64,000 bases of DNA from Phycisphaerae bacterium (GTDB taxonomy: Bacteria > Planctomycetota > Phycisphaerae > Phycisphaerales > UBA1924), in contig PAKY01000011.1 in NCBI GenBank assembly GCA_002706885.1, forward strand, positions 1 to 64,000. The letters are read 5' to 3'. A program made the translations under genes and the position numbers. Every line of letters starts with the position of its first letter. Position 1 is the first letter of the stretch. Positions 1-64,000 of this stretch are shown here, in pieces. The notes below the pieces were generated by a model that saw only the letters and a program-made list of their open reading frames with translations, made no database searches and was not told where the DNA came from.

Positions 1-30
1 AAGCCCCGGCGTTCGAACGCCGGGGCTTTC
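1..30. terminator. GC-rich hairpin, probable bidirectional terminator
   Basis: Positions 1-11 and 18-28 form a perfect 11-bp stem around the loop TTCGAA. The hairpin lies just beyond the stop codon of the minus-strand gene at 62-715 and is the only structure in that gap. The plus-strand side is followed by a short TTT; the minus-strand flank is outside the window, so the U-tract for the minus-strand gene cannot be judged. Confidence 0.6.
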
Positions 31-61
31 GTCATCATGACTCGTGATGTCTGAAGCCGAC

Positions 62-715
62 CTAGGAGCGTCGGCGGCGCACGGCGTCGAAGTCGAGGCC
101 TGTGACATCGAAGATCGTCAGGCCGCTCGAACCGCTGACCACGCCGTTCTCGACCACGACGGTGTCGCCGAGTCCGTTTGCCTCGAATCCGAAGTAGAGC
201 GGCGTGAGTCCGTCGATGTTCACCATGGTGAGCAGGTCGCGGCCGTCGGCTTCGAACGCGGTGATGGCCCAGACGTTGTGCGGATGATGAGGGTCGACGG
301 GGGGAGTGGGACCCGTCCCGAAGTCGTCGACCAGATTGTCGCTCAGGCTCACCGCGAGGAAGGCGCCCGATCCGTCGGTCGAGGTTTCGATCAGGATGTC
401 GGCCTTGCCGCGGGCGGCGACGGTGTGGTAGCCGTCGCCGTTGACATCGCCCGTGGCGACGCGAACGCCCGCCGCGAGGCCGGCGCCATCATCGACGGCG
501 ACGTTGATCTCGCGGACCTGCTGGACCGCGGGGAGCAGGAGACCAACGACGACGGCGGGATCGGCGCCCGGGCCGAGAACGTCGCCCGGCATGGCGAGGT
601 CGACGCCGGTCCCGGCGGGGGGGATGTTGGGGAGCAGGCTCGGATCGGCGGCGGCGGCGCCGATGACGGTGGACAGGGTCAGCGCGATTGACAGCTTCTG
701 CATCGGTGTGCTCAT
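62..715 (-). CDS. Exported protein with LLLPAVQ motif and RRRR tail, unknown function
   Basis: A 217-residue protein with an N-terminal signal peptide (about residues 1-23, ending in an AAAAD-like site). Residues 59-69 read LLLPAVQQVRE, which resembles the conserved N-terminal motif of the planctomycete DUF1559 family, although here it is not at a pilin-like N-terminus. Residues 89-95 (GDVNGDG) look like a Ca-binding FG-GAP/dockerin-type loop. The C-terminus ends in FDAVRRRRS, an arginine cluster like those closing PEP-CTERM-type sorting signals, but no clear PAP motif or hydrophobic helix precedes it. AAGGA lies just upstream of the ATG at 715. The function is unknown; an extracellular or surface location is inferred. 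The 149 bp between this gene and the next (716-864) show nothing recognisable. Confidence 0.75.
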   Translation of the reverse strand: MSTPMQKLSIALTLSTVIGAAAADPSLLPNIPPAGTGVDLAMPGDVLGPGADPAVVVGLLLPAVQQVREINVAVDDGAGLAAGVRVATGDVNGDGYHTVAARGKADILIETSTDGSGAFLAVSLSDNLVDDFGTGPTPPVDPHHPHNVWAITAFEADGRDLLTMVNIDGLTPLYFGFEANGLGDTVVVENGVVSGSSGLTIFDVTGLDFDAVRRRRS

Positions 716-864
716 TTCGGATCCTTCGACTTGATGGGGGGGACGTCGTTCCGGCGAGCGGTCGCCTCGTTAGGACCGCGACGCCCGCTCGTGGAACATG
801 GCGAAGGAACCGACCGATCGGGGACATCGATTGAGCAACGATTCCCGAAAAATCCGGCGGCGGG

Positions 865-1335
865 TCAGCTCGTGATCGCGGCGAGCGCAGCTCGGAGGCG
901 TTCGAGCAGGTCGCGATCGGTCGTGGCGGGGTCGGCGCGTCGGGCCGCGGCGAAGTCGTACGCGGCGAAGGGATCGAGGAGTCGCTTCGACTCATCCTCG
1001 GTCGCGTATCGCGGCACGGCGTGGGCGTGCAGTTCGGGGACCTGGTTGCAGAGGATCAGGTAGTTCACCCGCTCGCACCCGGTGGCACGGCGAACGGCGT
1101 CGCCGAGCGTCGCGAAGTCACCAAGGAACGCTCCCCTCGGCTTGCGAGGCATCTCATCGAGGTGCGGTGGCGCGACCCCGTCGATGAGCCGCGGGAGGAG
1201 CATGCAGCATCCAGGCAGGGCGTCCGGCTGCTGGTTCGCGAGGATGGCATAGCCCGAGGGGGGCTGGGCGATGAGCTGTGGGTCATCGCCCGCCTCGATT
1301 CGGGCGACGCGGTTGGCGATGGGGCCAGGTGTCAT
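865..1335 (-). CDS. HIT-family protein (nucleotide hydrolase/transferase fold)
   Basis: A 156-residue soluble protein. The segment NYLILCNQVPELHAHAVPRY near residues 91-110 matches the core strand and histidine triad of HIT proteins (usual form HxHxHxx followed by PR). The first triad histidine is replaced by Glu101, while His103 and His105, the likely nucleophile position, are kept. HIT proteins usually hydrolyse dinucleoside polyphosphates or AMP-phosphoramidates; the substrate here is unknown. Its start overlaps the stop of the upstream lipoprotein gene by 4 bp (ATGA), so the two are probably co-translated. The missing first His means activity should not be assumed. Confidence 0.7.
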   Translation of the reverse strand: MTPGPIANRVARIEAGDDPQLIAQPPSGYAILANQQPDALPGCCMLLPRLIDGVAPPHLDEMPRKPRGAFLGDFATLGDAVRRATGCERVNYLILCNQVPELHAHAVPRYATEDESKRLLDPFAAYDFAAARRADPATTDRDLLERLRAALAAITS

Positions 1336-1808
1336 TCGGCGCCGTCGGCTTCGGGGGCCGTTGATTCCGCGGCGTCGTCGGCCGGGTCGTCATCTCCGTC
1401 AGCGCCTTCGAGGTCGGCGGCCTCCTTTTCATCGTCGCCCGAGATGCTGAGGAAGGGGATGGTCGAGTCGATGTTGTTGATGGTCTTTCGGAGCGAGGCG
1501 AGGTGGGCGTCGAGCTTGGTGAGGTCCTCGTTGGTTTCGCCGAGGCCCTCGTTGATGGTGACGAGCGAGGCATCGATCGACTTGAGGGAGGCGTCGATGG
1601 AGCTGAGGGAGCGGTCGATGGAGGGGATCAGGTCGATCGCCTCGAGCTGCTTCTGGACCTCGATGAGCTCGTTGTTGGTCTCGTCGAGCTTGGCGTTGGT
1701 CCCGTTGAGGGAGTCGCGGATCTCGTTGACGACGCAGCCGGGGAGGGCGAGGGCGACGAGCAGTAGGGCCGCGGAGCAGGCGAGGGCGTGGCGGAGACGT
1801 TGGGTCAC
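1332..1808 (-). CDS. Small coiled-coil lipoprotein with acidic tail
   Basis: A 158-residue protein with a classic lipoprotein signal: basic start, hydrophobic stretch, and lipobox LPGC with the acylated Cys at residue 25. Residues about 30-115 have regular Leu/Ile heptads (LDETNNELIEVQKQL and similar) and should form a long coiled coil. Residues about 122-158 are very acidic (Asp/Glu/Ala). It is probably anchored in the membrane facing the periplasm and may act as a spacer or assembly protein. Its last codons overlap the start of the HIT gene by 4 bp. I do not recognise the family. Confidence 0.8.
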   Translation of the reverse strand: MTQRLRHALACSAALLLVALALPGCVVNEIRDSLNGTNAKLDETNNELIEVQKQLEAIDLIPSIDRSLSSIDASLKSIDASLVTINEGLGETNEDLTKLDAHLASLRKTINNIDSTIPFLSISGDDEKEAADLEGADGDDDPADDAAESTAPEADGAE

Positions 1809-1950
1809 GGGAGATCCTCCTGCCCGTCCTGTCGGAGGCCCGGGCTTGCGGGGAGGATAGCGAGCGGGGGCGGGGGGCTGGTGAAGCGATGTTCACGTGG
1901 GCATGGCGTCGAACAGCGTTTCGGGAACGATCGACAGTTCGCTGGCTTCA

Positions 1951-2457
1951 CTATCGATGCTCTAGCCAGCTCGAGATCGCTCGGACGATGGAGATGAGCC
2001 CGAGAAGCATCAGGCCGGCAGGCAAGATGAGGGCGATTGCCGCGCATCCTTTCCTCGTCACACGAGAGGCTGTCGTCTCCGGCTCCCGCCGCTTGCCCGC
2101 CGCCCTGATCGGTCCTTCCGCCCCCAGCCGCTGTAACCTCGATCGAACGGGTTCCGGATACAACTCAACGTTGGCGAGGCGGCACCGCGCGGGAAGCGCT
2201 GCGAGCATGTTTCCGACGAGTTCGCCGTGACGAGCGGCGAACCCTTCGATGTAGTGAGCGACCTCGTTGTCCGGGCGGTCGCTGACGAGGTACCACCGAC
2301 CTGCCTCGATCGGGTCCTTCATGTCCCGGCAGAGGTCGCCGAGGCGCCCGCACAGCACGGGGTCGTACCCGGTCGAAGTCAGATACGACGCGAGTCGCAG
2401 CTTCGCCGTGCCCAGGTCGCCGGCCGCGATATCCGCTTGGACGTCACGGCTGCTCAA
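1951..2457 (-). CDS. DUF6584-like protein with C-terminal membrane helix
   Basis: About 168 residues. The N-terminal part (DIAAGDLGTAKLRLASYL, then LGDLCRDMKDPIEAGRWY) resembles the helical repeat region of DUF6584, a tetratricopeptide-like family of unknown function. Near the C-terminus, ALILPAGLMLLGLISIV forms one transmembrane helix. I chose the TTG at 2457 because it overlaps the stop of the upstream carboxylase gene (TTGA) and begins close to the conserved DIAAGDL region. An ATG at 2505 in the same frame would add 16 residues and a 52-bp overlap and remains possible. It is likely co-transcribed with the carboxylase gene. Confidence 0.65.
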   Translation of the reverse strand: MSSRDVQADIAAGDLGTAKLRLASYLTSTGYDPVLCGRLGDLCRDMKDPIEAGRWYLVSDRPDNEVAHYIEGFAARHGELVGNMLAALPARCRLANVELYPEPVRSRLQRLGAEGPIRAAGKRREPETTASRVTRKGCAAIALILPAGLMLLGLISIVRAISSWLEHR

Positions 2458-4226
2458 ACCTGCAGCACCCCGGTCTTGAACTCGGCGTCCCAGTCCCATC
2501 CGCACGCCGCTCCGAGCCCCGCGATCAGTTCATCACGCGTGCGTTCGGGGCGGATGATTCGGTCGACCCACCCTCGCGCGGCGCCGTGGCGGATGTCCTG
2601 CTGTTCGCTGTAGCTCGCGTGGACGGCGGCGAGGATCTGCTTGTGGGTTTCGGGGTCGATCTGTTCGCCCTTGCGTTCACGGCTCTTCTCCTCGATCATC
2701 GCGAGGACGCCCGTGGCCTGGTTCGCGCCCATGACGGCGCACTTGGCGCCGGGCCAGGCGAAGGTCAGGAAGGGCTCGAAGGCGCGGCCGCACATGGCAT
2801 AGTTCCCGGCGCCGTAGCTGCCGCCCATGATGACGACGAGCTTGGGCACGACGCAGTTGCTCATGGCGTTGACCATCTTTGCGCCGCTGCGGATGATGCC
2901 CGACTGCTCGCTGTCGCGGCCGACCATGAATCCCGTGGTGTCGTGGAGGAAGACGAGCGGGATCTTCCGCTGGTTGCAGTCCATGATGAACCGCGCGGCC
3001 TTGTCGGCCGAGTCGTCGTAGATGACGCGCGGCATCTCCTTGGCCTTTGAAGGTCCGGCCTTGCCGCCGGGCTGCGTCCGCTCGGTGATCTTGCCCTGGT
3101 TGGCGACGATGCCGCAGGCGTGCCCGCCGATTCGCGCGTAGCCGCAGACGAGCGAGGGGCCGTAGTCGGCCTTGTACTCGTCGAAATCGGGCGCGAGCGT
3201 CTCGCCCTTGCCCCCCGCGGCGTCGCCGTCCGGGACGGTCCGCGCGTCGACGATCGCCGCGATGATGTCGAGGACGTCGTACTGGTGGCCCGGCTTGTCG
3301 GTGAAGTGGGTGTAGATGGAGTCTGGTTCAGCGACGGAGCGACGAAGCGACGAAGCGACGAAGGGCCTCGTTTCAGGATCCTCGTCGCTCTCTCCACCCT
3401 TCGTCGCTTCGTCGCTCTGTCGCTCCGTCGCTTTTCTTCGCTTCCCCAATACCTCCCGCAGCCGGAACAGGCACGCTTCGTCGTCGGGCTCCTTGAAATC
3501 GATCGTGCCGCTGATGGCGGCGTGCATGGAGGCGCCGCCGAGTTCCTCGTCGCTCACATCCTGGCCGATCGCGGCCTTTACGAGGGCTGGGCCGGCGAGG
3601 TAGAGGCCGCTGCCCTCGGTCATGAGCAGCGTGTCGCAGAGGACGGGGAGGTAGCCGCCGCCCGCGACGCAGTTGCCCATGATCGCCGCGGTCTGGGGGA
3701 TGCCCTCGGCGGAGATGACGCTGTTGAGGTAGAAGATCCGCCCGAAGTCGTCGGTGTCGGGGAAGACGTCCTCCTGGAGCGGGAGGTAGACGCCGGCGGA
3801 ATCGACGAGGTAGACGAGCGGGAGGCGTGCCATACGCGCGACGTGCTGCGCGCGGATGATCTTCTTGCAGGTCATCGGGAAGAAGGCGCCGGCTTTCACG
3901 GTCGCGTCGTTCGCGATGATCATGTGCGGGCGTCCGTGAATGAGGCCGACGCCCGTGACCACGCCCGCCGCTGGGGCGCCGCCGTGGTCGGCGTACATGC
4001 CGAACGCTGACCAGAGCCCGAGTTCGGTGAAGCCCGGGATCTCGTTCGCGTGGACGTCGGTCGATCCGCCCCCATCGATGAGGCGGGCGACGCGTTCGCG
4101 CGCGGTCAGGCGCTGCTTGGCGTGCTGGCGGTCGATGGCTTTCGCGCCGCCGCCGGAACGGATGGACGCTTCCTGGGACATGAAGTCAGCGGTGGTGTCG
4201 CGGAGGGTGGGGGTGGTGTCGGCCAT
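2454..4226 (-). CDS. Acyl-CoA carboxylase, carboxyltransferase subunit (PCC/MCC beta type)
   Basis: A 590-residue carboxyltransferase with both crotonase-like halves. The N-terminal half contains RLTARERVARLIDGG, YLVDSAGVYLP and the MGNCVAGGGYLPVL oxyanion region. The C-terminal half contains IYDDSADKAARFI, NTTGFMVGR-like DTTGFMVGRDSEQSG and IMGGSYGAGNYAMCGRAF. These are hallmarks of methylcrotonyl-/propionyl-CoA carboxylase beta subunits, which move the carboxyl group from biotin to an acyl-CoA. The biotin carboxylase partner is not in this window, so the substrate cannot be fixed. Residues about 265-299 are an extra Ser/Glu/Arg-rich segment encoded by a DNA palindrome, in the loop between the halves. 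Start ATG at 4226 was preferred to an in-frame TTG at 4256; no clear SD precedes either. Confidence 0.93.
   Translation of the reverse strand: MADTTPTLRDTTADFMSQEASIRSGGGAKAIDRQHAKQRLTARERVARLIDGGGSTDVHANEIPGFTELGLWSAFGMYADHGGAPAAGVVTGVGLIHGRPHMIIANDATVKAGAFFPMTCKKIIRAQHVARMARLPLVYLVDSAGVYLPLQEDVFPDTDDFGRIFYLNSVISAEGIPQTAAIMGNCVAGGGYLPVLCDTLLMTEGSGLYLAGPALVKAAIGQDVSDEELGGASMHAAISGTIDFKEPDDEACLFRLREVLGKRRKATERQSDEATKGGESDEDPETRPFVASSLRRSVAEPDSIYTHFTDKPGHQYDVLDIIAAIVDARTVPDGDAAGGKGETLAPDFDEYKADYGPSLVCGYARIGGHACGIVANQGKITERTQPGGKAGPSKAKEMPRVIYDDSADKAARFIMDCNQRKIPLVFLHDTTGFMVGRDSEQSGIIRSGAKMVNAMSNCVVPKLVVIMGGSYGAGNYAMCGRAFEPFLTFAWPGAKCAVMGANQATGVLAMIEEKSRERKGEQIDPETHKQILAAVHASYSEQQDIRHGAARGWVDRIIRPERTRDELIAGLGAACGWDWDAEFKTGVLQV
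3330..3432. repeat. In-frame palindromic repeat element inside the carboxyltransferase gene
   Basis: Two 36-bp arms (3330-3365 and 3397-3432) are inverted copies differing at two bases, around a 31-bp loop. Each arm is built from an 8-bp word, AGCGACGA, repeated about four times. The element keeps the reading frame open and encodes a hydrophilic insert not expected in the conserved family between the REVLGKR and YDVLDIIAAIVD segments. It resembles in concept the palindromic elements inserted into Rickettsia genes; whether it is repeated elsewhere in this genome cannot be seen here. Confidence 0.85.
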
Positions 4227-4317
4227 GCGGTCAAGGTAGCCGCGGGGCGGCCGCAATGCCTTCGATCATCGCCTGGTCATCCGTTCCAATGGCGTTGCGA
4301 CGGGGAGGCGCTGCCGC

Positions 4318-6252
4318 CTACCACCCGCCTCCACCGCCGCCACCACCCCCGCCGCCGACCGACCCTCCGCCGCCCATGCCGCTGGACGAAATCGAAGAAG
4401 ACGACGCGAGCGAGCCGGAGACGGAATTTCCGACAGAGCTCGACAGGTCGGACACGGTGAAATCGGAGAGAGTGGCGCCGATGTACCACGGGATGATGTG
4501 TTGGCGACGCGTCAGCCATTCGATGTCTTCGGGATCGCTCTCGAGCATCTGCTGGGCGATCTCCTCGAACTGCTCGCCCCACTCGCGTTCTCGGTCCAAC
4601 GCCACCGCGTAGGGCAGGTGCTCCTGCAACGCTTCGAGGCGGTCGGTCGCGGGGTTCGCGCGGAAGTTGTCGAGGAATCGCTCGTAGGCGTCGATCTCGT
4701 CCATGAGACGGCGGCCTTCGGGTGTGATGCGTCTGAGCGCGAAGAAGGCGATCGCGGCCGCGGCGATGGACATACCCAGGCCGATCGGCGCGAGGATCGA
4801 GCTTTGCCGCATGATCTCGCGGAGGACGAAGAGCTCGGCGAGCCAGAACGGAACCGCGAACGCGGTGAAGAGGACGGCTCCGACGGTAACAAGCGATCGA
4901 GCGGTCGGGGTCTTCGAAGCGTCGAACGCAGACGCCCAGATTGCCAGCGCGCCGAACGTGAGCGCGGTGACACCGACCGACCACAATGAGATGAACGCCG
5001 AGAAGAATCCGAGCGCAATCGCCCGTTGTTGGTCGGCGAGCATGGTCAGAACGAGGCCGACGATGACGGCCAATGCGAACCAGACCAGCCCCAGGAACCA
5101 GACGCCGCGGTTGCGGACGATGTGGGCGGGGAAGTGCTGGACCTTGACGTCGCCCCCGAACGCTCCGGACGCATCGGCGGCGGCCGCCGATGGACCGTCA
5201 CCGATCGTGACTTTGGTGGCGCCCTTCTTGAACAGTCGCTTGAGGAGCGTGCGTTCCTCGTTGAATCGCGGCTCGCCGTCCAGCCGCTCAAGGTCATGCC
5301 CGCCACCGTCCCGCTCGGTGATGCGAAACACACCCGCGACGCCGAGGTTGAGGATGCCCGCGGCGAACGCCGTGTTGTCGTACTTCCGCTTCTTCAGTAC
5401 ACGGCACGAGGCGGGCGAGAGGGCTTCCGGGGGCTTGTCGCGTGGCGGGAGGACCGAAGACGGCGCGGATCGACCGCGCAGCCACCACGCCACGATGTAG
5501 TAGATCACGACGCCGAAGGCGCCTGCGAGCACGGTGGCGCCGTAGGGGTCGGCGCCGAGCATCGCGGCGATGCGGTCGTTTGTCGACGGTCGCGTGACCG
5601 CTCCGGCGGGCCAGGCGACGGAAATCGTCAGCCCCTCGCCCGGCGCGAGTGTCCGAGCGGTCTTGATCTCGGCGCCGTCGGCGGTCTCGGTCGACGTCGC
5701 GTCGGCGCCGGCCTGTCCGGCCCGCCCCGTGTAGACGTCGATGCTCGTCGGCTTGCCCGCAGCGGCTGGAAGGGAAACCGTGGCCGACGCGCGCTCGATC
5801 GGGAACGCCCAGCCGTCGCCCGTCACGTTCCAATACAGCTCATCCACGGTTTCGTGATGACGGAGTTGCTGCTTTGCCTCATAGCTGATCGCGAAGGTGT
5901 GCGGCCCGGGTGAGAGTTTCCGATTCTCGCGGCCGATCCGGATCCGCAAGCCTCCCCCGATCGGTTCGATGGCGTAGGGCTCGTTCTGCCCGTCGCGTGT
6001 CACGCCGAGCACGGTGAACGCGGGGTTGAGCCGGGTGTAGTACGGGCCTCGGGCGAGCGTGGGGAGTTCGCGGTAAATCCCGCGCTTGATCTGATCGCCC
6101 CTCGCGACGACCTCGATGGTCTCGGTCACGACGATGGAGCCATCGGCGTTGACGAAGATGTCCGCATCGAACGACCGGATGACCTCCCGCTGCGCGAACG
6201 TCAACGTCGACAAAGCGGCGAGCGTTACCCAGGCGGTCAGTCTGCGTGTCAT
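4318..6252 (-). CDS. DUF2207 family membrane protein with polyglycine tail
   Basis: A 644-residue protein. A signal peptide (MTRRLTAW...LTFAQ) leads to a periplasmic DUF2207 domain of about 200 residues (IRSFDADIFVNADGSIVVTETIEVVA; YRELPT; ISYEAKQQL). A first TM helix follows (VLAGAFGVVIYYIVAWWL), then a cytoplasmic segment and several further helices around residues 385-510. The C-terminus is serine-rich and ends in a run of glycines before a final Trp, as is usual for DUF2207/TPM-like proteins. Function is unknown; it is an integral envelope protein. ATG at 6252 is preferred over an upstream start because AAGGAA lies 10 bp before it. The carboxylase gene follows 91 bp downstream on the same strand. 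Confidence 0.88.
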   Translation of the reverse strand: MTRRLTAWVTLAALSTLTFAQREVIRSFDADIFVNADGSIVVTETIEVVARGDQIKRGIYRELPTLARGPYYTRLNPAFTVLGVTRDGQNEPYAIEPIGGGLRIRIGRENRKLSPGPHTFAISYEAKQQLRHHETVDELYWNVTGDGWAFPIERASATVSLPAAAGKPTSIDVYTGRAGQAGADATSTETADGAEIKTARTLAPGEGLTISVAWPAGAVTRPSTNDRIAAMLGADPYGATVLAGAFGVVIYYIVAWWLRGRSAPSSVLPPRDKPPEALSPASCRVLKKRKYDNTAFAAGILNLGVAGVFRITERDGGGHDLERLDGEPRFNEERTLLKRLFKKGATKVTIGDGPSAAAADASGAFGGDVKVQHFPAHIVRNRGVWFLGLVWFALAVIVGLVLTMLADQQRAIALGFFSAFISLWSVGVTALTFGALAIWASAFDASKTPTARSLVTVGAVLFTAFAVPFWLAELFVLREIMRQSSILAPIGLGMSIAAAAIAFFALRRITPEGRRLMDEIDAYERFLDNFRANPATDRLEALQEHLPYAVALDREREWGEQFEEIAQQMLESDPEDIEWLTRRQHIIPWYIGATLSDFTVSDLSSSVGNSVSGSLASSSSISSSGMGGGGSVGGGGGGGGGGGW

Positions 6253-6337
6253 ACGCGGTGTATTCCTTCCCGTTAGGACCATGCCGCCACCTCGCGAGTC
6301 GTCGGCGATCGCGGGCGGCGGGCGTTAGTCTCTCTCC

Positions 6338-7945
6338 ATGAACGATATGAACGATCGCCCGCACACCCCCCGGCGCCCGCGCCCGTCGCTTCTCAGCGTA
6401 TTGGTTTGTTCGGCCGCGGCAGCTGTCGTTTTCACGACGGCATCCGCCCAGGACACGCCTCCTCCGAAGGAAACGATGCTCCCGGCGGACACGTTGCTCT
6501 ATCGCGGCTTCCCGGAGTCGCCCGCGTCGGTGACCGACACCGTCACGATCGACGGCGAGTCTGTGCGGTATCGCGCGGAGGCGGGGACGATTGCGATCTC
6601 CGCCGACGAGCGCACCCCGGCGGCACGTCTGTTCTACATCAGCTACACCCGTCTCGACGCGACGACGGGCGAGCCGCTCGAGGCTCGCGATCGACCGATC
6701 ACCTTCAGTTTCAACGGCGGCCCCGGTTCGTCGAGCGTGTGGCTGCACCTGGGCCTGTTCGGCCCGTACCGCGTGAGCTACGGCGACGACGTGGGCAACG
6801 CGACGCCACCTCCTTATGGGCTCGTGCCGAACGCTGAGAGCCTGCTCGATCTGAGCGATTTCGTCTTCATCGACCCGGTCTCGACCGGCTTCTCGCGTGT
6901 TGAAGAGGAAGTGGACGCGAGCGGCTACCACGGGCTCGAAGGCGATATCGAAGCCGTGGGGGCGTTCATTCAGCAGTACCTCTCGCGACACAAGCGCTGG
7001 TCGAGTCCGAAGTTTGTTGCGGGTGAGAGCTACGGGACGACCCGAGCGGCGGGACTGGCCGAGCACCTCTGGAATCGACACGGCGTCGGCCTCAACGGCG
7101 TCATGCTCATCTCGAGCATTCTGAACTTCCAGACGCTCCGCTTCGGCACGGGCAACGACCTGCCGCACATCCTCTTCTTGCCGAACTTCGCCGCGACCGC
7201 CTGGTACCACGATCAACTCGACGACGAGTTGCAGTCGATGGACGTCGCCGATCTGGTCGCGGAGGTTCACGCATTCGCGACGGGCGACTACGCGACGTAC
7301 CTCATGCGGAACGCGGACGCGGACGACGAACTCCGCGAGAGCGTGACACAGCGTCTCGCGCGGTACACCGGCCTGAGCGAGACGTATGTTCGCGACACGA
7401 ACCTCCGACCGGCGATGCCGGGGTTCTGCAAGCAGTTGCTTCGCGACGAGGGGATGACGGTCGGGCGGCTCGATTCGCGGTTCGTCGGTCGCGATCGCGA
7501 CAACGCGGGCGAGAGCAACGAGTTCGACCCGTCGTACTCGGCGATCCTCGGGAGCTACACCGCGGGGTTGAATGAACTGGTCCGCGAACGCATCGGCTTC
7601 GAGACCGACCTGCCCTACGAGATCCTCACCGGTCGCGTGCGACCGTGGGCGTATGGACGGGCGGGCGAGGGCCAGTTCGTCGATGTCGCCGAGCGGCTTC
7701 GCGGGGCGATGCAGCAGCAGCCGTATCTGCGGGTCTACCTCGCCAAGGGGTACTACGACCTTGCAACGCCTTCGGCGGCGGCGGACTACACGTTCGGACG
7801 GACCTTCGCCGACGAATCGCTCCGCGAACGCGTGATGCACCGGTCATACCCGGCGGGCCACATGATGTATGTGCATGCTCCGAGCCGGCGTCAGCAGCGT
7901 CAGGATTTGGTCGAGTTCTACACCCAAACCCTTGGTCAACAGTGA
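6338..7945 (+). CDS. Exported serine carboxypeptidase, S10 family
   Basis: A 535-residue protein with an N-terminal signal peptide (about residues 1-38, ending TTASAQ) and the full S10 alpha/beta-hydrolase layout. It contains FNGGPGSSSVWLH (oxyanion region), Ser231 in GESYG, Asp474 in GYYDLATP and His508 in PAGHMMYVH, which form the expected catalytic triad. It should remove C-terminal residues from peptides in the periplasm or outside the cell. It starts 85 bp from the divergently transcribed DUF2207 gene, so the two probably share a promoter region. Length is normal for bacterial S10 enzymes. Confidence 0.93.
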   Translation: MNDMNDRPHTPRRPRPSLLSVLVCSAAAAVVFTTASAQDTPPPKETMLPADTLLYRGFPESPASVTDTVTIDGESVRYRAEAGTIAISADERTPAARLFYISYTRLDATTGEPLEARDRPITFSFNGGPGSSSVWLHLGLFGPYRVSYGDDVGNATPPPYGLVPNAESLLDLSDFVFIDPVSTGFSRVEEEVDASGYHGLEGDIEAVGAFIQQYLSRHKRWSSPKFVAGESYGTTRAAGLAEHLWNRHGVGLNGVMLISSILNFQTLRFGTGNDLPHILFLPNFAATAWYHDQLDDELQSMDVADLVAEVHAFATGDYATYLMRNADADDELRESVTQRLARYTGLSETYVRDTNLRPAMPGFCKQLLRDEGMTVGRLDSRFVGRDRDNAGESNEFDPSYSAILGSYTAGLNELVRERIGFETDLPYEILTGRVRPWAYGRAGEGQFVDVAERLRGAMQQQPYLRVYLAKGYYDLATPSAAADYTFGRTFADESLRERVMHRSYPAGHMMYVHAPSRRQQRQDLVEFYTQTLGQQ

Positions 7946-8049
7946 GTTCGGTCGTCCTAGTCTCGACGGCTGATCGCCGATCCCCGATCCCCTCCATGGT
8001 GGAGTCGACGCCACCCACCACAAAATCTGACCCTTTTGTCTCCCGAACC

Positions 8050-8077
8050 TTGACACCTGTTGAGGATCTGGTAAGGT
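8050..8077 (+). promoter_or_regulatory. Candidate sigma-70 promoter for recA
   Basis: TTGACA at 8050-8055 is a perfect -35 box, followed after 16 bp by TAAGGT at 8072-8077 as a weaker -10. It lies about 145 bp before the recA start, in the 276-bp gap after the carboxypeptidase gene. No palindrome matching a LexA site was recognised here, but the LexA site of this lineage is not known to me. Confidence 0.5.
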
Positions 8078-8221
8078 TGTTCCTGTCGGGCACGCGTCTG
8101 TCGCCGCCCCCGACCGGTCGCCGGCCAACGAGGTCGGTCCGATTCGCGGCAGTGGGTGATCCCCCCACAGGGCTGGAAGATGCCTGAGGTCGGGAGCGCC
8201 AGGAAAGAAGGAGGGTCCACG

Positions 8222-9460
8222 ATGGCCCGCAGCAGCACCGCGTCCGCCGAAGGTACGTCCGCCGCCACCAAGAACGGGACCGCCGCGACGGCTGACCCGA
8301 AGGCCGATGCCAGTTCGGCTGGTAAGTCGAGCGGCAAGGCGGACAGCGCCGTTGAGCCCAAGGGCTCCGGCAAGGCTGACACCGCAACCGACACCACCTC
8401 AAAGAAGAACGAGGCTCCGGTCGATCCCAAGGCTGCCGAGCGTGCCAAGGAAAAGGCCCAGAACCTCGGGCGTGTCGTCTCGCAGATCGAGAAGTCCCAC
8501 GGCAAGGGATCGATCATGCGGCTCGACGAGGATGCGTACCTCGCGATCCCGGGCATCTCGACGGGCGCCCTTTCGCTCGACCTTGCTCTCGGAGGGCGCG
8601 GCATTCCGCGTGGTCGCATCGTCGAGGTCTTCGGCCCGGAGAGTTCGGGTAAGACGACGCTCGCGTTGACCGTCGCGGCCCACGCCCAGAAGAACGGCGG
8701 CGTTGCGGCGTTCATCGACGCCGAGCACGCGCTTGATCCTTCTTGGGCCCGCAAGATCGGGGTGAACATCGACGACCTGCTCGTCAGCCAGCCCGACACC
8801 GGTGAGCAGGCGCTCGATATCTGCGAGCTGCTCGTCCGGTCCAACGCGGTCGACATCATCGTCGTCGACTCGGTCGCGGCTCTCATTCCCCGAGCTGAGA
8901 TCGAGGGCGAGATGGGCGATACCCATGTCGGTCTCCAGGCACGCCTCATGAGCCAGGCGATGCGGAAGCTCACGGGCGTCATCGCCCGCTCGAGCGCGAC
9001 GGTGATCTTCATCAACCAGATCCGCGAGAAGATCGGCGTCATGTTCGGCAGCCCCGAGACGACGCCCGGCGGCCGGGCCCTCAAGTTCTACAGCTCCGTC
9101 TGCATCGACATCCGGCGCACCGGCTCGCTCAAGGACGGCGAGGAGGCTGTCGGCAACCACGTCCGCGCGAAGGTCGTCAAGAACAAGGTCGCGCCGCCCT
9201 TCCGTGTGGCGGAGTTCGACATCATGTTCGACGAGGGCATCAGCGCCACGGGCGACCTCGTCGATCTCGCGGTGGACTGCAACGTGTGCCAGAAGTCGGG
9301 CGCGTGGTACAGCTACGGCGAGCTCCGCCTCGGCCAGGGACGCGAGCGGGCCAAGGAGTTCCTCCGCGACAACCCCGACCTCTTCGCCGAGATCCGGGCC
9401 AAGGTCCTCGACATCAAGGCGCCGAAGCCGAAGAAGGCGGAGGCCGTCGAGGCCGAGTGA
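8222..9460 (+). CDS. recA: RecA recombinase with long N-terminal extension
   Basis: A 412-residue protein. The core is typical RecA: Walker A GPESSGKT at residues 138-145, VDSVAAL (Walker B), the L2-region segment [24 protein letters not shown] and the C-terminal [14 protein letters not shown] domain. It catalyses ATP-dependent strand exchange and promotes LexA-type self-cleavage. About the first 70 residues form a low-complexity Ala/Ser/Lys/Thr-rich extension absent from standard RecA (about 350 residues). AAGGAGGG a few bases before the ATG at 8222 fixes the start and shows the extension is translated. It is followed closely by tRNA-Leu. Confidence 0.98.
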
Positions 9461-9473
9461 TCCGGCCCGGGTT

Positions 9474-9493
9474 GACCGCCTACCATGGCGGTC
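9474..9493. other. Short perfect hairpin between recA and tRNA-Leu
   Basis: GACCGCC (9474-9480) and GGCGGTC (9487-9493) form a 7-bp stem with a 6-base loop, just after the recA stop and 5 bp before tRNA-Leu. There is no U-tract, so it may be a processing signal or weak terminator rather than a standard terminator. Confidence 0.3.
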
Positions 9494-9498
9494 CCGCA

Positions 9499-9584
9499 GC
9501 GGATGTGGCGGAATTGGCAGACGCGCTAGGTTCAGGTCCTAGTGGGGGTAAAACCCCGTGGAGGTTCGAGTCCTCTCATCCGCA
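9499..9584 (+). tRNA. tRNA-Leu (CAG anticodon)
   Basis: The acceptor stem GCGGATG pairs with CATCCGC, followed by discriminator A. The anticodon arm is CTAGG-TTCAGGT-CCTAG, giving anticodon CAG. A long variable arm (GGGGGTAAAACCCC region) and the T-loop GTTCGAGTC mark a class II tRNA, as expected for leucine. The CCA end is not encoded. Confidence 0.95.
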
Positions 9585-9713
9585 TTGTTCTGATCGCCCG
9601 GTGAGCCCATGAGGCCCGGGCTCTTCGACGCGCGAATCCGATCTTGACTCCGACGTCGTGGCCGTTACCCGGATCGGGGCAGGCTGTAGCGCGTTGCGAT
9701 CGCGCCGCCAATG

Positions 9714-9740
9714 AAAAAAGCCCGGGCTTGCGCCCGGGCC
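9714..9740 (-). terminator. Rho-independent terminator of the coiled-coil lipoprotein gene
   Basis: Read on the minus strand, GCCCGGGC, a short loop and a second GCCCGGGC form an 8-bp GC-rich stem followed by TTTTTT. It lies about 35 bp beyond the stop of the gene at 9775-12564. Confidence 0.85.
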
Positions 9741-9774
9741 TTGGAGTCAACGGTGGTGGTAGCGGAGGCTGGGC

Positions 9775-12564
9775 TTACTCGTCCGTCGGGACGACAACCC
9801 AGCTCGCGTCGTTGTCGAACTCGTACAGGTCGAACTTGCTGTTCGGGTAGCTGACGTTGCCCGTGTTGTACAGCGTGTTCGAGTCCGCGACGCTCGGCAG
9901 CGCGGCCGGGTGAGCGAGGCGGCTGTCCCAGTTCTTGTGGGCCGTCCGCTGGAACGAGTTGGCGGCGGCGTTCAGGCGGGCGAGGGCCGTGTTGGCGAGC
10001 TCGCCGTGGGCGTTGGCGTCGGCGACGGCCTTGGTCGCGTTGGCCTGCTGCTGGGCGCCCGCGAGGTAGACGTCGGCGTACGCGCGGTTGCGCTCCGACT
10101 CGGTCTGGACCATGCGGTGGTTGAAGCGGGCGAGGACGGCCCGCTCGTCGGCGCCGGCGACCTGGTACTGCTCGGTGGCGCCGGCGTTGGCGATCACGCG
10201 GTTGGCCTCGATCGTGCCGCGGCGGGCAACGTCGATGGCCTGGTTGGCGCCGAGCTCGGCCATCGCGTCCGCCATGATGCGGGTGACGTTGGCGTCGCCG
10301 ACCTCGAGGTCGGTCTGGGCGAGGGTGCGGGCGTAGCCGATGTCGGCGTCGTTCTGACGCTTCGAGGCGAAGTGGGCCGCGGCGAGCTCGGCGGTGTTCG
10401 CGACGGTGATCCGCTCGAACGTGTTCGCGAGGGCGCTGGATTCGTCGAAGTTCGCCGAGGCGATCGCGACGAAGGTCTCGGCGGTCTGGTCGAGGCGATC
10501 GAGCTCGGCGGCGAGGATCTGCTCGCTCGACTCGATCTCGCGCCGCATCTGGGCGACGACGGCCTGCTGGCTCTGCTCGAGGCTCTGGGCCTCGGCGAGG
10601 CACTGGTTGCTCTGGGCGGTGCCGCGACGCATGGCGGCGTCGCGCTGGACGATGAGTGACTGCGCCTCGCTCTCGCCGCTGCGGCGGGTCGACTCGGCCT
10701 GTGCGACCAACTGGTCGTAGCTCGCGCCGCCCTTCTGACGCTCGGCCTCGGCGCCGCTGCGGAGAGCCTCGATGCGGGCGAGGGTCGCCTGCTTGTTGCT
10801 CTCGGCGTCCACCTCGGCGCGCTGGCGTTCGGCGTGCGCGGCGGAGATGAGGCCCTCGGCGTGGGCGACCATCTCGTTGGTGGCCGAATCGGCCTGACGC
10901 TTCCAGGCGTCGATCGCGGCGTGCCACGCCTCGTGCTCGGCGCCCTTGGTGTCGAGCCACGCGTTGATCTCGGCGAACTTCTCGTCGCGGTTGGCGAGGG
11001 CCTGCGACTCCTCGGCCTCGGCCTGCTGGAAGAGGCGGGAGGCCTCGGCGAGAGCCGAGCGGAACGCCGCGATGCGGCGGGGCTCGACGGTCTCGGGCTT
11101 GCCGTTGGCCCTGGTGAGGGTCGGCTTGGCGTCGGACGGGGTGGCGACGCGCGGGTTCTGCACGTCGTTGCCCGGGAGGTCGGTCGCGCCGTTGAGGAAA
11201 CGGGCGGCGAGCGCGGCCTTGAGCTGTGCCTCGGCACGGGCGGCCTCGGCCTCGGCCTGACGCTGGATCTGCTTCTTCTCGTCCTTGCTGAGCTGGATGT
11301 CGTGGGAGGCCTGCTCGCGGATCGAGGCGACGCGGGCGTCGATCTCGGCCTGGACGAACTTGGCGCGGGCGGAGCGCTCGATGCGCTGGCCCTCGGCGCG
11401 GGTCACGCTCGCGGCGGCGAGCTCACGCTCGAAACCGGCCTCGATCGACTCGGTGGTCTCGGCGAAGACGGTGCGGCTGAACTCGAGCTCGCGGTCGGCC
11501 TCGGCGCGACGGCGATCTTCCTCGGCGCGGTCGGTCTTGCTGCGCGCCTGGGCTTCGGCCTTGAGCTGCCCCGCGTCGGTGAGCGACTTCTCGTGCTTCA
11601 CGCGGGCGGACATGACCGAGAGGCGGTAACGCTCTTCGACGTCCTGCGACTCGAGGGCCTTGGCCTCGGCGATCATCTCGTCGACCTTCGCTCGCGACTG
11701 CTCGAGACCGGTCTCGGCCTTCTTCATGAGTTCGGCGACCGAGGCCTGGGTCTGCGTGCGGACGGTGCTGACGCGGCTGTTGATCTCTTCGACCTTCGCG
11801 TCGGTCTGCTCGGCGATGTTCTTCGCCGCGTTGCGGAGCTCGCGGACGCGCTCGGAGGCGCGGTTCTCGGTCAGCTCAGCGGTCTGCTGCATCTGCTCGA
11901 TCGTGGCGCGGCCACGGTCGGAGACGGCGGCGCGCTGCGCGAGCATCGACTCGTGCTCGGCGAGGGCACGCTCCCAGTCGGTCTCGGCCTCGGAGCGCAT
12001 CCGCTCGACCTCGGACTGCCACTCGCGGACGGAGGCCGAGAGCAGCTCCTCGCGGCGCTGGTGATCGGCGACGCCGGCCATCTCCGCGGCGCGGATGTTC
12101 TCGTACGACTCGTTTGCGCGGGCCTGATAGGTCTCACGCATCCGCTCGGCGTAGGCGGTCGCGCTCTCGTGATCGCTCACGGCGCGGACCAGGTCGGCGT
12201 CGGCGGAGGCGACCTGCTCGTTCCGGTTCGCGTCGGCCTGGACGAAGGCCGACTGCGCGGCGGCGCGGCGGGCCTCGATCTCGGCGGTGTTGCCGGTGGC
12301 CTCGCTGACCCAGCGGGTCGGCAGACGCATCGACCGGCCCTCGGCGCGGTAGAAGTCCTGCGTCACGTCGCCGATCGCCCCGTTCGGGTCGATGTCGACC
12401 GTCGCCATGCGGGCCTGCTCAGCCTGCGTGTGATCGGTTCGGCTGTTCGAAAACGAGAAACCCGACGATCCGCAGCCGGACATGCCGGCGGCGAGCGCGG
12501 AAACAAAAGAGGTGATGACGATCGATCGGCCGAGAAGGGCCGGCGACTGCTTGACTCGTTCCAC
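9775..12564 (-). CDS. Giant coiled-coil lipoprotein of unknown function
   Basis: A 929-residue protein. The N-terminal segment ends at a Cys31 lipobox-like site (MSGC), suggesting lipidation. Residues about 75-440 and 490-860 are two very long Ala/Glu/Arg/Gln-rich helical regions with coiled-coil character, separated by a Pro/Asn/Thr linker (around 445-490). The last 60 residues are different in composition: Asn/Tyr/Trp-rich, with NTGNVSYPNSKFDLYEFDN, and could be a small folded tip. The GTG start at 12564 has AGGAG six bases upstream. It has its own terminator and stands alone, with no co-directional partner within 2 kb. No enzymatic motif was seen. A structural or envelope-tethering role is inferred from architecture only. 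Confidence 0.85.
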   Translation of the reverse strand: MERVKQSPALLGRSIVITSFVSALAAGMSGCGSSGFSFSNSRTDHTQAEQARMATVDIDPNGAIGDVTQDFYRAEGRSMRLPTRWVSEATGNTAEIEARRAAAQSAFVQADANRNEQVASADADLVRAVSDHESATAYAERMRETYQARANESYENIRAAEMAGVADHQRREELLSASVREWQSEVERMRSEAETDWERALAEHESMLAQRAAVSDRGRATIEQMQQTAELTENRASERVRELRNAAKNIAEQTDAKVEEINSRVSTVRTQTQASVAELMKKAETGLEQSRAKVDEMIAEAKALESQDVEERYRLSVMSARVKHEKSLTDAGQLKAEAQARSKTDRAEEDRRRAEADRELEFSRTVFAETTESIEAGFERELAAASVTRAEGQRIERSARAKFVQAEIDARVASIREQASHDIQLSKDEKKQIQRQAEAEAARAEAQLKAALAARFLNGATDLPGNDVQNPRVATPSDAKPTLTRANGKPETVEPRRIAAFRSALAEASRLFQQAEAEESQALANRDEKFAEINAWLDTKGAEHEAWHAAIDAWKRQADSATNEMVAHAEGLISAAHAERQRAEVDAESNKQATLARIEALRSGAEAERQKGGASYDQLVAQAESTRRSGESEAQSLIVQRDAAMRRGTAQSNQCLAEAQSLEQSQQAVVAQMRREIESSEQILAAELDRLDQTAETFVAIASANFDESSALANTFERITVANTAELAAAHFASKRQNDADIGYARTLAQTDLEVGDANVTRIMADAMAELGANQAIDVARRGTIEANRVIANAGATEQYQVAGADERAVLARFNHRMVQTESERNRAYADVYLAGAQQQANATKAVADANAHGELANTALARLNAAANSFQRTAHKNWDSRLAHPAALPSVADSNTLYNTGNVSYPNSKFDLYEFDNDASWVVVPTDE

Positions 12565-12780
12565 CGTTTACTCCTTTGGGCATTGCTCGCCCGCCGCTGA
12601 TAACTTCTGGCCCCGCGCCAACCCGCCGGGCGTGCGCGGAGTGCTATCGGCGGCTCAGAGCGGCCCTCTCAGTCCCGCTTCGGGGCACGGGTTCCGAAGC
12701 GTCGGCTCATTCCGACTGAGCCGGTTGCGCGGCCCACTCCCGAAACGACGTCTCCCGCGATTGCGCGGTACGCTCACGCG

Positions 12781-13761
12781 ATGGGGGTCGTTTACGTCGG
12801 CATCGATGAAGCGGGCTATGGCCCGATGCTGGGGCCACTTACAGTGGCGATGACCGCTTTCCGCTCGCGCGACCACGATCCCTCGGACGGCGTACCCGAC
12901 CTCTGGAAGTCGCTGCGAAGATCCGTCTGCCGCGAAACGTCCGATCACTCGGGGCGCATCGCGATTGACGATTCCAAGAAGCTCAAACTCCCGAACACGA
13001 GCAAGAAGCGTCATCCGCTGACACACCTAGAGAGGGGCGTTCTCGCTTTTCTCGGCGCAGACGGACCTGCGGACGATGCCGCTCTCATGGCGACGGTCGG
13101 CGCGGAGCTCGATGCTGCGCCCTGGTACGCGGGGGAACCGACTCACATCCCGCTGGGAGCCGACGCTCGCATGCTGGAGCTCGATCGCGCATCGCTCGCG
13201 CGTGCGATGGAGGCCGCGGGGATCGAATTTCTCGGGGCGAGATGCGTCGCTCTGTGTGAAGGCGGCTTCAACAGGCGACTGTCGTCGGCCCGTTCGAAGG
13301 CCGCGGTGTCCGGCGCTGTGGTCGCCGAACTGGTCAGTGAAGCGATCAAGCGGTGGGGTGGCCTCGGCGATTGCCTCCGTGTCGCGGTCGATCGGCAGAG
13401 CGGTCGGGCGCACTACGACGATCTGATCGGGCTCGTGTCGCCCAAGCCGACGATCGTCCGTCGGGCGATCGTCGAGTGGTCAAGCCGGTACGCGATCGAG
13501 CTCCCGGGCGATATGGATATTGACGCGGCGATCGCGTTTGAGGTTGAGGCCGAGCAACGGCACCTGCCCGTGGCCCTGGCCTCGATGACCGCGAAGCTCG
13601 TTCGCGAACTGGCGATGCTGCGTTTCAACCGCTACTGGCGGACGCGACTGCCCGAGCTCAAACCGACCGCGGGGTACTACGGCGACGCACGGCGATGGCT
13701 GGAGGACGCGAGGCCCGTTCTCACCGAGGAAGTCCGTCGGGCGCTGGTGCGCCAGGCGTAA
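12781..13761 (+). CDS. RNase HII-like protein, divergent
   Basis: A 326-residue protein with the order of RNase HII active-site motifs. GIDEAGYGPMLGPL at residues 7-20 supplies Asp9 and Glu10, DDSKKL at 63-68 corresponds to the conserved DSKK region, Asp204 lies in VDRQSGR, and ASMTAKLVRE at 267-276 matches the ASxxAKxxRD helix with Glu276 in place of the usual Asp. It is longer than normal RNase HII (about 200 residues), with extra sequence between the motifs. True RNase HII cleaves RNA in RNA-DNA hybrids at replication remnants. Whether this divergent form has the same activity is uncertain. ribD starts 17 bp downstream on the same strand. Confidence 0.75.
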   Translation: MGVVYVGIDEAGYGPMLGPLTVAMTAFRSRDHDPSDGVPDLWKSLRRSVCRETSDHSGRIAIDDSKKLKLPNTSKKRHPLTHLERGVLAFLGADGPADDAALMATVGAELDAAPWYAGEPTHIPLGADARMLELDRASLARAMEAAGIEFLGARCVALCEGGFNRRLSSARSKAAVSGAVVAELVSEAIKRWGGLGDCLRVAVDRQSGRAHYDDLIGLVSPKPTIVRRAIVEWSSRYAIELPGDMDIDAAIAFEVEAEQRHLPVALASMTAKLVRELAMLRFNRYWRTRLPELKPTAGYYGDARRWLEDARPVLTEEVRRALVRQA

Positions 13762-13778
13762 GCGGCTAGCCTTCCCGC

Positions 13779-14930
13779 GTGCTCGCAGAATCCGAACACA
13801 CCCGCATGCTCCGCAAAGCCGCCTGGCACGCCGTTCGCGCGGCCGGCTACGCCGAGCCAAATCCGCTCGTCGGGGCTGTGATCGTTCGTGATGGAGAGGT
13901 GCTCGGCGTCGGGCATCACCAAAGGTTCGGAGGCCTCCACGCCGAGCGTGAGGCCCTTGCTGACTGTCAGCGGCGCGGCCATGATCCCCACGGCTCAACG
14001 GTCTATGTCACGCTCGAGCCGTGCCGTCATCATGGCAAGCAACCCCCCTGTACCGATGCGTTGATCGACGCGGGCGTGCGGAAGGTCGTGTATGCGCGGC
14101 CGGACCCTGCCGGCGTGAGCGGCGGGGGGGCGGACGTCCTTCGAGCCGCCGGCATCGAGGTCGAGGTCGCTACCGATCCGGGTGTCGCTCACGTCATCAG
14201 CGAGCCGTTCGTGCATCGGGTGCGCACGGGCCTTCCGTGGGTGATCGCCAAGTGGGCGCAGACCATCGATGGGCGGATCGCGACCCGAACGCGTGAGAGC
14301 CAATGGATCAGCGGGCCGATGTCGAGAAGACGTGTTCATCGGTTGCGGGCGCGGGTCGACGGGGTGCTGACCGGGCTGGGGACGATTCTCGCGGATGACC
14401 CGATGCTCAACGCACGCGACGTCCGACGCGTGCGACGGGACGCGGCGCGGGTGGTGGTGGATCCAGATCTGGAGACCCCGATCGAAGCCGCCGTCGTGCG
14501 CACGGCAAGCGAGATTCCGACGATCATCGCCTGCTCGAAGGATTTGATCACGGCCGACATTTGCGAGCGTCGGCGGCGGTCGCTCGAAGACGCGGGCGTC
14601 AAGCTTCTCGGCGTCCCCGAGGCAACGGACCAGCCCGGGAGGCTCCGGCTCGACATGCTGCTCTGCGCCCTTGTTGAGCGGTTCGCGATGGCGAACGTCC
14701 TGGTTGAATCGGGGGCGGTCCTGCTCGGGTCACTGCTCGAGGCGGATCTCGTCAACGAGGCACGGGTGTACGTGGCTCCGCTGATGCTCGCGGACGCGGA
14801 GGCGTTGCCCGTCGCGACCGGTCGAGCGGCGCTTGCGCTGAGCGAGGGGCGGCGGTTCGCGCTCGGCCGCGCGAAACGCGTCGGCGAAGACATGGAACTG
14901 ACCTACGTCCGGCGGGCGGTCTCGCCGTAG
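13779..14930 (+). CDS. ribD: Bifunctional riboflavin biosynthesis deaminase/reductase RibD
   Basis: A 383-residue protein. The N-terminal zinc deaminase domain has HAE at residues 54-56 and Cys82 and Cys91 in PCRHHGKQPPC. The C-terminal reductase domain contains KWAQTIDGRIAT, SQWISG and VLTGLGTILADDPMLN. It converts the GTP-derived diaminopyrimidinone phosphate to the ribitylamino form in riboflavin synthesis. The start is a GTG at 13779; an ATG nine codons on is also possible. It probably belongs to a transcription unit with the RNase HII-like gene. Its 3' end overlaps the convergent YgfZ-type gene by 28 bp. No other riboflavin gene is nearby. Confidence 0.95.
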   Translation: MLAESEHTRMLRKAAWHAVRAAGYAEPNPLVGAVIVRDGEVLGVGHHQRFGGLHAEREALADCQRRGHDPHGSTVYVTLEPCRHHGKQPPCTDALIDAGVRKVVYARPDPAGVSGGGADVLRAAGIEVEVATDPGVAHVISEPFVHRVRTGLPWVIAKWAQTIDGRIATRTRESQWISGPMSRRRVHRLRARVDGVLTGLGTILADDPMLNARDVRRVRRDAARVVVDPDLETPIEAAVVRTASEIPTIIACSKDLITADICERRRRSLEDAGVKLLGVPEATDQPGRLRLDMLLCALVERFAMANVLVESGAVLLGSLLEADLVNEARVYVAPLMLADAEALPVATGRAALALSEGRRFALGRAKRVGEDMELTYVRRAVSP

Positions 14931-16084
14931 AACGCGAGATCGAGGCTGACGGAGCACTTCATGGGCGTGCCCTCGGCGACGACCATAACTTCCGCGCCGT
15001 CCCGGGCATGCTTGGTTCGGAGCATGGCGAAGGCGATCGGCGTGCCGCCGAGCATGGGACTGATGGTGGAACTCGTCACGCCGCCGATCGGGGCGGTGTC
15101 GTCGGATTCGGGGAAGAGGTTCGCTCCGCCGAGCGGCTGAAGCGCGTGGCCTTGGGCGTCTCGGGGCGGCTCACCGATCGGTCGAAGAGCGACGAGGATC
15201 TGCTTCGGTCCGCCGAGGCTGTGCATCCGCGCGACCACCTCCTGGCCGAGATAACAGCCCTTCTTGAAATTCACGCGTTGGTGCAACATCCGTTGCCCGC
15301 ACTCGGCTGGCAGGGTGTCGGACCCAAAGTCGAGGAACATGATGGGCTCGCCTGCCTCGATCCGCGCCGTGTTGACGGCGAGCCACCCGGTCGGACGCAC
15401 GTCGGGCCGGTCGTCGTCGGCGTCTCTCGGCGCGAACCGCTCGTAGATGTCGACGGCGGCGGCGGTCGGCACGGTCAGTTCGAAGCCCGGTCCGCCCGTG
15501 AGGTCACGTCGTTCGACGATGACGTTCTGGCCGGCGATCGTCGCGCGAAGAGCGCGCCCCGGCTCCAGGCCGACAGCGGGGGGGCCGTCGTCGTCGCGCC
15601 GCGCGTCGATGATCGATGCGGCGGTGGTCCCGTGGAGGGCGAGGCGGTGGTGGTCGTTGGTGGCGTCGCGGATGGCGACGTCCTCCATGATGACGTAGGC
15701 GCTGAGGGTCTCGATCGTGGGCGCGACGGCGTGGGCGTCGAGGTCGACGAGCAATCGGTCGCCCAGTTCGAGAAGGCGGAGGTCGGCGACGATGCGGCCC
15801 TTGCGGCTGAGCCAGAACGCCTCGCGGTAGGAGAGTTCGTCGATGCCGACGATCTCCTGCGTGACCATGTTGTTGAGGAAAGCGTGTCGGTCGTCGCCCG
15901 TGATCTCGATCGTGCCACGGTGGGGCTGATCGAGCAGCGCGGCGCCCTTTCGAACCGCCCCGTACTCGAGCTCGATCGCGCCGAAGGTCTCGACCAGCGG
16001 GAGCTCGATATCGGGCGGGCCGTATTGGCGGACGAAGGCGTCGGCGCGGGCATGCCGCTCGTTCAATGGGCTGTTCGTGGCCAT
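14903..16084 (-). CDS. ygfZ: YgfZ/GcvT-like folate-binding protein
   Basis: A 393-residue protein of the aminomethyltransferase (GcvT) fold. The motif KGCYLGQEVVAR at residues 275-286 is the YgfZ signature with its conserved Cys. YgfZ uses tetrahydrofolate to help in Fe-S cluster assembly or repair, unlike true GcvT, and no other glycine cleavage genes occur here. The ATG at 16084 has GGAGGAA six bases upstream, which decides the start. The 3' end overlaps ribD on the other strand. It is divergent from the M42 peptidase gene, 74 bp away. Confidence 0.9.
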   Translation of the reverse strand: MATNSPLNERHARADAFVRQYGPPDIELPLVETFGAIELEYGAVRKGAALLDQPHRGTIEITGDDRHAFLNNMVTQEIVGIDELSYREAFWLSRKGRIVADLRLLELGDRLLVDLDAHAVAPTIETLSAYVIMEDVAIRDATNDHHRLALHGTTAASIIDARRDDDGPPAVGLEPGRALRATIAGQNVIVERRDLTGGPGFELTVPTAAAVDIYERFAPRDADDDRPDVRPTGWLAVNTARIEAGEPIMFLDFGSDTLPAECGQRMLHQRVNFKKGCYLGQEVVARMHSLGGPKQILVALRPIGEPPRDAQGHALQPLGGANLFPESDDTAPIGGVTSSTISPMLGGTPIAFAMLRTKHARDGAEVMVVAEGTPMKCSVSLDLAFYGETARRT

Positions 16085-16158
16085 GGGCGCTTCCTCCACC
16101 GCTCTCGGTCCGGATGCTACGCTGACCTTCCCGACCAGCAAGAAAGGCCTGAGAGACG

Positions 16159-17238
16159 ATGAATACCGATCTACTGAAGCGGCTGTGCGAGACCCCGGGC
16201 GTCCCCGGACGTGAGGAACGGGTTCGCGCGCTGATCGAGGCCGAAGCGGCCGACCTGTTCGATGAGATGGTCACCGATGCGATGGGCTCGCTCATCTGCC
16301 GCCGTCACCCTCGGACGAAGGGCAAAGGCAAGCAGTCGAAGAAGCGGTCAACGGCGGGCGAAGCTCCGAAGCTGATGCAGCTCTGCCACATGGACGAGAT
16401 CGGCTTCTATGTGCGCCACATCGACGACAACGGGTTTATCTGGCTCGACCCCGCAGGCGGATTTGATACGCGGAATCTCTTCAGCCGACGCGTGCTTGTC
16501 TGCACCGAAGATGGTGACCTGAAGGGCGTGATGAATCCGGGCGGGCGTCCGGTGCACATCTCGGGCCAGGACGAGCGGACGAAGGTTCCCGAGGTGAAGG
16601 AGTTCTTCGTCGATCTGGGCATGAAGGCTTCCGATGTCCGCAAGCGCGTGATCGTCGGCGACTACGTCGTGATGGACGAGCCGTTCATCGAGGTGGGCGA
16701 CAAGCTGGTCTCGAAGGCGATGGACAACCGGGTGGCGTGCTGGCTCGGGCTCGAGTCGGTCCGTCAGCTCGACCGCAGCGGGGCGGGACACGCTTGTGAG
16801 ATCATCGTGGCGTTCACGACCCAGGAAGAGGTGGGGCTCCGTGGCGCCCGGACGGCGGCGTTCAGCGTCCTCCCCGATATCGGCATCGGTATCGACGTGA
16901 CGCTCTCGTGCGACACGCCGGGGGTGCCCGAGAGCGAGCGAGTGACGAAGCAGGGCGAAGGGTTCGCGCTGCACATCAAGGATTCGAGCTTCATCAGCGA
17001 CTACAGCCTCGTGAAGAACGTCGAGGCGATCGCGAAGAAGAAGCGGATCCCGTACCAGCGGTCGCTGCTCGCCCGTGGCGGTCAGGACGGGGCGGCGGCC
17101 CAGCAGGCGGCGGCGGGGGCGCGGGCGATCGGCATCACGGTCGGGACGCGGTACATCCACACGGTGACCGAGATGGTGGACCGCCGTGATCTCGAGGCTG
17201 CGAGGGACATCCTCGCGGCGGTGATGGCCGAGGCCTGA
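16159..17238 (+). CDS. M42 family metallo-aminopeptidase
   Basis: A 359-residue protein with M42 metal-site motifs: His77 and Asp79 in LCHMDEIGF, KAMDNRVACW (bridging Asp), FTTQEEVGLRGA (catalytic Glu pair), IGIDVTLSCDTP, and a C-terminal GTRYIHTVTEMV (His). These are dinuclear enzymes that trim N-terminal residues from peptides in the cytosol; they usually form dodecamers. Residues about 52-70 are an unusual Lys/Ser/Arg-rich insertion before the first metal ligand. An SD-like AAGAAAGG lies upstream of the ATG. Confidence 0.93.
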   Translation: MNTDLLKRLCETPGVPGREERVRALIEAEAADLFDEMVTDAMGSLICRRHPRTKGKGKQSKKRSTAGEAPKLMQLCHMDEIGFYVRHIDDNGFIWLDPAGGFDTRNLFSRRVLVCTEDGDLKGVMNPGGRPVHISGQDERTKVPEVKEFFVDLGMKASDVRKRVIVGDYVVMDEPFIEVGDKLVSKAMDNRVACWLGLESVRQLDRSGAGHACEIIVAFTTQEEVGLRGARTAAFSVLPDIGIGIDVTLSCDTPGVPESERVTKQGEGFALHIKDSSFISDYSLVKNVEAIAKKKRIPYQRSLLARGGQDGAAAQQAAAGARAIGITVGTRYIHTVTEMVDRRDLEAARDILAAVMAEA

Positions 17239-17254
17239 TCAGATTTTCAAATTG

Positions 17255-17307
17255 CAGATGGCCAGATGACCAGATCCGGAGTTCCGGGTCGGGCATCTGG
17301 CCATTTG
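17255..17307. repeat. Intergenic palindrome built from an 8-bp word
   Basis: Positions 17255-17268 and 17294-17307 are inverted copies matching at 13 of 14 bases. The left arm continues as direct 8-bp words (CAGATGGC, CAGATGAC, CAGATCCG). It fills the 94-bp gap between two convergent genes, the M42 peptidase and the HTH-receiver gene. It could act as a bidirectional terminator, but its word structure matches the in-frame palindromes at 3330-3432 and 32966-33028 in style. Confidence 0.7.
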
Positions 17308-17332
17308 GATTTTTGGGATCGGGCGAACTGGC

Positions 17333-17911
17333 TCAGGCCGCGAGGCGGGTCACCTGCTCAATGGCGTCGATGACGCTGCGGATCTGGAACGGCTTCTTGA
17401 GGAAGCCGTGGAAACCGGCGCCGTAGAGGCCCTGGGCCTGTCCGTCGGTGAGGCGTCCGCTCATGCCGATGAGGCGGATGTCCGGGTTATCGGAGCCTGC
17501 ACGGATGAGGCGGGCGACGTCGCGACCCTCGCCGCCATCCAGATGGACGTCGAGGAGGACGATCGAGGGTTTGAAGCGTTCGACGGCGATGCCGGCGGCG
17601 AAGCTGGTGCCGGCGGTCTCGACCTCGTAGCCCTTCTGGTCGCGGAGGACCGAGGCGAGGGCGTCGAGGACTTCCTGCTCGTCGTCGGCGATGAGGACGC
17701 GCGGGCTTGACGGGGCGAGGCCGTCCATGGGGATGCCGTGGGCCTTCATGAACCGTCGGAGCTCGCTCATGGGGATCCGACGGTCCTTGGAACCGGGGAT
17801 CCGGTAGCCCTTGAGCTGGCCGGCGTCGAACCACTTGGAGACGGTCCGGGGCGCCACGTTGCAGATCTTGGCGACTTCGCCGGTCGTCAGAACATCACGA
17901 TCGAGGGCCAT
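17333..17911 (-). CDS. HTH (excisionase/MerR-like)-receiver fusion regulator
   Basis: A 192-residue protein. Residues about 7-56 (LTTGEVAKICNVAPRTVSKW, then IPGSKDRRIPMSELRRFM) form an excisionase/MerR-type winged helix for DNA binding. Residues 70-190 form a response-regulator receiver: Asp76/Asp77, phospho-acceptor Asp121 in LLDVHL, Ser151 and Lys173 in LKKPF. The order, output domain first and receiver last, is the reverse of normal response regulators. The ATG at 17911 is preceded by GAGGTGAG. No histidine kinase gene is adjacent, so it is an orphan regulator. It is divergent from the secretin-containing cluster, which it might control; that is only inferred from position. Confidence 0.88.
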   Translation of the reverse strand: MALDRDVLTTGEVAKICNVAPRTVSKWFDAGQLKGYRIPGSKDRRIPMSELRRFMKAHGIPMDGLAPSSPRVLIADDEQEVLDALASVLRDQKGYEVETAGTSFAAGIAVERFKPSIVLLDVHLDGGEGRDVARLIRAGSDNPDIRLIGMSGRLTDGQAQGLYGAGFHGFLKKPFQIRSVIDAIEQVTRLAA

Positions 17912-18235
17912 GATCTCACCTCGTAGCGGCCAATCAGGAGCCCGGTTGACCAACGTGGCCGGCGGGCGACGGAGAGGGACATCGGTCCGCGAACGAGGCG
18001 GCTTGATCTCGATCATCAGGGTTGGGATGTTTGGGCTGGCGGATCGCCCGGCGTTGTCACGTGTGGTCGCGTGCCTTATGCTGTGGCGGTTCGGGAAGCG
18101 CCACCCGCATCCCGGGGCCAGACCGCAATGGAGGCGGCGGACGAGCGTCCGTCGCGCGTGGCCGCCGACCGGCAACCACACAAGGATCGCTCAGAGAACC
18201 GGCAGACGGACGCCTAGACGCTGGGGGAGCGTGGC
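17912..18235. other. 324-bp divergent intergenic region
   Basis: This gap separates the HTH-receiver gene from the HEAT-like gene. It holds the promoter candidate at 18054-18082 and the ribosome binding sites of both genes. I saw no credible small gene, tRNA or riboswitch in the rest. Confidence 0.6.
18054..18082 (+). promoter_or_regulatory. Candidate sigma-70 promoter for the secretin cluster
   Basis: TTGTCA at 18054-18059 and TATGCT at 18077-18082 are separated by exactly 17 bp. The predicted transcript would start near 18089 and run into the HEAT-like gene with a leader of about 145 bases. It is the only good sigma-70-like match I found in the gap. Confidence 0.6.
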
Positions 18236-20458
18236 GTGCGAGGAGACCCGACCGTGCAGCAGAGAATCATCCGGGCGAGACTGATCCAGTCCCTGATAGC
18301 GGTGGTGGCGTTCGCGATCGGCGCCGTCAACGTCGCCCCGGCGCAGGACGCGGAACGTTCATCCGAGCAGACGCTGAGCGATTTCATCCACTTTGTGCGG
18401 ATCGGTAACTACGAAGTCGCCGAGGGCCTCGGACGCGAGCTTCTCGCTCTTCCGGGCGGCGCGGAGTCGTTCGTCGAGCTGGTTGACGAGTCTGGCGAGG
18501 GGGCGAGGTTCGACCGCGCGGTCGCCGATGCGCAGCGTGTCGATCGGCTCCAGGGCATCGCGGCCGAGTTATCGAGACTTTATAACGAGGGACGCCTGGC
18601 GCTGGCGCGGTCCCCTGAGGAGATCACCCGCAACATCGGGCTGCTGACGCAGGGTCTTCTTGGGCGGTCCCAAGCTCGGGAGCGTCTCCAGTTCGCGGGC
18701 GAGTACGCGATGCCGCAGCTTCTCGAGGCCTTGCTCCAGCGCGGTGATCCGATCCTCCAGTCCGAGGTTCAGACGCTCCTCGTCGACATGCGTGGGCAGG
18801 CTGTCGTTCCGCTCATGACCGCCCTTCCGAACCTTGACGCGAGCGATCAGGAACTCGTGGCGACCATTCTGGAGCGGATCGGCTTCCGCCAGCCGCTTCC
18901 GGTCCTCCTCGACCTCCACAACACGACCGATGTCGACGCGGTCAAGCGGGCGACCGCTCGCGCGATCCGTCAGCTCGGCGGGGATGTGAACGGTGGTACC
19001 GCGGCGTACTACGGCGCCCTCGCCCGCGGGTACTTCGACGAGCTTGCCGAAGTGACCAGCTTTCCCGACGAGGACCAGCAGCTTCTCTGGAGCTACGACG
19101 ACGGCCTGGGCCTGGTGATGCAGAACGTGCGCACTGAGGTGTACCACGAGGCGATGGCGATGCGGTTTGCCGAGCGGGCGCTCGCCACGGGCGCAGGCGC
19201 GGACGCCGTCGCCCTCTGGCTCGCGGCGAACTTCTCACGCGAAACCGATACGCCGGACGGCTACGACAACCCCGCTTATCCGGACTCACGCCCTGACGCG
19301 ATGTTCTACGCCGTCCTCGCGGGACCCGAACCGTGCCAGGAGGTCGTGGACCTCGCCCTCGAAACGGAGGACACAACGCTCGCTCGCCAGGGCATCGCGG
19401 CCATCGAGCGGACCGCGGGCAATCGCGCAATGCTCAGCGGCGCAGACGGGCAGGGCGAGAGCGCGTTGGTGCGGGCCCTTGGGTACCAGAACCGTCGCGT
19501 TCGGTACGACGCGGCGCTCGCGATTGCAGGCTCGAACCCCGTTGGTCAGTTCGCCGGCTCGGAGCGGGTCGTTCCGACGCTCGCATCGATGATCCGGGAC
19601 GTCGATTCGCGGTACGCCGTGATCCTCACCGGGGCCGACCGCGAGGCGTATGACAGGCTCCGTGGTATGGTCGAGGCGCAGGGCTTCCGGGCGCTGCCGC
19701 CGGCGGATGGTGGACTGGGCGACATCGCCCAGTCGCTCGCGGAGGCGCCTGGCGTCGAGTTGGTCGTGATCAACGCTTCAGGTCCGCGGGCCGAGGGGCT
19801 CGTTGACGAGGTTCGGGCAACGCCCAAGCTCTCGGTGGCGCCGATCGTGGTGCTCGCGCCGGCGACCGACGTTCAGGACCTGCGCCCGCGGTTCGCGTTC
19901 GACGGCACCGTCGAGGCCCGCGCCGAGTCGCTCACGAGAGACGAGTTCAAGGCGACGGTTGATCGCCTGGCGCGCACGACGACCGGGGCTCCGATCGACG
20001 CGGTCGCGGCTCAGGGCTACATCGACCGATCGATCGCAACGCTGCGTGACCTCGCCGTCAGCGGCAACGAGGTGCTAAACGTCGACGAGGCGACGCTGCA
20101 GTTGGTCGCGGCGCTCGAGTCGGCGACTGGCGAACTGCAACTCCGGGTCGCGGAAGTGCTTGCGCTGGTCTCGGCGGGGAACGCGCAGGTCGCGCTTCTT
20201 GACGAGGCCCTCGACCTGAGCGGTCGGGACCAGATCGCGATGTTCGGCCATGTAACGACCTCGGTCAAGCGGATCGGACGCGCGATCGAGCGTCGTCAGG
20301 TCGGGCGTGTGCTCGAACTGCTTGACGATCGACGGAACGCCGAACGCTCGACTTCGGTCGCCGCGCTGGTCGGGGCCCTCGGCCTGAGCGGCGCTGAGCT
20401 GGCGCCGATCATCCTCGAGGACTCGTCGGACGCCGTCGTCCGTCAGGCGCGGGAGTAG
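18236..20458 (+). CDS. Exported HEAT-repeat-like protein
   Basis: A 740-residue protein with an N-terminal hydrophobic signal segment (about residues 15-37, ending APAQ). The body is a long run of amphipathic helices of HEAT type, for example YAMPQLLEALLQRGDPILQSEVQTLL and LPVLLDLHNTTDVDAVKRATARAIRQLG near the N-terminal third. A receiver-like region with no obvious phospho-site follows around residues 470-580. It should lie in the periplasm as a scaffold. The start GTG at 18236 has GGGGGAG upstream; a GTG at 18254 preceded by GAGGAG is equally possible. It leads the cluster with the pilin-like, secretin and TPR genes. Confidence 0.75.
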   Translation: MRGDPTVQQRIIRARLIQSLIAVVAFAIGAVNVAPAQDAERSSEQTLSDFIHFVRIGNYEVAEGLGRELLALPGGAESFVELVDESGEGARFDRAVADAQRVDRLQGIAAELSRLYNEGRLALARSPEEITRNIGLLTQGLLGRSQARERLQFAGEYAMPQLLEALLQRGDPILQSEVQTLLVDMRGQAVVPLMTALPNLDASDQELVATILERIGFRQPLPVLLDLHNTTDVDAVKRATARAIRQLGGDVNGGTAAYYGALARGYFDELAEVTSFPDEDQQLLWSYDDGLGLVMQNVRTEVYHEAMAMRFAERALATGAGADAVALWLAANFSRETDTPDGYDNPAYPDSRPDAMFYAVLAGPEPCQEVVDLALETEDTTLARQGIAAIERTAGNRAMLSGADGQGESALVRALGYQNRRVRYDAALAIAGSNPVGQFAGSERVVPTLASMIRDVDSRYAVILTGADREAYDRLRGMVEAQGFRALPPADGGLGDIAQSLAEAPGVELVVINASGPRAEGLVDEVRATPKLSVAPIVVLAPATDVQDLRPRFAFDGTVEARAESLTRDEFKATVDRLARTTTGAPIDAVAAQGYIDRSIATLRDLAVSGNEVLNVDEATLQLVAALESATGELQLRVAEVLALVSAGNAQVALLDEALDLSGRDQIAMFGHVTTSVKRIGRAIERRQVGRVLELLDDRRNAERSTSVAALVGALGLSGAELAPIILEDSSDAVVRQARE

Positions 20459-20583
20459 GGTCGGTCGAGTTCCCGATCGGACGCTGATTCCGGGCGGGTC
20501 CTCTTCATTTTTTCCTCAGTTCGTTCGATGTCATGCGCACGGCGCGTGTGACGGCGCCGCTCTCGCTCGGAGTTCGGCGCGGC

Positions 20584-20964
20584 ATGACTGAGGTCCGTGG
20601 ACAAATCGGCTGGCAGGCGTTCGTCGAATCGGCGATCGTGGTCGTGATCCTCTGCGTCCTCGGCGCACTGGTCGCCCCGCAGTTCTCCGCGGCTTCGATC
20701 GACCGGACCGAGCCCGAGACCGCGTCGACGGCGCGTCGCATCGAGTCTCAGATCGAACTCTACAGGTCCCGATACGGCACGTTTCCGCCGTTGTCGTCGA
20801 TGACGAGAGGTCCGGGAGACTCGTCTCGAGGCGCCTCGTTCGGCATTCTCATCGATGAGGGTTTCATCGAGTCCGCGCCGGTCAATCCGTTCACGGGTGG
20901 GACGACGATCCCGCGGGATTGGGTCTACGACGACACCTCGGGGCGACTGACCCCCATGCGATGA
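20584..20964 (+). CDS. Type IV pilin/pseudopilin-like protein
   Basis: A 126-residue protein with a short basic leader, then GWQAFVESAIVVVILCVLGALVAPQFS, a pilin-like hydrophobic N-terminal helix. The usual cleavage context (G then FTLIE) is altered: Glu sits six residues after the Gly instead of five and no Phe follows the Gly. The C-terminal part (IESQIELYRSRYGTFPP ... NPFTGGTTIP) matches the short globular domain of GspG-like pseudopilins in planctomycetes. It is probably a pseudopilin working with the secretin two genes downstream. The ATG at 20584 was chosen; an upstream ATG at 20533 without SD would add 17 residues. Confidence 0.75.
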   Translation: MTEVRGQIGWQAFVESAIVVVILCVLGALVAPQFSAASIDRTEPETASTARRIESQIELYRSRYGTFPPLSSMTRGPGDSSRGASFGILIDEGFIESAPVNPFTGGTTIPRDWVYDDTSGRLTPMR

Positions 20965-21041
20965 GCCGGTCGGGCGATCCTCGGCACAGATCTTGGCCGC
21001 GTTCGCTCGATATGGCTGGTTCGTCTGGCCGATGACAGACC

Positions 21042-21284
21042 GTGCGCGCACAACGAGACATCCCCAGGCGTCGGGAGGGCGGCCGTCAGGTCGTGACCGT
21101 GGTCGCCCTTACTCTGTTCGTGGGGATGCTCTTCTGGGCGAAGCTCAGGGTGATCCACGACATCCCCCGTTCGGCGTACGCCGTTCCGGAGGATGAGTCG
21201 GCGGAGAAGTCCCAGAGCGACTTGCAGGGTGACAAGGCTTCTGACCACGAGAACAACGAAGCGGACGTTACCCAGCCGGAATGA
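21042..21284 (+). CDS. Small single-pass membrane protein
   Basis: An 80-residue reading frame with a basic N-terminus, one transmembrane helix (VVTVVALTLFVGMLFWAKL, about residues 17-35) and a hydrophilic acidic tail. The topology (short cytoplasmic start, one helix, periplasmic tail) suits an inner-membrane accessory protein such as a GspM- or PilO-type component, but it is too short to assign. It lies between the pilin-like gene and the secretin, same strand. The GTG start at 21042 has no evident SD, so the gene call is moderate. Confidence 0.5.
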   Translation: MRAQRDIPRRREGGRQVVTVVALTLFVGMLFWAKLRVIHDIPRSAYAVPEDESAEKSQSDLQGDKASDHENNEADVTQPE

Positions 21285-21401
21285 TCGTTCCTTCCCCTTC
21301 CGTGCGCGCAAAGTCGCCCGATTGATGGTCCGAAAGTGTCTGTGACGCCCCGCCGTGAGCGGGCGGTCCCCGACCAAGGTCTATCGATCGCGAGGCGCGG
21401 T

Positions 21402-23318
21402 ATGTCAGAACGGTGGTTCATCGAATCGATGGCGGTTGTCGCGCTTGCCGCGAGCGCGGCGGGGCAACAGGGCCCGCCCATGCAGCTATCGGACGCTCGC
21501 GAGTGGGCGCTCCGGGCTCTGGCACAGCAGGCGGTCGAGGACGAGCCCTCGCTGAACGGCGGCGGACAGGTCTTCGAGGAGACCGACACGCTGCCCGAGA
21601 CGCTCGAGACACCCGCTGAAGAAGAGACGTCCGTTGTGGAGGGGCCTCCCCCGCCGAACGCGGTCTTCCAGGGCTCGGTCGAGGTCAATGAGTACGACCT
21701 GGTTGAGATGCATGTCCAGAACGAGCGTCTCGGCTCGGTGCTCCAGCTTCTCTCCGTTCAATCGGAGCGGAACATCGTCGTGAGCCGGAACGTCTCGGCG
21801 TCGGTGACGGCCGACCTCTACGGCGTGTCGTTCTTCGAGGCCCTCGACGCCCTGTTGCACGTCAACGGCTTCGGGTACATCCGCGAGGGCAACTTCGTCT
21901 ACGTGTATACGAGGGAGGAGATCGAGGCGCTGGAGGATGAGGATCGGGAGCTCGAGGCGACAGTTATCGAGCTCGACTTCCTGAATGCGGTCGACGCCGC
22001 GAGCTTCGTCACGCCGCTGCTGAGCGCCGACGGGACGATCACCACGCCGAGCGCGTCGGAGGATTTCTCGATCCCGGATGCGACGCCGACGGGCAAGGAC
22101 GACTACGCGAACACCGCGATGCTCGTGGTGCACGACTATCCCGAGAACATCGAGGCGATCACGCGGGTGATCGCCAAGATCGATACCCGACCGACGCAGG
22201 TCCTGATCGAGGCGACGATCCTCCAGGCCGCGGTCACCGAGGACAACGCGTTCGGCATCGACTTCTCGATCATCGCCGACCTCGACTTCGCGGAGTTCGG
22301 GAACCCGCTCGCCGCGGTGAACCGGCTCATCGAGGGGACGAGCGGTGGCGACGAGGGCGACGCGGCCCAGCCGCTGGTTCCCGCGGACGGCGAGGGGCGG
22401 GCGATCACCTCGACGGTCGGCAACACGAGCGGCGCGGCGGGATTGAAGGTCGGCGTCATCGACGAGGACATCGCGGTGTTCCTGCGTGTGCTCGACGAGG
22501 TGACGGACGTCACGGTGATCTCGAACCCGAAGGTCCTGACGCTGAACCGCCAGCCGGCGAGGGTGCTCGTCGGTACGCGGGTCGGCTATCTGAGCACGAC
22601 GACGACCGAGACATCCACGACGGAGAACGTCGAGTTCCTCGACACCGGTACGCAGCTTCACGTCCGTCCGTTCGTGACGAGCGATGAACTGATCCGGATG
22701 GAGCTCAAGCCGCAGGTCTCCTCGGCGAACCTCCGCCCGGCGGTCAGCTCGACGGGTCGGACGCTGACGATCCCCGACGAGGACACAACCGAACTCGTCA
22801 CCAACTTGTACGTCCGCGACGGGCAGACGGTGGTGCTCGGCGGGTTGTTCACAGAATCGACCACGTCGACGCGCCGTCAGGTTCCGGTCCTCGGCGATCT
22901 GCCGATCATCGGTGTGCCATTCCGCGGCCACGACGACAGCATCCGTCGTAACGAGCTGATCTTCCTCGTGACGCCCTCGATCATCAGCGACCAGGTGCTC
23001 ACGATCGAGGGTCGGGCGGCGCGGAAGTCCGTCGAGCTCGCGAGGGTCGGGGCGAGGCAGGGGCTGCTCCCTTGGAGCCGTGAGCGGCAGGTCGGACAGC
23101 TCCTGATCGAGGCGGAGAAGTACGAGCGCGATGGCGACGAACGCCGGGCGTTGCTCAACGCTCAGCGCGCCCTCGCGCTGCACCCGCAGTCGCGGGAGGC
23201 GATCCAGCTCCGCGACCGAATCCGCGGTGGAACGGCGGCATGGCCTTCTGGAAGCATGCTTGAGCGGTTGATGAACGCACGGCTCGACGCCCAGGCGTCG
23301 GTCGAGGTGGGCGAGTAA
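21402..23318 (+). CDS. Secretin (GspD/PilQ superfamily) with C-terminal TPR-like region
   Basis: A 638-residue protein. After a signal-like segment and a Pro/Glu-rich spacer, residues about 90-250 hold secretin N-domains (NIVVSRNVSASVTADLYGVSF; AMLVVHDYPENIEAI; TQVLIEATILQA). The beta-barrel secretin domain follows to about residue 550, with VTVISNPKVLTLNRQPARV, DGQTVVLGGLF and VPVLGDLPIIGVPF. The last 80 residues (LLIEAEKYERDGDERRALLNAQRALALHP) look like a TPR hairpin, an unusual addition. Secretins form large gated outer-membrane channels for secretion or pili. The start at 21402 was chosen over 21336 because it begins the signal sequence directly. Confidence 0.9.
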   Translation: MSERWFIESMAVVALAASAAGQQGPPMQLSDAREWALRALAQQAVEDEPSLNGGGQVFEETDTLPETLETPAEEETSVVEGPPPPNAVFQGSVEVNEYDLVEMHVQNERLGSVLQLLSVQSERNIVVSRNVSASVTADLYGVSFFEALDALLHVNGFGYIREGNFVYVYTREEIEALEDEDRELEATVIELDFLNAVDAASFVTPLLSADGTITTPSASEDFSIPDATPTGKDDYANTAMLVVHDYPENIEAITRVIAKIDTRPTQVLIEATILQAAVTEDNAFGIDFSIIADLDFAEFGNPLAAVNRLIEGTSGGDEGDAAQPLVPADGEGRAITSTVGNTSGAAGLKVGVIDEDIAVFLRVLDEVTDVTVISNPKVLTLNRQPARVLVGTRVGYLSTTTTETSTTENVEFLDTGTQLHVRPFVTSDELIRMELKPQVSSANLRPAVSSTGRTLTIPDEDTTELVTNLYVRDGQTVVLGGLFTESTTSTRRQVPVLGDLPIIGVPFRGHDDSIRRNELIFLVTPSIISDQVLTIEGRAARKSVELARVGARQGLLPWSRERQVGQLLIEAEKYERDGDERRALLNAQRALALHPQSREAIQLRDRIRGGTAAWPSGSMLERLMNARLDAQASVEVGE

Positions 23319-23331
23319 CAGGGAGACCGGA

Positions 23332-24567
23332 ATGAAGACTCGGATGACGGTCGTGGTCGCGGCGGGGCTGGCGCTCTCGGCGGGGCTGCTCGGCGGCTGC
23401 GCTGGGCATGGGAAGTACACGGGCGAGCACGCGACGCTTGCGAAGGCCCGCCTCGACATGCTCAAGGCGTCCACCGAGTACGACATGGGCCTCCAGGCGT
23501 TCCTCGCGGGTGACCTGAACAAGGCGAAGCGGAAGGCCGAGATCGCCGCCGCGCTGCACCCGGACCTCGCGCGAGCCCAGGTGCTGCTGGGGCGGGTCGC
23601 GATCGAAGAGGGCGAGATGGGCGCCGCCGTGACCGCTCTCCGCCAGGCGACGTCGATCGACGACCAGTCGGTCGATGCGTGGTACTACCTCGGCGTGGCG
23701 TGCGAGCGTCTGCGTCGGAGAGAGGACGCGCTGGCGGCCTATCGCAGGGCCGCGGAACTCGACCCGTTTAACGCGCGGCACGCGGTCGCCGTGGGCGAGG
23801 TGCTCATCGATCTCGGACGCGTGGACGAGGCGATGGCCGAGCTCGCGGCGAGCCCGGCGGCGGCGGACAGCGCCGGCATTCATCATCTCCTCGGCCACGC
23901 CGCCATGATCCAGGGCGACTCCGATCGTGCGGTGTCGCTCATGGAGGACGCGCGACTGCTCGCGCCGAACGACGGCATCATCGTCGAGGACCTGATCGAC
24001 GCGCAGCTCGCGGCGGGCAAGTTCACCGACGCGGAGTTCGCGATCTCGCGGCTTCGGCGCGAAACGGCAAACACGGAGCGGCGTGATCTGCGGGTGCTGC
24101 ACGCCAGATGCCTCCGTGAACTCGATCGGTTGCCCGAGGCGTACCGGTTGCTTGCCGACCTGACAGATGACCGGGAAGGACGCGACGACGCCGCGGCGTG
24201 GACCGCGCTCGGCGAGGTGGCCCAGCAGCTCGGTGACGCGTCAACCGTTCAGCGGGCGGCTTCGCGGCTCGTCTCGATCGCTCCGGAGCGTCCGGAGGGG
24301 TACACGCTCTTCGCGGTGCATCGACTCTCGAAGGGCGAGGCGGACCGCTGCCTGAAGGCAGCCGAGGACGGGCTGAAGAACGTCGGCGGCAATGTCGACC
24401 TGATTAGTCTCAAGGCGATCGCGCTCTCCGAACTCAACCGCAAGGACGAAGCGGACAAGGCGCTCGCCGAGCTCGATCTGATCGCGGGTGACCCGACGAC
24501 GCCGCTCGTTCAACGGATTCATCAGGCCGTTCGCGGCGACGCCTACGTCGCGGCGCCGACCGACTGA
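23332..24567 (+). CDS. TPR-repeat lipoprotein
   Basis: A 411-residue protein with a lipoprotein signal (lipobox LGGC, Cys23). The rest is made of tetratricopeptide-like helix pairs: ARAQVLLGRVAIEEGEMGAA, VDAWYYLGVACERLRRREDAL, AAWTALGEVAQQLGD. It starts 14 bp after the secretin stop, with GGGAGACC upstream of the ATG, so both are co-expressed. TPR lipoproteins such as PilF/PilW act as pilotins that bring secretins to the outer membrane; that role is likely here by context. Its 3' end overlaps recJ on the other strand by 25 bp. Confidence 0.9.
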   Translation: MKTRMTVVVAAGLALSAGLLGGCAGHGKYTGEHATLAKARLDMLKASTEYDMGLQAFLAGDLNKAKRKAEIAAALHPDLARAQVLLGRVAIEEGEMGAAVTALRQATSIDDQSVDAWYYLGVACERLRRREDALAAYRRAAELDPFNARHAVAVGEVLIDLGRVDEAMAELAASPAAADSAGIHHLLGHAAMIQGDSDRAVSLMEDARLLAPNDGIIVEDLIDAQLAAGKFTDAEFAISRLRRETANTERRDLRVLHARCLRELDRLPEAYRLLADLTDDREGRDDAAAWTALGEVAQQLGDASTVQRAASRLVSIAPERPEGYTLFAVHRLSKGEADRCLKAAEDGLKNVGGNVDLISLKAIALSELNRKDEADKALAELDLIAGDPTTPLVQRIHQAVRGDAYVAAPTD

Positions 24568-26354
24568 GCGTTTCGGCTAACGACAACGATCGGAGCGTCC
24601 GCGTGTCGCGGCGCGACGTCGATCAGTTCGGCCTCGCACGTGCGTCGCCCGCGCCATTCGTTGATCTTCGGCGCAATCAGCGCCTCGACCGGGACCCCGC
24701 GTCTCAGGCCCGTCACGTGCTCTGACCAGTTCCACGCGCACGCGCGGAGGACGCGGGGCGACCGGCGGTCCGCGTCTTCCAGGCGGAGATCGATGTGCTT
24801 GCCGTCGGCGCCCATCGGTCGCGGGTCCTCCGCGAGGCGGGCGTTGACGAGGCGGAGCCGGATCTTCGGGTTGCCAGCTCCGAACGGGCCGAGCCGGCCG
24901 AGCGCAACGGTGTTCTCAAGCGTGATCTCGTCGATCGTGGCGTCGGTGTCGTAGTCGGTCGTGGTGATCAGGTCCTCCGGGCTGAGCTCGGCGTTGACGC
25001 GCTCGATGAACGCCTCCCGGAACGCCTCGAAGTTCTCCGCGGCGAGGGTCAGCCCCGCGGCGGCGTCGTGGCCGCCGAACTTCACCAGATGCTCGGCGCA
25101 GTCGCTGAGCGCGGCGTGGAGATTGAAGCCCTCGATGCTTCGCCCTGATCCGGAGCAGACCTCGCCCGCGTCGGTTGTCTTGCGTTGGAGGAGCAGCGTC
25201 GGGCGGCGGAGCTTCTCCACGACGCGCGAGCAGACGATGCCGACGACGCCCGGGTGCCAGTCTTCGTGGGCGAGCACGACGGCGCGGCGGTCGTCGGTGT
25301 CGAGCCCGTGCTCGATCGCGAGGGCGAGGGCGTGCTCGGTGATGCTCTTCTCGGTCGCCCGTCGCTCATCGTTGAGGCGGCAGAGTTCGGCGGCGATCTC
25401 GATGGCTCGATCCTCGTCGTCGGTCAGGAGAAGCTCTACCGCGTCGCGAGAATGCGCGAGCCGGCCGCACGCGTTCAGCCGCGGCGCGAGGCGGAAGCCG
25501 ACGCTCTCAGCGTCGATGCCAGATCCGTCGAGGCGGGCGCTCGCGACGAGGGCGCGGAGGCCGACGATCGACGACGAGCGACAGCGCGAGAGGCCGTGTC
25601 GGGCGATGATCCTGTTGTCGCCGATGAGCGGGACCATGTCGGCGATGGTGCCGAGCGAGGCGAGGGCGAGGAGTTCGACGAGGACCTCTCGCTGCGCGGG
25701 TCTGGCGCGTTGGTCGCCTGCGCTCAGGGTCGCGAGTCGCCAGGCGAGCTTGTAGGCGACGCCCGCGCCGCACAGCTCTTCGCCATCGTCGTTCCCGAGA
25801 CGCGGGTGCACGATCGCGAAGGCGTCGGGGAGTTCGGCGGGGTCCTCGGGCGGGTTGTGGTGGTCGGTGATGATGAGGTCAACGCCGACCTCGCGGGCGG
25901 CTCGCGCGGGTTCGCGGGCGGTCACGCCGCAGTCAACGGAGACGATGACCGCGGCGCCTTCGTCCGCGAGTTTGCGAATCGCCTGCTCGTTGAGTCCGTA
26001 CCCCTCCTCGACACGGTGGGGGATGTAGGTCTCGACATCGGCGTCGGGCGCGATCGAGGCGAGCATGCGACGGAGGATCGCGGTGGCCGTGATCCCGTCG
26101 ACGTCGTAGTCGCCGTAGATGACGATCCGCTGTCTGGCGTCGATGGCCTCGAGGAGACGCTGGGCGGCGCGGTCGATGTCGCGGATGGCGGACGGATCGG
26201 TCAGGCGAAGGAGCGACGGGTCAAGAAACGCCTCGGCGTCGGGGCCGTCAAGCTGACGAGCGGCGAGCACGCGGACGAGCAGGCGGGGGTCTGTGGATGC
26301 GGCGGGGGCGTTTTCCGGATGGCGGCGCCTCCAGCGCCTTGTCAGGCCTCTCAT
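24543..26354 (-). CDS. recJ: Single-stranded-DNA exonuclease RecJ
   Basis: A 603-residue protein with the DHH nuclease core: DYDVDG at residues 82-87, VSVDCGVTA, and DHH at 164-166. It also has the DHHA1 motif FGGHDAAAG and the C-terminal OB-like domain. RecJ degrades single-stranded DNA 5' to 3' in recombination and repair. The ATG at 26354 gives the usual MRGLTRRW start; an ATG at 26384 would add ten residues. It is divergent from the adenosyltransferase gene and overlaps the TPR lipoprotein gene at its 3' end. Confidence 0.95.
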   Translation of the reverse strand: MRGLTRRWRRRHPENAPAASTDPRLLVRVLAARQLDGPDAEAFLDPSLLRLTDPSAIRDIDRAAQRLLEAIDARQRIVIYGDYDVDGITATAILRRMLASIAPDADVETYIPHRVEEGYGLNEQAIRKLADEGAAVIVSVDCGVTAREPARAAREVGVDLIITDHHNPPEDPAELPDAFAIVHPRLGNDDGEELCGAGVAYKLAWRLATLSAGDQRARPAQREVLVELLALASLGTIADMVPLIGDNRIIARHGLSRCRSSSIVGLRALVASARLDGSGIDAESVGFRLAPRLNACGRLAHSRDAVELLLTDDEDRAIEIAAELCRLNDERRATEKSITEHALALAIEHGLDTDDRRAVVLAHEDWHPGVVGIVCSRVVEKLRRPTLLLQRKTTDAGEVCSGSGRSIEGFNLHAALSDCAEHLVKFGGHDAAAGLTLAAENFEAFREAFIERVNAELSPEDLITTTDYDTDATIDEITLENTVALGRLGPFGAGNPKIRLRLVNARLAEDPRPMGADGKHIDLRLEDADRRSPRVLRACAWNWSEHVTGLRRGVPVEALIAPKINEWRGRRTCEAELIDVAPRHADAPIVVVSRNAQSVGAAT

Positions 26355-26443
26355 TCGGCGTCCCGCCTTTCCGCCCGCGTCCATGCCGGCAGTTTGTCAT
26401 CCCGTCTGGCTCGTCTCCGGGCATCAATATACCCTGATCGGCG

Positions 26444-27052
26444 ATGGTTCGACTGACGAAGATCTATACCCGCGGCGGCGACGACGGCACGACCTCGCTC
26501 GGTGACGGCGCCCGCGTTTCCAAGACCAGTCCCCGAGTCGAGTGCTACGGCACGGTCGATGAGGCGAACGCCGCGATCGGCGTTGCTGCGGCGCACTGCG
26601 ACGGGACGGACGAGCGGTCCGTCGATATCGCGCGGATGCTGGTGGCGGTCCAAAACGACCTTTTTGATGTTGGCGCGGACCTTTGTGTGCCGGCAGAGGC
26701 TGCGGAGACGCCGGAATCGAGGCTCCGGGTCAGCGCGGCGCAGACCGAGCGGCTCGAGCGTGAGATGGACCGCATGAATGAGTCGCTCGAGCCGCTGACG
26801 AGCTTTGTGCTTCCGGGTGGGACTGTGCTCGCGGCCGCGCTACACCACGCCAGGACGGTGTCTCGACGAGGCGAGCGGCTCGCGGTTGCCCTGCTCTCGG
26901 CAGAGCCGGAAGCGACGAACCCGGAGGTCGTGAAGTACCTGAATCGTCTGAGCGACCTGCTCTTTGTCATGGCGCGGTACGCCAACGCGGCGGCAGGAGG
27001 TGATGTCCTCTGGACGCCCGGCAAGCATCGCGATGGCGAGGGATCGGGCTGA
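26444..27052 (+). CDS. Cob(I)alamin adenosyltransferase, PduO type
   Basis: A 202-residue helical protein with PduO-family signatures: KIYTRGGDDGTTSL (P-loop-like ATP site) at the N-terminus, YGTVDEANAAIG, and PGGTVLAAALHHARTVSRRGER. It transfers the adenosyl group of ATP to cob(I)alamin, making coenzyme B12 for enzymes such as methylmalonyl-CoA mutase. None of those enzymes is in the window, though a propionyl-/methylcrotonyl-type carboxyltransferase lies 22 kb away. The phosphatase gene starts 2 bp after its stop. Confidence 0.93.
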   Translation: MVRLTKIYTRGGDDGTTSLGDGARVSKTSPRVECYGTVDEANAAIGVAAAHCDGTDERSVDIARMLVAVQNDLFDVGADLCVPAEAAETPESRLRVSAAQTERLEREMDRMNESLEPLTSFVLPGGTVLAAALHHARTVSRRGERLAVALLSAEPEATNPEVVKYLNRLSDLLFVMARYANAAAGGDVLWTPGKHRDGEGSG

Positions 27053-27054
27053 GG

Positions 27055-28494
27055 ATGGGCAAGCAGCCAAAGAAGCCGACGCCCGGCGTTGAGACGGCCG
27101 AGGTGCACGCCGCGTTCGAAGAGGAGACTGGCCAGCTTCTGCGGCGGCGGATCCTCTTCGTCGTGGCGACCTGGGGCGTCTTCAGCCTGGTCGAGATAGC
27201 GTTCCGGGCCGTCCGCGAGTACGGCATCGTGGACTTCGGAGACGCCGATGACGCCAAGCGTTGGACGGGGCCTCAGCACGCCGCGTTCTGGGCGGCCATT
27301 GCCATCTGGATCGTCGGCTATGGCGCGATCGCGCTCGGCGTATCACCGCGGAAGGACGCGCCGCCGAGGCTGATGCGAGCCGCGAGCGAGGCGCTCGGTG
27401 TGCTGGACGGCGTCAAGACCGTGATCTGGATCATGGCGGGCGTGGTCAATCCGTGGGCAATCGCCGCGTTTCTGGTTCCGCATCTCTACATGTCGATCGT
27501 GTTTCCCTGGTCGCTCAAGCAGGCGTTGCGGGTCGGGGCCATCGTGATCGGCGCGGCAGGGGCGGTGATCCTGTACGAGCGAGGCTCGGAGACCGGGGTC
27601 AGGCTCTGGGTCGCGGCGATGCCGATCTTGATCGCGCCCGGGGCGATCATCTGCTGGCGTCGCCACACCCGACGCCTGGAGCGGTTCAGCTACAACTTCA
27701 TGAGCCGTCGGTACGGCGACCTGCGACAGGAACTCGCGTATGCGAGGTCCGTCCATGAAAGCCTGTTCCCGCAGCCGCACGCGACCGGGCCGGTGCGGTT
27801 CGCCTATCGCTACGAGCCGATGCGCCAGATCGGCGGCGACTTCCTTCACGTGGCGACGACGGGCGACCCCGACAACGGGAACTACTCGCTCTCACTCGTC
27901 CTGCTCGACGTGACGGGGCACGGCATCCCGGCGGCGTTGACCGTGAACAGGCTCCACGGCGAGATCGAGCTGAATTTCGCAGACAACCCGGGCATCGGCC
28001 CGGCGGATGTGCTCAAGCGGTTGAATCGGTACGTCAGTCTGACGCTCGCGCAGCACTCCCTGTTCGCCACGGCGTTGTGCGTGCGGATCGATCCGAATCG
28101 GGGGGTCATCGAGCACGCGAGCGCGGGACACCCACCGGCGTTCCTGATCGCGTCGGACGGGAGCGTCGAGGATCTCGGTCCGACCGGGATCGTGCTCGGG
28201 GCGAGCGACGACGAGGCGTTCATGCCGCGAGCGGAATCGAGGTCCTTCGGCCCGCACGATGCGCTCATCGCCTACACGGATGGCGTCACCGAGGCTCGGT
28301 CGATCGAGGGACGGATGCTCCGGATCGATGGGCTCCGAGCGATGGTGCAGGCTCAGGCAAAGTCGCCACCTGGCGGGCGGTCGCTCAAACTGCTTGAGCA
28401 GGTGGCGATCCACCGTGGGCACAAGCCGCCCGAGGACGACACGCTTCTGGTGGAGGTCTTCCGCGCGGGTGAGGTCAGTACTTCACGCCCTTGA
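27055..28494 (+). CDS. Membrane PP2C/SpoIIE-type serine phosphatase (RsbU-like)
   Basis: A 479-residue protein. Residues about 35-200 hold six or so transmembrane helices (ILFVVATWGVFSLVEIAF; AIWIVGYGAIALGV; GAIVIGAAGAVILY). Residues about 240-470 form a SpoIIE/PP2C domain: QIGGDFLHV, LLDVTGHGIPAAL, ASAGHPPAF, IAYTDGVTEAR and PEDDTLLV, covering the metal-binding Asp residues. Such proteins dephosphorylate anti-anti-sigma factors; no partner kinase or antagonist is nearby. The N-terminal sensor is unlike known sensor domains I recognise. Its end overlaps the convergent MazG-like gene by 20 bp. Confidence 0.88.
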   Translation: MGKQPKKPTPGVETAEVHAAFEEETGQLLRRRILFVVATWGVFSLVEIAFRAVREYGIVDFGDADDAKRWTGPQHAAFWAAIAIWIVGYGAIALGVSPRKDAPPRLMRAASEALGVLDGVKTVIWIMAGVVNPWAIAAFLVPHLYMSIVFPWSLKQALRVGAIVIGAAGAVILYERGSETGVRLWVAAMPILIAPGAIICWRRHTRRLERFSYNFMSRRYGDLRQELAYARSVHESLFPQPHATGPVRFAYRYEPMRQIGGDFLHVATTGDPDNGNYSLSLVLLDVTGHGIPAALTVNRLHGEIELNFADNPGIGPADVLKRLNRYVSLTLAQHSLFATALCVRIDPNRGVIEHASAGHPPAFLIASDGSVEDLGPTGIVLGASDDEAFMPRAESRSFGPHDALIAYTDGVTEARSIEGRMLRIDGLRAMVQAQAKSPPGGRSLKLLEQVAIHRGHKPPEDDTLLVEVFRAGEVSTSRP

Positions 28495-28801
28495 CGCGGT
28501 CGGGATCGACGTATTTCTGCAGGGCGTGGGTCAGGTCAACATCGTTGATGTTGGCAAGGGTGGTCAGCCAGGCGAAGACGTCGGCGAACTCTTCTTCGAG
28601 GTTGGCCTTCTCCTCGCCGTTCGCGGGCGGACCGCCGTGGGCCTCGCGGTTGTTGTTGTAGAGGGCGGTCGCGAGCTCCCCGAATTCCTCGGAGAGCAGG
28701 ACGAAGGTGGCGTGCGTGCCGCGGCTGTTGTCGGTGGCAAAGTAGCGATCGCGTATGAGCTGCTGGAACTCTGCGAACGAGATGTTCTTCGGTTCGGCCA
28801 T
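28475..28801 (-). CDS. MazG-like nucleotide pyrophosphohydrolase
   Basis: A 108-residue all-alpha protein with the MazG/NTP-PPase pattern: [18 protein letters not shown] (EExxE type), then [17 protein letters not shown] (ExxD). The acidic residues should bind Mg. These enzymes remove pyrophosphate from nucleotides and often act in house-cleaning. The ATG at 28801 is preceded by GAGAAAGG. It runs convergent with the phosphatase gene and divergent from rpsL. Confidence 0.85.
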
Positions 28802-28830
28802 TGATTGGCCTTTCTCCGCGTCGAGTGCCT

Positions 28831-28858
28831 TTGACTGGCGCTCTGAGCGGGATAGAGT
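28831..28858 (+). promoter_or_regulatory. Candidate promoter for rpsL-rpsG
   Basis: TTGACT at 28831-28836 and TAGAGT at 28853-28858 are 16 bp apart, about 80 bp before the rpsL start and pointing toward it. They lie in the 139-bp gap between the MazG-like gene and rpsL. Confidence 0.5.
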
Positions 28859-28940
28859 TGGGGCCCGGCCGAACCAGCGGCTCGGGCGACTGATCCGTAT
28901 CAACGATAGACCCCGACCGAGCACCCTCGAGCGAGTTCCG

Positions 28941-29312
28941 ATGCCGACGATCAACCAGCTCATCCGCAAGCCGCGGCGCACGCCTGTGACCAAGTCCAAG
29001 GTTCGTGACCTCGAGAAGTGCCCGCAGCGACGCGGCGTGTGCCTGAGCGTCAAGACGACCACGCCCAAGAAGCCGAACTCCGCTCTCCGGAAGATCGCTC
29101 GCGTGCGTCTGAGCAATGGCAAGGAAGTGACCGCCTATATCGGTGGTGAGGGCCACAACCTCCAGGAGCACTCGATCGTGCTCGTTCGTGGCGGTCGTGT
29201 GCGAGACCTTCCCGGTGTGCGCTACCACATCGTCCGCGGCTCGCTCGACACGCTGGGCGTCGATGGCCGCAAGCAGGGCCGATCGAAGTACGGCGCCAAG
29301 AAGGGCAAGTAA
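28941..29312 (+). CDS. rpsL: 30S ribosomal protein S12
   Basis: A 123-residue protein identical in layout to bacterial S12: [12 protein letters not shown] start, the decoding-site segment [13 protein letters not shown] containing the classical streptomycin-target lysine, and the [11 protein letters not shown] region. It shapes the decoding centre of the small subunit. rpsG follows after 134 bp. The usual next genes fusA and tuf do not follow rpsG here. Confidence 0.98.
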
Positions 29313-29446
29313 ACAAATTGCTGACCGGTGGCCGCTGCCTCCGGTCGTTTCTCGTTTGACGGGCAAGTAATCGCGGCGCCTTCAACGCGCCGTGATGAAC
29401 AGCGCCGGGACCGACACCGGCAGATGAGCCGAAAGGAAGCAGATAC

Positions 29447-29941
29447 ATGGCCGGTCGTATCACGATGAGCGAGGAGCAGCTCCGCCCCGATCCTCGCTAC
29501 AACGACATCGTTCTGAGCAAGTTCATCAACTGCGTTATGCACGACGGCAAGAAGAACGCGGCCCAGCGCTGCGTCTACGGCGCCCTTGACCTGATCGATG
29601 AGCGGCTCGCGAAGTCGGACGCCGAAGAGAAGCCTGAGAACGCGCTCCACGTCTTCCGCATCGCCATCGAGAACGTGATGCCGTACGTCGAGGTCCGCTC
29701 GAAGCGAATCGGCGGCGCCAACTACCAGGTGCCGATCCAGGTCAAGCCGAAGCGCCGCCAGTCGCTCGCGTTCCGATGGATCATCAGCGCTGCCCGCGGC
29801 GAGAAGGGCCGCCCGATGGCCCAGCGTCTCGCGGACGAGCTGATCGCCGCCGCGAAGAACGAGGGCAAGGCGATGGCCACCCGCGAGCAGACGCACCGCA
29901 TGGCCGAGGCGAACAAGGCGTTCAGCCACTTCGCCAAGTAA
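29447..29941 (+). CDS. rpsG: 30S ribosomal protein S7
   Basis: A 164-residue S7 protein, slightly longer than E. coli's mature form. It has the RPDPRYNDIVLSKFIN core, KRIGGANYQVPIQV, and a C-terminal HRMAEANKAFSHFAK. S7 starts assembly of the 30S head by binding 16S rRNA. AAAGGAAG lies a few bases before the ATG. A strong terminator follows, so the rpsL-rpsG unit ends here. Confidence 0.98.
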   Translation: MAGRITMSEEQLRPDPRYNDIVLSKFINCVMHDGKKNAAQRCVYGALDLIDERLAKSDAEEKPENALHVFRIAIENVMPYVEVRSKRIGGANYQVPIQVKPKRRQSLAFRWIISAARGEKGRPMAQRLADELIAAAKNEGKAMATREQTHRMAEANKAFSHFAK

Positions 29942-29974
29942 ACCGCGTCTCGCGACACGCGCCGAACTCACCAG

Positions 29975-30004
29975 ACCGCGGACCTTGTTGTCCGCGGTTT
30001 TTTC
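29975..30004 (+). terminator. Rho-independent terminator after rpsG
   Basis: ACCGCGGA (29975-29982) pairs with TCCGCGGT (29991-29998) around an 8-base loop, followed by TTTTTC. It lies 34 bp after the rpsG stop and faces the same way. Confidence 0.9.
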
Positions 30005-30078
30005 TTGCGCGGCCACGGTAGTTTGGAAAAAAGACGGTTCAGGCGCCCAGATATAGGGCATTCATCTCTCCCAAATGC

Positions 30079-30107
30079 TTGCCGATCGAGCGATTGTGCT
30101 CTACATT
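30079..30107 (+). promoter_or_regulatory. Candidate promoter of the PEP-CTERM-like protein gene
   Basis: TTGCCG at 30079-30084 and TACATT at 30102-30107 have a 17-bp spacer, in an AT-richer stretch between the rpsG terminator and the gene starting at 30161. Confidence 0.45.
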
Positions 30108-30160
30108 GCTGTAAGCCGTTTCATCTGCGCGAGAAACGAAGAAAGAGAGGGGTATTTCAA

Positions 30161-30916
30161 ATGGCTATCCGTGCCCTGTGCAGCGCCGCCGCGGCGGTGG
30201 CTGTCTCGTCCGGAACCGCCTTTGCCGCGGTCTCCTTTTCCAATGATCTGACCTCCGAGGCGGGCCTCTCGCCCAACCTCGAGGTGTCCGACACCGTCGA
30301 CGCCAACCGCGTCGTGACCTTCGACGGTCTCGGGGCCCACTTCGGCTCGGGCGCCGGCGGGAACGACGGGCGGAACTACATCCGGACGACCGACACCGAC
30401 TACGCGACCACCGATTTCGTCGCGGAGGTGACCGCTGACTTCACCTCGGGCGGTCGTGTGTTCATCGGTCTCGGTGGCGGCACCATCGGCGCGTTCGGCA
30501 CGCCCGACTGGGACAACACCGACAGCATCTGGCTCGAGATCGCCCCGGGCGGTCTCTCGAACTACTTCACGTTCAACGACGGCCCCGACGGCCCCCTGGG
30601 CGCGGGCCTCACCGCGACCGGGCAGCAGATCCGTCTCCGGATGACCTGGGACGCGAGCATGTCCGCGATCACGTTCGAGATCGACAACGACTACGCGGGC
30701 GGACCGTTCGCCGCTGACCTCTCGTCGGGCGCTCTGACCACGATCGGCGCCCGTGACCTCTCGACGCTGTTCACCGGCGCCGAGCCGTCGTCGATCTTCT
30801 TCGGCAACGGCGACGGTCTGACGCTTCGCGACGCCGTCGTGACGGTGGTCCCGGCGCCCGCGGGAGCAGGCCTGCTCGCGATGGGTGGCCTCGTCGCGAT
30901 CCGCCGCCGGCGGTAA
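30161..30916 (+). CDS. Secreted protein with PEP-CTERM-type sorting tail
   Basis: A 251-residue protein with a signal peptide (about residues 1-23, ending TAFAA). The middle part is rich in Gly/Asp/Thr and looks like a beta-sandwich of the kind common among PEP-CTERM proteins. The C-terminus has VPAPAGAGLLAMGGLVAIRRRR: a Pro-Ala-Pro motif, a hydrophobic helix and an arginine cluster, the layout of exosortase sorting signals in Phycisphaerales. It is therefore predicted to be processed and released to the surface or matrix. GAGAGGGG lies upstream of the ATG. It is monocistronic, between two terminators. Ligand unknown. Confidence 0.88.
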   Translation: MAIRALCSAAAAVAVSSGTAFAAVSFSNDLTSEAGLSPNLEVSDTVDANRVVTFDGLGAHFGSGAGGNDGRNYIRTTDTDYATTDFVAEVTADFTSGGRVFIGLGGGTIGAFGTPDWDNTDSIWLEIAPGGLSNYFTFNDGPDGPLGAGLTATGQQIRLRMTWDASMSAITFEIDNDYAGGPFAADLSSGALTTIGARDLSTLFTGAEPSSIFFGNGDGLTLRDAVVTVVPAPAGAGLLAMGGLVAIRRRR

Positions 30917-30951
30917 GCTCGCCCTCAATCCAATCTGGATCTCTCCATCAG

Positions 30952-30977
30952 ACCGCGGGGTTCGCCCCGCGGTTTTT
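30952..30977 (+). terminator. Rho-independent terminator
   Basis: ACCGCGGGG (30952-30960) pairs perfectly with CCCCGCGGT (30965-30973) around loop TTCG, followed by TTTT. It lies 36 bp past the stop of the PEP-CTERM-like gene. Confidence 0.9.
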
Positions 30978-31050
30978 CGTGCGCCGGGTGAACGAGCCAA
31001 AGCGGGGCGTCGTATCGGTCGACGTTCCGATCCTCAGCGGGAGACCGATC

Positions 31051-32130
31051 ATGGAGAACGACGCGCCGTCGCCGCCGCGCGAACGCTCTGGGCCCGCCCT
31101 TAGGTTGGCGAGATGGCTCCTCCGCCTCGCGTCGTACGGGGCGCTGATGACGATCGTCTGTGCCCTCGCCTGGGCGTGGCTCGTTCCGTCGATCGACAAC
31201 GACATTCTCGCCCTCGGCGCGTTCGCGAGCATCGTGATCACGGCCTACGCGGCCCACGGCGGGCTGCTTGCGCTTGGTTTGGCGGTGATCGCGTTGCTGG
31301 CGTGCATGCGCGTGACCACCTGTGTCGCGCTGATCGCGGCGATCCTCGCGTTGTGGCCTTCATTCATCCCGATGGCGCGGTCGCTGACCGATCCGCGGGC
31401 GCGGGACGACACCGATCTCGTCGTCTACAGCGCGAACCTGCTCTATGGGCGGTCCGACATCGAGACGCTCGCCGAGCACATCGCCGACGTCGACCCCGAC
31501 GTCATCGTGTTCCAGGAGGTGACGGACGCGATGGCCGAGGACATCGAGCGGCTGTTCGCCGATGACTACCCCAGCCGCTGGGCGGCCCCCCGCCCGGACG
31601 CGTTTGGGCAGGCGGTGCTCACACGCCTCCCGGTCGTCGGCGCCCCCGTCCTGACCCCCCGCACGGAGGCGCGGCCGCCGAGCGGGTGGGTTCCGCAGAT
31701 CATGTTCGATGTGCTGTGGGACGGGCGGCGCGTCCACGTGCTTGATGTTCACACCCTCCCGCCCTCGGGCCGCTCGCTCATCATCGATCAGGACGCGATG
31801 AGCGCCGCCATGTCCGAACTGCTCGCCGAGAGCGACGCCGACCTGACGATCTTCGCGGGCGACTTCAACAGCGACGAACGCGGCCGCCCCGTCCACCGCC
31901 TCCTCCGCGCGGGCATGCGCAGCGTCTGGCGGAAAGCGGGCCGCGGCGTCGGCGGGACGTGGCAGAGCCCGGGTCCGATGTCGCTCCTCCCCGGGCCGCG
32001 CATCGACCAGATCCTCTACACGGGCGACGACGCGTCGTGCATCGAGACCGGCCGCGGTCCGTTCTGCGGGTCGGATCACCGGGGGGTGTGGGCGAGGTTC
32101 GCTGTATCTGACGAAGCCGACCGCCCGTAG
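31051..32130 (+). CDS. Membrane-anchored endonuclease/exonuclease/phosphatase (EEP) family protein
   Basis: A 359-residue protein. Three hydrophobic helices occupy residues about 28-115. The EEP domain follows: VYSANLLYG (Asn ligand), VIVFQEVTD (metal-binding Glu), LDVHTLPP (general His region), FAGDFNSDER (Asp/Asn) and GSDHRGVWA (catalytic His). This is the layout of the secreted or membrane EEP proteins often annotated as YafD-like. The substrate could be a phosphodiester in nucleic acid, lipid or inositol phosphate; it cannot be told here. GGGAG lies upstream of the ATG at 31051. Confidence 0.88.
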   Translation: MENDAPSPPRERSGPALRLARWLLRLASYGALMTIVCALAWAWLVPSIDNDILALGAFASIVITAYAAHGGLLALGLAVIALLACMRVTTCVALIAAILALWPSFIPMARSLTDPRARDDTDLVVYSANLLYGRSDIETLAEHIADVDPDVIVFQEVTDAMAEDIERLFADDYPSRWAAPRPDAFGQAVLTRLPVVGAPVLTPRTEARPPSGWVPQIMFDVLWDGRRVHVLDVHTLPPSGRSLIIDQDAMSAAMSELLAESDADLTIFAGDFNSDERGRPVHRLLRAGMRSVWRKAGRGVGGTWQSPGPMSLLPGPRIDQILYTGDDASCIETGRGPFCGSDHRGVWARFAVSDEADRP

Positions 32131-32140
32131 AACGCGATGT

Positions 32141-32554
32141 ATGTCCTTCGGTGACTTTCTCGACGACGTTGACTACTTCATACAGCAGACGGTCGGGTTC
32201 ATCTTCGGTGCGGTGTTGACGCTTGGTGTCCTCGGCGTCCTATTCCTCGCCGCTGGCGTCTTGTGGGTTATGGCGGCCGTGTTCTTTGTCCTCGGTGGTT
32301 TGATCTGCGTGTCGAACGCGTGGTGGGGGGCGCGCCACCTCCCATGCATCAACAGCGGTCGGCCGGGTGCGACTGCCAACATTGGATCGCCGCTCCCAAT
32401 CGTCGGTTCGACGCTCGTGCTTCTCTCCCTCGGCTTTGGCTGGCGTTCCTGGCTCTGGGTTGCCTTCGCCACCGTTCTGTTGCTCGTCGACACAGGCGGC
32501 CCGGTCTGGTTCGTCTACGCGATGGTGCGTGGTCGGCTTAGCGGGGCGACCTAG
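32141..32554 (+). CDS. Small multi-pass membrane protein, unknown
   Basis: A 137-residue protein with about four hydrophobic helices (TVGFIFGAVLTLGVLGVLFL; WVMAAVFFVLGGLICV; PIVGSTLVLLSLGF; WLWVAFATVLLLVD). It starts 10 bp after the EEP gene stop on the same strand, so they are likely co-transcribed. No family recognised. Its third-position GC content is lower than that of its neighbours and it uses more ordinary codons. Confidence 0.65.
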   Translation: MSFGDFLDDVDYFIQQTVGFIFGAVLTLGVLGVLFLAAGVLWVMAAVFFVLGGLICVSNAWWGARHLPCINSGRPGATANIGSPLPIVGSTLVLLSLGFGWRSWLWVAFATVLLLVDTGGPVWFVYAMVRGRLSGAT

Positions 32555-32560
32555 CCTCAA

Positions 32561-32580
32561 CCGAGGGCTCGCGCCCTCGG
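32561..32580. terminator. Hairpin after the small membrane protein gene
   Basis: CCGAGGGC (32561-32568) and GCCCTCGG (32573-32580) form a perfect 8-bp stem with a 4-base loop, 6 bp after the stop at 32554. No U-tract follows, so termination strength is unclear. Confidence 0.45.
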
Positions 32581-32615
32581 CTCGTGGTGTCCGGCGACGC
32601 CTCGTACCATCCCCC

Positions 32616-33713
32616 GTGACCACCTCCCGCTACCACCGCCAGACCCTCCTCCCCGACTGGGGCGACGAAGGCCAGGCGCGGCTCGGGGCGTCGCGGGCGG
32701 TGGTCGTGGGTGTCGGGGCGCTCGGGTGCGTTATCGCCGAGCACTTGGCTCGGGCGGGGGTGGGGCGGCTCACGCTCGTTGACCGCGACGTCGTCGAACG
32801 CACCAACCTCCAACGTCAGACGCTGTTCACCGAGGCCGACGCCGACGAAGCGACGCCCAAGGCCGAGGCCGCGCGCCGCCGGCTGGGCGAGGTGAACTCG
32901 GAGGTCGGCGTCGAGGCCGTGGTCGCGGACTTCCGAGGGCGGAACGCGGAGCGGCTCGTGGGCGCCGGGAGCCGGGCATCGGGCCCCGGATCGGTACTGC
33001 CAGACCAGCCCCCGGTCCCCGGCTCCCGATGCCTGATCATCGACGGTACCGACAACTTCGAGACCCGCTTCGTCCTCAATGACCTCGCCGTCAAGCACGG
33101 GCTGCCGTACGTCTACGGGGGCGCGGTGGGGACGCGAGGGATGGTGATGGTCGTCGATCCGCGGGACGAGTGGCGGCCGTGTCTGCGGTGCCTGTTCCGC
33201 GACGTGCCGCCGCCGGGTTCGCAGCCGACGTGCGACACCGCGGGCGTGCTGGCGCCCGCGGTGGGGGTGATCGGCTCGATGCAGGCCGCGGAGGCGATCA
33301 AGCTGATGCTCGGGGCGGGCGAGAGCGTGTCGCGCGAGCTGGTCGAGATCGACCTGTGGGTAAACACGCACCGACGCGTGCCGCTCGACGGCGCCCGCGA
33401 CCCGGCGTGCCCATGCTGCGCCGAGCGACGGTTCGAGTTCCTCGATGGCGACCGCGGCGGGGGGCAGGTCTCCCTGTGCGGGCGGGACGCGGTGCAGGTC
33501 TCGCCGGGGGAGGGGGGACGCGTCGACCTGCCGGCCCTTGCGCAGCGGCTGGCGGCGCACGGGTCGTTCAACGCCAATCGATTCCTTGTCCGAGGAACGC
33601 TTGAGGAGTCCGCGCTGTCGCTCACCGTCTTCGCCGACGGACGGGCGATCGTGAACGGCACGGACGACCCGGCGCGGGCGCGGGCGATCTACGCGCGGTA
33701 CGTCGGGGCGTAG
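32616..33713 (+). CDS. ThiF/MoeB/HesA-family adenylyltransferase (E1-like)
   Basis: A 365-residue protein of the E1-like superfamily. GVGALGCVIAEHLARAGVG is the nucleotide-binding loop, LTLVDRDVVERTNLQRQ and IIDGTDNFETRFVLND are the family signatures, CLRCLF and CPCC are the zinc-binding cysteine pairs, and CDTAGVLAPAVGVIGSMQAAEAIKLML is the catalytic and dimer segment. Such enzymes adenylate the C-terminus of a ubiquitin-like sulfur carrier (MoaD or ThiS). The C-terminal 85 residues are a rhodanese-like or MoaD-interaction tail of low conservation. Start GTG at 32616. Residues about 118-138 are an extra segment encoded by a DNA hairpin. No sulfur-carrier gene is nearby. Confidence 0.9.
   Translation: MTTSRYHRQTLLPDWGDEGQARLGASRAVVVGVGALGCVIAEHLARAGVGRLTLVDRDVVERTNLQRQTLFTEADADEATPKAEAARRRLGEVNSEVGVEAVVADFRGRNAERLVGAGSRASGPGSVLPDQPPVPGSRCLIIDGTDNFETRFVLNDLAVKHGLPYVYGGAVGTRGMVMVVDPRDEWRPCLRCLFRDVPPPGSQPTCDTAGVLAPAVGVIGSMQAAEAIKLMLGAGESVSRELVEIDLWVNTHRRVPLDGARDPACPCCAERRFEFLDGDRGGGQVSLCGRDAVQVSPGEGGRVDLPALAQRLAAHGSFNANRFLVRGTLEESALSLTVFADGRAIVNGTDDPARARAIYARYVGA
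32966..33028. repeat. In-frame GC-rich palindromic element inside the ThiF-like gene
   Basis: CGGGAGCCGGG (32966-32976) and its perfect inverse (33018-33028) flank a GC-rich core. The left arm reads as 7-bp words (GGGAGCC, GGGCATC, GGGCCCC, GGATCGG), and the right arm shows similar words on the other strand. It encodes about 20 Gly/Ser/Pro-rich residues between AERLVGAG and LIIDGTDNF, where ThiF and MoeB proteins have no such insert. Confidence 0.7.
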
Positions 33714-33759
33714 ACTCGTTCGCGGTTTGGTTCACCAACAGACGAGAGGAGCGACGACG

Positions 33760-34296
33760 ATGTCGACCACCACGATCGGCCCCGGCAAGTTCATTGTCAC
33801 CCCGGCCCAGCGCGCCCTCGGGTACGGCGAGAAGCTCGCGTCCGACATCGACCCCGCCATCTTCGGCGCCCTGCCCGTGATCGACGGCCAGCCCGTGAAG
33901 GCGAGCTCGCCCGCGTTCATCTACGGCCATCTCGCGCTGTATCCCGCGAAGATCCTCGAGCTGATGAGCGTGGACAACAACGCGGCAAAGGCGCCCGCCG
34001 GGTGGGAAGAGCTCTTCAGCGCGGGCGTCGAGTGCTCGAACGATCCTGACGGGTCGAAGTACCCCGCGAAGGACGAGATCGTGGACCACCTCGTGAAGTC
34101 GACGAAGCTCGTGTTCGAAGCGGTCGAGGCGGCCGACGCCGAGGACTTCGGCAGAGAGACGCCGATCGAGCGTTACCGCCAGTTCATGCCGACCGTTGGC
34201 GATGTCGTCAACTTCATGCTCAACGACCACACCATGATGCACTTCGGCCAGGTCAGCTTCTGGCGGCGGTGCATGGGCATGGGGCCGGCCATGTGA
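33760..34296 (+). CDS. DinB-like (four-helix, metal-dependent) protein
   Basis: A 178-residue protein. The conserved histidines of the DinB/YfiT superfamily appear as FIYGHLALYP and MLNDHTMMHFGQVSFWRR (HxxxxH near the C-terminus). The superfamily includes thiol-dependent transferases and stress proteins; the substrate is unknown. GAGAGGAG is upstream of the ATG at 33760. It is convergent with the beta-helix protein gene; between them lies a GC-rich hairpin. Confidence 0.75.
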   Translation: MSTTTIGPGKFIVTPAQRALGYGEKLASDIDPAIFGALPVIDGQPVKASSPAFIYGHLALYPAKILELMSVDNNAAKAPAGWEELFSAGVECSNDPDGSKYPAKDEIVDHLVKSTKLVFEAVEAADAEDFGRETPIERYRQFMPTVGDVVNFMLNDHTMMHFGQVSFWRRCMGMGPAM

Positions 34297-34357
34297 AACG
34301 GCGGTCGATCGGCTCGCGCCAGACCGACCGCCGCCACGATAGGAGGGGCTTTCGCGC

Positions 34358-34400
34358 CGTCCGACCGGCCGCCCCCGGGGGTGGGCGGACCGGCCGTCCG
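34358..34400. terminator. GC-rich inverted repeat between convergent genes
   Basis: Segments around 34358-34373 and 34383-34400 (CCGACCGGCCGCCC and GGGCGGACCGGCCG) can pair imperfectly around a CCGGGG core, midway between the stops of the DinB-like gene and the gene at 34413. It may terminate both transcripts. No strong U-tract is present. Confidence 0.4.
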
Positions 34401-34412
34401 ACGCTTGAGTCG

Positions 34413-35873
34413 TTACGCCGGGCAGCCCTGCCCGAAGAGGCGGAGGAACTCGACCACGTCGGCGATATCGAGCGTGCCGAACGGCGCGGCAAAGTCGATC
34501 GCGAGATCGCCCGCGCCGAAGCCACTCAGGAACGCGACGACGTCGGCGACGTCGAGATCACCGAACGGCGCCGCGAGGTCTGCGGCGTTGCAGCCGCCGG
34601 CGGGGATGGTCACCGTCAGCGTCGCGCTCGAGGCCACGAAGTCGGCGCCGTCGACCGCAGTCGACGCGAGCGAGATCGAAATGTTCGAGCCGTCGTCGAG
34701 CACGCCGGTCAGTTCGACGTCGCGCTCGGACACTTCGATGGGCGAGTTGCCGGGGCCGTCGATGGGCGTACCGCCGATCGAGAATTCGCTACCGACGAGG
34801 TTGAACGTCGACCCGGCGTCGACGCTGTAGACGCCGACCTCGCCGCCGCTCTGGGTAGCGGTCGCGCTCTGAAGCGTGAGATCGGTGATGCTGCCGCCTT
34901 CGATGGTGACAACGCCGTCGCGTTCAGCGATGGTCTCGCCGAGTTCGCCACCGAGCAGTTCGAGCGTGCCGCCACCGCGACGCAGGCGGAGGCCGTCGGC
35001 GACCGTGCCACCGCTCACGCGGGCCACGCCGCCGGAGAAGACGCGAGTGTTGGATCCAACGGCGCCACCGCTGACGACGAGTTCGCCGAAGATCGAGGCG
35101 TTGTCGGCGATCGTGCCGTCCTGCATCTCAAGCGATCCGCCGGAACGGACGCTCGGCGCCTCGCCGAGGTCTCCGCCGGTCATGACAGCTGCTGTTCCTT
35201 CGCCGACGTCGAGGCCCGGACCGACGAAAGCGGGGCTGGCGATCAGTAGGCTCGAGTTGATCACAGCCGCGTTGTTGCCGATCGAGCCGCCGGTGAATTC
35301 GACGGTGGCGTTCTCGACAATGAGACGCTCGAACGTCTCGCCACCGCTGATGATGAGCGAACCGCCGGTGATCGAAGCGTCGGCGCCGAGCGAGCCACCG
35401 CTGATCGCGATGTCCGAGTTCTCGCCGCTGAAGAGCGGCCCGACGGCGCCGCCGGCGATCACGACCTCGGAGCCGTCGGTAGCCGTCAGTTCCTGCTCGA
35501 CCGTGCCGCCCTCGACGTTGAGCGACGCGCCGAGCTGAAGCGTCAGCGCGCGGCGGATGACACCCTCAAGCAGATTGATGGTCACGTTCCCGGACGCGAT
35601 CGCGTTGTTGCCGATTGCGCCGCCGAGGACGTTGATCTCGATGTTTTCGTCGGAGCCGTCGGTGTCGCCGATGAGAAACGGCGATCCTGTGGTGCTCTCG
35701 ACGAGACCGAACTGGAACACGTTGACCTGCGTGTCCGAGCCGACGCTCCCTGAGATCGTGCGGTCCTCACCCTGCAGATTGACGACGAACTCGAAGTTCG
35801 CAGGATCCGATTGCCCGCTCACCGCGACGGTGAGCAGGGCAAGGGCTCCGATAGATGACGTACGAATAAACAT
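34413..35873 (-). CDS. Secreted beta-helix-like repeat protein with duplicated C-terminal module
   Basis: A 486-residue protein with a signal peptide (about residues 1-21). Residues about 80-330 are short imperfect repeats with the pattern [VS]SGG.[VL]G.[NS][AT].[VI], e.g. GGAIGNNAIASGNVTI, GGSLGADASITGGSLI and GGAVGSNTRVFSGGVA, likely forming a right-handed parallel beta-helix. The C-terminus carries two copies of a module (ADLAAPFGDLDVADVVAFLSGFGAG and IDFAAPFGTLDIADVVEFLRLFGQG) ending in GCPA. It looks like a dockerin-like or sorting module found at the ends of Phycisphaerales secreted proteins. GGAGAAAG upstream of the ATG at 35873 fixes the start. Surface location is inferred; function unknown. 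Confidence 0.85.
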   Translation of the reverse strand: MFIRTSSIGALALLTVAVSGQSDPANFEFVVNLQGEDRTISGSVGSDTQVNVFQFGLVESTTGSPFLIGDTDGSDENIEINVLGGAIGNNAIASGNVTINLLEGVIRRALTLQLGASLNVEGGTVEQELTATDGSEVVIAGGAVGPLFSGENSDIAISGGSLGADASITGGSLIISGGETFERLIVENATVEFTGGSIGNNAAVINSSLLIASPAFVGPGLDVGEGTAAVMTGGDLGEAPSVRSGGSLEMQDGTIADNASIFGELVVSGGAVGSNTRVFSGGVARVSGGTVADGLRLRRGGGTLELLGGELGETIAERDGVVTIEGGSITDLTLQSATATQSGGEVGVYSVDAGSTFNLVGSEFSIGGTPIDGPGNSPIEVSERDVELTGVLDDGSNISISLASTAVDGADFVASSATLTVTIPAGGCNAADLAAPFGDLDVADVVAFLSGFGAGDLAIDFAAPFGTLDIADVVEFLRLFGQGCPA

Positions 35874-36174
35874 GCGCTTTCTCCACACCCCCAACATGTC
35901 GTTTTCACTCCAGCGACCACCGTTGCTCGCGCGGCGGATGAGACGGTCGCTACAACGGACGCGGGCGCTGTCGCTCGTCGCTGCCCGGTCGTTGCCTCTG
36001 GTCTACGGAAGCCGGCGCAGACGGGTTGCGTCGCATCCGCGTTGACGGCGAGGTTTCCCGAATGTGTCCCACGATCGAACCGCCCGACTCAGGCGGGCGA
36101 TATCGCGACCACTGTGCGCACAGCGTGTTCCATCCGGAATCGAAATGATCGACTCCAAAGTCCGAAGAGAGCGG
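35874..36174. other. 301-bp intergenic region
   Basis: It lies between the beta-helix protein gene and the MBL hydrolase gene, both on the minus strand. It must hold the promoter of the former, but no good -35/-10 pair stood out. Open frames here lack an SD and typical coding character; I see no gene or RNA. Confidence 0.5.
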
Positions 36175-36831
36175 TCAGGGGCGCACGAACGGGTTGGTGG
36201 CTTTCTCGCGTCCGATCGTGGTCGACGGCCCGTGGCCGGGATACACCGTCGTCTCATCGGGTAAGGAATAGAGACGATCGCGGATGGAACGTTCGAGTTG
36301 TTCGAATGAGCACCCCGGGAAGTCGGTGCGTCCGATGGAACCGTTGAACAGAGCGTCGCCGGCGAGCACGATCCCAGCCGCAGCGTTGTAGAGCGAGACG
36401 CTTCCGGGCGAGTGCCCAGGCGTGTGGCGGACCTCCCAGGCGACGCCCGCCAACTCGACCTTCTCCCCGTCCTTGAGGAGACGACCTGCGGGCGGAGCCG
36501 TGACCTCCGATCCGCTAAACATCGACAGGTTCAGCCTCGCATCGGTCAGCCAGTCGCCCTCGTTTTCGTGGATCCAGATTGGAGCGTCCGGGAACCGCTT
36601 GCGGGCGTTGAAGAGCCCTGCGATGTGGTCCACGTGTGCGTGCGTGAGCACGATGACCGAGGGCGGCGTCTCGCAACGCTCCGCGGCGTCGAGCAGCGCC
36701 GCGGGCGACTCCCCGCAATCGACGATCGCGGGCGGGATCGACGCGTCCTCGCTCGAGCGGAGGAGGTAGCAATTCGTGCCGTACGCCCCGAGGACGTACC
36801 CTTCGATCTCGATCGGTCCGTGCCGTGTCAT
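36175..36831 (-). CDS. MBL-fold metallo-hydrolase (glyoxalase II-like)
   Basis: A 218-residue protein with the metallo-beta-lactamase motifs THAHVDHIAG (HxHxDH), HTPGHSPGSVSL (third His), VLAGDALF (bridging Asp) and a terminal YPGHGPSTTI (last His). The shape and length match the glyoxalase II-like group, which hydrolyses thioesters. The exact substrate is unknown. It is divergent from the cupin gene, 60 bp away. Confidence 0.9.
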   Translation of the reverse strand: MTRHGPIEIEGYVLGAYGTNCYLLRSSEDASIPPAIVDCGESPAALLDAAERCETPPSVIVLTHAHVDHIAGLFNARKRFPDAPIWIHENEGDWLTDARLNLSMFSGSEVTAPPAGRLLKDGEKVELAGVAWEVRHTPGHSPGSVSLYNAAAGIVLAGDALFNGSIGRTDFPGCSFEQLERSIRDRLYSLPDETTVYPGHGPSTTIGREKATNPFVRP

Positions 36832-36891
36832 GGGCGACTCTAGCCCGCGGGCTCTTCGGATCGAACGCTCAGGATCGAAGGAGGACCGGTG

Positions 36892-37263
36892 ATGCCCGTG
36901 ATCAGGAACATCGACGACACGCCCCGTTCACCCGTGCAGATGGATGGGGTCAGCGGCGCCAGCATGGCGATCATGGTCGGGCGAGAGGACGGCGCGCCGA
37001 ACTTCGCCCTTCGTCAGTTCGAGGTCGAGCCCGGCGGCCACACACCGCGCCACAGCCACGACTACGAGCACGAGGTCTACGTCGTTTCGGGCACAGGCGA
37101 GATCCTGCTTGAAGGGGCGTACCGCCCGATCCGCGGCGGCGATGTGATCTATGTGCCCGCTGAGGAGGAGCATCAGTTTCGCGCGAGCGGCGCGGATCCG
37201 CTGCGTTTCCTTTGTGCCGTTCCCGTGAGCCGAAACTGCGGCGATCCGACACCGGGCAGCTAG
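36892..37263 (+). CDS. Small cupin-domain protein
   Basis: A 123-residue single-domain cupin. Motif 1 is PGGHTPRHSHDYEHEVYVVSG (His, His, Glu metal ligands) and motif 2 is GDVIYVPAEEEHQFRA (His). It probably binds a metal; no reaction can be assigned. AAGGAGG lies 7 bp before the ATG at 36892. Its stop overlaps the lspA stop on the opposite strand by 4 bp, sharing CTAG. Confidence 0.9.
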   Translation: MPVIRNIDDTPRSPVQMDGVSGASMAIMVGREDGAPNFALRQFEVEPGGHTPRHSHDYEHEVYVVSGTGEILLEGAYRPIRGGDVIYVPAEEEHQFRASGADPLRFLCAVPVSRNCGDPTPGS

Positions 37264-37928
37264 GTCGAGGCTTTCGCCTCGCCTTCGGGCGTCGGTGCGC
37301 CAGCGTCTTCGATCGCGGCCTTTGGCGCGGGGCGGATCCAGCTCACAATCAGCAGGATCGCGATGCCGACGATCAGCCAGAGATCAGCGATGTTGGAGAC
37401 GTACGGCCAGACCTCGTCCGAACCGTTGGGCCACGATCCGAACGGGAGCTTCATGCCCGGCAGGGGATGGATGAAGTCCCGCACGCAAGCGAACGCCATG
37501 CGGTCGTAGAGATTCCCGATGCCTCCCGCGATGAGCAGCCCGATGCCGGTATGCGCCCAGCGATCGCGCGACCGCGTCCACGACCGGAACATCCAGAGCG
37601 CGAAAGCGATCGCCGCGACCGTGAATCCGATGAACACGACGCGCCGTCCCGCGCCGATGCCGAAGACCGCTCCGGGGTTGAGCACCAGCGTGAAGTCGAG
37701 GAGGCCTGGGAGAACGGTCACAGGATCGTGACGCGGGACGAGGCTGCCGAGTTGTTCCGCGTTGAGCACGTCCTGGCGCGTGATCCGGACTGGAACGTCT
37801 GCGACGTGCTCGAACGCGAGCCACTTGCTGAGCAGATCCGTCGCGGCGCCCACGATGATCACGCCAAGCAGCCATATCCAAGCCGCGGTATTCGGGTGAG
37901 CGTTGTCGTTCGGGTCGGCCCGGGTCAC
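37260..37928 (-). CDS. lspA: Lipoprotein signal peptidase (signal peptidase II)
   Basis: A 222-residue integral membrane aspartic protease that removes signal peptides from lipoproteins after lipid modification. It has four hydrophobic helices and the conserved NPGAVFGI, GGIGNLYDR (first catalytic Asp) and YVSNIADLWL (second catalytic Asp) motifs. It is larger than E. coli LspA (164 residues) because of a longer first periplasmic loop and tail. The GTG at 37928 overlaps the stop of the DksA-like gene as GTGA, so translation is probably coupled. It should process the lipoproteins encoded at 1332, 9775 and 23332. Confidence 0.93.
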   Translation of the reverse strand: MTRADPNDNAHPNTAAWIWLLGVIIVGAATDLLSKWLAFEHVADVPVRITRQDVLNAEQLGSLVPRHDPVTVLPGLLDFTLVLNPGAVFGIGAGRRVVFIGFTVAAIAFALWMFRSWTRSRDRWAHTGIGLLIAGGIGNLYDRMAFACVRDFIHPLPGMKLPFGSWPNGSDEVWPYVSNIADLWLIVGIAILLIVSWIRPAPKAAIEDAGAPTPEGEAKAST

Positions 37929-38908
37929 ACGCCGCCGCGCCGTTCCATCGCCCGTGCCGCTTCGATCGAATAGCGAGCCCACGGGAGCTCCTCGAGCCGC
38001 GCCGGGTTGATCGGTTTGCCGGTCATCTCGCACAGCCCGAACGTGCCCGCCTCGATCCGACCGAGAGCGTCATCGATCTCACGGATCAGACGCCGATCGG
38101 CAGCCGCCAGGTCGAGTGAGAGCGCCGCGTCGTAGCTGTCGCCGCCCTGGTCGGTGGTGTTCTGCGGTGTGTGGGTCTCGCCACCGCCCGCGCCCATCAG
38201 CGCTTCGCTCTCAAGGTTCTCGATATCACCGAGCAACTCACGACGCTTCGCGTAGAGGAGCGAGCGGTACTTGTTGAGCTGCGGCTTCGTGAACGCCTTC
38301 TTCTTCTGTGTGGAGGCAGAACTGCTCGTTGAGGGCTTCTTGTCTGACCGCGGAGCCGAGGGAATCAGCGGAGCGCGGCGCTTCACGCCTGGCCCCAGAA
38401 GTGGGGCCTCGTTCTGACCGAGCGTCACCGTCGGCTTCGCGGGCTTCGACCGCCGCGACGATCGCTTTGACACGATCGTGATGCCCTTCCGCTTGGGCTT
38501 GTCATCGCCGGCCGAAACCCCGCCCTGCTTTGGGGTCTCCGTAGCCGCCTTCTTTGTTGCCGCCTTTTTCGTGACCGCCTTCTTCGTTACTGCCTTCTTT
38601 GAGGGGGCCTGCTTCGAACTAGCATTCTTCGAAGCGGACGGCTTCGATGTAGCGGCCTTCTTGGCCGTCTTCTTCGCCGCGGACTTCTTCGCCGTCTTTT
38701 TTGCGACAGCCTTCTTCGAAGCCGCCTTCTTTGTCGCTGGCGCCTTCTTCGTGATCATCTTGGAAACACCCTTTGCCGCAGACTTCCCGGAGACCTTTTT
38801 GGATGGACCGGAAGTGCGCGCGGCCGACTTCTTCTTCACGCCGCTGGAGCGTGCAGGAGTCTTCGCCGTCGCGGCCTTCTTCTTGGTTGACCGGCTGGTC
38901 TTCGCCAA
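37925..38908 (-). CDS. DksA/TraR-like protein with histone H1-like basic tail
   Basis: A 327-residue protein in two parts. Residues 1-200 are low-complexity and strongly basic, with repeated KKA/KKAV/AAKK units like histone H1 or bacterial H1-like proteins. Residues about 205-327 are DksA/TraR-like: a coiled-coil hairpin with the DxxDxA tip motif (Asp257, Asp260, Ala262), then GTFGLCEMTGKPI where only Cys293 of the four zinc cysteines remains. DksA-type proteins enter the RNA polymerase secondary channel and adjust initiation; the tail may bind DNA. It is coupled to lspA by a GTGA overlap, and has a good promoter at 38971-38999. Confidence 0.88.
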   Translation of the reverse strand: MAKTSRSTKKKAATAKTPARSSGVKKKSAARTSGPSKKVSGKSAAKGVSKMITKKAPATKKAASKKAVAKKTAKKSAAKKTAKKAATSKPSASKNASSKQAPSKKAVTKKAVTKKAATKKAATETPKQGGVSAGDDKPKRKGITIVSKRSSRRSKPAKPTVTLGQNEAPLLGPGVKRRAPLIPSAPRSDKKPSTSSSASTQKKKAFTKPQLNKYRSLLYAKRRELLGDIENLESEALMGAGGGETHTPQNTTDQGGDSYDAALSLDLAAADRRLIREIDDALGRIEAGTFGLCEMTGKPINPARLEELPWARYSIEAARAMERRGGV

Positions 38909-38970
38909 ACGCGGAGCCCTCGTGCGATCGCCCGAACAAAGTGCATCCTCTGCTCACGGAATCGCGGCCA

Positions 38971-38999
38971 ACATTACGCAATCACGCCCTCCCAGTCAA
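38971..38999 (-). promoter_or_regulatory. Candidate sigma-70 promoter for the DksA-like gene and lspA
   Basis: On the minus strand, TTGACT (38999-38994) and TAATGT (38976-38971) are separated by 17 bp and lie 63 bp upstream of the DksA-like start. This is one of the best promoter matches in the window. Confidence 0.65.
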
Positions 39000-39041
39000 A
39001 GCCGGGCGCGATCGAGATGGCGCTCCCAGAGCGACAAGGCC

Positions 39042-40061
39042 CTATTTCTTGGCCGGGGCGGGCGTTTCGGCGTGAACCGTGGTGACGATGATCGGCTTCT
39101 CGACCGAAAAACGCCCGATCCTGCGGAACCGCTCGTAGCGAGCCTGAACCAGGCGGTCGAGCTCGTAGGTCGTCAGATCCTCGAGCTGCTTCACGATCCA
39201 CGCCGAGAGGTTCGCCGCGGCCTGTTGGGGATCCCGATGGGCGCCGCCGAGGGGTTCCTCGATGACGTCGTCCACCACCCCCAGATCAAGGTTGTCCGCG
39301 GCGGAGAGTCGGAGGGCGGTCGCCGCTTCGTTGTTGGTCTGTTCGTTTGCCTGCTTCCAGAGAATCGCGGCGCACCCTTCCGGGCTGATCACCGAATACC
39401 AAGCGTGGCGCATCATCGCGACCCGGTCCGCGACCGCGATTCCGAGGGCGCCGCCCGAGCCGCCCTCGCCGATCACGACGCTCACGATCGGAGTCCGGAG
39501 CCGGCTCATCTCGAGCATGTTCTCAGCGATCGCCTGAGCCTGACCGCGTTCTTCCGCCCCGATGCCGGGGTAGGCGCCGGGCGTATCGACGAGCGTGACG
39601 ATCGGAAGGCCGTACTTCTCGGCGAGCTTCATCTTCGCGAGGGCCTTGCGATACCCCTCGGGATGGGCGCAACCGAAGTGGCACGCGAGTTTCTCCTCGG
39701 TCGTCTTGCCCTTCTGATGGCCGACGACGAGGCACTTAAACCGCCCAATTCGAGCGAAGCCCGTCACGATGGCGGGGTCGTCACCGTGGCGGCGGTCGCC
39801 GTGGAGTTCGAGGAAGTCGCGGCAGGTGAAGCCCACGTAGTCCCTCGTCTGGGGGCGGCCCGGGTGGCGGGCGACGCGAACGGTCTGCCACGGCGTCAGC
39901 TTGCCGTAGACGTCGCGGAGCATCGCGTCGCGTTCCTGCGAGAGCGCAGCGACATCGATCTTCTCGGCGCCAGCGTTCCCGACGCCACGCTTCGCTTCGT
40001 CGATCCGACGCTCGCAGGCAACGATCTCGCGTTCGAAGTCCAACTGGTAAAACTGAGACAA
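39042..40061 (-). CDS. accA: Acetyl-CoA carboxylase carboxyltransferase subunit alpha
   Basis: A 339-residue AccA: LDFEREIVACERRIDE coiled start, RDYVGFTCRDFLELHGDR, VTLVDTPGAYPGIGAEERGQA, VVIGEGGSGGALGIAVAD, and SVISPEGCAAILWK. It forms the carboxyltransferase half that makes malonyl-CoA for fatty acid synthesis, with AccD encoded elsewhere. The TTG at 40061 is preceded by AAGGAG six bases away and gives the family's normal N-terminus; further upstream starts would add a basic segment with no match. It is divergent from proC. Confidence 0.95.
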   Translation of the reverse strand: MSQFYQLDFEREIVACERRIDEAKRGVGNAGAEKIDVAALSQERDAMLRDVYGKLTPWQTVRVARHPGRPQTRDYVGFTCRDFLELHGDRRHGDDPAIVTGFARIGRFKCLVVGHQKGKTTEEKLACHFGCAHPEGYRKALAKMKLAEKYGLPIVTLVDTPGAYPGIGAEERGQAQAIAENMLEMSRLRTPIVSVVIGEGGSGGALGIAVADRVAMMRHAWYSVISPEGCAAILWKQANEQTNNEAATALRLSAADNLDLGVVDDVIEEPLGGAHRDPQQAAANLSAWIVKQLEDLTTYELDRLVQARYERFRRIGRFSVEKPIIVTTVHAETPAPAKK

Positions 40062-40167
40062 GGCCAACTCCTTCGCCGCCCGAGGCGGACCCGGGGTCCT
40101 TGGATTCCTGATCGAGATACTAGAACGCCGACCCATCCGCGGCGCCACGCCCTCCCGGAGGAACACG

Positions 40168-40998
40168 ATGAACCACGATCAGACGCCCTCTCTCATCGTT
40201 ATCGGCGGGGGCGCGATGGCCCAGGCCATCGTTTTTGGCGCCGCGGAGCGCGGGATCCTCGATCTGGAGCGGTGCGTCGTCGTCGATCCTTCGGACGATA
40301 AGCGGCGGTTGTTCCCCAACGCCGCGGGAACGGCGGACGAGGCGGTCAATCGCATCCGGGCGTTTGAGACCTCGCAGCGGGCCGAGATACTGCTCGCCGT
40401 GAAACCGCAGTCGCTCGATGCGGTCGCCCAAGCCTGGTCGGCGCACGCGTCGGGGCGGGTGGTGATCTCAATCCTCGCGGGCACAACCGTCGCCAAGCTT
40501 TCGTCCGCGTTCCCGAGCGCCACGCCCGTCCGCGTGATGCCGAACACGCCCGCGAAGATCGGCCTCGGGATGTCCGCGATCGCCCGTCCGGATGTCCCGG
40601 AATCCGCGGCAACGGCGCGGACCATCTTCGGTGCGATCGGCGACGTCATCGAAATCGATGAAGCGATCATGGACGCGTTCACGGCTCTGGCTGGCAGCGG
40701 TCCGGCGTACGTCTTCTACCTCGCGCAGGCCATGGCGACGGCCGGCGCGTCGCTCGGTCTGTCGCCGATCGACGCGGATCGCGCTGCCCGTCAAACCATC
40801 CTCGGCGCCGCGTCGCTCCTGTCAGCGGAGCCGGAGACGACCGCCGAGGAGCTTCGTGCCCGCGTGACCAGCAAGGGAGGCACAACGGCTGCCGCGACCT
40901 GCGTGCTCGACGACGTGGGGGTTCTCGCGATCGTTCAGCGGGCGATGACGGCGGCAAGAGATCGCGGGCGGGAGCTTGGGGCGCAGGCAGTGTCCTAG
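40168..40998 (+). CDS. proC: Pyrroline-5-carboxylate reductase
   Basis: A 276-residue protein with the N-terminal Rossmann motif VIGGGAMAQAI, LAVKPQSLDAV, VRVMPNTPAKIGLGM, and the C-terminal GSGPAYVFYL and VTSKGGTTAAA helices typical of ProC. It reduces pyrroline-5-carboxylate to proline with NAD(P)H. GGAGGAACACG precedes the ATG, giving a good ribosome site. A palindromic repeat follows the stop. Confidence 0.95.
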   Translation: MNHDQTPSLIVIGGGAMAQAIVFGAAERGILDLERCVVVDPSDDKRRLFPNAAGTADEAVNRIRAFETSQRAEILLAVKPQSLDAVAQAWSAHASGRVVISILAGTTVAKLSSAFPSATPVRVMPNTPAKIGLGMSAIARPDVPESAATARTIFGAIGDVIEIDEAIMDAFTALAGSGPAYVFYLAQAMATAGASLGLSPIDADRAARQTILGAASLLSAEPETTAEELRARVTSKGGTTAAATCVLDDVGVLAIVQRAMTAARDRGRELGAQAVS

Positions 40999-41002
40999 AT
41001 CA

Positions 41003-41047
41003 CAGATCGCCGGATCGGATCGAGCGATCTGAGCGTGTGGCGATCTG
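41003..41047. repeat. Intergenic palindrome after proC
   Basis: CAGATCGCC (41003-41011) has a perfect inverse at 41039-41047. The left side continues in 8-bp steps (CAGATCGC, CGGATCGG). It fills most of the gap between proC and the convergent ABC permease gene, and resembles the element at 17255-17307 (shared CAGATC words). It may also serve as a terminator. Confidence 0.6.
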
Positions 41048-41070
41048 AACATCCGTCATCTGGCAAATGT

Positions 41071-42243
41071 CTAGAAGTCTCGCCGAACAAAGATGACGCA
41101 CGCAATCCCGAGGATGAACAGCTCAAATCCGACCGATGTCCCCAATACCCATGCGAGCGAACGGTCACGCTTTGCGGCGTCCACGCGCTCCGCTACGCGG
41201 GGGTCGTTGAACGCCTGATCGTCGTCGCTCATGGAGTCTGGTGGTGGGACATCGCTCGATGCTCCGGTCGTGCGATTGAGGTCATCCTCTGAGATCAAGT
41301 GACGTGTCAAGAGCTGGATCGTCTCCTGCGTCTTCGGGAAGACCACTTTCAAAAGGGTTACCCTGCTCGACCATGACGTCCAATTCTCGACGGACTCTCG
41401 TCGATCCACCAGCCGCTGCCGGGACGGGCCGAGCGCAATGTTCACGGCGTTGCGCCGCTCGTCGAGATCCTTGATCTCTTCGCCTTCAGGGGTGGTGATC
41501 TGTTCGTCGCGAGCTTCGACGTTCTGGATCATCCGGTCGGACAGGGCGATCTGGCGATCAAGGTTTGCCTCGGCGTCCTCAAGCCGGAGTATCGCGCTCT
41601 CACGCTGGAGAAGCAGTACGTCGTCCGCCGAGTTCACGATGAAAACCACGACCCAGAAACCCACAGTCAGCAGGAGTGTCGCGATCGTCGAGCGGGTAAG
41701 CAGACCGAGCAGCACGCATACGCAGAACAGGTAGCTGAAGAAGAGCACGACGATCGGGACAGCGAGGAACAGGCTCGGCTCCACGACGCCGCCGCGGAGC
41801 CACAGCACTAGGAAGCATCCCCCGCTAAAGACGAGCACCTGCATGGCGACGAACAGCAGACCGGTCGCGAACTTCGTCAGCAGGAGCCGGATTCGGCCCA
41901 TCGGCTTGCTCAGCAGCATTTCGATCGAACCGCCCGTGATCATGTCCGGGATCATCGCGGCGGTCGATATCAGAGCCAGAATCGTCGAGACCCAAGTGAG
42001 AAACGGAACGCCCCAGGTGACAAACTGGAGCTCGTAGAAGAGCTGTTTCGAAACGAACTGTTCGTTGAATGGGCTCTCGAAGCCCCAATGGAAGAAGGTG
42101 ACGCCCCGTTCGTTGATGCCCAGGCCCGCGTAAATCGCGATCATGAGCACATTCAGCCCGATCGCGATCCAAAACAGCTTCTTTGCGTTCAACTCGCGGT
42201 ACGCGTCTACCAACAGCGTGGTGGTCTGCGTCAATGCTCTCAC
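41071..42243 (-). CDS. ABC-2 type transporter permease
   Basis: A 390-residue membrane protein with about six helices: FWIAIGLNVLMIAIYAGLG near the N-terminus, TWVSTILALISTAAM, LLFVAMQVLVFSGGCFLVLWL, VPIVVLFFSYLFCVCVLLGLL, LLLTVGFWVVVFIV and a last helix near the C-terminus. A long hydrophilic, partly coiled loop (about residues 210-345) precedes the last helix. It is the membrane part of an exporter with the ATPase encoded just upstream; GTG at 42243 overlaps that gene's stop by 4 bp (GTGA). Substrate unknown. Confidence 0.85.
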   Translation of the reverse strand: MRALTQTTTLLVDAYRELNAKKLFWIAIGLNVLMIAIYAGLGINERGVTFFHWGFESPFNEQFVSKQLFYELQFVTWGVPFLTWVSTILALISTAAMIPDMITGGSIEMLLSKPMGRIRLLLTKFATGLLFVAMQVLVFSGGCFLVLWLRGGVVEPSLFLAVPIVVLFFSYLFCVCVLLGLLTRSTIATLLLTVGFWVVVFIVNSADDVLLLQRESAILRLEDAEANLDRQIALSDRMIQNVEARDEQITTPEGEEIKDLDERRNAVNIALGPSRQRLVDRRESVENWTSWSSRVTLLKVVFPKTQETIQLLTRHLISEDDLNRTTGASSDVPPPDSMSDDDQAFNDPRVAERVDAAKRDRSLAWVLGTSVGFELFILGIACVIFVRRDF

Positions 42244-43289
42244 GACGACGTCCTCTCACGCTTGTTGTTCGGTCGCTTCGCCGCTCCGGGGCCCAACTCA
42301 TTCCCGGCATCGTCCTTGACCGCCTGCAAAAAGAGATCCTCAAGCGAGGGACGGTGCGATCCCATCGACCGCACCGCGGCGCCGCGGGAAACGAGCGATC
42401 GGAGGATCGGTTGCATCAGGCCGGCGTCGTCCGTGCCGATACGCAGACGTCCGGCATCGACGCGCACCCACTCGCCCGTCGGCATCGCGCCGTCGATGAC
42501 GCCGTCCGGAGCGGTCGCCACGCCCGGCGGCAGGGCTTCGGATATCGCGCGTTGTGCGTCTTCCGCTGACCCGTCCAGGGCGATCTCGTAGTACCGCTGG
42601 CCCTCGGTCAGCTCGGTGAGGGTGCCCTGCGAGCGGACGAGCCCCTGCACGAGGATCGCGACGCGGTCGCACACCATCTCAAGTTCACTCAGCAGGTGGC
42701 TGTTGATGAAGACCGTTCGGCCCTCGTCTCGGAGCCGAGCGCAGATGTCGCGGATGTCACGCCGTCCCTGCGGATCGACGCCGTCGGTCGGCTCGTCGAG
42801 CAGGACCAGCGCGGGGTCATTCATCAACGCCTGAGCGATGCCGACCCGCTGGCGCATGCCTTTGGAGTAGCGTCGGACGGGTGTCGTCCGCCAATCGGTC
42901 ATCCCCACGAGCTCGAGCAGTCCGTCGATCCGCTTGCGTCGCTCCCGCCGTTCCACCCCGCCCATCGCTCCGTAGAAGTCGAGCACCTGCCAGCCCTTGA
43001 GGTGCCCCGGGAAGCGGTGGTGTTCGGGAAGGTAGCCGACCCGCGCGAGCGTGCCCTTCCGCCCGACCGGCTCGCCGAGCAGCGTGCCCTTGCACTTCGA
43101 AGGGCGGATCACGGTCATCAGGATCTTGACGAGCGTGCTCTTTCCGGCGCCGTTCGGGCCGAGCAGCCCGAAGACCTCGCCGCGACGCACGCGCATCTCG
43201 ATGCCGCGTAGCGCGGGGATCTTCCCTCGGTAGGTCTTGGCGACGTGCGCCAGATCGATGACATGCTCGGGAGCGTTGATCGTGCTCAT
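42240..43289 (-). CDS. ABC transporter ATP-binding protein
   Basis: A 349-residue ATPase: Walker A GPNGAGKST, YSKGMRQRVGIAQAL (signature), VLLDEPTDGVDPQG (Walker B) and the switch His in INSHLLSE. The last 100 residues form a C-terminal domain like those of ABC-2 exporters. Its start overlaps the stop of the upstream methyltransferase gene (ATGA), and its stop overlaps the permease start (GTGA), so the three genes are expressed as one unit. Confidence 0.95.
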   Translation of the reverse strand: MSTINAPEHVIDLAHVAKTYRGKIPALRGIEMRVRRGEVFGLLGPNGAGKSTLVKILMTVIRPSKCKGTLLGEPVGRKGTLARVGYLPEHHRFPGHLKGWQVLDFYGAMGGVERRERRKRIDGLLELVGMTDWRTTPVRRYSKGMRQRVGIAQALMNDPALVLLDEPTDGVDPQGRRDIRDICARLRDEGRTVFINSHLLSELEMVCDRVAILVQGLVRSQGTLTELTEGQRYYEIALDGSAEDAQRAISEALPPGVATAPDGVIDGAMPTGEWVRVDAGRLRIGTDDAGLMQPILRSLVSRGAAVRSMGSHRPSLEDLFLQAVKDDAGNELGPGAAKRPNNKRERTSS

Positions 43290-43987
43290 GTTCTCTTCCG
43301 TGCGACGATGTGGAACACGTGCCAGTGCTTCACGTTGCCCTTGGCGTCCTCGCCGTCCCGTTCTTCCTCATCGAACATCTCGATTTCAGCCCAGTCGAAG
43401 CACGCCCGCGCCGCGTCACGCGAACGGTGCGTTCGGTCCGGGATCGACGCCCAGGTGTCGCGGTCGCCGAAGAACTGGCCCGCGAACCGTCCCCCGGGCT
43501 CGATCGCCTCGACGCATGCCGACCAGACCCGTTCGAAGTGAGCCGGCTCGCAGAATGGGAGACTGAAGCTCGCGTTGAGGAGTCGACAGGGCGGCAGGGG
43601 CCCGAGGTCCTCGAACAGCGCGAGCCGCAGCGTGAGCAGCGGGCTCGGTTCAAACTCGGGCCGCGCGAGCAGCCGCTGAAGTCCCTCGCGGTGCCCGTCG
43701 ATCCCGAAGACCGCCCACCCGCGACGCCGAAGCTCCGCGGCGTCGATCCCCGACCCGCATCCCAGGTCGATACACAGCGGCGGCGTCGGCCCGCGCATCG
43801 TTTCCTCTGCGTCGAAACGATGGAGGGCGTCCAGGAGCGTCTTGCGAGGTGGCTTGCCCTCGATACGCGCAAAATACGTCGGCCAGTCGCGTCGCGCGGC
43901 CGGCTCCCACGCGGGGCCGCCTTCGGAGTTCGGCGGTGGAGGCGATTCACCTCGCTCGTCCCAAGGATGCAGCGATCGATCGGTCAT
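43286..43987 (-). CDS. SAM-dependent methyltransferase-like protein
   Basis: A 233-residue class I methyltransferase-like protein: LCIDLGCGSGIDAAEL (SAM-binding motif I), RRRGWAVFGIDGHREG (motif II acidic end) and RLLNASFSLPFCEP (motif IV region). The substrate is unknown. The ATG at 43987 is 11 bp from the start of the divergent UbiD gene at 43999, so the promoters must overlap the coding starts. An ATG at 44017 would overlap that gene and is less likely. It heads the ABC transporter unit. Confidence 0.85.
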   Translation of the reverse strand: MTDRSLHPWDERGESPPPPNSEGGPAWEPAARRDWPTYFARIEGKPPRKTLLDALHRFDAEETMRGPTPPLCIDLGCGSGIDAAELRRRGWAVFGIDGHREGLQRLLARPEFEPSPLLTLRLALFEDLGPLPPCRLLNASFSLPFCEPAHFERVWSACVEAIEPGGRFAGQFFGDRDTWASIPDRTHRSRDAARACFDWAEIEMFDEEERDGEDAKGNVKHWHVFHIVARKRT

Positions 43988-43998
43988 ACGCTCGATCA

Positions 43999-46143
43999 AT
44001 GTATCGGGACATTGCACACTTCGTTTCCGCCCTCGAGTCGCAGCGTGAGCTCCTCCGCGTCCGTGATCGGGTCAGCCCGGTCCTCGAGATCCCGGAGATC
44101 GTCGATCGCGTGAGCAAGTCCGTCGCGCCGAACGCCGCTTCTGAACGAACGCGAGCGAACGACCGGGCGTTCTGCGATCTCGGCGGCCCCGCGCTGCTGT
44201 TCGAGAACGTCGAGGGTTCCGACTTCCCGGTGCTCATCAACGCGTACGGCAGCTATCGCCGCATGGAGATCGCGCTCGGCGCCCGAGACGGTCTCGACGC
44301 GATCGCCGATCGAATGGCAGAGCTTGTCAAGCCGCAGCCACCCCGCTCGTTTGGCGAAGCGATGCAGATGGCGAAGCGGTTCGCCCCGCTTCTACGGATC
44401 GGCCCGCGTCGGCTCAAGGGCTTCGGTCCGTGCCAGGAGGTCATCGATCGCCGCGGCTCGGTCGATCTGACGAGGCTCCCGATGCTCCGCTGCTGGCCGC
44501 ACGACGGTGACTTCGCCTCGCTGGGCTACCCACCCACGGTTAACGCCGACGTCGAAGGCCGAGGCCATCCCGACATCGAGCGGGACGAATGGGATCGCTC
44601 GTATCGCGGTCGCTATATCACGCTCGCTGGGATCCACACGATTCACGCGGACGACCGCCACGACCCTCGACCGGCTTCGCACAACATCGGGATGTACCGC
44701 GTCCAACTCCTCGGGCGCGATCGCTTGGCCATGCATTGGCACATGCACCACGACGGCGCCGCCCACTGGCGAAGCTGGAAGAAACTGGGCGAGCCGATGC
44801 CCGTTGCGATTGCGCTCGGCGGGGAGTCCGTACTGCCCTATGCCGCGACCGCGCCCCTCCCGCCCGGCATCAGCGAATTGCTCATGGCGGGTTTTCTGAA
44901 CGGCCGTGGGATCGATATGGTGCGGGCGCTCACCGTCCCGCTCTGGGTACCCGCGAACGCTGAGTTCATCATCGAAGGCTTCGTGGATACCGATGGGGGT
45001 TTCCCGGGCTACGACCCGCGCGAGCCCGACTCCGGCAGGCTCGGTGAAGGGGCCGTCTTCGAGGGGCCGTTCGGTGATCACACCGGTTTCTACTCGCTGC
45101 CCGATCGCTATCCGATCGTCCGCGTGACCGCCGTCACGCGTCGCGCAAACGCGGTGTTCCCTGCGACGATCGTCGGCCTGCCACCACAGGAGGACTACTA
45201 CCTCGGAAAGACCACTGAGCGTCTGTTCCTGCCGCTGCTGAAGGTCCTCATCCCCGACATCATCGACTACGACCTACCGATGTTCGGCGCGTTCCACAAC
45301 TGCGCGTTCGTCAAGATCCGCAAGCACTACCCACTTCAGGCTCGGCGGGTCATGCACGCGATCTGGGGCGCCGGACAGATGGCGTGGACGAAGACAGTCT
45401 TCGTCGTCGATGACGATGTCGACGTGCATGACGTCCGCGCGGTGCTCGATGCGTGCGCTCGGTGGTGCCGACCGTCCCGCGACATCGAAACCGCGAACGG
45501 GGCCCTGGACATTCTCGACCACGCCGCGCCGAGGCTCGCGGCGGGCGTGAAGATGGGATTCGACTGCACCCGGAAGATCGCGGGCGAGGAGGTCGGCGGG
45601 ATCGAGATCGACGAGGGGCCGCGGTGGGAGATGACCGCCGTCGATGGATCCGCTGCGTGGCTCAGTCGCGTCAACGAAGTCTCCGGGGTTCTCAGCGCCG
45701 CGTGCCCCGCTGGCGTCCCAGGGTTAGCCATCGTCCGGGTTAATCGTGTTTTCGATGAACCGGCGAGCGCCGGGGTGGGGCGTCGGGTGGCGGAGGCCGC
45801 CGCCGGGCTCGATCCGGATGGCGGGCCGCCGTTCGTGATCGTCGTGGGGCGGGACGTCGACCCCGAGGATCCGGTGGCTCCGCTCTTCCACTGGCTCGCC
45901 AACGCCGACATGGGCCGAGACGCGGTCAGGATCGGCGACACCATCGCCTTTGACGCGACCCCCAAGACCCCGGAGGACGGTGGCGAGCACGGGCCGGTCC
46001 GACCGTGGCCTCCGCTGATCAGAATGGATGAGGACGTCCGTCGATCGGTGGCCGAGCGATTGGCGACGCTCGGCCCGCCCGGAGTCGGGAATCCTGCCCC
46101 GAACGCGCCGAGGTGGATTGCCCCCGAAAACGTCGGGGCCTAG
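43999..46143 (+). CDS. UbiD family decarboxylase
   Basis: A 714-residue protein beginning MYRDIAHFVSALESQREL, typical of UbiD. Signature parts are present: PALLFENVEG, ITLAGIHTIH, NIGMYRVQLLGRDRLAMHWHMHHDGA, EFIIEGFVD and EGPFGDHTGFYSLPD. These bind prenylated FMN and metal and decarboxylate aromatic or unsaturated acids, for example in ubiquinone or menaquinone synthesis. It is about 200 residues longer than E. coli UbiD (497), matching the long subgroup in some other phyla. No UbiX gene is nearby. tRNA-Arg starts 14 bp after its stop. Confidence 0.9.
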   Translation: MYRDIAHFVSALESQRELLRVRDRVSPVLEIPEIVDRVSKSVAPNAASERTRANDRAFCDLGGPALLFENVEGSDFPVLINAYGSYRRMEIALGARDGLDAIADRMAELVKPQPPRSFGEAMQMAKRFAPLLRIGPRRLKGFGPCQEVIDRRGSVDLTRLPMLRCWPHDGDFASLGYPPTVNADVEGRGHPDIERDEWDRSYRGRYITLAGIHTIHADDRHDPRPASHNIGMYRVQLLGRDRLAMHWHMHHDGAAHWRSWKKLGEPMPVAIALGGESVLPYAATAPLPPGISELLMAGFLNGRGIDMVRALTVPLWVPANAEFIIEGFVDTDGGFPGYDPREPDSGRLGEGAVFEGPFGDHTGFYSLPDRYPIVRVTAVTRRANAVFPATIVGLPPQEDYYLGKTTERLFLPLLKVLIPDIIDYDLPMFGAFHNCAFVKIRKHYPLQARRVMHAIWGAGQMAWTKTVFVVDDDVDVHDVRAVLDACARWCRPSRDIETANGALDILDHAAPRLAAGVKMGFDCTRKIAGEEVGGIEIDEGPRWEMTAVDGSAAWLSRVNEVSGVLSAACPAGVPGLAIVRVNRVFDEPASAGVGRRVAEAAAGLDPDGGPPFVIVVGRDVDPEDPVAPLFHWLANADMGRDAVRIGDTIAFDATPKTPEDGGEHGPVRPWPPLIRMDEDVRRSVAERLATLGPPGVGNPAPNAPRWIAPENVGA

Positions 46144-46156
46144 CATCGAGGCCGCC

Positions 46157-46230
46157 GCGGGCGTAGCTCAACTGGATAGAGCACCTGACTACGGATCAGG
46201 AGGTTGAGGGTTCGAATCCTTCCGCCCGTA
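46157..46230 (+). tRNA. tRNA-Arg (ACG anticodon)
   Basis: The acceptor GCGGGCG pairs with CGCCCGT, allowing a G-U at the first pair, with discriminator A. The anticodon arm CCTGA-CTACGGA-TCAGG gives ACG, normally modified to ICG. The T-loop TTCGAAT and D-arm AGCTCAACTGGATAGAGCA are standard. CCA is not encoded. Confidence 0.95.
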
Positions 46231-46318
46231 TTGAATCGGCTCGCTACAGTAGATCGGACTTGGGACGCGTTCCGAGCAATGCAGCTCGGGAGCAACGGCG
46301 AAGAGGCACTGAACGAAC

Positions 46319-46591
46319 ATGGCTCACACAGTCTCGGCCAAGAAGCGGATCCGCCAGAACCACGCCAGCCGTCGCCGGAACATCTGGCGTCTTCGGGCGA
46401 TGCGTGTCGCGATCAAGGAGTTCCAGACGGCGCTCGCCGCTGGTGACGCCGGCTCGGCCCGTGAGAAGTTCCAGCACGCCGCGAGCATCGTGGACAAGAC
46501 CGCTCAGAAGGGCGTCATCCACCGCAACCAGGCGGCCCGTCGCAAGAGCCGCATGAACGCTCGCCTCAAGGCCCTCGCCACCGCGGGCTGA
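46319..46591 (+). CDS. rpsT: 30S ribosomal protein S20
   Basis: A 90-residue, basic, helical protein with the S20 pattern: MAHTVSAKKRIRQNHASRRRN, KEFQTALAAGD, and DKTAQKGVIHRNQAARRKSRMNARL. It binds 16S rRNA early in assembly. AGAGG precedes the ATG at 12-13 bases. It lies 88 bp downstream of tRNA-Arg, possibly on the same transcript. Confidence 0.97.
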   Translation: MAHTVSAKKRIRQNHASRRRNIWRLRAMRVAIKEFQTALAAGDAGSAREKFQHAASIVDKTAQKGVIHRNQAARRKSRMNARLKALATAG

Positions 46592-46620
46592 CCTGCTGCG
46601 GCGCCGGCGGCGGGAGAGCC

Positions 46621-47409
46621 ATGCCGCGGTCAGGACGCCACAGTTCCTCGCACAATCGATCGACCTCCAGCCACGCGCCGCCCTCGGGGCCGGACGCAGG
46701 GTACTACGAACGCGCCCGCGAACCCCTCGCGAGCCTGGCGTTGTTGCTTCCTCTCTTGGTCTTCCACGAGCTCGGCGTCCTTTACGCCGAAGTTGGCCCT
46801 GCCGACCCGGCCCCATCCACCGTCGAGGCCTACCGCTGGATCGAACAGGGCATCGCCCGCTTCGGACTGATCGGCGCCGCTCCCGCGATCTTGACGCTGG
46901 TCTTGCTTGTCGGTCTTCATATCTGGCGAGGAGCGTCCTGGACGTTCTCACCCAAACTACCCGCGCTGATGTTCGCCGAGTCGATCGCCTGGATGGCGCC
47001 GTTGCTCATTGGTCAGGCCGTCTTGGGCGCCGCCGTCTTCGCCGTCGCCGCGGGCAGCGCCGACTGGGTCGGGCTTCTGAACATCGCAATCGGGGCGGGA
47101 CTCTATGAAGAACTTCTCTTCCGCCTGATCATCGTCGGGGGGCTCCATTGGGTCCTCACGACGGTCGTGGGCATGGAAGGCTGGCGCCCCGGCGCGATCG
47201 CGGTCGGGGTTTCCGCGACACTATTTGCCCTGTATCACGACCTCTCCCCTGATCAGGGTCGTGATGTTGCGGGCCTGTTCCTGCTCTACGCAGCAGGCGG
47301 CGTGTACTTCGGCGTCCTCTACCTGCTTCGGGGGTTTGGTATCACCGCGACCACGCACGCGTTGTACGACGTCTGCGTCCTGTTCGTGGCCTCTGATGTG
47401 TCGTTATAG
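46621..47409 (+). CDS. CPBP family intramembrane metalloprotease
   Basis: A 262-residue protein with seven or so helices. The signature EExxxR appears as YEELLFRLI and later FALYHD and THALYD supply the conserved histidines, matching the CPBP (CAAX protease and bacteriocin-processing) family. The first 30 residues are a soluble Ser/His-rich lead. Substrates of such proteins are mostly unknown. GGGAGAGCC sits before the ATG; the gene lies 29 bp after rpsT. Confidence 0.88.
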   Translation: MPRSGRHSSSHNRSTSSHAPPSGPDAGYYERAREPLASLALLLPLLVFHELGVLYAEVGPADPAPSTVEAYRWIEQGIARFGLIGAAPAILTLVLLVGLHIWRGASWTFSPKLPALMFAESIAWMAPLLIGQAVLGAAVFAVAAGSADWVGLLNIAIGAGLYEELLFRLIIVGGLHWVLTTVVGMEGWRPGAIAVGVSATLFALYHDLSPDQGRDVAGLFLLYAAGGVYFGVLYLLRGFGITATTHALYDVCVLFVASDVSL

Positions 47410-47539
47410 GGCTGTGGATGGGCTGACACAGAAAGTAGACCGGCGTCCCGGATTTCAATATACTGAAGGAAGGCGTTGGGGCACGCGTGGCATGCGCGGT
47501 CGTGTCGCCCTCGCGACGCTGCATTGGAAAGGATGGCCG

Positions 47540-47839
47540 ATGGGCATCGACTTCGCGCTCGAACAGCTCTACCAGACCGGTTGGTCGGCGATGGATACCG
47601 CCGGGTGCGAGTCCGGTCCGAACGGGCGCTGGGCGCCGACTGTCGAGCGCGTGAGGCGTGAGTTCGTGGCCGCGGGATTCGAGCTCGATCTGGCGCACAT
47701 CGCGTCGTTCGATTGTTACCGCGCTGAATGGCGTGACGATGCCGGATCGCCGGTCGGATCGGTTGTGGGTCAGACCGAGCAGGAAGCCGCGGTGTACGCC
47801 CTTGCGCAGTGCCGTCGTTCGTTCGTCGGAATCGCGTGA
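47540..47839 (+). CDS. Small conserved-looking protein, unknown
   Basis: A 99-residue soluble protein (MGIDFALEQLYQTGWSAMD; HIASFDCYRAEWRD; GQTEQEAAVYALAQC) with an alpha/beta composition and no known motif. GGAAAGG seven bases before the ATG at 47540 decides the start and supports that it is real. It lies between the CPBP protease and tRNA-Glu genes. Confidence 0.65.
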   Translation: MGIDFALEQLYQTGWSAMDTAGCESGPNGRWAPTVERVRREFVAAGFELDLAHIASFDCYRAEWRDDAGSPVGSVVGQTEQEAAVYALAQCRRSFVGIA

Positions 47840-47843
47840 GGCG

Positions 47844-47872
47844 TTGATCGGCGCGGCCACCCGCGCTATGTT
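47844..47872 (+). promoter_or_regulatory. Candidate promoter for tRNA-Glu
   Basis: TTGATC at 47844-47849 and TATGTT at 47867-47872 are spaced by 17 bp. Transcription would begin near 47879, about 20 bases before the mature tRNA 5' end. Confidence 0.6.
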
Positions 47873-47897
47873 CGTTGGACGCTTTTGGCGTCGGCTT

Positions 47898-47973
47898 TGG
47901 CCCCATCGTCTAGCCTGGTCCAGGACGTCAGGTTCTCATCCTGAAAACAGGGGTTCGAATCCCCTTGGGGTCA
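47898..47973 (+). tRNA. tRNA-Glu (CTC anticodon)
   Basis: Acceptor GGCCCCA pairs with TGGGGTC (one G-U), discriminator A. The anticodon arm TCAGG-TTCTCAT-CCTGA gives CTC. The D-arm TCTAGCCTGGTCCAGGA and T-loop GTTCGAATC fit tRNA-Glu. CCA is not encoded. Confidence 0.95.
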
Positions 47974-48015
47974 CTTCTTCATCTCCGGCGACAGCCGGTC
48001 GCGGATTGGCAACAG

Positions 48016-49161
48016 ATGTCCGGCGCTCGCCCGTCTGAACAGATGCTCAACCAGACAGCTTCGGCCGCAGGCGACTCCAGCGAGCGCCGTGAGCCGATCG
48101 TTCGCGAAATACAACGCGTGCTACGCGATCGCATCCGCGAGGGAGAACTCGTCGCGGGCGCCAAGCTGCCGAGCATGCGTCAGCTCAGCGTCGAGTTCGC
48201 GTGCAGCCTCGGCATCGTCAAGCAGGCCGTCAACACCCTCGCTGCTCAGGGGTTCCTGCGGTCTTCGCCACGACGCGGCGTGTTCGTCGCTTCACACGCG
48301 CCGACGGCGCGAGAGATCGTCGTGGTGCTCCCGCACCTCGAGATCGCCCGCCTCCATGTCGCGATGCGCGGTGTGCACACGGCGCTCGACGCGGCTGAGT
48401 ATCGCATCGCGATACACGCGACCGAGCCCGCGTCTGAACTCCCGCTCGATTACCTCAGCTCTGCGAGCGTCGCTGGAGCGTTGGTCCTCCTGCCGTCACG
48501 CTCCGAGCACGATTCGCTCGTTCCCGCGATCACGCAGCGCGGCGTGCCGACGGTGGTGGTCGACGTCCAGACGCGTCTCAGCGGGGCCGACGTGGTCGCC
48601 ATTGATGCAATCGAGACGGGGCGGCTCGGGGCCGAGCACCTGTTCAGCCGCGGTCACAAACGGGTCATGGTCGTCGAGCCGATCCTCGATCAGCGCACGC
48701 CGAGTGAGGTCCTCGACGGGATCGGCAACGCCGCGGAAGCCGCCGGAGCCAAGCTGGTGCGGGCGAGGGTCGACCGTTCGTCCGACGCTCCGCGGCCGGG
48801 GTGGTCAACGGCGCGTGTCGCTGTCCGCGAGGCCCTCGAGCATGAACCGGACGTCACGGGCGTCATCGGTCTCGGACCGCAGCTCACCCTCGGCGCCTGC
48901 CTCGCCGCCAAAGATCTCGGTCGATCGCTTCCGGACGACCTCTCGCTCGTCGGGCTGCTCGGGGATAGCTCCGCCCTTCAGAGTTCTGAGCCCGCTATCA
49001 CGATCTTTGACAACCCTCTCCGCGAGGTCTGTCGCGCCGCCGCGGCCCGCCTGATCGAACGCATCGACGGCCTCGACGAAGGCCCGCGCGTCATCACCAT
49101 GCCGCCGATCCTGATCGAGCGTGGAAGCGTCGCGTCGCCGCGCTCGGGGTCGGCGCCGTGA
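48016..49161 (+). CDS. GntR-type HTH + LacI-like sensor transcription regulator
   Basis: A 381-residue protein. Residues about 30-95 are a GntR winged helix (IRIEGELVAGAKLPSMRQLSVEF-like, then VKQAVNTLAAQGFLRS). Residues about 105-370 are a periplasmic-binding-protein fold as in LacI/PurR (GVPTVVVDVQTRLSGADVVAIDAIETGRLGAEHL; VTGVIGLGPQLTLGACLAAKDLG; LSLVGLLGD). This mix is typical of AraR- or GntR-LacI hybrids that bind a sugar- or nucleoside-like effector. Its stop overlaps the nucleosidase start (GTGA), which suggests it controls this unit. Start 48016 is one of two ATGs; neither has a clear SD. Confidence 0.85.
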   Translation: MSGARPSEQMLNQTASAAGDSSERREPIVREIQRVLRDRIREGELVAGAKLPSMRQLSVEFACSLGIVKQAVNTLAAQGFLRSSPRRGVFVASHAPTAREIVVVLPHLEIARLHVAMRGVHTALDAAEYRIAIHATEPASELPLDYLSSASVAGALVLLPSRSEHDSLVPAITQRGVPTVVVDVQTRLSGADVVAIDAIETGRLGAEHLFSRGHKRVMVVEPILDQRTPSEVLDGIGNAAEAAGAKLVRARVDRSSDAPRPGWSTARVAVREALEHEPDVTGVIGLGPQLTLGACLAAKDLGRSLPDDLSLVGLLGDSSALQSSEPAITIFDNPLREVCRAAAARLIERIDGLDEGPRVITMPPILIERGSVASPRSGSAP

Positions 49162-49904
49162 CCGCCGATTCCCCGTCGGGGCCCGTCGTCATCCTGACGG
49201 CGATGCCCGACGAGGCCAGCGCCGTCCGCGCCTCGCTCGCGGAGCCGATCGAGCAGATCGACAGCGGAACCCGGACGTACGAACGCGGCTTGTTCCGAGG
49301 TCACGACGTCGTCGTCGCGGTCTCCCGTTGCGGCAAGGTCGCAGCCGCCTCCATGACCGCCGACGCCATCGTCCGGTTCTCTCCGAGCGCCGTGCTCTTC
49401 ACGGGCGTCGCTGGCGGCATCGGGCCGGAGGTCGCGGTGGGGGACGTGGTGGTCGCCGACCGCCTCATACAGCACGATCTCGATCCCAGACCACTCTGGC
49501 CACGCCATGTCGTGCCGCTCCTTGAGGTCAGCGAGTTTCCAACCTGCGAGCGTTGGACGGCTGCGTTGAGCGCCGCGGCGGAGGCGTTCGCGACATCCGA
49601 TGGCTCAAAGTCTCACACCGGTCTCGTCGTAAGCGGCGATCAGTTCATCCACGATCGAGAGCACGCCGGCGCGATCCTCGACGCCCTGCCCGCCGCCCTG
49701 TGCGTCGAGATGGAGGGCGCCGCCGCTGCGCAGGTCGCGTACGAGTACGCCGTGCCCTTCGCGCTCGTCCGCTCGATCTCCGACCGCGCCGACGCCGACG
49801 CCCCGTCGACATTCCTCGATTCGCTCGGCTCGTTCGCCGCCTCGCACTCGCTCGCCATCCTCGAGATGGCGTTCGACATGATGGCGGTCGGAGCCGACCG
49901 ATGA
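49158..49904 (+). CDS. MTA/SAH nucleosidase-like protein (PNP_UDP_1 family)
   Basis: A 248-residue protein of the nucleoside phosphorylase/hydrolase family. VVILTAMPDEASAVRASL, RCGKVAAASMTADAIVRFSPSAVLFTGVAGGI and LCVEMEGAAAAQVAYEYAVPFALVRSISDRAD carry the catalytic and ribose-binding (VEMEGAA) residues seen in 5'-methylthioadenosine/S-adenosylhomocysteine nucleosidases. It would cleave adenine from spent SAM products. GTG at 49158 overlaps the regulator stop, and its own stop overlaps the antiporter start (ATGA). Confidence 0.88.
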   Translation: MTADSPSGPVVILTAMPDEASAVRASLAEPIEQIDSGTRTYERGLFRGHDVVVAVSRCGKVAAASMTADAIVRFSPSAVLFTGVAGGIGPEVAVGDVVVADRLIQHDLDPRPLWPRHVVPLLEVSEFPTCERWTAALSAAAEAFATSDGSKSHTGLVVSGDQFIHDREHAGAILDALPAALCVEMEGAAAAQVAYEYAVPFALVRSISDRADADAPSTFLDSLGSFAASHSLAILEMAFDMMAVGADR

Positions 49905-51901
49905 CGCCACTGCTCGCATCAGCGGGCGCGGCCGAGGTCACGATGGCCCTGTCGCTCATCGCCGCCCTTGGAATCGGCGCACAGTGGCTCGCCTGGCGGC
50001 TCAAGATTCCGTCGATTCTGCTCCTGCTTCTATTCGGCTTTCTCGTCGGGCCCGGCGTGCGGTTCCTCGGATTGGGCAGCGAGCCGCTCCTCGACGTGAA
50101 TTCGGTGTTCGGCGACCTGCTCACACCGCTTGTCGAGGTCTGCGTCAGTTTGATTCTCTACGAGGGCGGACTCACGCTCCGCTACGGCGAGATCAAGTCG
50201 GTCGGGCGCGTCGTCGCAATGCTCGTCACAGTCGCCGCGATCATCACGTGGGTCGTCGCGAGCGTCGCCGCCAGCTTCATCCTCGGCTTCCCGACCGAAC
50301 TCGCGATCCTCCTCGGCGCCGTGCTCATCGTGACGGGTCCGACCGTGATCGGCCCCCTCCTCGAGCACATCCGCCCGTCAGGTCTCCTCGGTCCGGTCCT
50401 CCGCTGGGAAGGCATCGTGATCGACCCGATCGGCGCCCTTTCCGCGGTCCTCGCCCTCGAGGTGATCCTCATCTCAAACCCGGGCGACGCCATCGGCGAG
50501 GTGCTGATGGCTCTGGGCATGACGGTCTTCGCGGGCGGCGCCTTCGGCCTGCTCGCCGCAGGTCTGATCATCTGGGTGATCGACAAGTTCTGGATCCCGG
50601 AGCGGCTCCAGAACCCCGCGAGCCTCGCGTTCGTGGTGATCGTGCACGGGCTCTCCAACGGTCTGCAGGAGTCGAGCGGTCTGTTCGCCGCGACGGTCAT
50701 GGGTATGGCCCTTGCCAACCAGAACCGCGTCGATATCCGTCACATCGTCGAGTTCAAGGAGAACCTGCGCGTCCTCATCATCGGCGCGCTTTTCGTCGTT
50801 CTCTCGGCCCGCGTGAAGCTCAGTGCATTCGCGGGCGTCGGTGTATGGCCTGTCGCGCTGTTCCTGATCGTGCTCATCGTCGTCGCTCGCCCGATCGGCG
50901 TGCTCATCGCCACCCTCCGCAGCGGGCTGACATGGCGGGAGCGGGCTGTGGTGGCCCTCATGGCCCCACGCGGCATCGTGGCCGCTGCCATCGCGTCGGT
51001 CTTTGCGCTGACCCTCGCTGACGCGGGTCTCGACATCGAGCAGCCGGACCGCCTCGTCGCGGTGACGTTCGCAACCATCGTCGGAACCGTCCTCTTCTAC
51101 GGCATCGTCGCTCCGATTGTCGCCAGACGCCTCGAGGTCGCCGACCAGGACCCGCAGGGCGTCGTCTTCGTCGGCGCGAGCCCGTTTGTGCAGGCGCTCG
51201 CGACGCTTCTGACGAGCCGCGGGATCCGTGTCGTCGTCGTCGACACCAACCGAGGCAACATCACAACCGCACGCATGGCTGGCCTCGACGCCCGCTACGG
51301 CAATGTGCTCGAGGACGCGTTTCTCGAATCGCTCGACTTCCGCGGCATCGGACGGGCGATTGCAATGACGCCCAACGCCGAGGTCAACACCCTCGCGTTG
51401 CAACGCTTTGAGCGGGTCTTCGGCAAGGCCGACGTCTACCGGATCCCGGTGCGGAGGAAGAAGACGAAGACAGCTCCGCCAAAGGGCGACGGCGCTACCG
51501 CGCCAAAGAGCGAATCCAAGGGGCACGCCAAGGGTGGCGCCGACCGCGTTCAGGCCGAGCACGGGCGGCGTCTCTTCAACGACGAGATCGACCTCCACAC
51601 GCTCCAAGAGCATCACGCGGGCGGGTGGGTCCTCCGCGCGACCAACATCTCTGACGAGTTCAACTACCGCTCCTACCGCACACTCTACGGCGCGGGAGCG
51701 CAGGTCATGTTCGTTCACGAGAAGGACGGTTCGCTCACCATCGTCGCGGCGAACAAGTCCGTAACGCCCGAGTCGGGCGACGTGGTCATCGCGCTCATCG
51801 ATCCGGACGAACTGCTCATGCCGCCAATGTTCAGCGCTCCGGCGGCTGAGGGGGACGGCCCTGAGCCGCGGGCTGAACCGCCCAGTGCAGCTTCTTCATG
51901 A
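49901..51901 (+). CDS. CPA1-type cation/proton antiporter with C-terminal TrkA-N domain
   Basis: A 666-residue protein. Residues about 10-400 hold some twelve helices of the Na+(K+)/H+ antiporter fold (LLFGFLVGPGVRFLGL; ILLGAVLIVTGPTVIGPLL; RWEGIVIDPIGALSAVLALE). Residues about 420-500 are an NAD-binding Rossmann part (VVFVGASPFVQALATLLTSRGIRVVVVDTN). A Lys/Ala/Gly-rich linker (about 520-550) leads to a further soluble domain. It exchanges cations for protons and may sense redox state. The ATG at 49901 overlaps the nucleosidase stop. Its end overlaps nadK on the other strand by 71 bp, the largest such overlap here. Confidence 0.92.
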   Translation: MTPLLASAGAAEVTMALSLIAALGIGAQWLAWRLKIPSILLLLLFGFLVGPGVRFLGLGSEPLLDVNSVFGDLLTPLVEVCVSLILYEGGLTLRYGEIKSVGRVVAMLVTVAAIITWVVASVAASFILGFPTELAILLGAVLIVTGPTVIGPLLEHIRPSGLLGPVLRWEGIVIDPIGALSAVLALEVILISNPGDAIGEVLMALGMTVFAGGAFGLLAAGLIIWVIDKFWIPERLQNPASLAFVVIVHGLSNGLQESSGLFAATVMGMALANQNRVDIRHIVEFKENLRVLIIGALFVVLSARVKLSAFAGVGVWPVALFLIVLIVVARPIGVLIATLRSGLTWRERAVVALMAPRGIVAAAIASVFALTLADAGLDIEQPDRLVAVTFATIVGTVLFYGIVAPIVARRLEVADQDPQGVVFVGASPFVQALATLLTSRGIRVVVVDTNRGNITTARMAGLDARYGNVLEDAFLESLDFRGIGRAIAMTPNAEVNTLALQRFERVFGKADVYRIPVRRKKTKTAPPKGDGATAPKSESKGHAKGGADRVQAEHGRRLFNDEIDLHTLQEHHAGGWVLRATNISDEFNYRSYRTLYGAGAQVMFVHEKDGSLTIVAANKSVTPESGDVVIALIDPDELLMPPMFSAPAAEGDGPEPRAEPPSAASS

Positions 51902-52790
51902 GCGTGCTCAGGTAGGTCGTCTCGGGATTCATCACGAAGTCCACCGACCGGCGTGGGCCTTCGATGACGACCTCCGCACCCGGGTGCAGCCGCTTGTGGA
52001 TCTGGCCATCGGCGACGAGCGTGGTGCCGATGTCGCCGTCATCGTTGCCGCGTGCGACACGGATCGAGACCCGGTCATCCTCGGAGAGCACGATCGGACG
52101 GAACGCGAGCGAGTGCGCCGCGATGGGCGTGATCACGGTCACCGGCGCGTCCGGCGCCACGATGGGACCGCCCGCCGAGACGTTGTACGCCGTCGACCCG
52201 AGAGGCGTTGAAACGATCAGTCCGTCGCCGTTGACCACCGGCCCGGGCTCGCCATTGATGGCGATCTCGAGAGAGATCATGCGGAACGGCGGGCCCGCGG
52301 TGATCACCATCTCGTTGATGGCTTCCAGCGGCGTGGCGCCGCCGTCGCCGTCCGAAACCGTCGCGCTGAGGGCGCGGACGGTCCGCAGCGGAAGCGGCGC
52401 ATGTTCGAGGAGGTCCGCCGCTCGCGCCTCGAACGCGTCGGGGTCGAACGCGGCCATGAATCCGACGCGCCCCGCGTTCACGCCCAGGATCGGAACGCCC
52501 GTCCCGAGCAGCCGTCTGGCAGCGGCAAGCAGCGTTCCATCGCCGCCGACGACGCAGATGAGGTCAGACTTCGCGATCGCTTCGGTATCGCACTCGTAGT
52601 GAACGTCGATATGCCCCGCGAACTCGGCGTGCCGCTCGATCAGAGCGCGGACACGCGTCGCGGCCTCGAGGGCGCTCGGCTTCACGTCGTTGAAAGCGAG
52701 ATGGACAACCCGGCGGGAAGGAGCCATGACCCGCACGGTATGTCGGGTCATCGCTGGCGTCCGGGGTGAACCGGCGCCATCGGCAGTCAT
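51831..52790 (-). CDS. nadK: NAD kinase
   Basis: A 319-residue protein with the NadK motifs GGDGTLLAAARR (ATP/polyphosphate site), LGVNAGRVGFM, EMVITAGP, DGLIVSTPLGSTAYNVSAGGP and PIAAHSLAFRPIVL. It makes NADP. Its ATG overlaps the dxs stop (ATGA), so dxs and nadK are coupled: DXR, the next step after DXS, needs NADPH. Shorter starts at 52751 and 52727 exist. The 3' end overlaps the antiporter gene. Confidence 0.95.
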   Translation of the reverse strand: MTADGAGSPRTPAMTRHTVRVMAPSRRVVHLAFNDVKPSALEAATRVRALIERHAEFAGHIDVHYECDTEAIAKSDLICVVGGDGTLLAAARRLLGTGVPILGVNAGRVGFMAAFDPDAFEARAADLLEHAPLPLRTVRALSATVSDGDGGATPLEAINEMVITAGPPFRMISLEIAINGEPGPVVNGDGLIVSTPLGSTAYNVSAGGPIVAPDAPVTVITPIAAHSLAFRPIVLSEDDRVSIRVARGNDDGDIGTTLVADGQIHKRLHPGAEVVIEGPRRSVDFVMNPETTYLSTLMKKLHWAVQPAAQGRPPQPPER

Positions 52791-54772
52791 GCCTCTGCCC
52801 TCGCGTGCTGATCGGCGGGGGAAACGACCTCCGCTGAGGGTGGACCGTCACAGGAAGCGGCCGCTCGCACGGCCGCGCGGATGGAGTGCTCATCGATGCC
52901 CGCCGCGGCGAGCTGGTTGGCGCGACTGTCGTGGTAGATCCAGCGGTCCGGTATCCCGAGACGGGTCACGCCCGAGGCGTCGAGTCCGAGCTCATTCGCG
53001 GCCTCGATCACGGCCGCGCCAAAGCCTCCGACGATGCTGTGGTCCTCGACGGTCACGATCGGGATGCGTCGTGACAGCAGATCACGTATCAGCCCCTTGT
53101 CGATCGGCTTGGCGAAACGCGCGTCGAAGACGGCCACCGCGTAATCGTCGCCGAGAGCCTCCGCGGCCCGGAGCGAATCGATCGCGGGCGCGCCGAACGC
53201 GAGCACGGCGACATCGGGCCGATCGTCGTCCAGATCCGCGTGGCGCTCGCTCAAGCGGCGTGCCTTGCCGAGTTCGAACGGCGGGCACGAGTCGGCGACG
53301 AGGCTTGAAACGCTGTCCCGCGGGTAACGGATCGACGAAAGACCTTCTTCGTACGTCCGCATGAACTCCAGGCCCGCCCGGAGGCTCGGCTCGTCGATCG
53401 CCGCGATCAGCGCGGCGTCGGGGAGGGTGCGGAGGATCGAAACGTCACAGAAACCGTGATGCACGGCGCCGTCGCCACCGACGAGCCCGGCGCGATCGAG
53501 GCAGAGTCGGACCGCGAGGCCCTGGAGCGCGACCTCCTGGAACGCCTGGTCGAACGCACGCTGCAGGAACGTCGAATAGACCGCAAAGAACGGCTTGAAC
53601 CCCGTCTTCGCCATGCCCGCCATCATGTCGAGCGCGTGGCTCTCGCAGATGCCGACGTCCCAGGAGCGATCGGGGTACGCCTCGATGAGCTTGTCAACGC
53701 CCGTGCCGCCCGGCATCGCCGCGGTGCAGGTGACCACCTTCTCATCACGCGCCATCACATCGAGCATCGCGTCCGCGTAGGCCGCGGTGAAGCTCCGGCC
53801 GTCGCTCTTGAGTTCGACCCTGCATCCCTCAGACCGATCCACCTTGAACGCCTTGGGCGAGTGGAACGTCGTGGCGTCGTCCTCGGCGATGTCGAGGCCC
53901 TTGCCCTTGATCGTCTTGACGTGCAGAACGATGGGACGATCGATGTCCTTCGCCTCCGCGAGGAACTCGATCAGCGTCGGGAGGTCGTGCCCGTCGATCG
54001 GTCCGACCGTGAGCAGCCCGAACTTCTCGAACCACGAGTCCTCGGTGATCAGCGCCTTCGTCATCTCGCCCGCGCGGTGGTAGGCGTCCGCGAGCAGCCC
54101 GCCGCCCGGCAGGTGGCGGATCACCTCGCGAGCGTTCCGCTTCAGGTCCGCGTACGTGTGGCTCACGCGAACGCGATCGAAGTACCCGGCAAGCGCCCCT
54201 TGCGGCTTGCTGATCGACATCCCGTTGTCGTTCAGGATGACCAGCATCTGACGCTTCAGCGTCCCCGCGTTGTTCAGCCCCTCCATCGCGACGCCGTTTG
54301 CGATCGACGCGTCGCCGACGATCGTCACAACGCGCCGCCCGTTCGGACGCTTCCGCGAGTCAAACGACTCGCCAGCAAGCTGATCGCCGCGCGCCATGCC
54401 GACCGCGGTCGAGATACCCGTCCCGGCGTGGCCCACCCTGAAGAGGTCATACGGACTCTCCAGCGGCTCCGGGAACCCTGCCATGCCGCCGGCGGAACGG
54501 AGCTTGCTCAGCAGCGGATATCGCCCCGTGACAAGCTTGTGGGGGTAGCACTGGTGGCCGACGTCGAAGAGAAGGCGGTCATAGGAAAAGTCGAAGACGT
54601 GATGCAGGGCGAGCGTGAGCTCGACCACACCCAGATTCGGGGCGAGGTGCCCGCCGGTCTTCGAGACCTGTCCGATAATTGCCTCGCGGATCTCGGCAGC
54701 GAGGTCCGTGAGCTGTTCGACGCTGAGCTTCTGCACGTCAGCGGAGCCATTCATTCGAGACAGGGCCGACAT
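52787..54772 (-). CDS. dxs: 1-deoxy-D-xylulose-5-phosphate synthase
   Basis: A 661-residue DXS: VSKTGGHLAPNLGVVELTLALH, LFDVGHQCYPHKLVTGR, GHAGTGISTAVGMA, VGDASIANGVAMEGLNNAG (thiamine diphosphate site, with NDN of LNDNGMSIS), and the transketolase-type C-terminal domains (LDRAGLVGGDGAVHHG; VEDHSIVGGFGAAV). It joins pyruvate and glyceraldehyde-3-phosphate in the first step of the MEP isoprenoid route. ispA lies 114 bp upstream on the same strand, and nadK overlaps its end. Confidence 0.98.
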   Translation of the reverse strand: MSALSRMNGSADVQKLSVEQLTDLAAEIREAIIGQVSKTGGHLAPNLGVVELTLALHHVFDFSYDRLLFDVGHQCYPHKLVTGRYPLLSKLRSAGGMAGFPEPLESPYDLFRVGHAGTGISTAVGMARGDQLAGESFDSRKRPNGRRVVTIVGDASIANGVAMEGLNNAGTLKRQMLVILNDNGMSISKPQGALAGYFDRVRVSHTYADLKRNAREVIRHLPGGGLLADAYHRAGEMTKALITEDSWFEKFGLLTVGPIDGHDLPTLIEFLAEAKDIDRPIVLHVKTIKGKGLDIAEDDATTFHSPKAFKVDRSEGCRVELKSDGRSFTAAYADAMLDVMARDEKVVTCTAAMPGGTGVDKLIEAYPDRSWDVGICESHALDMMAGMAKTGFKPFFAVYSTFLQRAFDQAFQEVALQGLAVRLCLDRAGLVGGDGAVHHGFCDVSILRTLPDAALIAAIDEPSLRAGLEFMRTYEEGLSSIRYPRDSVSSLVADSCPPFELGKARRLSERHADLDDDRPDVAVLAFGAPAIDSLRAAEALGDDYAVAVFDARFAKPIDKGLIRDLLSRRIPIVTVEDHSIVGGFGAAVIEAANELGLDASGVTRLGIPDRWIYHDSRANQLAAAGIDEHSIRAAVRAAASCDGPPSAEVVSPADQHARAEA

Positions 54773-54886
54773 GCCACCTCCTGAGCTCCGCCAACCGGCG
54801 TCAGACGGGCGCCGCGGCGGTACTTTCAGAGATTCCTGAAAGCATGATACATCCGCGAGGTCGCCGAGCGGCGCGTCGGATGCGTT

Positions 54887-55816
54887 CTATTTCGTCCTCT
54901 CGCTAAGGTACTCGCATACATCGGCGAGCACCCCCCTGTTCGCGCCAAGCCGAGCCAGAGCCTCGATCGCCGCGCCCTTCAGTTCGCCGATCGCTCGGCG
55001 CGAGGCCTCGATCCCCATCGCTCCGGGATACGTCAGCTTACCGGCGTCCGCGTCCTTGCCAGTCGCCTTGCCGACATGCTCCGCTGTCTGGCTGAGGTCG
55101 ATCAGGTCGTCGACGATCTGGTACATCAGCCCGACCGCCTCTCCGTACCGGGTGACCGCGTCGAGTTGTTCGGCGCCCGCCGCGGCAACGATCGCGCCCA
55201 CGCGGCACGCCGCGCGGAGCAGGGCGCCCGTCTTGTTCCGATGTGTCAGCCGGACCCGGTCCTCGTCCGATAGCCCATCGGGGAACCCGCCGAGCGTGTC
55301 GTAGACCTGGCCGCTGACCATGTCGGTCGTCGCGGCGGCAAGCTCGGACGCAGCGGTCGCCCGCTCCGCTCGCTCGTCGTGCGGACCAGCGAGGATCAGT
55401 TCGAAAGCCATGGCGAGCATCGCGTCACCCGCGAGAATCGCCAAGGCTTCACCGCTGCGAACGTGGAGCGTCGGTCCGCCCCGTCGCATGTCATCGTCAT
55501 CCATCGCGGGCAGATCGTCGTGGACGAGGCTGAAGGCGTGGACCAGCTCGAGGGCCGCGGCCGCTGGGATCGCCCGCTCGCCTGCCTCCGTTCCACCGAC
55601 CGCCTCGGCGCACAGCACGCACAGGGTGGGTCGAAGCCGCTTGCCACCGTTCATGACCGCGTAGCGGACGGCGTCCCGTAGCGGATCGGGCGCCTCTCGA
55701 CGATCGAGCCACGCGTTGATATGGGCGTCAACCGCCTCACCGACGCGACGCGCCTCGTTCAGCACGGGTCGGGACAGTGCAGCGTCCTGAACGCAGGATT
55801 GGTCGGCGCAGGGCAT
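54887..55816 (-). CDS. ispA: Polyprenyl (farnesyl/geranylgeranyl) diphosphate synthase
   Basis: A 309-residue trans-prenyltransferase: GGKRLRPTL (IPP binding), first aspartate-rich motif DDLPAMDDDDMRRG, Lys/Thr in HRNKTGALLRA, and second motif MYQIVDDLIDLSQ. It condenses IPP and DMAPP into C15-C20 chains for quinones, undecaprenyl carriers or hopanoids. The product length cannot be told safely; the insertion DDLPAMDDDDMRRG is the FPP/GGPP type II form. With dxs and nadK it forms a likely isoprenoid unit. Confidence 0.93.
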   Translation of the reverse strand: MPCADQSCVQDAALSRPVLNEARRVGEAVDAHINAWLDRREAPDPLRDAVRYAVMNGGKRLRPTLCVLCAEAVGGTEAGERAIPAAAALELVHAFSLVHDDLPAMDDDDMRRGGPTLHVRSGEALAILAGDAMLAMAFELILAGPHDERAERATAASELAAATTDMVSGQVYDTLGGFPDGLSDEDRVRLTHRNKTGALLRAACRVGAIVAAAGAEQLDAVTRYGEAVGLMYQIVDDLIDLSQTAEHVGKATGKDADAGKLTYPGAMGIEASRRAIGELKGAAIEALARLGANRGVLADVCEYLSERTK

Positions 55817-55858
55817 GCGCGATCATAACGGACGCCGCGACCCCGGTACGATCGCCCC

Positions 55859-56530
55859 GTGGAACTGATCGAACGGATTCTGGATCTCATCCGCGCCGGC
55901 GGGTGGGTGATGTGGCCCCTCCTCGCCCTTAGCCTCGCTTCGATCGCGTTGACGGTCGAGCGGATGGCGTTCTGGGCGACCACGCACAACGCGGGGCGGA
56001 TCGAGCGGCTCGGGACGGTCACCGAACTCGTCCGAGCGGGGGATCTGCCGTCCGCGGCGGCCAAGGTCGCCCACGACCGCTCGGTCTACGGGCGATACCT
56101 CTTGGCGATCATCGCCAGAGCGCAGCGCACGCGGCCGGACGGCGCCCCGATGCAGGAGTCGTACGCCCACGAACCGGCCGAGCTTGTTCGACCGGCGATT
56201 GAGCGTTTCGGGGCGACAATGGCGACGATCATCACCGCCGCCCCGATGCTGGGCATCCTCGGCACCGTGACGGGCATCATCCGTAGCTTCCGCCTGCTCG
56301 ACGACGCAGGGGCCGTGACGGATCCCGCGGCCGTGGCGGCGGGCATCGGCGAGGCTCTGTTCACCACCGCCTTCGGGCTCATCGTGGCGCTGATCACGCT
56401 CTTCCCGCACGCCGTCTTCCGTGCGCACGCCGACCGTTGTCTCGCTCGACTCGAGGTTCTGGCGGCAACGGTGGTTGAGGCGACCGGCGGCCAGCGACGC
56501 GAGCCGATCAGCCCTGCTGAGCGCGGATGA
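55859..56530 (+). CDS. TolQ/ExbB/MotA-family proton channel protein
   Basis: A 223-residue protein with three helices: GGWVMWPLLALSLASIALTVERM near the N-terminus, TIITAAPMLGILGTVTGIIRSF (conserved pore segment), and IGEALFTTAFGLIVALITLFPHAVF. The layout matches ExbB/TolQ, which use proton flow to power outer-membrane events. No ExbD/TolR partner follows; the next genes are convergent. The GTG at 55859 is 43 bp from the divergent ispA gene. Its end overlaps the PTS IIA gene by 23 bp. Confidence 0.88.
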   Translation: MELIERILDLIRAGGWVMWPLLALSLASIALTVERMAFWATTHNAGRIERLGTVTELVRAGDLPSAAAKVAHDRSVYGRYLLAIIARAQRTRPDGAPMQESYAHEPAELVRPAIERFGATMATIITAAPMLGILGTVTGIIRSFRLLDDAGAVTDPAAVAAGIGEALFTTAFGLIVALITLFPHAVFRAHADRCLARLEVLAATVVEATGGQRREPISPAERG

Positions 56531-56963
56531 GTTCGTAGATCTCTTCAGACGACCCGGCTTCGTAGACCTTCGTACGGAACGCTTCGGCGCCGAAGAGGCG
56601 GCTCACCTGGGCGAGGGCCTGAATGTGGTCGCTCGTGCGGTCCGGCGGGCTCGCGAGAAGGACCACGAGCTGGACCGGCTTGCTGTCGATCGCTTCGAAG
56701 TCCAGCGGTTCCGAAGGCTTACCGATCGCCATCGCGAGCCCGTCGAGGCCAACGCACTTGCCGTGCGGGATCGCGAGGCCGTGGCCGATTCCAGTGGTGC
56801 GCGTCTGCTCGCGTGTCCAGACCGCGGATTTGAGCGACCCCGGATCGCTGACCGTCCCCTGCTCATGCAGCAGGTCGACGAGTTCATCGATGACCCCTCG
56901 CTTGTCGGTAGCGGCGAGCGGGGATCGGATCGTTTCGGGCGTGACGAGGTCGAGCAGATTCAT
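56508..56963 (-). CDS. PTS IIA-type (PtsN-like) phosphocarrier domain protein
   Basis: A 151-residue protein. GIGHGLAIPHGK contains the phospho-accepting His of the fructose/nitrogen PTS IIA family. LVVLLASPPDRTSDHIQALAQVSRLFG is the rest of the conserved core. PtsN-like proteins act as regulators more than transporters. No HPr or EI gene is nearby. GAGAGGG sits before the ATG at 56963. Confidence 0.9.
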   Translation of the reverse strand: MNLLDLVTPETIRSPLAATDKRGVIDELVDLLHEQGTVSDPGSLKSAVWTREQTRTTGIGHGLAIPHGKCVGLDGLAMAIGKPSEPLDFEAIDSKPVQLVVLLASPPDRTSDHIQALAQVSRLFGAEAFRTKVYEAGSSEEIYELIRAQQG

Positions 56964-57067
56964 GAAGCCCTCTCGGTCGCCGGCGGGCGGTGCGGAGGCA
57001 GTTGGGGGGGTCCCCGAGCAGAGCGGGGAGTGTATGGCGGGCGCCTGCGCGCCGTTTGCGATCTGCG

Positions 57068-58432
57068 TCAATCCCGCCGAAGCAGCGCCGCGAAGCCACC
57101 GTCGCGATATCGCGTCGGCCGGCCGCCGGGTCGACCGTCGGGCAGAATGACACGCTGGTGGACAAGGGTCAGGCCGAGTTCTGATGCGGCCCACTCGGTC
57201 TGGTCGAGGTTCTCGGCGTCGTCGATCGCGCAGGTGGCGTACACCAGCATCGCGCCCGTGCGAAGCAGCGACGCCCCGTTTCGGAGGATTTCTCTCTGGA
57301 GACCGACGAGGCGGGTGGTCTGGTCCTCTCCACACCGATACCTCGCCTCCGGGCGCCTCGGAAGCACGCCCGAGTTCGAGCATGGGACATCGAGGAGCAC
57401 CAAATCCGCCGCGCCGGGATGCGAACGAAGAGCGGCATCGGGCGTCGACACTGTCAGCCGAGACTCGGCGCCCAATGTCTTCTTGAGCGTCTCAAGCCGC
57501 GGTTCGTCCGTGTCCGCAGCGATGACCCGCGCGTTCGGGCACATCGCGAGCAATTGGCGGGTCTTCGTCCCCCGTCCTGCGCACAGATCCACCACGAGTG
57601 AGCACGACCCAATCGCTTCGACGTCGGCGACCTGCAGCGCGGCGGTCGAAGTTGGATCCTGGACCCAGAGGTCCGATCGTCCCCGAAGCAGTGAGGGGAG
57701 GTCGGCAGGGCGGTCCACGACGGCGGAGACGCTGTCGTCGTGAGCGGACAACCCCTCGGGAAGGGCGCCGGAAGCGTGCGCCGTGTTGAGTATCACGGGC
57801 GGGATGACGAGCGCGTGCAGCGCCATTTCGCGGGCGGCGTCGGAGCCGTGACGATCGAGCCAAGCCCCGAAGAGAGCCCGCGGAATCGACGACGCGATGC
57901 GCACCCGCTCTCGCGGATCTTCTGGCAGGAGCGGTTGGGTCAACACACGTAGGCGTCCGTCGTCGAGCGGGACGACGTCACGTCGTTCCAGATCGTCGAG
58001 GCCGTCAGACGGAGCATCGATTGTTTCGTCCGACACCAGTCCCGCGAATCTGCGGAGCACCGCGTTGCACAGCTTCGACGCGCCGCCGCTGACACGCCGC
58101 TTCGTCCACTCGACCGTCTCGTCGATCGCGGCGTGTGCCGGCACCCGATCCAGGAGGAGCAACTGAGCGGCGCCGGCGATCAGCGCCGCCTGGAGCGGGG
58201 GCTGCATCGGATGGAGCGGTCGGCGACCGACGCGCTCCAGCAGGAACGCCAGCGTGATCCAGCGACGCAAGGCGGCTCCCGCGATCGCGTTCGCAAAGGC
58301 GGCTTCGCGCGCGTCGAGCCCGCGATCGTCGATCGTGAGCGGGAGGAAGTCCGGATATCGGGCGGCGTTCTCGGCGAGGACGCGATAGGCGGCGTCGCGG
58401 CCTGACGCCGGCGCCTCGCGGAGGGCTGGCAT
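57068..58432 (-). CDS. rsmB: 16S rRNA (cytosine-967-C5)-methyltransferase-like protein RsmB
   Basis: A 454-residue protein. The N-terminal NusB-like helical domain (DAAYRVLAENAARYP; HAAIDETVEWTKRRVSGGASKLCNAVLRR) and the C-terminal methyltransferase (VVDLCAGRGTKTRQLL, LLDVPCSNSGVLPRRPEARYR, LVYATCAIDDAEN) with catalytic Cys in VPCS and the second Cys in TCA are the standard RsmB plan. ATG at 58432 shares the tetranucleotide CATG with the kinase gene start at 58431. It lacks a clear SD. Confidence 0.93.
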   Translation of the reverse strand: MPALREAPASGRDAAYRVLAENAARYPDFLPLTIDDRGLDAREAAFANAIAGAALRRWITLAFLLERVGRRPLHPMQPPLQAALIAGAAQLLLLDRVPAHAAIDETVEWTKRRVSGGASKLCNAVLRRFAGLVSDETIDAPSDGLDDLERRDVVPLDDGRLRVLTQPLLPEDPRERVRIASSIPRALFGAWLDRHGSDAAREMALHALVIPPVILNTAHASGALPEGLSAHDDSVSAVVDRPADLPSLLRGRSDLWVQDPTSTAALQVADVEAIGSCSLVVDLCAGRGTKTRQLLAMCPNARVIAADTDEPRLETLKKTLGAESRLTVSTPDAALRSHPGAADLVLLDVPCSNSGVLPRRPEARYRCGEDQTTRLVGLQREILRNGASLLRTGAMLVYATCAIDDAENLDQTEWAASELGLTLVHQRVILPDGRPGGRPTRYRDGGFAALLRRD

Positions 58433-60032
58433 GGGCGGAGGGTATGTCGCCCGAGGCGCCGAGCAGCGGTACCGTTCGCTCGTGGGACAACCGCGCCGAC
58501 ATCGCCCCGGTCTCTTCGGCCGAGGGCTGCCTCTCCCCGCATGGCTCGCGGGGCTGCCGATCCGGCGCAAGCTGATGGTGCTCCACACGTGCTTCTCGCT
58601 CGTGCTCACCGGAATGCTCTATCTGGCCCTTCGAGCGCCCATCGACAACCTGGTGCGCCGGGCCGAAGTCGACACCGCCGACGCGATCCTCGACCTTTTC
58701 GCCGACGGCGCGGTCGCCGAGTCGGATGACGATCGCCTCCGAGCGGGAACCGCGGCTGAGCTCGGACTGACGGCGACCGCGGTGGACACCCTTGAGAATG
58801 TCGGTCGGCACGTCACCGTCGACCACGACGCCGAGGGCACGGTCCGCGCCACCCGCCTCGAAGATGGTCGCTACGCGATGGTCAGCGTCGAATCCCCCGG
58901 CGTGCGGTCGGGCGTCCGCCAAATCTATCTCCTGCTAATCGCGGCCCTCATCGCCATCTACGCGCTGATCGTGCTCGTTCTTGAGGTTCTCGTGCTCCCG
59001 AGGCACGTCTACGGCCCGATCGGCACGATGCTCGACGCCGACGACGCCGCCCTCCGCCGGGACTACCGGGACGAACTGATCCCCGAGCGCATGATTCCCA
59101 AAGACGAGCTCGGATCGATCATGCGGTCCCGAAACGAGACAATCGAGGCGCTCCGACGCGAGGAGCGGGCGCTCGAGCAGGCGCTGCAGCGCCTCGAAGA
59201 GGTCGCGACAGACCTGAAACGTAAGAACCACCTGCTCGAGAACGCACGGCGGAACCTCGAAGGCGCCGATCGCCTCGCGAGCCTCGGCATGATGTCGGCG
59301 GGCATCGCTCACGAGCTCAACACGCCGCTCGCCGTGGTCAAAGGCCTCGTCGACAAGCTCGCCGATTCGACGAGCCGCTCGCTCCCCCCGAGCGAGGCGC
59401 AACTCCTTCGCCGCGTGGTGGGGCGGCTTGAACGTTTGGGCGACAGCCTGCTCGACTACGCGCGCGCTCGATCGACCCAGCGCCGATCGGCGGTCCTCCG
59501 CGATGTGGTTGAGGAGTCGCTGACGCTCGTTCGCATCGATCGCCACGCCGAGGGTGTCGAGATCGAGAACGAGGTCGCGAGCGACATCGAGCTCTCCTGC
59601 GACGCCGACCGGATGATCCAGGTCTTCGTCAATCTCGTGCGGAACGCCGTGAACGCGATGGTCGAGAACGGTCTGTCGGGGCGAGTCGTTGTTCGTGCCT
59701 CCAGAGAGTCCCGTGGCGGCGACGCGTGGATCGGTGTACGGGTGATCGATGACGGCCCGGGCATCGATCCCGCGGTCCTTCCGAACCTTTTCGAGCCGTT
59801 CGTCACGGGTCGGCTCGACGCGAACGGAACCGGGCTCGGCCTCGCCGTCGCCGAGGGCATCGTCCGGGAACACGCGGGCACGCTGATCGCGCGCAACAGG
59901 CCGGAGGGCGGGGCGGAGTTCGAGGTGCTTCTGCCGATGGACACGCCGCTGATGGGGACATCACCCGAATCCGGCTCGGCTGAAGCCGCGGATGGCGGTA
60001 ACATGCCTCGCACAACGGACGGTGAGGCCTGA
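58431..60032 (+). CDS. Sensor histidine kinase
   Basis: A 533-residue membrane kinase. A helix near residue 48-67 (LMVLHTCFSLVLTGMLYLAL) and another at about 163-185 bracket a periplasmic domain. A HAMP-like segment and coiled coil follow, then HisKA (MMSAGIAHELNTPLAVVKGL, phospho-His) and HATPase (NLVRNAVNAMVENG; DDGPGIDPAVLPNLFEPF; GTGLGLAVAEGIV). The ATG at 58431 has GGAGGG five bases upstream; a GTG at 58482 without an SD is the alternative. It shares its terminal A with the response regulator ATG (TGATG). Confidence 0.92.
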   Translation: MGGGYVARGAEQRYRSLVGQPRRHRPGLFGRGLPLPAWLAGLPIRRKLMVLHTCFSLVLTGMLYLALRAPIDNLVRRAEVDTADAILDLFADGAVAESDDDRLRAGTAAELGLTATAVDTLENVGRHVTVDHDAEGTVRATRLEDGRYAMVSVESPGVRSGVRQIYLLLIAALIAIYALIVLVLEVLVLPRHVYGPIGTMLDADDAALRRDYRDELIPERMIPKDELGSIMRSRNETIEALRREERALEQALQRLEEVATDLKRKNHLLENARRNLEGADRLASLGMMSAGIAHELNTPLAVVKGLVDKLADSTSRSLPPSEAQLLRRVVGRLERLGDSLLDYARARSTQRRSAVLRDVVEESLTLVRIDRHAEGVEIENEVASDIELSCDADRMIQVFVNLVRNAVNAMVENGLSGRVVVRASRESRGGDAWIGVRVIDDGPGIDPAVLPNLFEPFVTGRLDANGTGLGLAVAEGIVREHAGTLIARNRPEGGAEFEVLLPMDTPLMGTSPESGSAEAADGGNMPRTTDGEA

Positions 60033-60658
60033 TGCGCGTGACGGAAGCCACAGACACGATCCCGCTCTCGATCCTCGCGATCGACGACGATCCCGACTTT
60101 CGCGAGTACCTACAGGGCGTCCTGGAGGGCGAGGGACACTTGGTGCGCGTCGTCGCCAAGCCCGACGCGTTCTTCGACGCCTGCGAGCAGCGGCTTCCCG
60201 ACCTCGCGATCCTCGACATGAAGATGGGGCCGCACTCTGGCGCCGAGGTGCTCGCAGAAGTCCGCCAGCGATGGCCGAAGCTCTGCGTCGTGGTGCTCAC
60301 GGGCTATCCCACGATGGATTCGATGCGTGAGACCTTCCGTCAGGACGTGTTCGACTACATCGCCAAGCCCTTCGAACTCGCGCAGCTCCGCAAGGTCCTC
60401 TCGGAGGCCGCGGACGCGTTCAACCTCGGCCAACGATCCCCGGAACGGCTCCGGCTCGAACTCGGTCGCCAGATCCGCCTCGCCCGGACCGAGCGCGGGT
60501 GGACCCTCAAGGAACTGAGCGACGCGGCCGGCTTCAGCGTGAGCCAGCTCAGTTCGATCGAGCGCGGCGCCCACCTGCCGAGCCTCGATTCGTTCCTGGC
60601 GATCGCCGCGGCCCTCGATCGCCGCCCGAGCGAGGTGCTCGCGGCGGCGGGGTTCTGA
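60032..60658 (+). CDS. Response regulator with XRE-type HTH output
   Basis: A 208-residue protein. Residues about 12-130 form a receiver: IDDDPDFREYL (acidic pair), LAILDMKM (phospho-Asp), VVLTGYP (Thr) and IAKPFEL (Lys). Residues about 148-205 form a lambda-repressor/XRE helix-turn-helix (IRLARTERGWTLKELSDAAGFSVSQLSSIERG). XRE outputs are rare for response regulators, which more often carry OmpR, NarL or Fis types. The one-base overlap with the kinase gene indicates a coupled pair. Confidence 0.92.
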   Translation: MRVTEATDTIPLSILAIDDDPDFREYLQGVLEGEGHLVRVVAKPDAFFDACEQRLPDLAILDMKMGPHSGAEVLAEVRQRWPKLCVVVLTGYPTMDSMRETFRQDVFDYIAKPFELAQLRKVLSEAADAFNLGQRSPERLRLELGRQIRLARTERGWTLKELSDAAGFSVSQLSSIERGAHLPSLDSFLAIAAALDRRPSEVLAAAGF

Positions 60659-60688
60659 AGCGGGCCGAGGGGCCGTAGCATCCGGGCC

Positions 60689-61906
60689 ATGGACGGCGAC
60701 GCGCCCATCATCCTGATCACGGGTTTCGAGCCGAGCGGCGACGACCATGCGGCGAGCGTGGTGTCGGTGCTCAAGGCCCGCTACCCGGACGTCCGGATCG
60801 TCGGGTGGTGCGGCCCCCGAACGCGGGACGCGGGCGCGGAGCCCGTCGCGCTCACGGGGGCAAACGCGGTGATGGGCCTCCCGGGCCTGGCGAAGATCCG
60901 CGAACACCAGCGCATCAACCGCGACATCGAGGCGTGGCTCGATGCACATCGCGGCAAGGTCATCGCCCACGTTCCGGTGGACTCACCGGCCGCGAACTTC
61001 CCGATCTGCGCGATGGCGAAGAAGCGCGGCGTTCCGGTTGTGCACCTTGTCGCGCCGCAGATCTGGGCGTGGGGGAGCTGGCGGATCGGCAAGCTCCGCC
61101 GCCTGACCAGCTTCGTCTGCTGCGTTCTTCCATTTGAGGAGCAGTTCTTCCGCGAACGCGGCGTCCCCGCGAAGTTCGTCGGGCACCCGCTCTTCGACGA
61201 GCCGATGGACGACGCCGCGATGGACGCGCAGATCGAAGCCTGGCCCGAGGCGTGGCGGACGGGTTCGCCGAAGATCGCGATCATGCCGGGCTCGAGGCCA
61301 GCGGAGATTGAACGCAACTTCCCGCTCCTGCTCAGCGCCTATCGCAAGCTCGAGGCCGAGTACGGTTCGATCCGAGGCGTGATCGCGGCGACCAGCGGCG
61401 GTGTCGCCACGCGACTCCGCGAGATCGCCGAGTCCCCGGGCGTCGGTGGGCGTGGCTGGCCCGCTTCGCTTCGAATCGAGACCCAAAAGACGGACGCGGT
61501 CGCGCGGTGGAGCGACGTCGCGTTGGTCGTTTCCGGTACGGTGACCCTACAGGTTTCCCGCCACCTCAAGCCGATGGTGATCGTCTACAAGTCGAGCCGA
61601 CTGCTCTACGAGCTGCTGGGCCGATGGCTCGTCCGGACGCCGTTCTTCAGCCTTCCGAACCTCATCGTCGGTCGCGAGGTCGTTCCGGAACTGATCCCGC
61701 ACTTTGGAGGCGATCAGCCGATCCTGGACCGCGCCATTGAACTGATCGAGCGTCCGGAGGTCGCCAGGCGCCAGGTCGATGGGCTCGGTGAGGTTGTCGG
61801 CGCCTTCAGCGGTTCGCGCGCCGCGGAGGGCGCGGCGGACGCGATCGCTCGGGTCGCGGGGCTGAAGGCCGAGGCGCCGGTCGAAGAGGCCGTGTTGCAA
61901 AGCTGA
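60689..61906 (+). CDS. lpxB: Lipid-A-disaccharide synthase
   Basis: A 405-residue glycosyltransferase of the LpxB type: ILITGFEPSGDDHAAS at the N-terminus (GExSGD form changed to FEPSGD), VAPQIWAWGSWRIGKLRR, LPFEEQFFRERGVPAKFVGHPL, and MPGSRPAEIERNFPLLL. It joins two acylated glucosamine units in lipid A synthesis, so an outer-membrane lipid A is likely. No other lpx gene is in the window. It follows the two-component pair by 30 bp. Confidence 0.9.
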   Translation: MDGDAPIILITGFEPSGDDHAASVVSVLKARYPDVRIVGWCGPRTRDAGAEPVALTGANAVMGLPGLAKIREHQRINRDIEAWLDAHRGKVIAHVPVDSPAANFPICAMAKKRGVPVVHLVAPQIWAWGSWRIGKLRRLTSFVCCVLPFEEQFFRERGVPAKFVGHPLFDEPMDDAAMDAQIEAWPEAWRTGSPKIAIMPGSRPAEIERNFPLLLSAYRKLEAEYGSIRGVIAATSGGVATRLREIAESPGVGGRGWPASLRIETQKTDAVARWSDVALVVSGTVTLQVSRHLKPMVIVYKSSRLLYELLGRWLVRTPFFSLPNLIVGREVVPELIPHFGGDQPILDRAIELIERPEVARRQVDGLGEVVGAFSGSRAAEGAADAIARVAGLKAEAPVEEAVLQS

Positions 61907-61979
61907 GCGAGAGTCGCCATGATCGACGGATGCGAGCCCCCTCGTGGGCGTCGCGTTCGGTCGATTACGGGGACGATCC

Positions 61980-63923
61980 ATGGAAACAGTCAACGCCTTC
62001 ATCGAGGCGCTCAACAGCGTCCTGTTCCACGACTACGTGGTCTATGCGCTCCTGGTAACGGGCGTGCTCTTCACGATCTGGACGATCTTCGGGCAGTATC
62101 GAGCGTTGACGCACGGCGTTCAGGTCGTGCGCGGCAAGTACGACGACTCGAACGACCCGGGCGCCATCAACCACTTCCAGGCGCTTTCGGCGGCTCTCTC
62201 GGCGACCGTCGGTCTCGGAAACATCGGTGGTGTAGCGGTCGCGGTGACCATCGGCGGCCCGGGCGCCGTCATGTGGATGTGGGTGATCGGCTTCATCGGC
62301 ATGGCGTTGAAGATGACCGAGGTCACGCAGTCGATGCTCTATCGGAACACCGACGACCCGGAGAACCCGCACGGCGGGCCGATGTTCGTCGTGAAGAGGA
62401 TCATGACCGATGAGGCGGGGCCGAAGCTCGGCCTGATCGCGGGCATCGTCTTCGGCGCCGCGGTGCTGGGTCTCTCGGTGATCAGCGGGAACACGATCGC
62501 CATGGGCGTCGGCGCGGTCGTCGCGCTGATCATGATCGGTCTGGGTGTCGCGAACCGAGGCGCCCTCGGCAGCCTGATCGGCGGCATCTTCTGCGTGACG
62601 CTCGTGCTGTCGGCGATCACCGGCGGCAACATGTTCCAATCGTTCAACGTCGCCGAGGTGACCCACCAGTACATCCCCGACGTTCCAAAGCCCGCCATCG
62701 GCGTGTTCCTCGCGATCGTGGTCGCGCTGGTCATCATCGGCGGTATCAAGCGCATCGGCGCGGTGGCCGGTCGCGTCGTCCCGATCATGTGTGCGCTCTA
62801 CATGGCCGCTGGACTCGTCGTGCTCGCGCTCAACGCCGACAAGATTCCGGAGATGATCGGCCTGATCTTCAAGCACGGACTCCCGAGCTTTATGGGTGGA
62901 TCGGACGCGGAAGCCGGCGGGGCGTTCCTCGGCGGAACGTTCGGCGTCGCGGCGACCTGGGGCATCAAGCGGGCCCTGTTCAGCTCGGAAGCGGGCCAGG
63001 GATCGAGCCCGATCGCTCACTCGGCGGCCAAGACCGACGAGCCAGTCCGCGAGGGCGTGGTCGCGGGGCTTGAGCCGTTCATCGACACGATCGTCGTTTG
63101 CACCATCACCGCGCTGGTGATCCTTTCGACCGGTGCCTGGAACCGCGAGTCGGCGGCGGTGTACGCGGCGGACGCAGAGATCTCATGGACGGAGCGCGCC
63201 GACGAGGGCGAAGTGTTGTGGCGTCTCCAGACCCCGGCGCTTCCCGGCATGAAGGACCTCGAGAAGCGGATCCGCCAGATCTCCCCGACCGAGTTGGGCT
63301 GGTCCGAGGGCGAGTCGAACATCTTCATGATCGCCAACGCCGAGCCGGTCGCCGGCGACGGTCTCTCACGGGTCCAAGTCAACGGTACCGTCACGCAGGA
63401 GGCCGATGGAAGGTACCTCGTTCAGTGGGAGCCATTCGCGAGCGCCACGCGCCCGGAACTGGTCACGCGCGGCGTGTACGTGAACTACATCGGCGCCGGT
63501 CTGACCGCCCACGCCTTCGACCGCGCGGTGCCCGGTCTTGGAAAGTGGCTCATCATCCTCGCGTCTTGGCTCTTCGCGGTATCAACGATGATCTCGTGGA
63601 GCTACTACGGCGAGCAGGGGGTGTACTTCCTGTTCGGAAAGAGCGCCCCGGCGTTCGTTCTTCCGTACAAGCTGCTCTACTGCTTCCTGATCTTCGTGTC
63701 CACCCTCCCGTTCATCAAGACGGAGAAGGACCTCGACATGTGGACGACGCTCGGTCTCGGAGCGATGCTCGTCGCCAACATCCCGATCATGCTCGTCTTC
63801 GGGTTCAAGGCCATGCAGGCGTACCACAACTACATGGGGCGCCTCTCACGCGGTGAACTCGCGTCCGGCGAGCACGCCGCTCCGCCCGTCACCGACGTGG
63901 TCGAAGGCAAGGACGTCGAGTAA
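61980..63923 (+). CDS. Sodium:alanine symporter (AGCS family) with extra soluble domain
   Basis: A 647-residue membrane protein of the AGCS family: GLGNIGGVAVAVTIGGPGAVMWMWVIGFIGMALK, GGPMFVVKRIM, GIKRALFSSEAGQGSSPIAHSAAKT and WSYYGEQG are conserved. It brings in alanine or glycine with Na+. Residues about 386-505 form a soluble insertion between two helices (from WNRESAAVYAADAEISW to ASATRPELVTRGVYV), which normal AGCS proteins (about 480 residues) lack. GGGGA lies upstream of the ATG at 61980. Confidence 0.93.
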   Translation: METVNAFIEALNSVLFHDYVVYALLVTGVLFTIWTIFGQYRALTHGVQVVRGKYDDSNDPGAINHFQALSAALSATVGLGNIGGVAVAVTIGGPGAVMWMWVIGFIGMALKMTEVTQSMLYRNTDDPENPHGGPMFVVKRIMTDEAGPKLGLIAGIVFGAAVLGLSVISGNTIAMGVGAVVALIMIGLGVANRGALGSLIGGIFCVTLVLSAITGGNMFQSFNVAEVTHQYIPDVPKPAIGVFLAIVVALVIIGGIKRIGAVAGRVVPIMCALYMAAGLVVLALNADKIPEMIGLIFKHGLPSFMGGSDAEAGGAFLGGTFGVAATWGIKRALFSSEAGQGSSPIAHSAAKTDEPVREGVVAGLEPFIDTIVVCTITALVILSTGAWNRESAAVYAADAEISWTERADEGEVLWRLQTPALPGMKDLEKRIRQISPTELGWSEGESNIFMIANAEPVAGDGLSRVQVNGTVTQEADGRYLVQWEPFASATRPELVTRGVYVNYIGAGLTAHAFDRAVPGLGKWLIILASWLFAVSTMISWSYYGEQGVYFLFGKSAPAFVLPYKLLYCFLIFVSTLPFIKTEKDLDMWTTLGLGAMLVANIPIMLVFGFKAMQAYHNYMGRLSRGELASGEHAAPPVTDVVEGKDVE

Positions 63924-63927
63924 CGAC

Positions 63928-64000
63928 TCAGTTCGATGAGGTGGGCGACGGCTGCGCGTCGATGACCGACGCGATCTTCCCAATCGTCTCCTGCGCGTCG
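63928..64000 (-). CDS. 3' end of a minus-strand gene (partial)
   Basis: On the minus strand the window edge opens a frame encoding DAQETIGKIASVIDAQPSP and ending at TGA (63928-63930), 4 bp from the stop of the symporter gene. The short spacing and amphipathic coding pattern suggest the C-terminus of a convergent gene that starts outside the window. Too little is present to name a family. Confidence 0.45.
   Translation of the reverse strand, partial: DAQETIGKIASVIDAQPSPTSSN

Follow-up and report, generated by a model that had tools for sequence, protein, structure and literature searches.

The window is a 64,000-nucleotide stretch of contig C11 from a member of the Phycisphaerales, and it contains a run of five co-directional open reading frames at the positions given by the initial annotation, with a divergently oriented regulator gene upstream. 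The regulator belongs to family F17 and is the same neighbour at several loci of the window's family (L063, L133, L134, L136-L138); it is a candidate controller of the cluster. The set had been described as promoter-led, and a single sigma-70-like match is present at 18054-18082, but it is weak (only 9/12). The observation that no ATPase or platform gene lies nearby extends to all of C11, where profile searches return no match to T2SSE, T2SSF or PilM. For comparison, we surveyed 120 genomes of the window's family and 151 Phycisphaerales genomes. The gene set is not a chance association: the HEAT protein encoded by the first gene is matched, nearly always once per genome, in 151/151 Phycisphaerales genomes, and 117/120 family genomes (91/91 of the good ones) have the secretin.

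Table 1. Features of the gene set and its divergent neighbour, in window coordinates.
Feature	Coordinates	Strand	Basis
MerR-type HTH_17 + receiver regulator, divergent	17333..18181	-	Pfam HTH_17 E=6e-11, Response_reg E=3e-16
HEAT - pseudo-receiver - HEAT protein, exported	18236..20458	+	Family profile
Degenerate prepilin	20533..20964	+	Homology to relatives' locus prepilins
PilP stub, small one-TM protein	21042..21284	+	Alignment with PilP-like N-terminus
PilQ-type secretin, C-terminal TPR-like tail	21336..23318	+	Pfam STN, one Secretin_N, Secretin
TPR lipoprotein, PilF/PilW-like secretin assembly factor	23332..24567	+	TPR models, lipobox LGGC

For the HEAT-like exported protein, a family profile matches HEAT repeats at residues 137-267 and 380-447 and, at about 476-572, CheY-like receivers (E=3e-4). 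In the sequence, the phospho-acceptor strand of this receiver reads VINAS and has no Asp. An AlphaFold model of the protein built without an alignment is poor (pLDDT 43). The pilin-like protein has only a weak match to the GspG profile (E=1e-3), and its identity as a pilin comes from homology to canonical prepilins at the equivalent position in relatives. These prepilins read [G/A]F|TLVEILIVVVILG in nearly all loci; the window protein retains the hydrophobic helix and E5, and has W in place of G-1 and Q in place of F+1. It thus fails the cleavable N-methylation signal and is predicted not to be cleavable, and two genomes of the sister genus g126 (G180 and G224) have no recognisable pilin at the PilQ locus. 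The small membrane protein aligns with the N-terminus of a PilP-like protein of 190-225 aa found at the equivalent place in complete loci. It keeps the membrane anchor and the 'FWAKLRVIHDIPRSAYAVP' motif, while the C-terminal, HR-like domain is gone; judged by this alignment, it is a PilP trimmed down to the membrane anchor. Short PilP versions of this kind are conserved among the motor-swapped genomes of the family described below.

The secretin matches Pfam PF00263 with E=4e-41, together with STN and one Secretin_N domain, and an ATG at 21402 is a plausible alternative start. Its best solved relatives are PilQ proteins (PDB 6ve2, E=2e-35), and in a tree it groups in a clade with PilQs from complete pilMNOPQ loci. 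The C-terminal tail is TPR-like, as had been proposed; it is conserved and helical, and AlphaFold models helices at 560-609 with a pLDDT of about 70-80, the rest of the model being of low confidence. The neighbouring lipoprotein is likewise of the pilotin type first suggested, as it carries an LGGC lipobox and matches many TPR models, and in nearly all the Phycisphaerales loci that were read its gene lies directly 3' of PilQ; its score against the PilW model (TIGR02521) is 59 bits, below the cutoff of 154. At the level of NCBIfam models the secretin scores 221 bits for PilQ (cutoff 284) and 210 bits for GspD, both below cutoff. These scores and the GspG match of the pilin-like protein could be taken to mean that the set belongs to a type II secretion system, whose secretin and pseudopilin folds are homologous to those in the window. 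We consider this extremely unlikely, as the secretin's domains and solved relatives are PilQ-like, C11 has no GspE or GspF, and the partners in relatives are pil and not gsp genes. Unlike a type II secretion system, the window set has no GspC, GspE or GspF, and the genome's type II system, a GspE-F-D locus on contig C52, has its own secretin.

Comparison of gene order with other Phycisphaerales, which the initial annotation had called for, shows that the same genes form one complete pilus locus elsewhere in the order. In most other families this locus comprises the HEAT gene, which comes first, prepilins, FimT, PilM, PilN, PilO, PilP, PilQ, the TPR lipoprotein, a kinase, a regulator, HD-GYP, STAS, PilB and PilC; it holds PilM/N/O and no Gsp set, which again argues against type II secretion. 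The locus in the window's family is without PilM, PilN, PilO, the PilP C-terminal domain, the kinase, the regulator, HD-GYP, STAS, PilB and PilC, and the window's own lineage has additionally lost FimT and one pilin. What had been suggested as a possible secretion machine is instead the outer-membrane, PilQ/TPR-lipoprotein half of a type IVa-like pilus locus. With the type IVa module (pilMNOPQ plus the pilF/pilW/tgl pilotin) it shares a PilQ-type secretin, a TPR lipoprotein and a PilP-like membrane protein, and the complete Phycisphaerales locus has the PilM-N-O-P-Q order. It differs by the loss of its own PilM/N/O/B/C, for which a paralogous module substitutes, by the truncation of PilP to the anchor, and by two additions, the HEAT-pseudo-receiver protein and the TPR-like tail on PilQ. 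It is common for type IVa pilus genes to be scattered among several loci (Denise et al. 2019, PMC6668835). The tree places PilQ by descent within the window's family, and the window protein is 64-66% identical to that of genus g126. A complete system elsewhere with its own secretin, of which the window set would be a duplicate, had been named as the finding that would undo the original proposal. This is seen only in part: GspE and GspF do occur elsewhere in the genome with a secretin of their own, on C52, but the window set is the family's single, vertically inherited PilQ and no duplicate.

The family survey provides an explanation for the missing motor. The original PilB (PilB1) is found in 22/120 genomes and a different one, PilB3, in 91/120; no genome has both and 7 have neither, and PilM1 declines in parallel with PilB1. 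PilB3 belongs to a module, here T4P3, with the gene order kinase-STAS-PilB-PilC-PilM-PilN-PilO-PilP-pilin-FimT. This module contains the parts missing from the shrunken PilQ locus and has no secretin, and none of the T4P3 loci examined in family genomes carries a PilQ, TPR or HEAT gene. At one locus from a distant relative (L332), a window-type PilQ, which clusters with pilus PilQs in the tree, and its TPR gene lie within the T4P3 locus itself. A grouping of PilB3 with PilB1 of the family is rejected (AU test, p = 1.4e-5), and with it a mere relocation of the original motor; because PilB3 does not derive from the family's own PilB, the motor was exchanged and PilQ retained. On the HEAT tree this exchange is one change, with weak support for the T4P3 branch (62/49), and the Fisher p of 2.5e-18 for the exclusivity of PilB1 and PilB3 overstates independence because that exclusivity amounts to about one event. 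One genome, G119, has neither motor 1 nor motor 3, yet sits inside the T4P3 clade. That the AU test seemed to reject T4P3 as a single clade is an effect of this genome, and without it the T4P3 genomes form one side of a branch.

In the window's own genome, contig C37 carries HD-GYP, FimT, a pilin, PilP3, PilO3, PilN3, PilM3 and a truncated PilC3 at its broken end. PilM (which has no Pfam match) and the PilP-like protein were assigned with in-house profiles and PilN and PilO from weak Pfam matches, while the pilin and FimT are canonical (N_methyl above cutoff) and PilC3 joins the T4P3 clade in the tree. PilB3 is absent from the assembly, in which C37 stops inside PilC3. The suggestion of a reduced machine that borrows its motor thus holds in that the locus is reduced, its ancestral motor is absent genome-wide and part of T4P3 is present; it is not a new secretion machine but a known kind of machine whose engine was exchanged. 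The degenerate pilin, missing FimT and PilP stub could alternatively mark the decaying relic of a lost pilus. This is highly improbable given the PilQ identity to g126, the retention of PilQ in every good family genome and of the HEAT gene throughout the order, and the restriction of erosion to pilins and PilP, parts that T4P3 also supplies.

We think it likely that the window holds the outer-membrane portion of a type IV pilus, and that in most of the family the original motor of this pilus was lost and a distantly related set, encoded elsewhere in the genome, took its place. PilQ would be inserted into the outer membrane with the aid of the TPR lipoprotein, and PilM3/N3/O3/P3, PilC3 and PilB3 would dock onto it via PilP3, which still carries the HR-like domain missing from the stub and could provide the docking point on PilQ. 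The T4P3 machinery would then assemble the canonical pilin that its own module encodes and extrude it by way of the window's PilQ pore. The HEAT protein and the PilP stub probably form a periplasmic or inner-membrane scaffold of the pore that survived the exchange. The initial annotation had also raised a distinct outer-membrane conduit, which might, no longer tied to any pilus motor, serve surface display or the export of proteins, for example. In keeping with this, the HEAT protein, PilP stub, PilQ and TPR lipoprotein are more widely conserved than the locus's own pilins, which the sister genus lacks there. However, such a conduit is very unlikely, as PilB or PilC from one or more of the pilus motors 1, 2 and 3 is present in all 120 family genomes (in the window's genome, on C37), and L332 ties PilQ and its TPR gene to T4P3.

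Other motors could share the pore. A third set, T4P2 (PilM-N-O-P-B plus a separate PilT-PilC), is likewise secretin-less and occurs in about 107/120 genomes, so PilQ may serve it elsewhere too. As the window's partner it was rejected: neither the window's genome nor the three g126 genomes, which do have PilB3, yielded a PilC2, and the PilM scores in these four genomes fit no PilM2. It is also unlikely that the pore serves another motor altogether, for which the PilB-PilT-PilB'-PilC set on contig C79 would be the foremost candidate, or is a port common to several. The C79 set has two PilB-type ATPases and no secretin nearby, and orthologous sets occur in every family genome where the locus was read, whichever the motor type. 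The same ubiquity, alongside the original motor and T4P3 alike, leaves the exchange unexplained, and PilM/N/O/P are not recognised beside the set, nor is linkage to PilQ seen. It is less likely than not, but conceivable, that PilQ, the HEAT protein, the PilP stub and the TPR lipoprotein have become a free-standing outer-membrane hub for the T4P2, T4P3 and PilB-PilT-PilB'-PilC motors, with the HEAT protein and stub as general adaptors.

The motors and pores of type IV pili are thought to be closely matched through PilP and the PilQ N-domains. A family that keeps its pore through an exchange of the entire inner-membrane motor, and that has intact sister lineages, offers a natural experiment on which of these contacts are important. 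Co-option of secretins is known among type IV filament systems, type III secretion systems and filamentous phages (PMC6668835), and the exchange proposed here likewise pairs the pore of one machine with the motor of another; in contrast to those cases, the window's family keeps the pore by vertical descent and changes the inner-membrane motor module, within one family. A large survey of the filament superfamily makes no mention of Planctomycetes, and our literature search found no paper on such a pilus motor exchange. In fragmented genomes, a secretin without an ATPase need not imply a new secretion system.

Two further loci in the genome were considered. An ATPase on contig C57, beside kinase and HD-GYP genes, was a candidate for a moved PilB; it reads like an FHA fusion and falls far outside. 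TadA/CpaF, TadB/C and RcpA, expected of a Tad-type pilus, are not linked to the window's secretin; a Tad-like locus on contig C6 is separate from the window set and has its own secretin.

All five open reading frames of the secretin set were recovered as the initial annotation had described them, and the secretin among them is identified with certainty (Pfam Secretin, E = 4e-41, plus STN and Secretin_N). It is PilQ-like, matching PilQ in the PDB (6ve2, E = 2e-35), and scores 221 bits against the NCBIfam PilQ model and 210 bits against GspD, both below cutoff. Besides its TPR repeats the TPR protein carries a lipobox, a single TM helix is present in the small protein, and the pilin-like protein weakly matches GspG (E = 1e-3). 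Motor genes are indeed missing near the secretin, with no T2SSE, T2SSF or PilM match on the window's contig, in an assembly of 127 contigs and 3.57 Mb that is 91% complete. The gene divergent from the HEAT gene is a possible regulator of the cluster.

Gene order across Phycisphaerales, a comparison that the initial annotation had proposed, reveals a complete pil locus in most other families. The secretin query matched all 42 selected genomes, of which 40 encode a close ortholog (E<1e-100), and 20-kb regions around the secretin place a PilB-type ATPase 5-8 kb downstream in most of these families. The full locus runs HEAT, two or three prepilins, a FimT-like prepilin, PilM, PilN, PilO, PilP-like and PilQ, followed by TPR, histidine kinase, response regulator, HD-GYP, STAS, PilB and PilC; the two or three prepilins after HEAT begin with the canonical GFTLVEILIVVVILG, and the HEAT gene lies elsewhere in many genomes. 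Pfam searches of one representative locus returned PilM_2 (1e-29), PilN (1e-6), PilO (3e-9) and T2SSF (6e-56), and confirmed the kinase, HD and STAS domains. More distant planctomycetes also have the PilM-to-PilC part, in some cases with an added PilT-like ATPase (loci L356 and L371). From this gene order and these domains, the locus in relatives is a type IV pilus locus.

Within the window's family, most genomes read have HEAT, two pilins, FimT, a short TM protein, PilQ and TPR, then unrelated genes. The short protein aligns to the N-terminal end of its PilP-like counterpart, whose C-terminal domain it lacks. FimT and one pilin are also gone from the window, where the remaining pilin has W and Q at the peptidase site in place of G/A and F but retains E5; in the sister genus (G180, G224), the interval from HEAT to the stub-PilQ-TPR genes contains no recognisable pilin. 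The absence of motor genes, initially noted within the window, holds genome-wide for the locus's own motor in most of the family: among 120 genomes, many of them fragmented, PilQ is present in 117 (all 91 of good quality), the original PilB in 22 (21 at >730 bits and one fragment, the remainder all at or below 508 bits), and the original PilM in 20 (E<=1e-88, the next match at 3e-53).

A different motor module, T4P3, comprises a kinase, STAS, PilB, PilC, PilM, PilN, PilO (weak), PilP, a pilin and FimT, its divergent PilN, PilO and PilM being identified partly by in-house profiles. A regulator and HD-GYP often adjoin it, and none of the T4P3 loci examined in the family contains PilQ, TPR or HEAT. 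PilB3 occurs in 91/120 family genomes, never alongside the original PilB (22 genomes), counts that are not phylogenetically independent, and in 3/3 genomes of the sister genus. Neither PilB was found in seven family genomes, including the window's own; there, contig C37 (L228) carries the T4P3 pilin, FimT, PilP, PilO, PilN and PilM, and a PilC that is cut by the contig end and groups in the T4P3 clade. PilB3, unseen in this assembly, would sit just beyond that end. These genes partly favor the proposal that the motor comes from elsewhere; the machine it would serve is probably a type IV pilus rather than a secretion system. Another module, T4P2, consists of PilM-N-O-P-B and a separate PilT-PilC; its PilC, taken as the marker, occurs in ~107/120 family genomes but was not found in the window's genome or the sister genus. 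All 120 carry one or more of these three motors (original, T4P2, T4P3), the window's genome being counted by C37.

Phylogenies distinguish exchange of the motor from its relocation. T4P3 falls outside the original clade in a tree of 68 PilB sequences, and the PilC tree agrees. Relocation of the family's own PilB is rejected, as forcing T4P3 and the family's original PilBs into one group gave a delta lnL of 103 (p-AU 1.4e-5). The window's PilQ groups with those of other T4P3 genomes, then with a family genome retaining the original motor (G022), then with the neighboring family. Taken together, the three trees show a vertically inherited pore and an exchanged motor. The motor distribution requires a single change on the HEAT tree, whose T4P3 branch is weakly supported (62/49).

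A PilB3 search of named genomes also uncovered physical linkage of a window-type PilQ and a T4P3 motor outside the close family: in Phycisphaerales bacterium isolate fen_1342 (L332), a T4P3 locus includes, on the opposite strand, a pair of PilQ and TPR genes, and this PilQ has the same C-terminal tail as the window's and groups with pilus PilQs. We infer that PilQ would be assembled with help from the TPR lipoprotein, that PilP3 may dock the new motor onto it, and that T4P3 would provide the working pilin. T4aP genes usually occupy more than one locus and repeated co-option of secretins is documented (PMC6668835), so the general principle is already known. The unusual feature is a change of motor and platform beneath a resident pore, in a family that also includes intact sister lineages.

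The HEAT-like protein is found in 151/151 genomes of the order, as a rule with one match each, and has a signal-like N-terminus. It is probably a scaffold, because its HEAT repeats flank a receiver-like domain (CheY-like profile matches, best E = 3e-4) in which the phospho-acceptor Asp is substituted.

Positions of the regulator and HEAT genes and of additional ATPase and secretin features (G000, the window's genome)
Feature	Source	Position	Strand	Remark
HTH_17 and receiver regulator	window	17333-18181	-	divergent from HEAT gene; neighbor retained in several family genomes
HEAT gene, exported product	window	18236-20458	+	unstudied core gene of the order
T2SSE-type ATPase	L054 (G000:C57)	3770-5473	-	FHA-like N-terminus; very long branch; kinase and HD-GYP genes nearby
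Secretin in giant frame	G012:C1	2542298		
Secretin in giant frame	G007:C2	1673713		
Secretin in giant frame	G040:C7	122433		
Secretin in giant frame	G044:C4	306043		
Secretin in giant frame	G068:C1	1928895		

The region read around the C57 ATPase has no PilC match. A second PilM_2 protein of ~670-705 aa (L226 = G000:C93, L229-L232), with no pilus genes recognised close around it, occurs in 6/7 genomes searched with PF11104. Secretin domains also lie within giant open frames (~3100-5100 aa), and those of G012, G007 and G068 have PilC or an ATPase/PilC/pilin set within ~13-22 kb. Finally, contigs C60 and C78 of the window's genome (L058, L059) have similar ends: both carry a frame of ~2745 aa and a truncated ATPase, along with a secretin of 736 aa in one and 721 aa in the other, respectively. 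They would represent either duplication of a T2SS-like locus or a mixture of two strains in this assembly.
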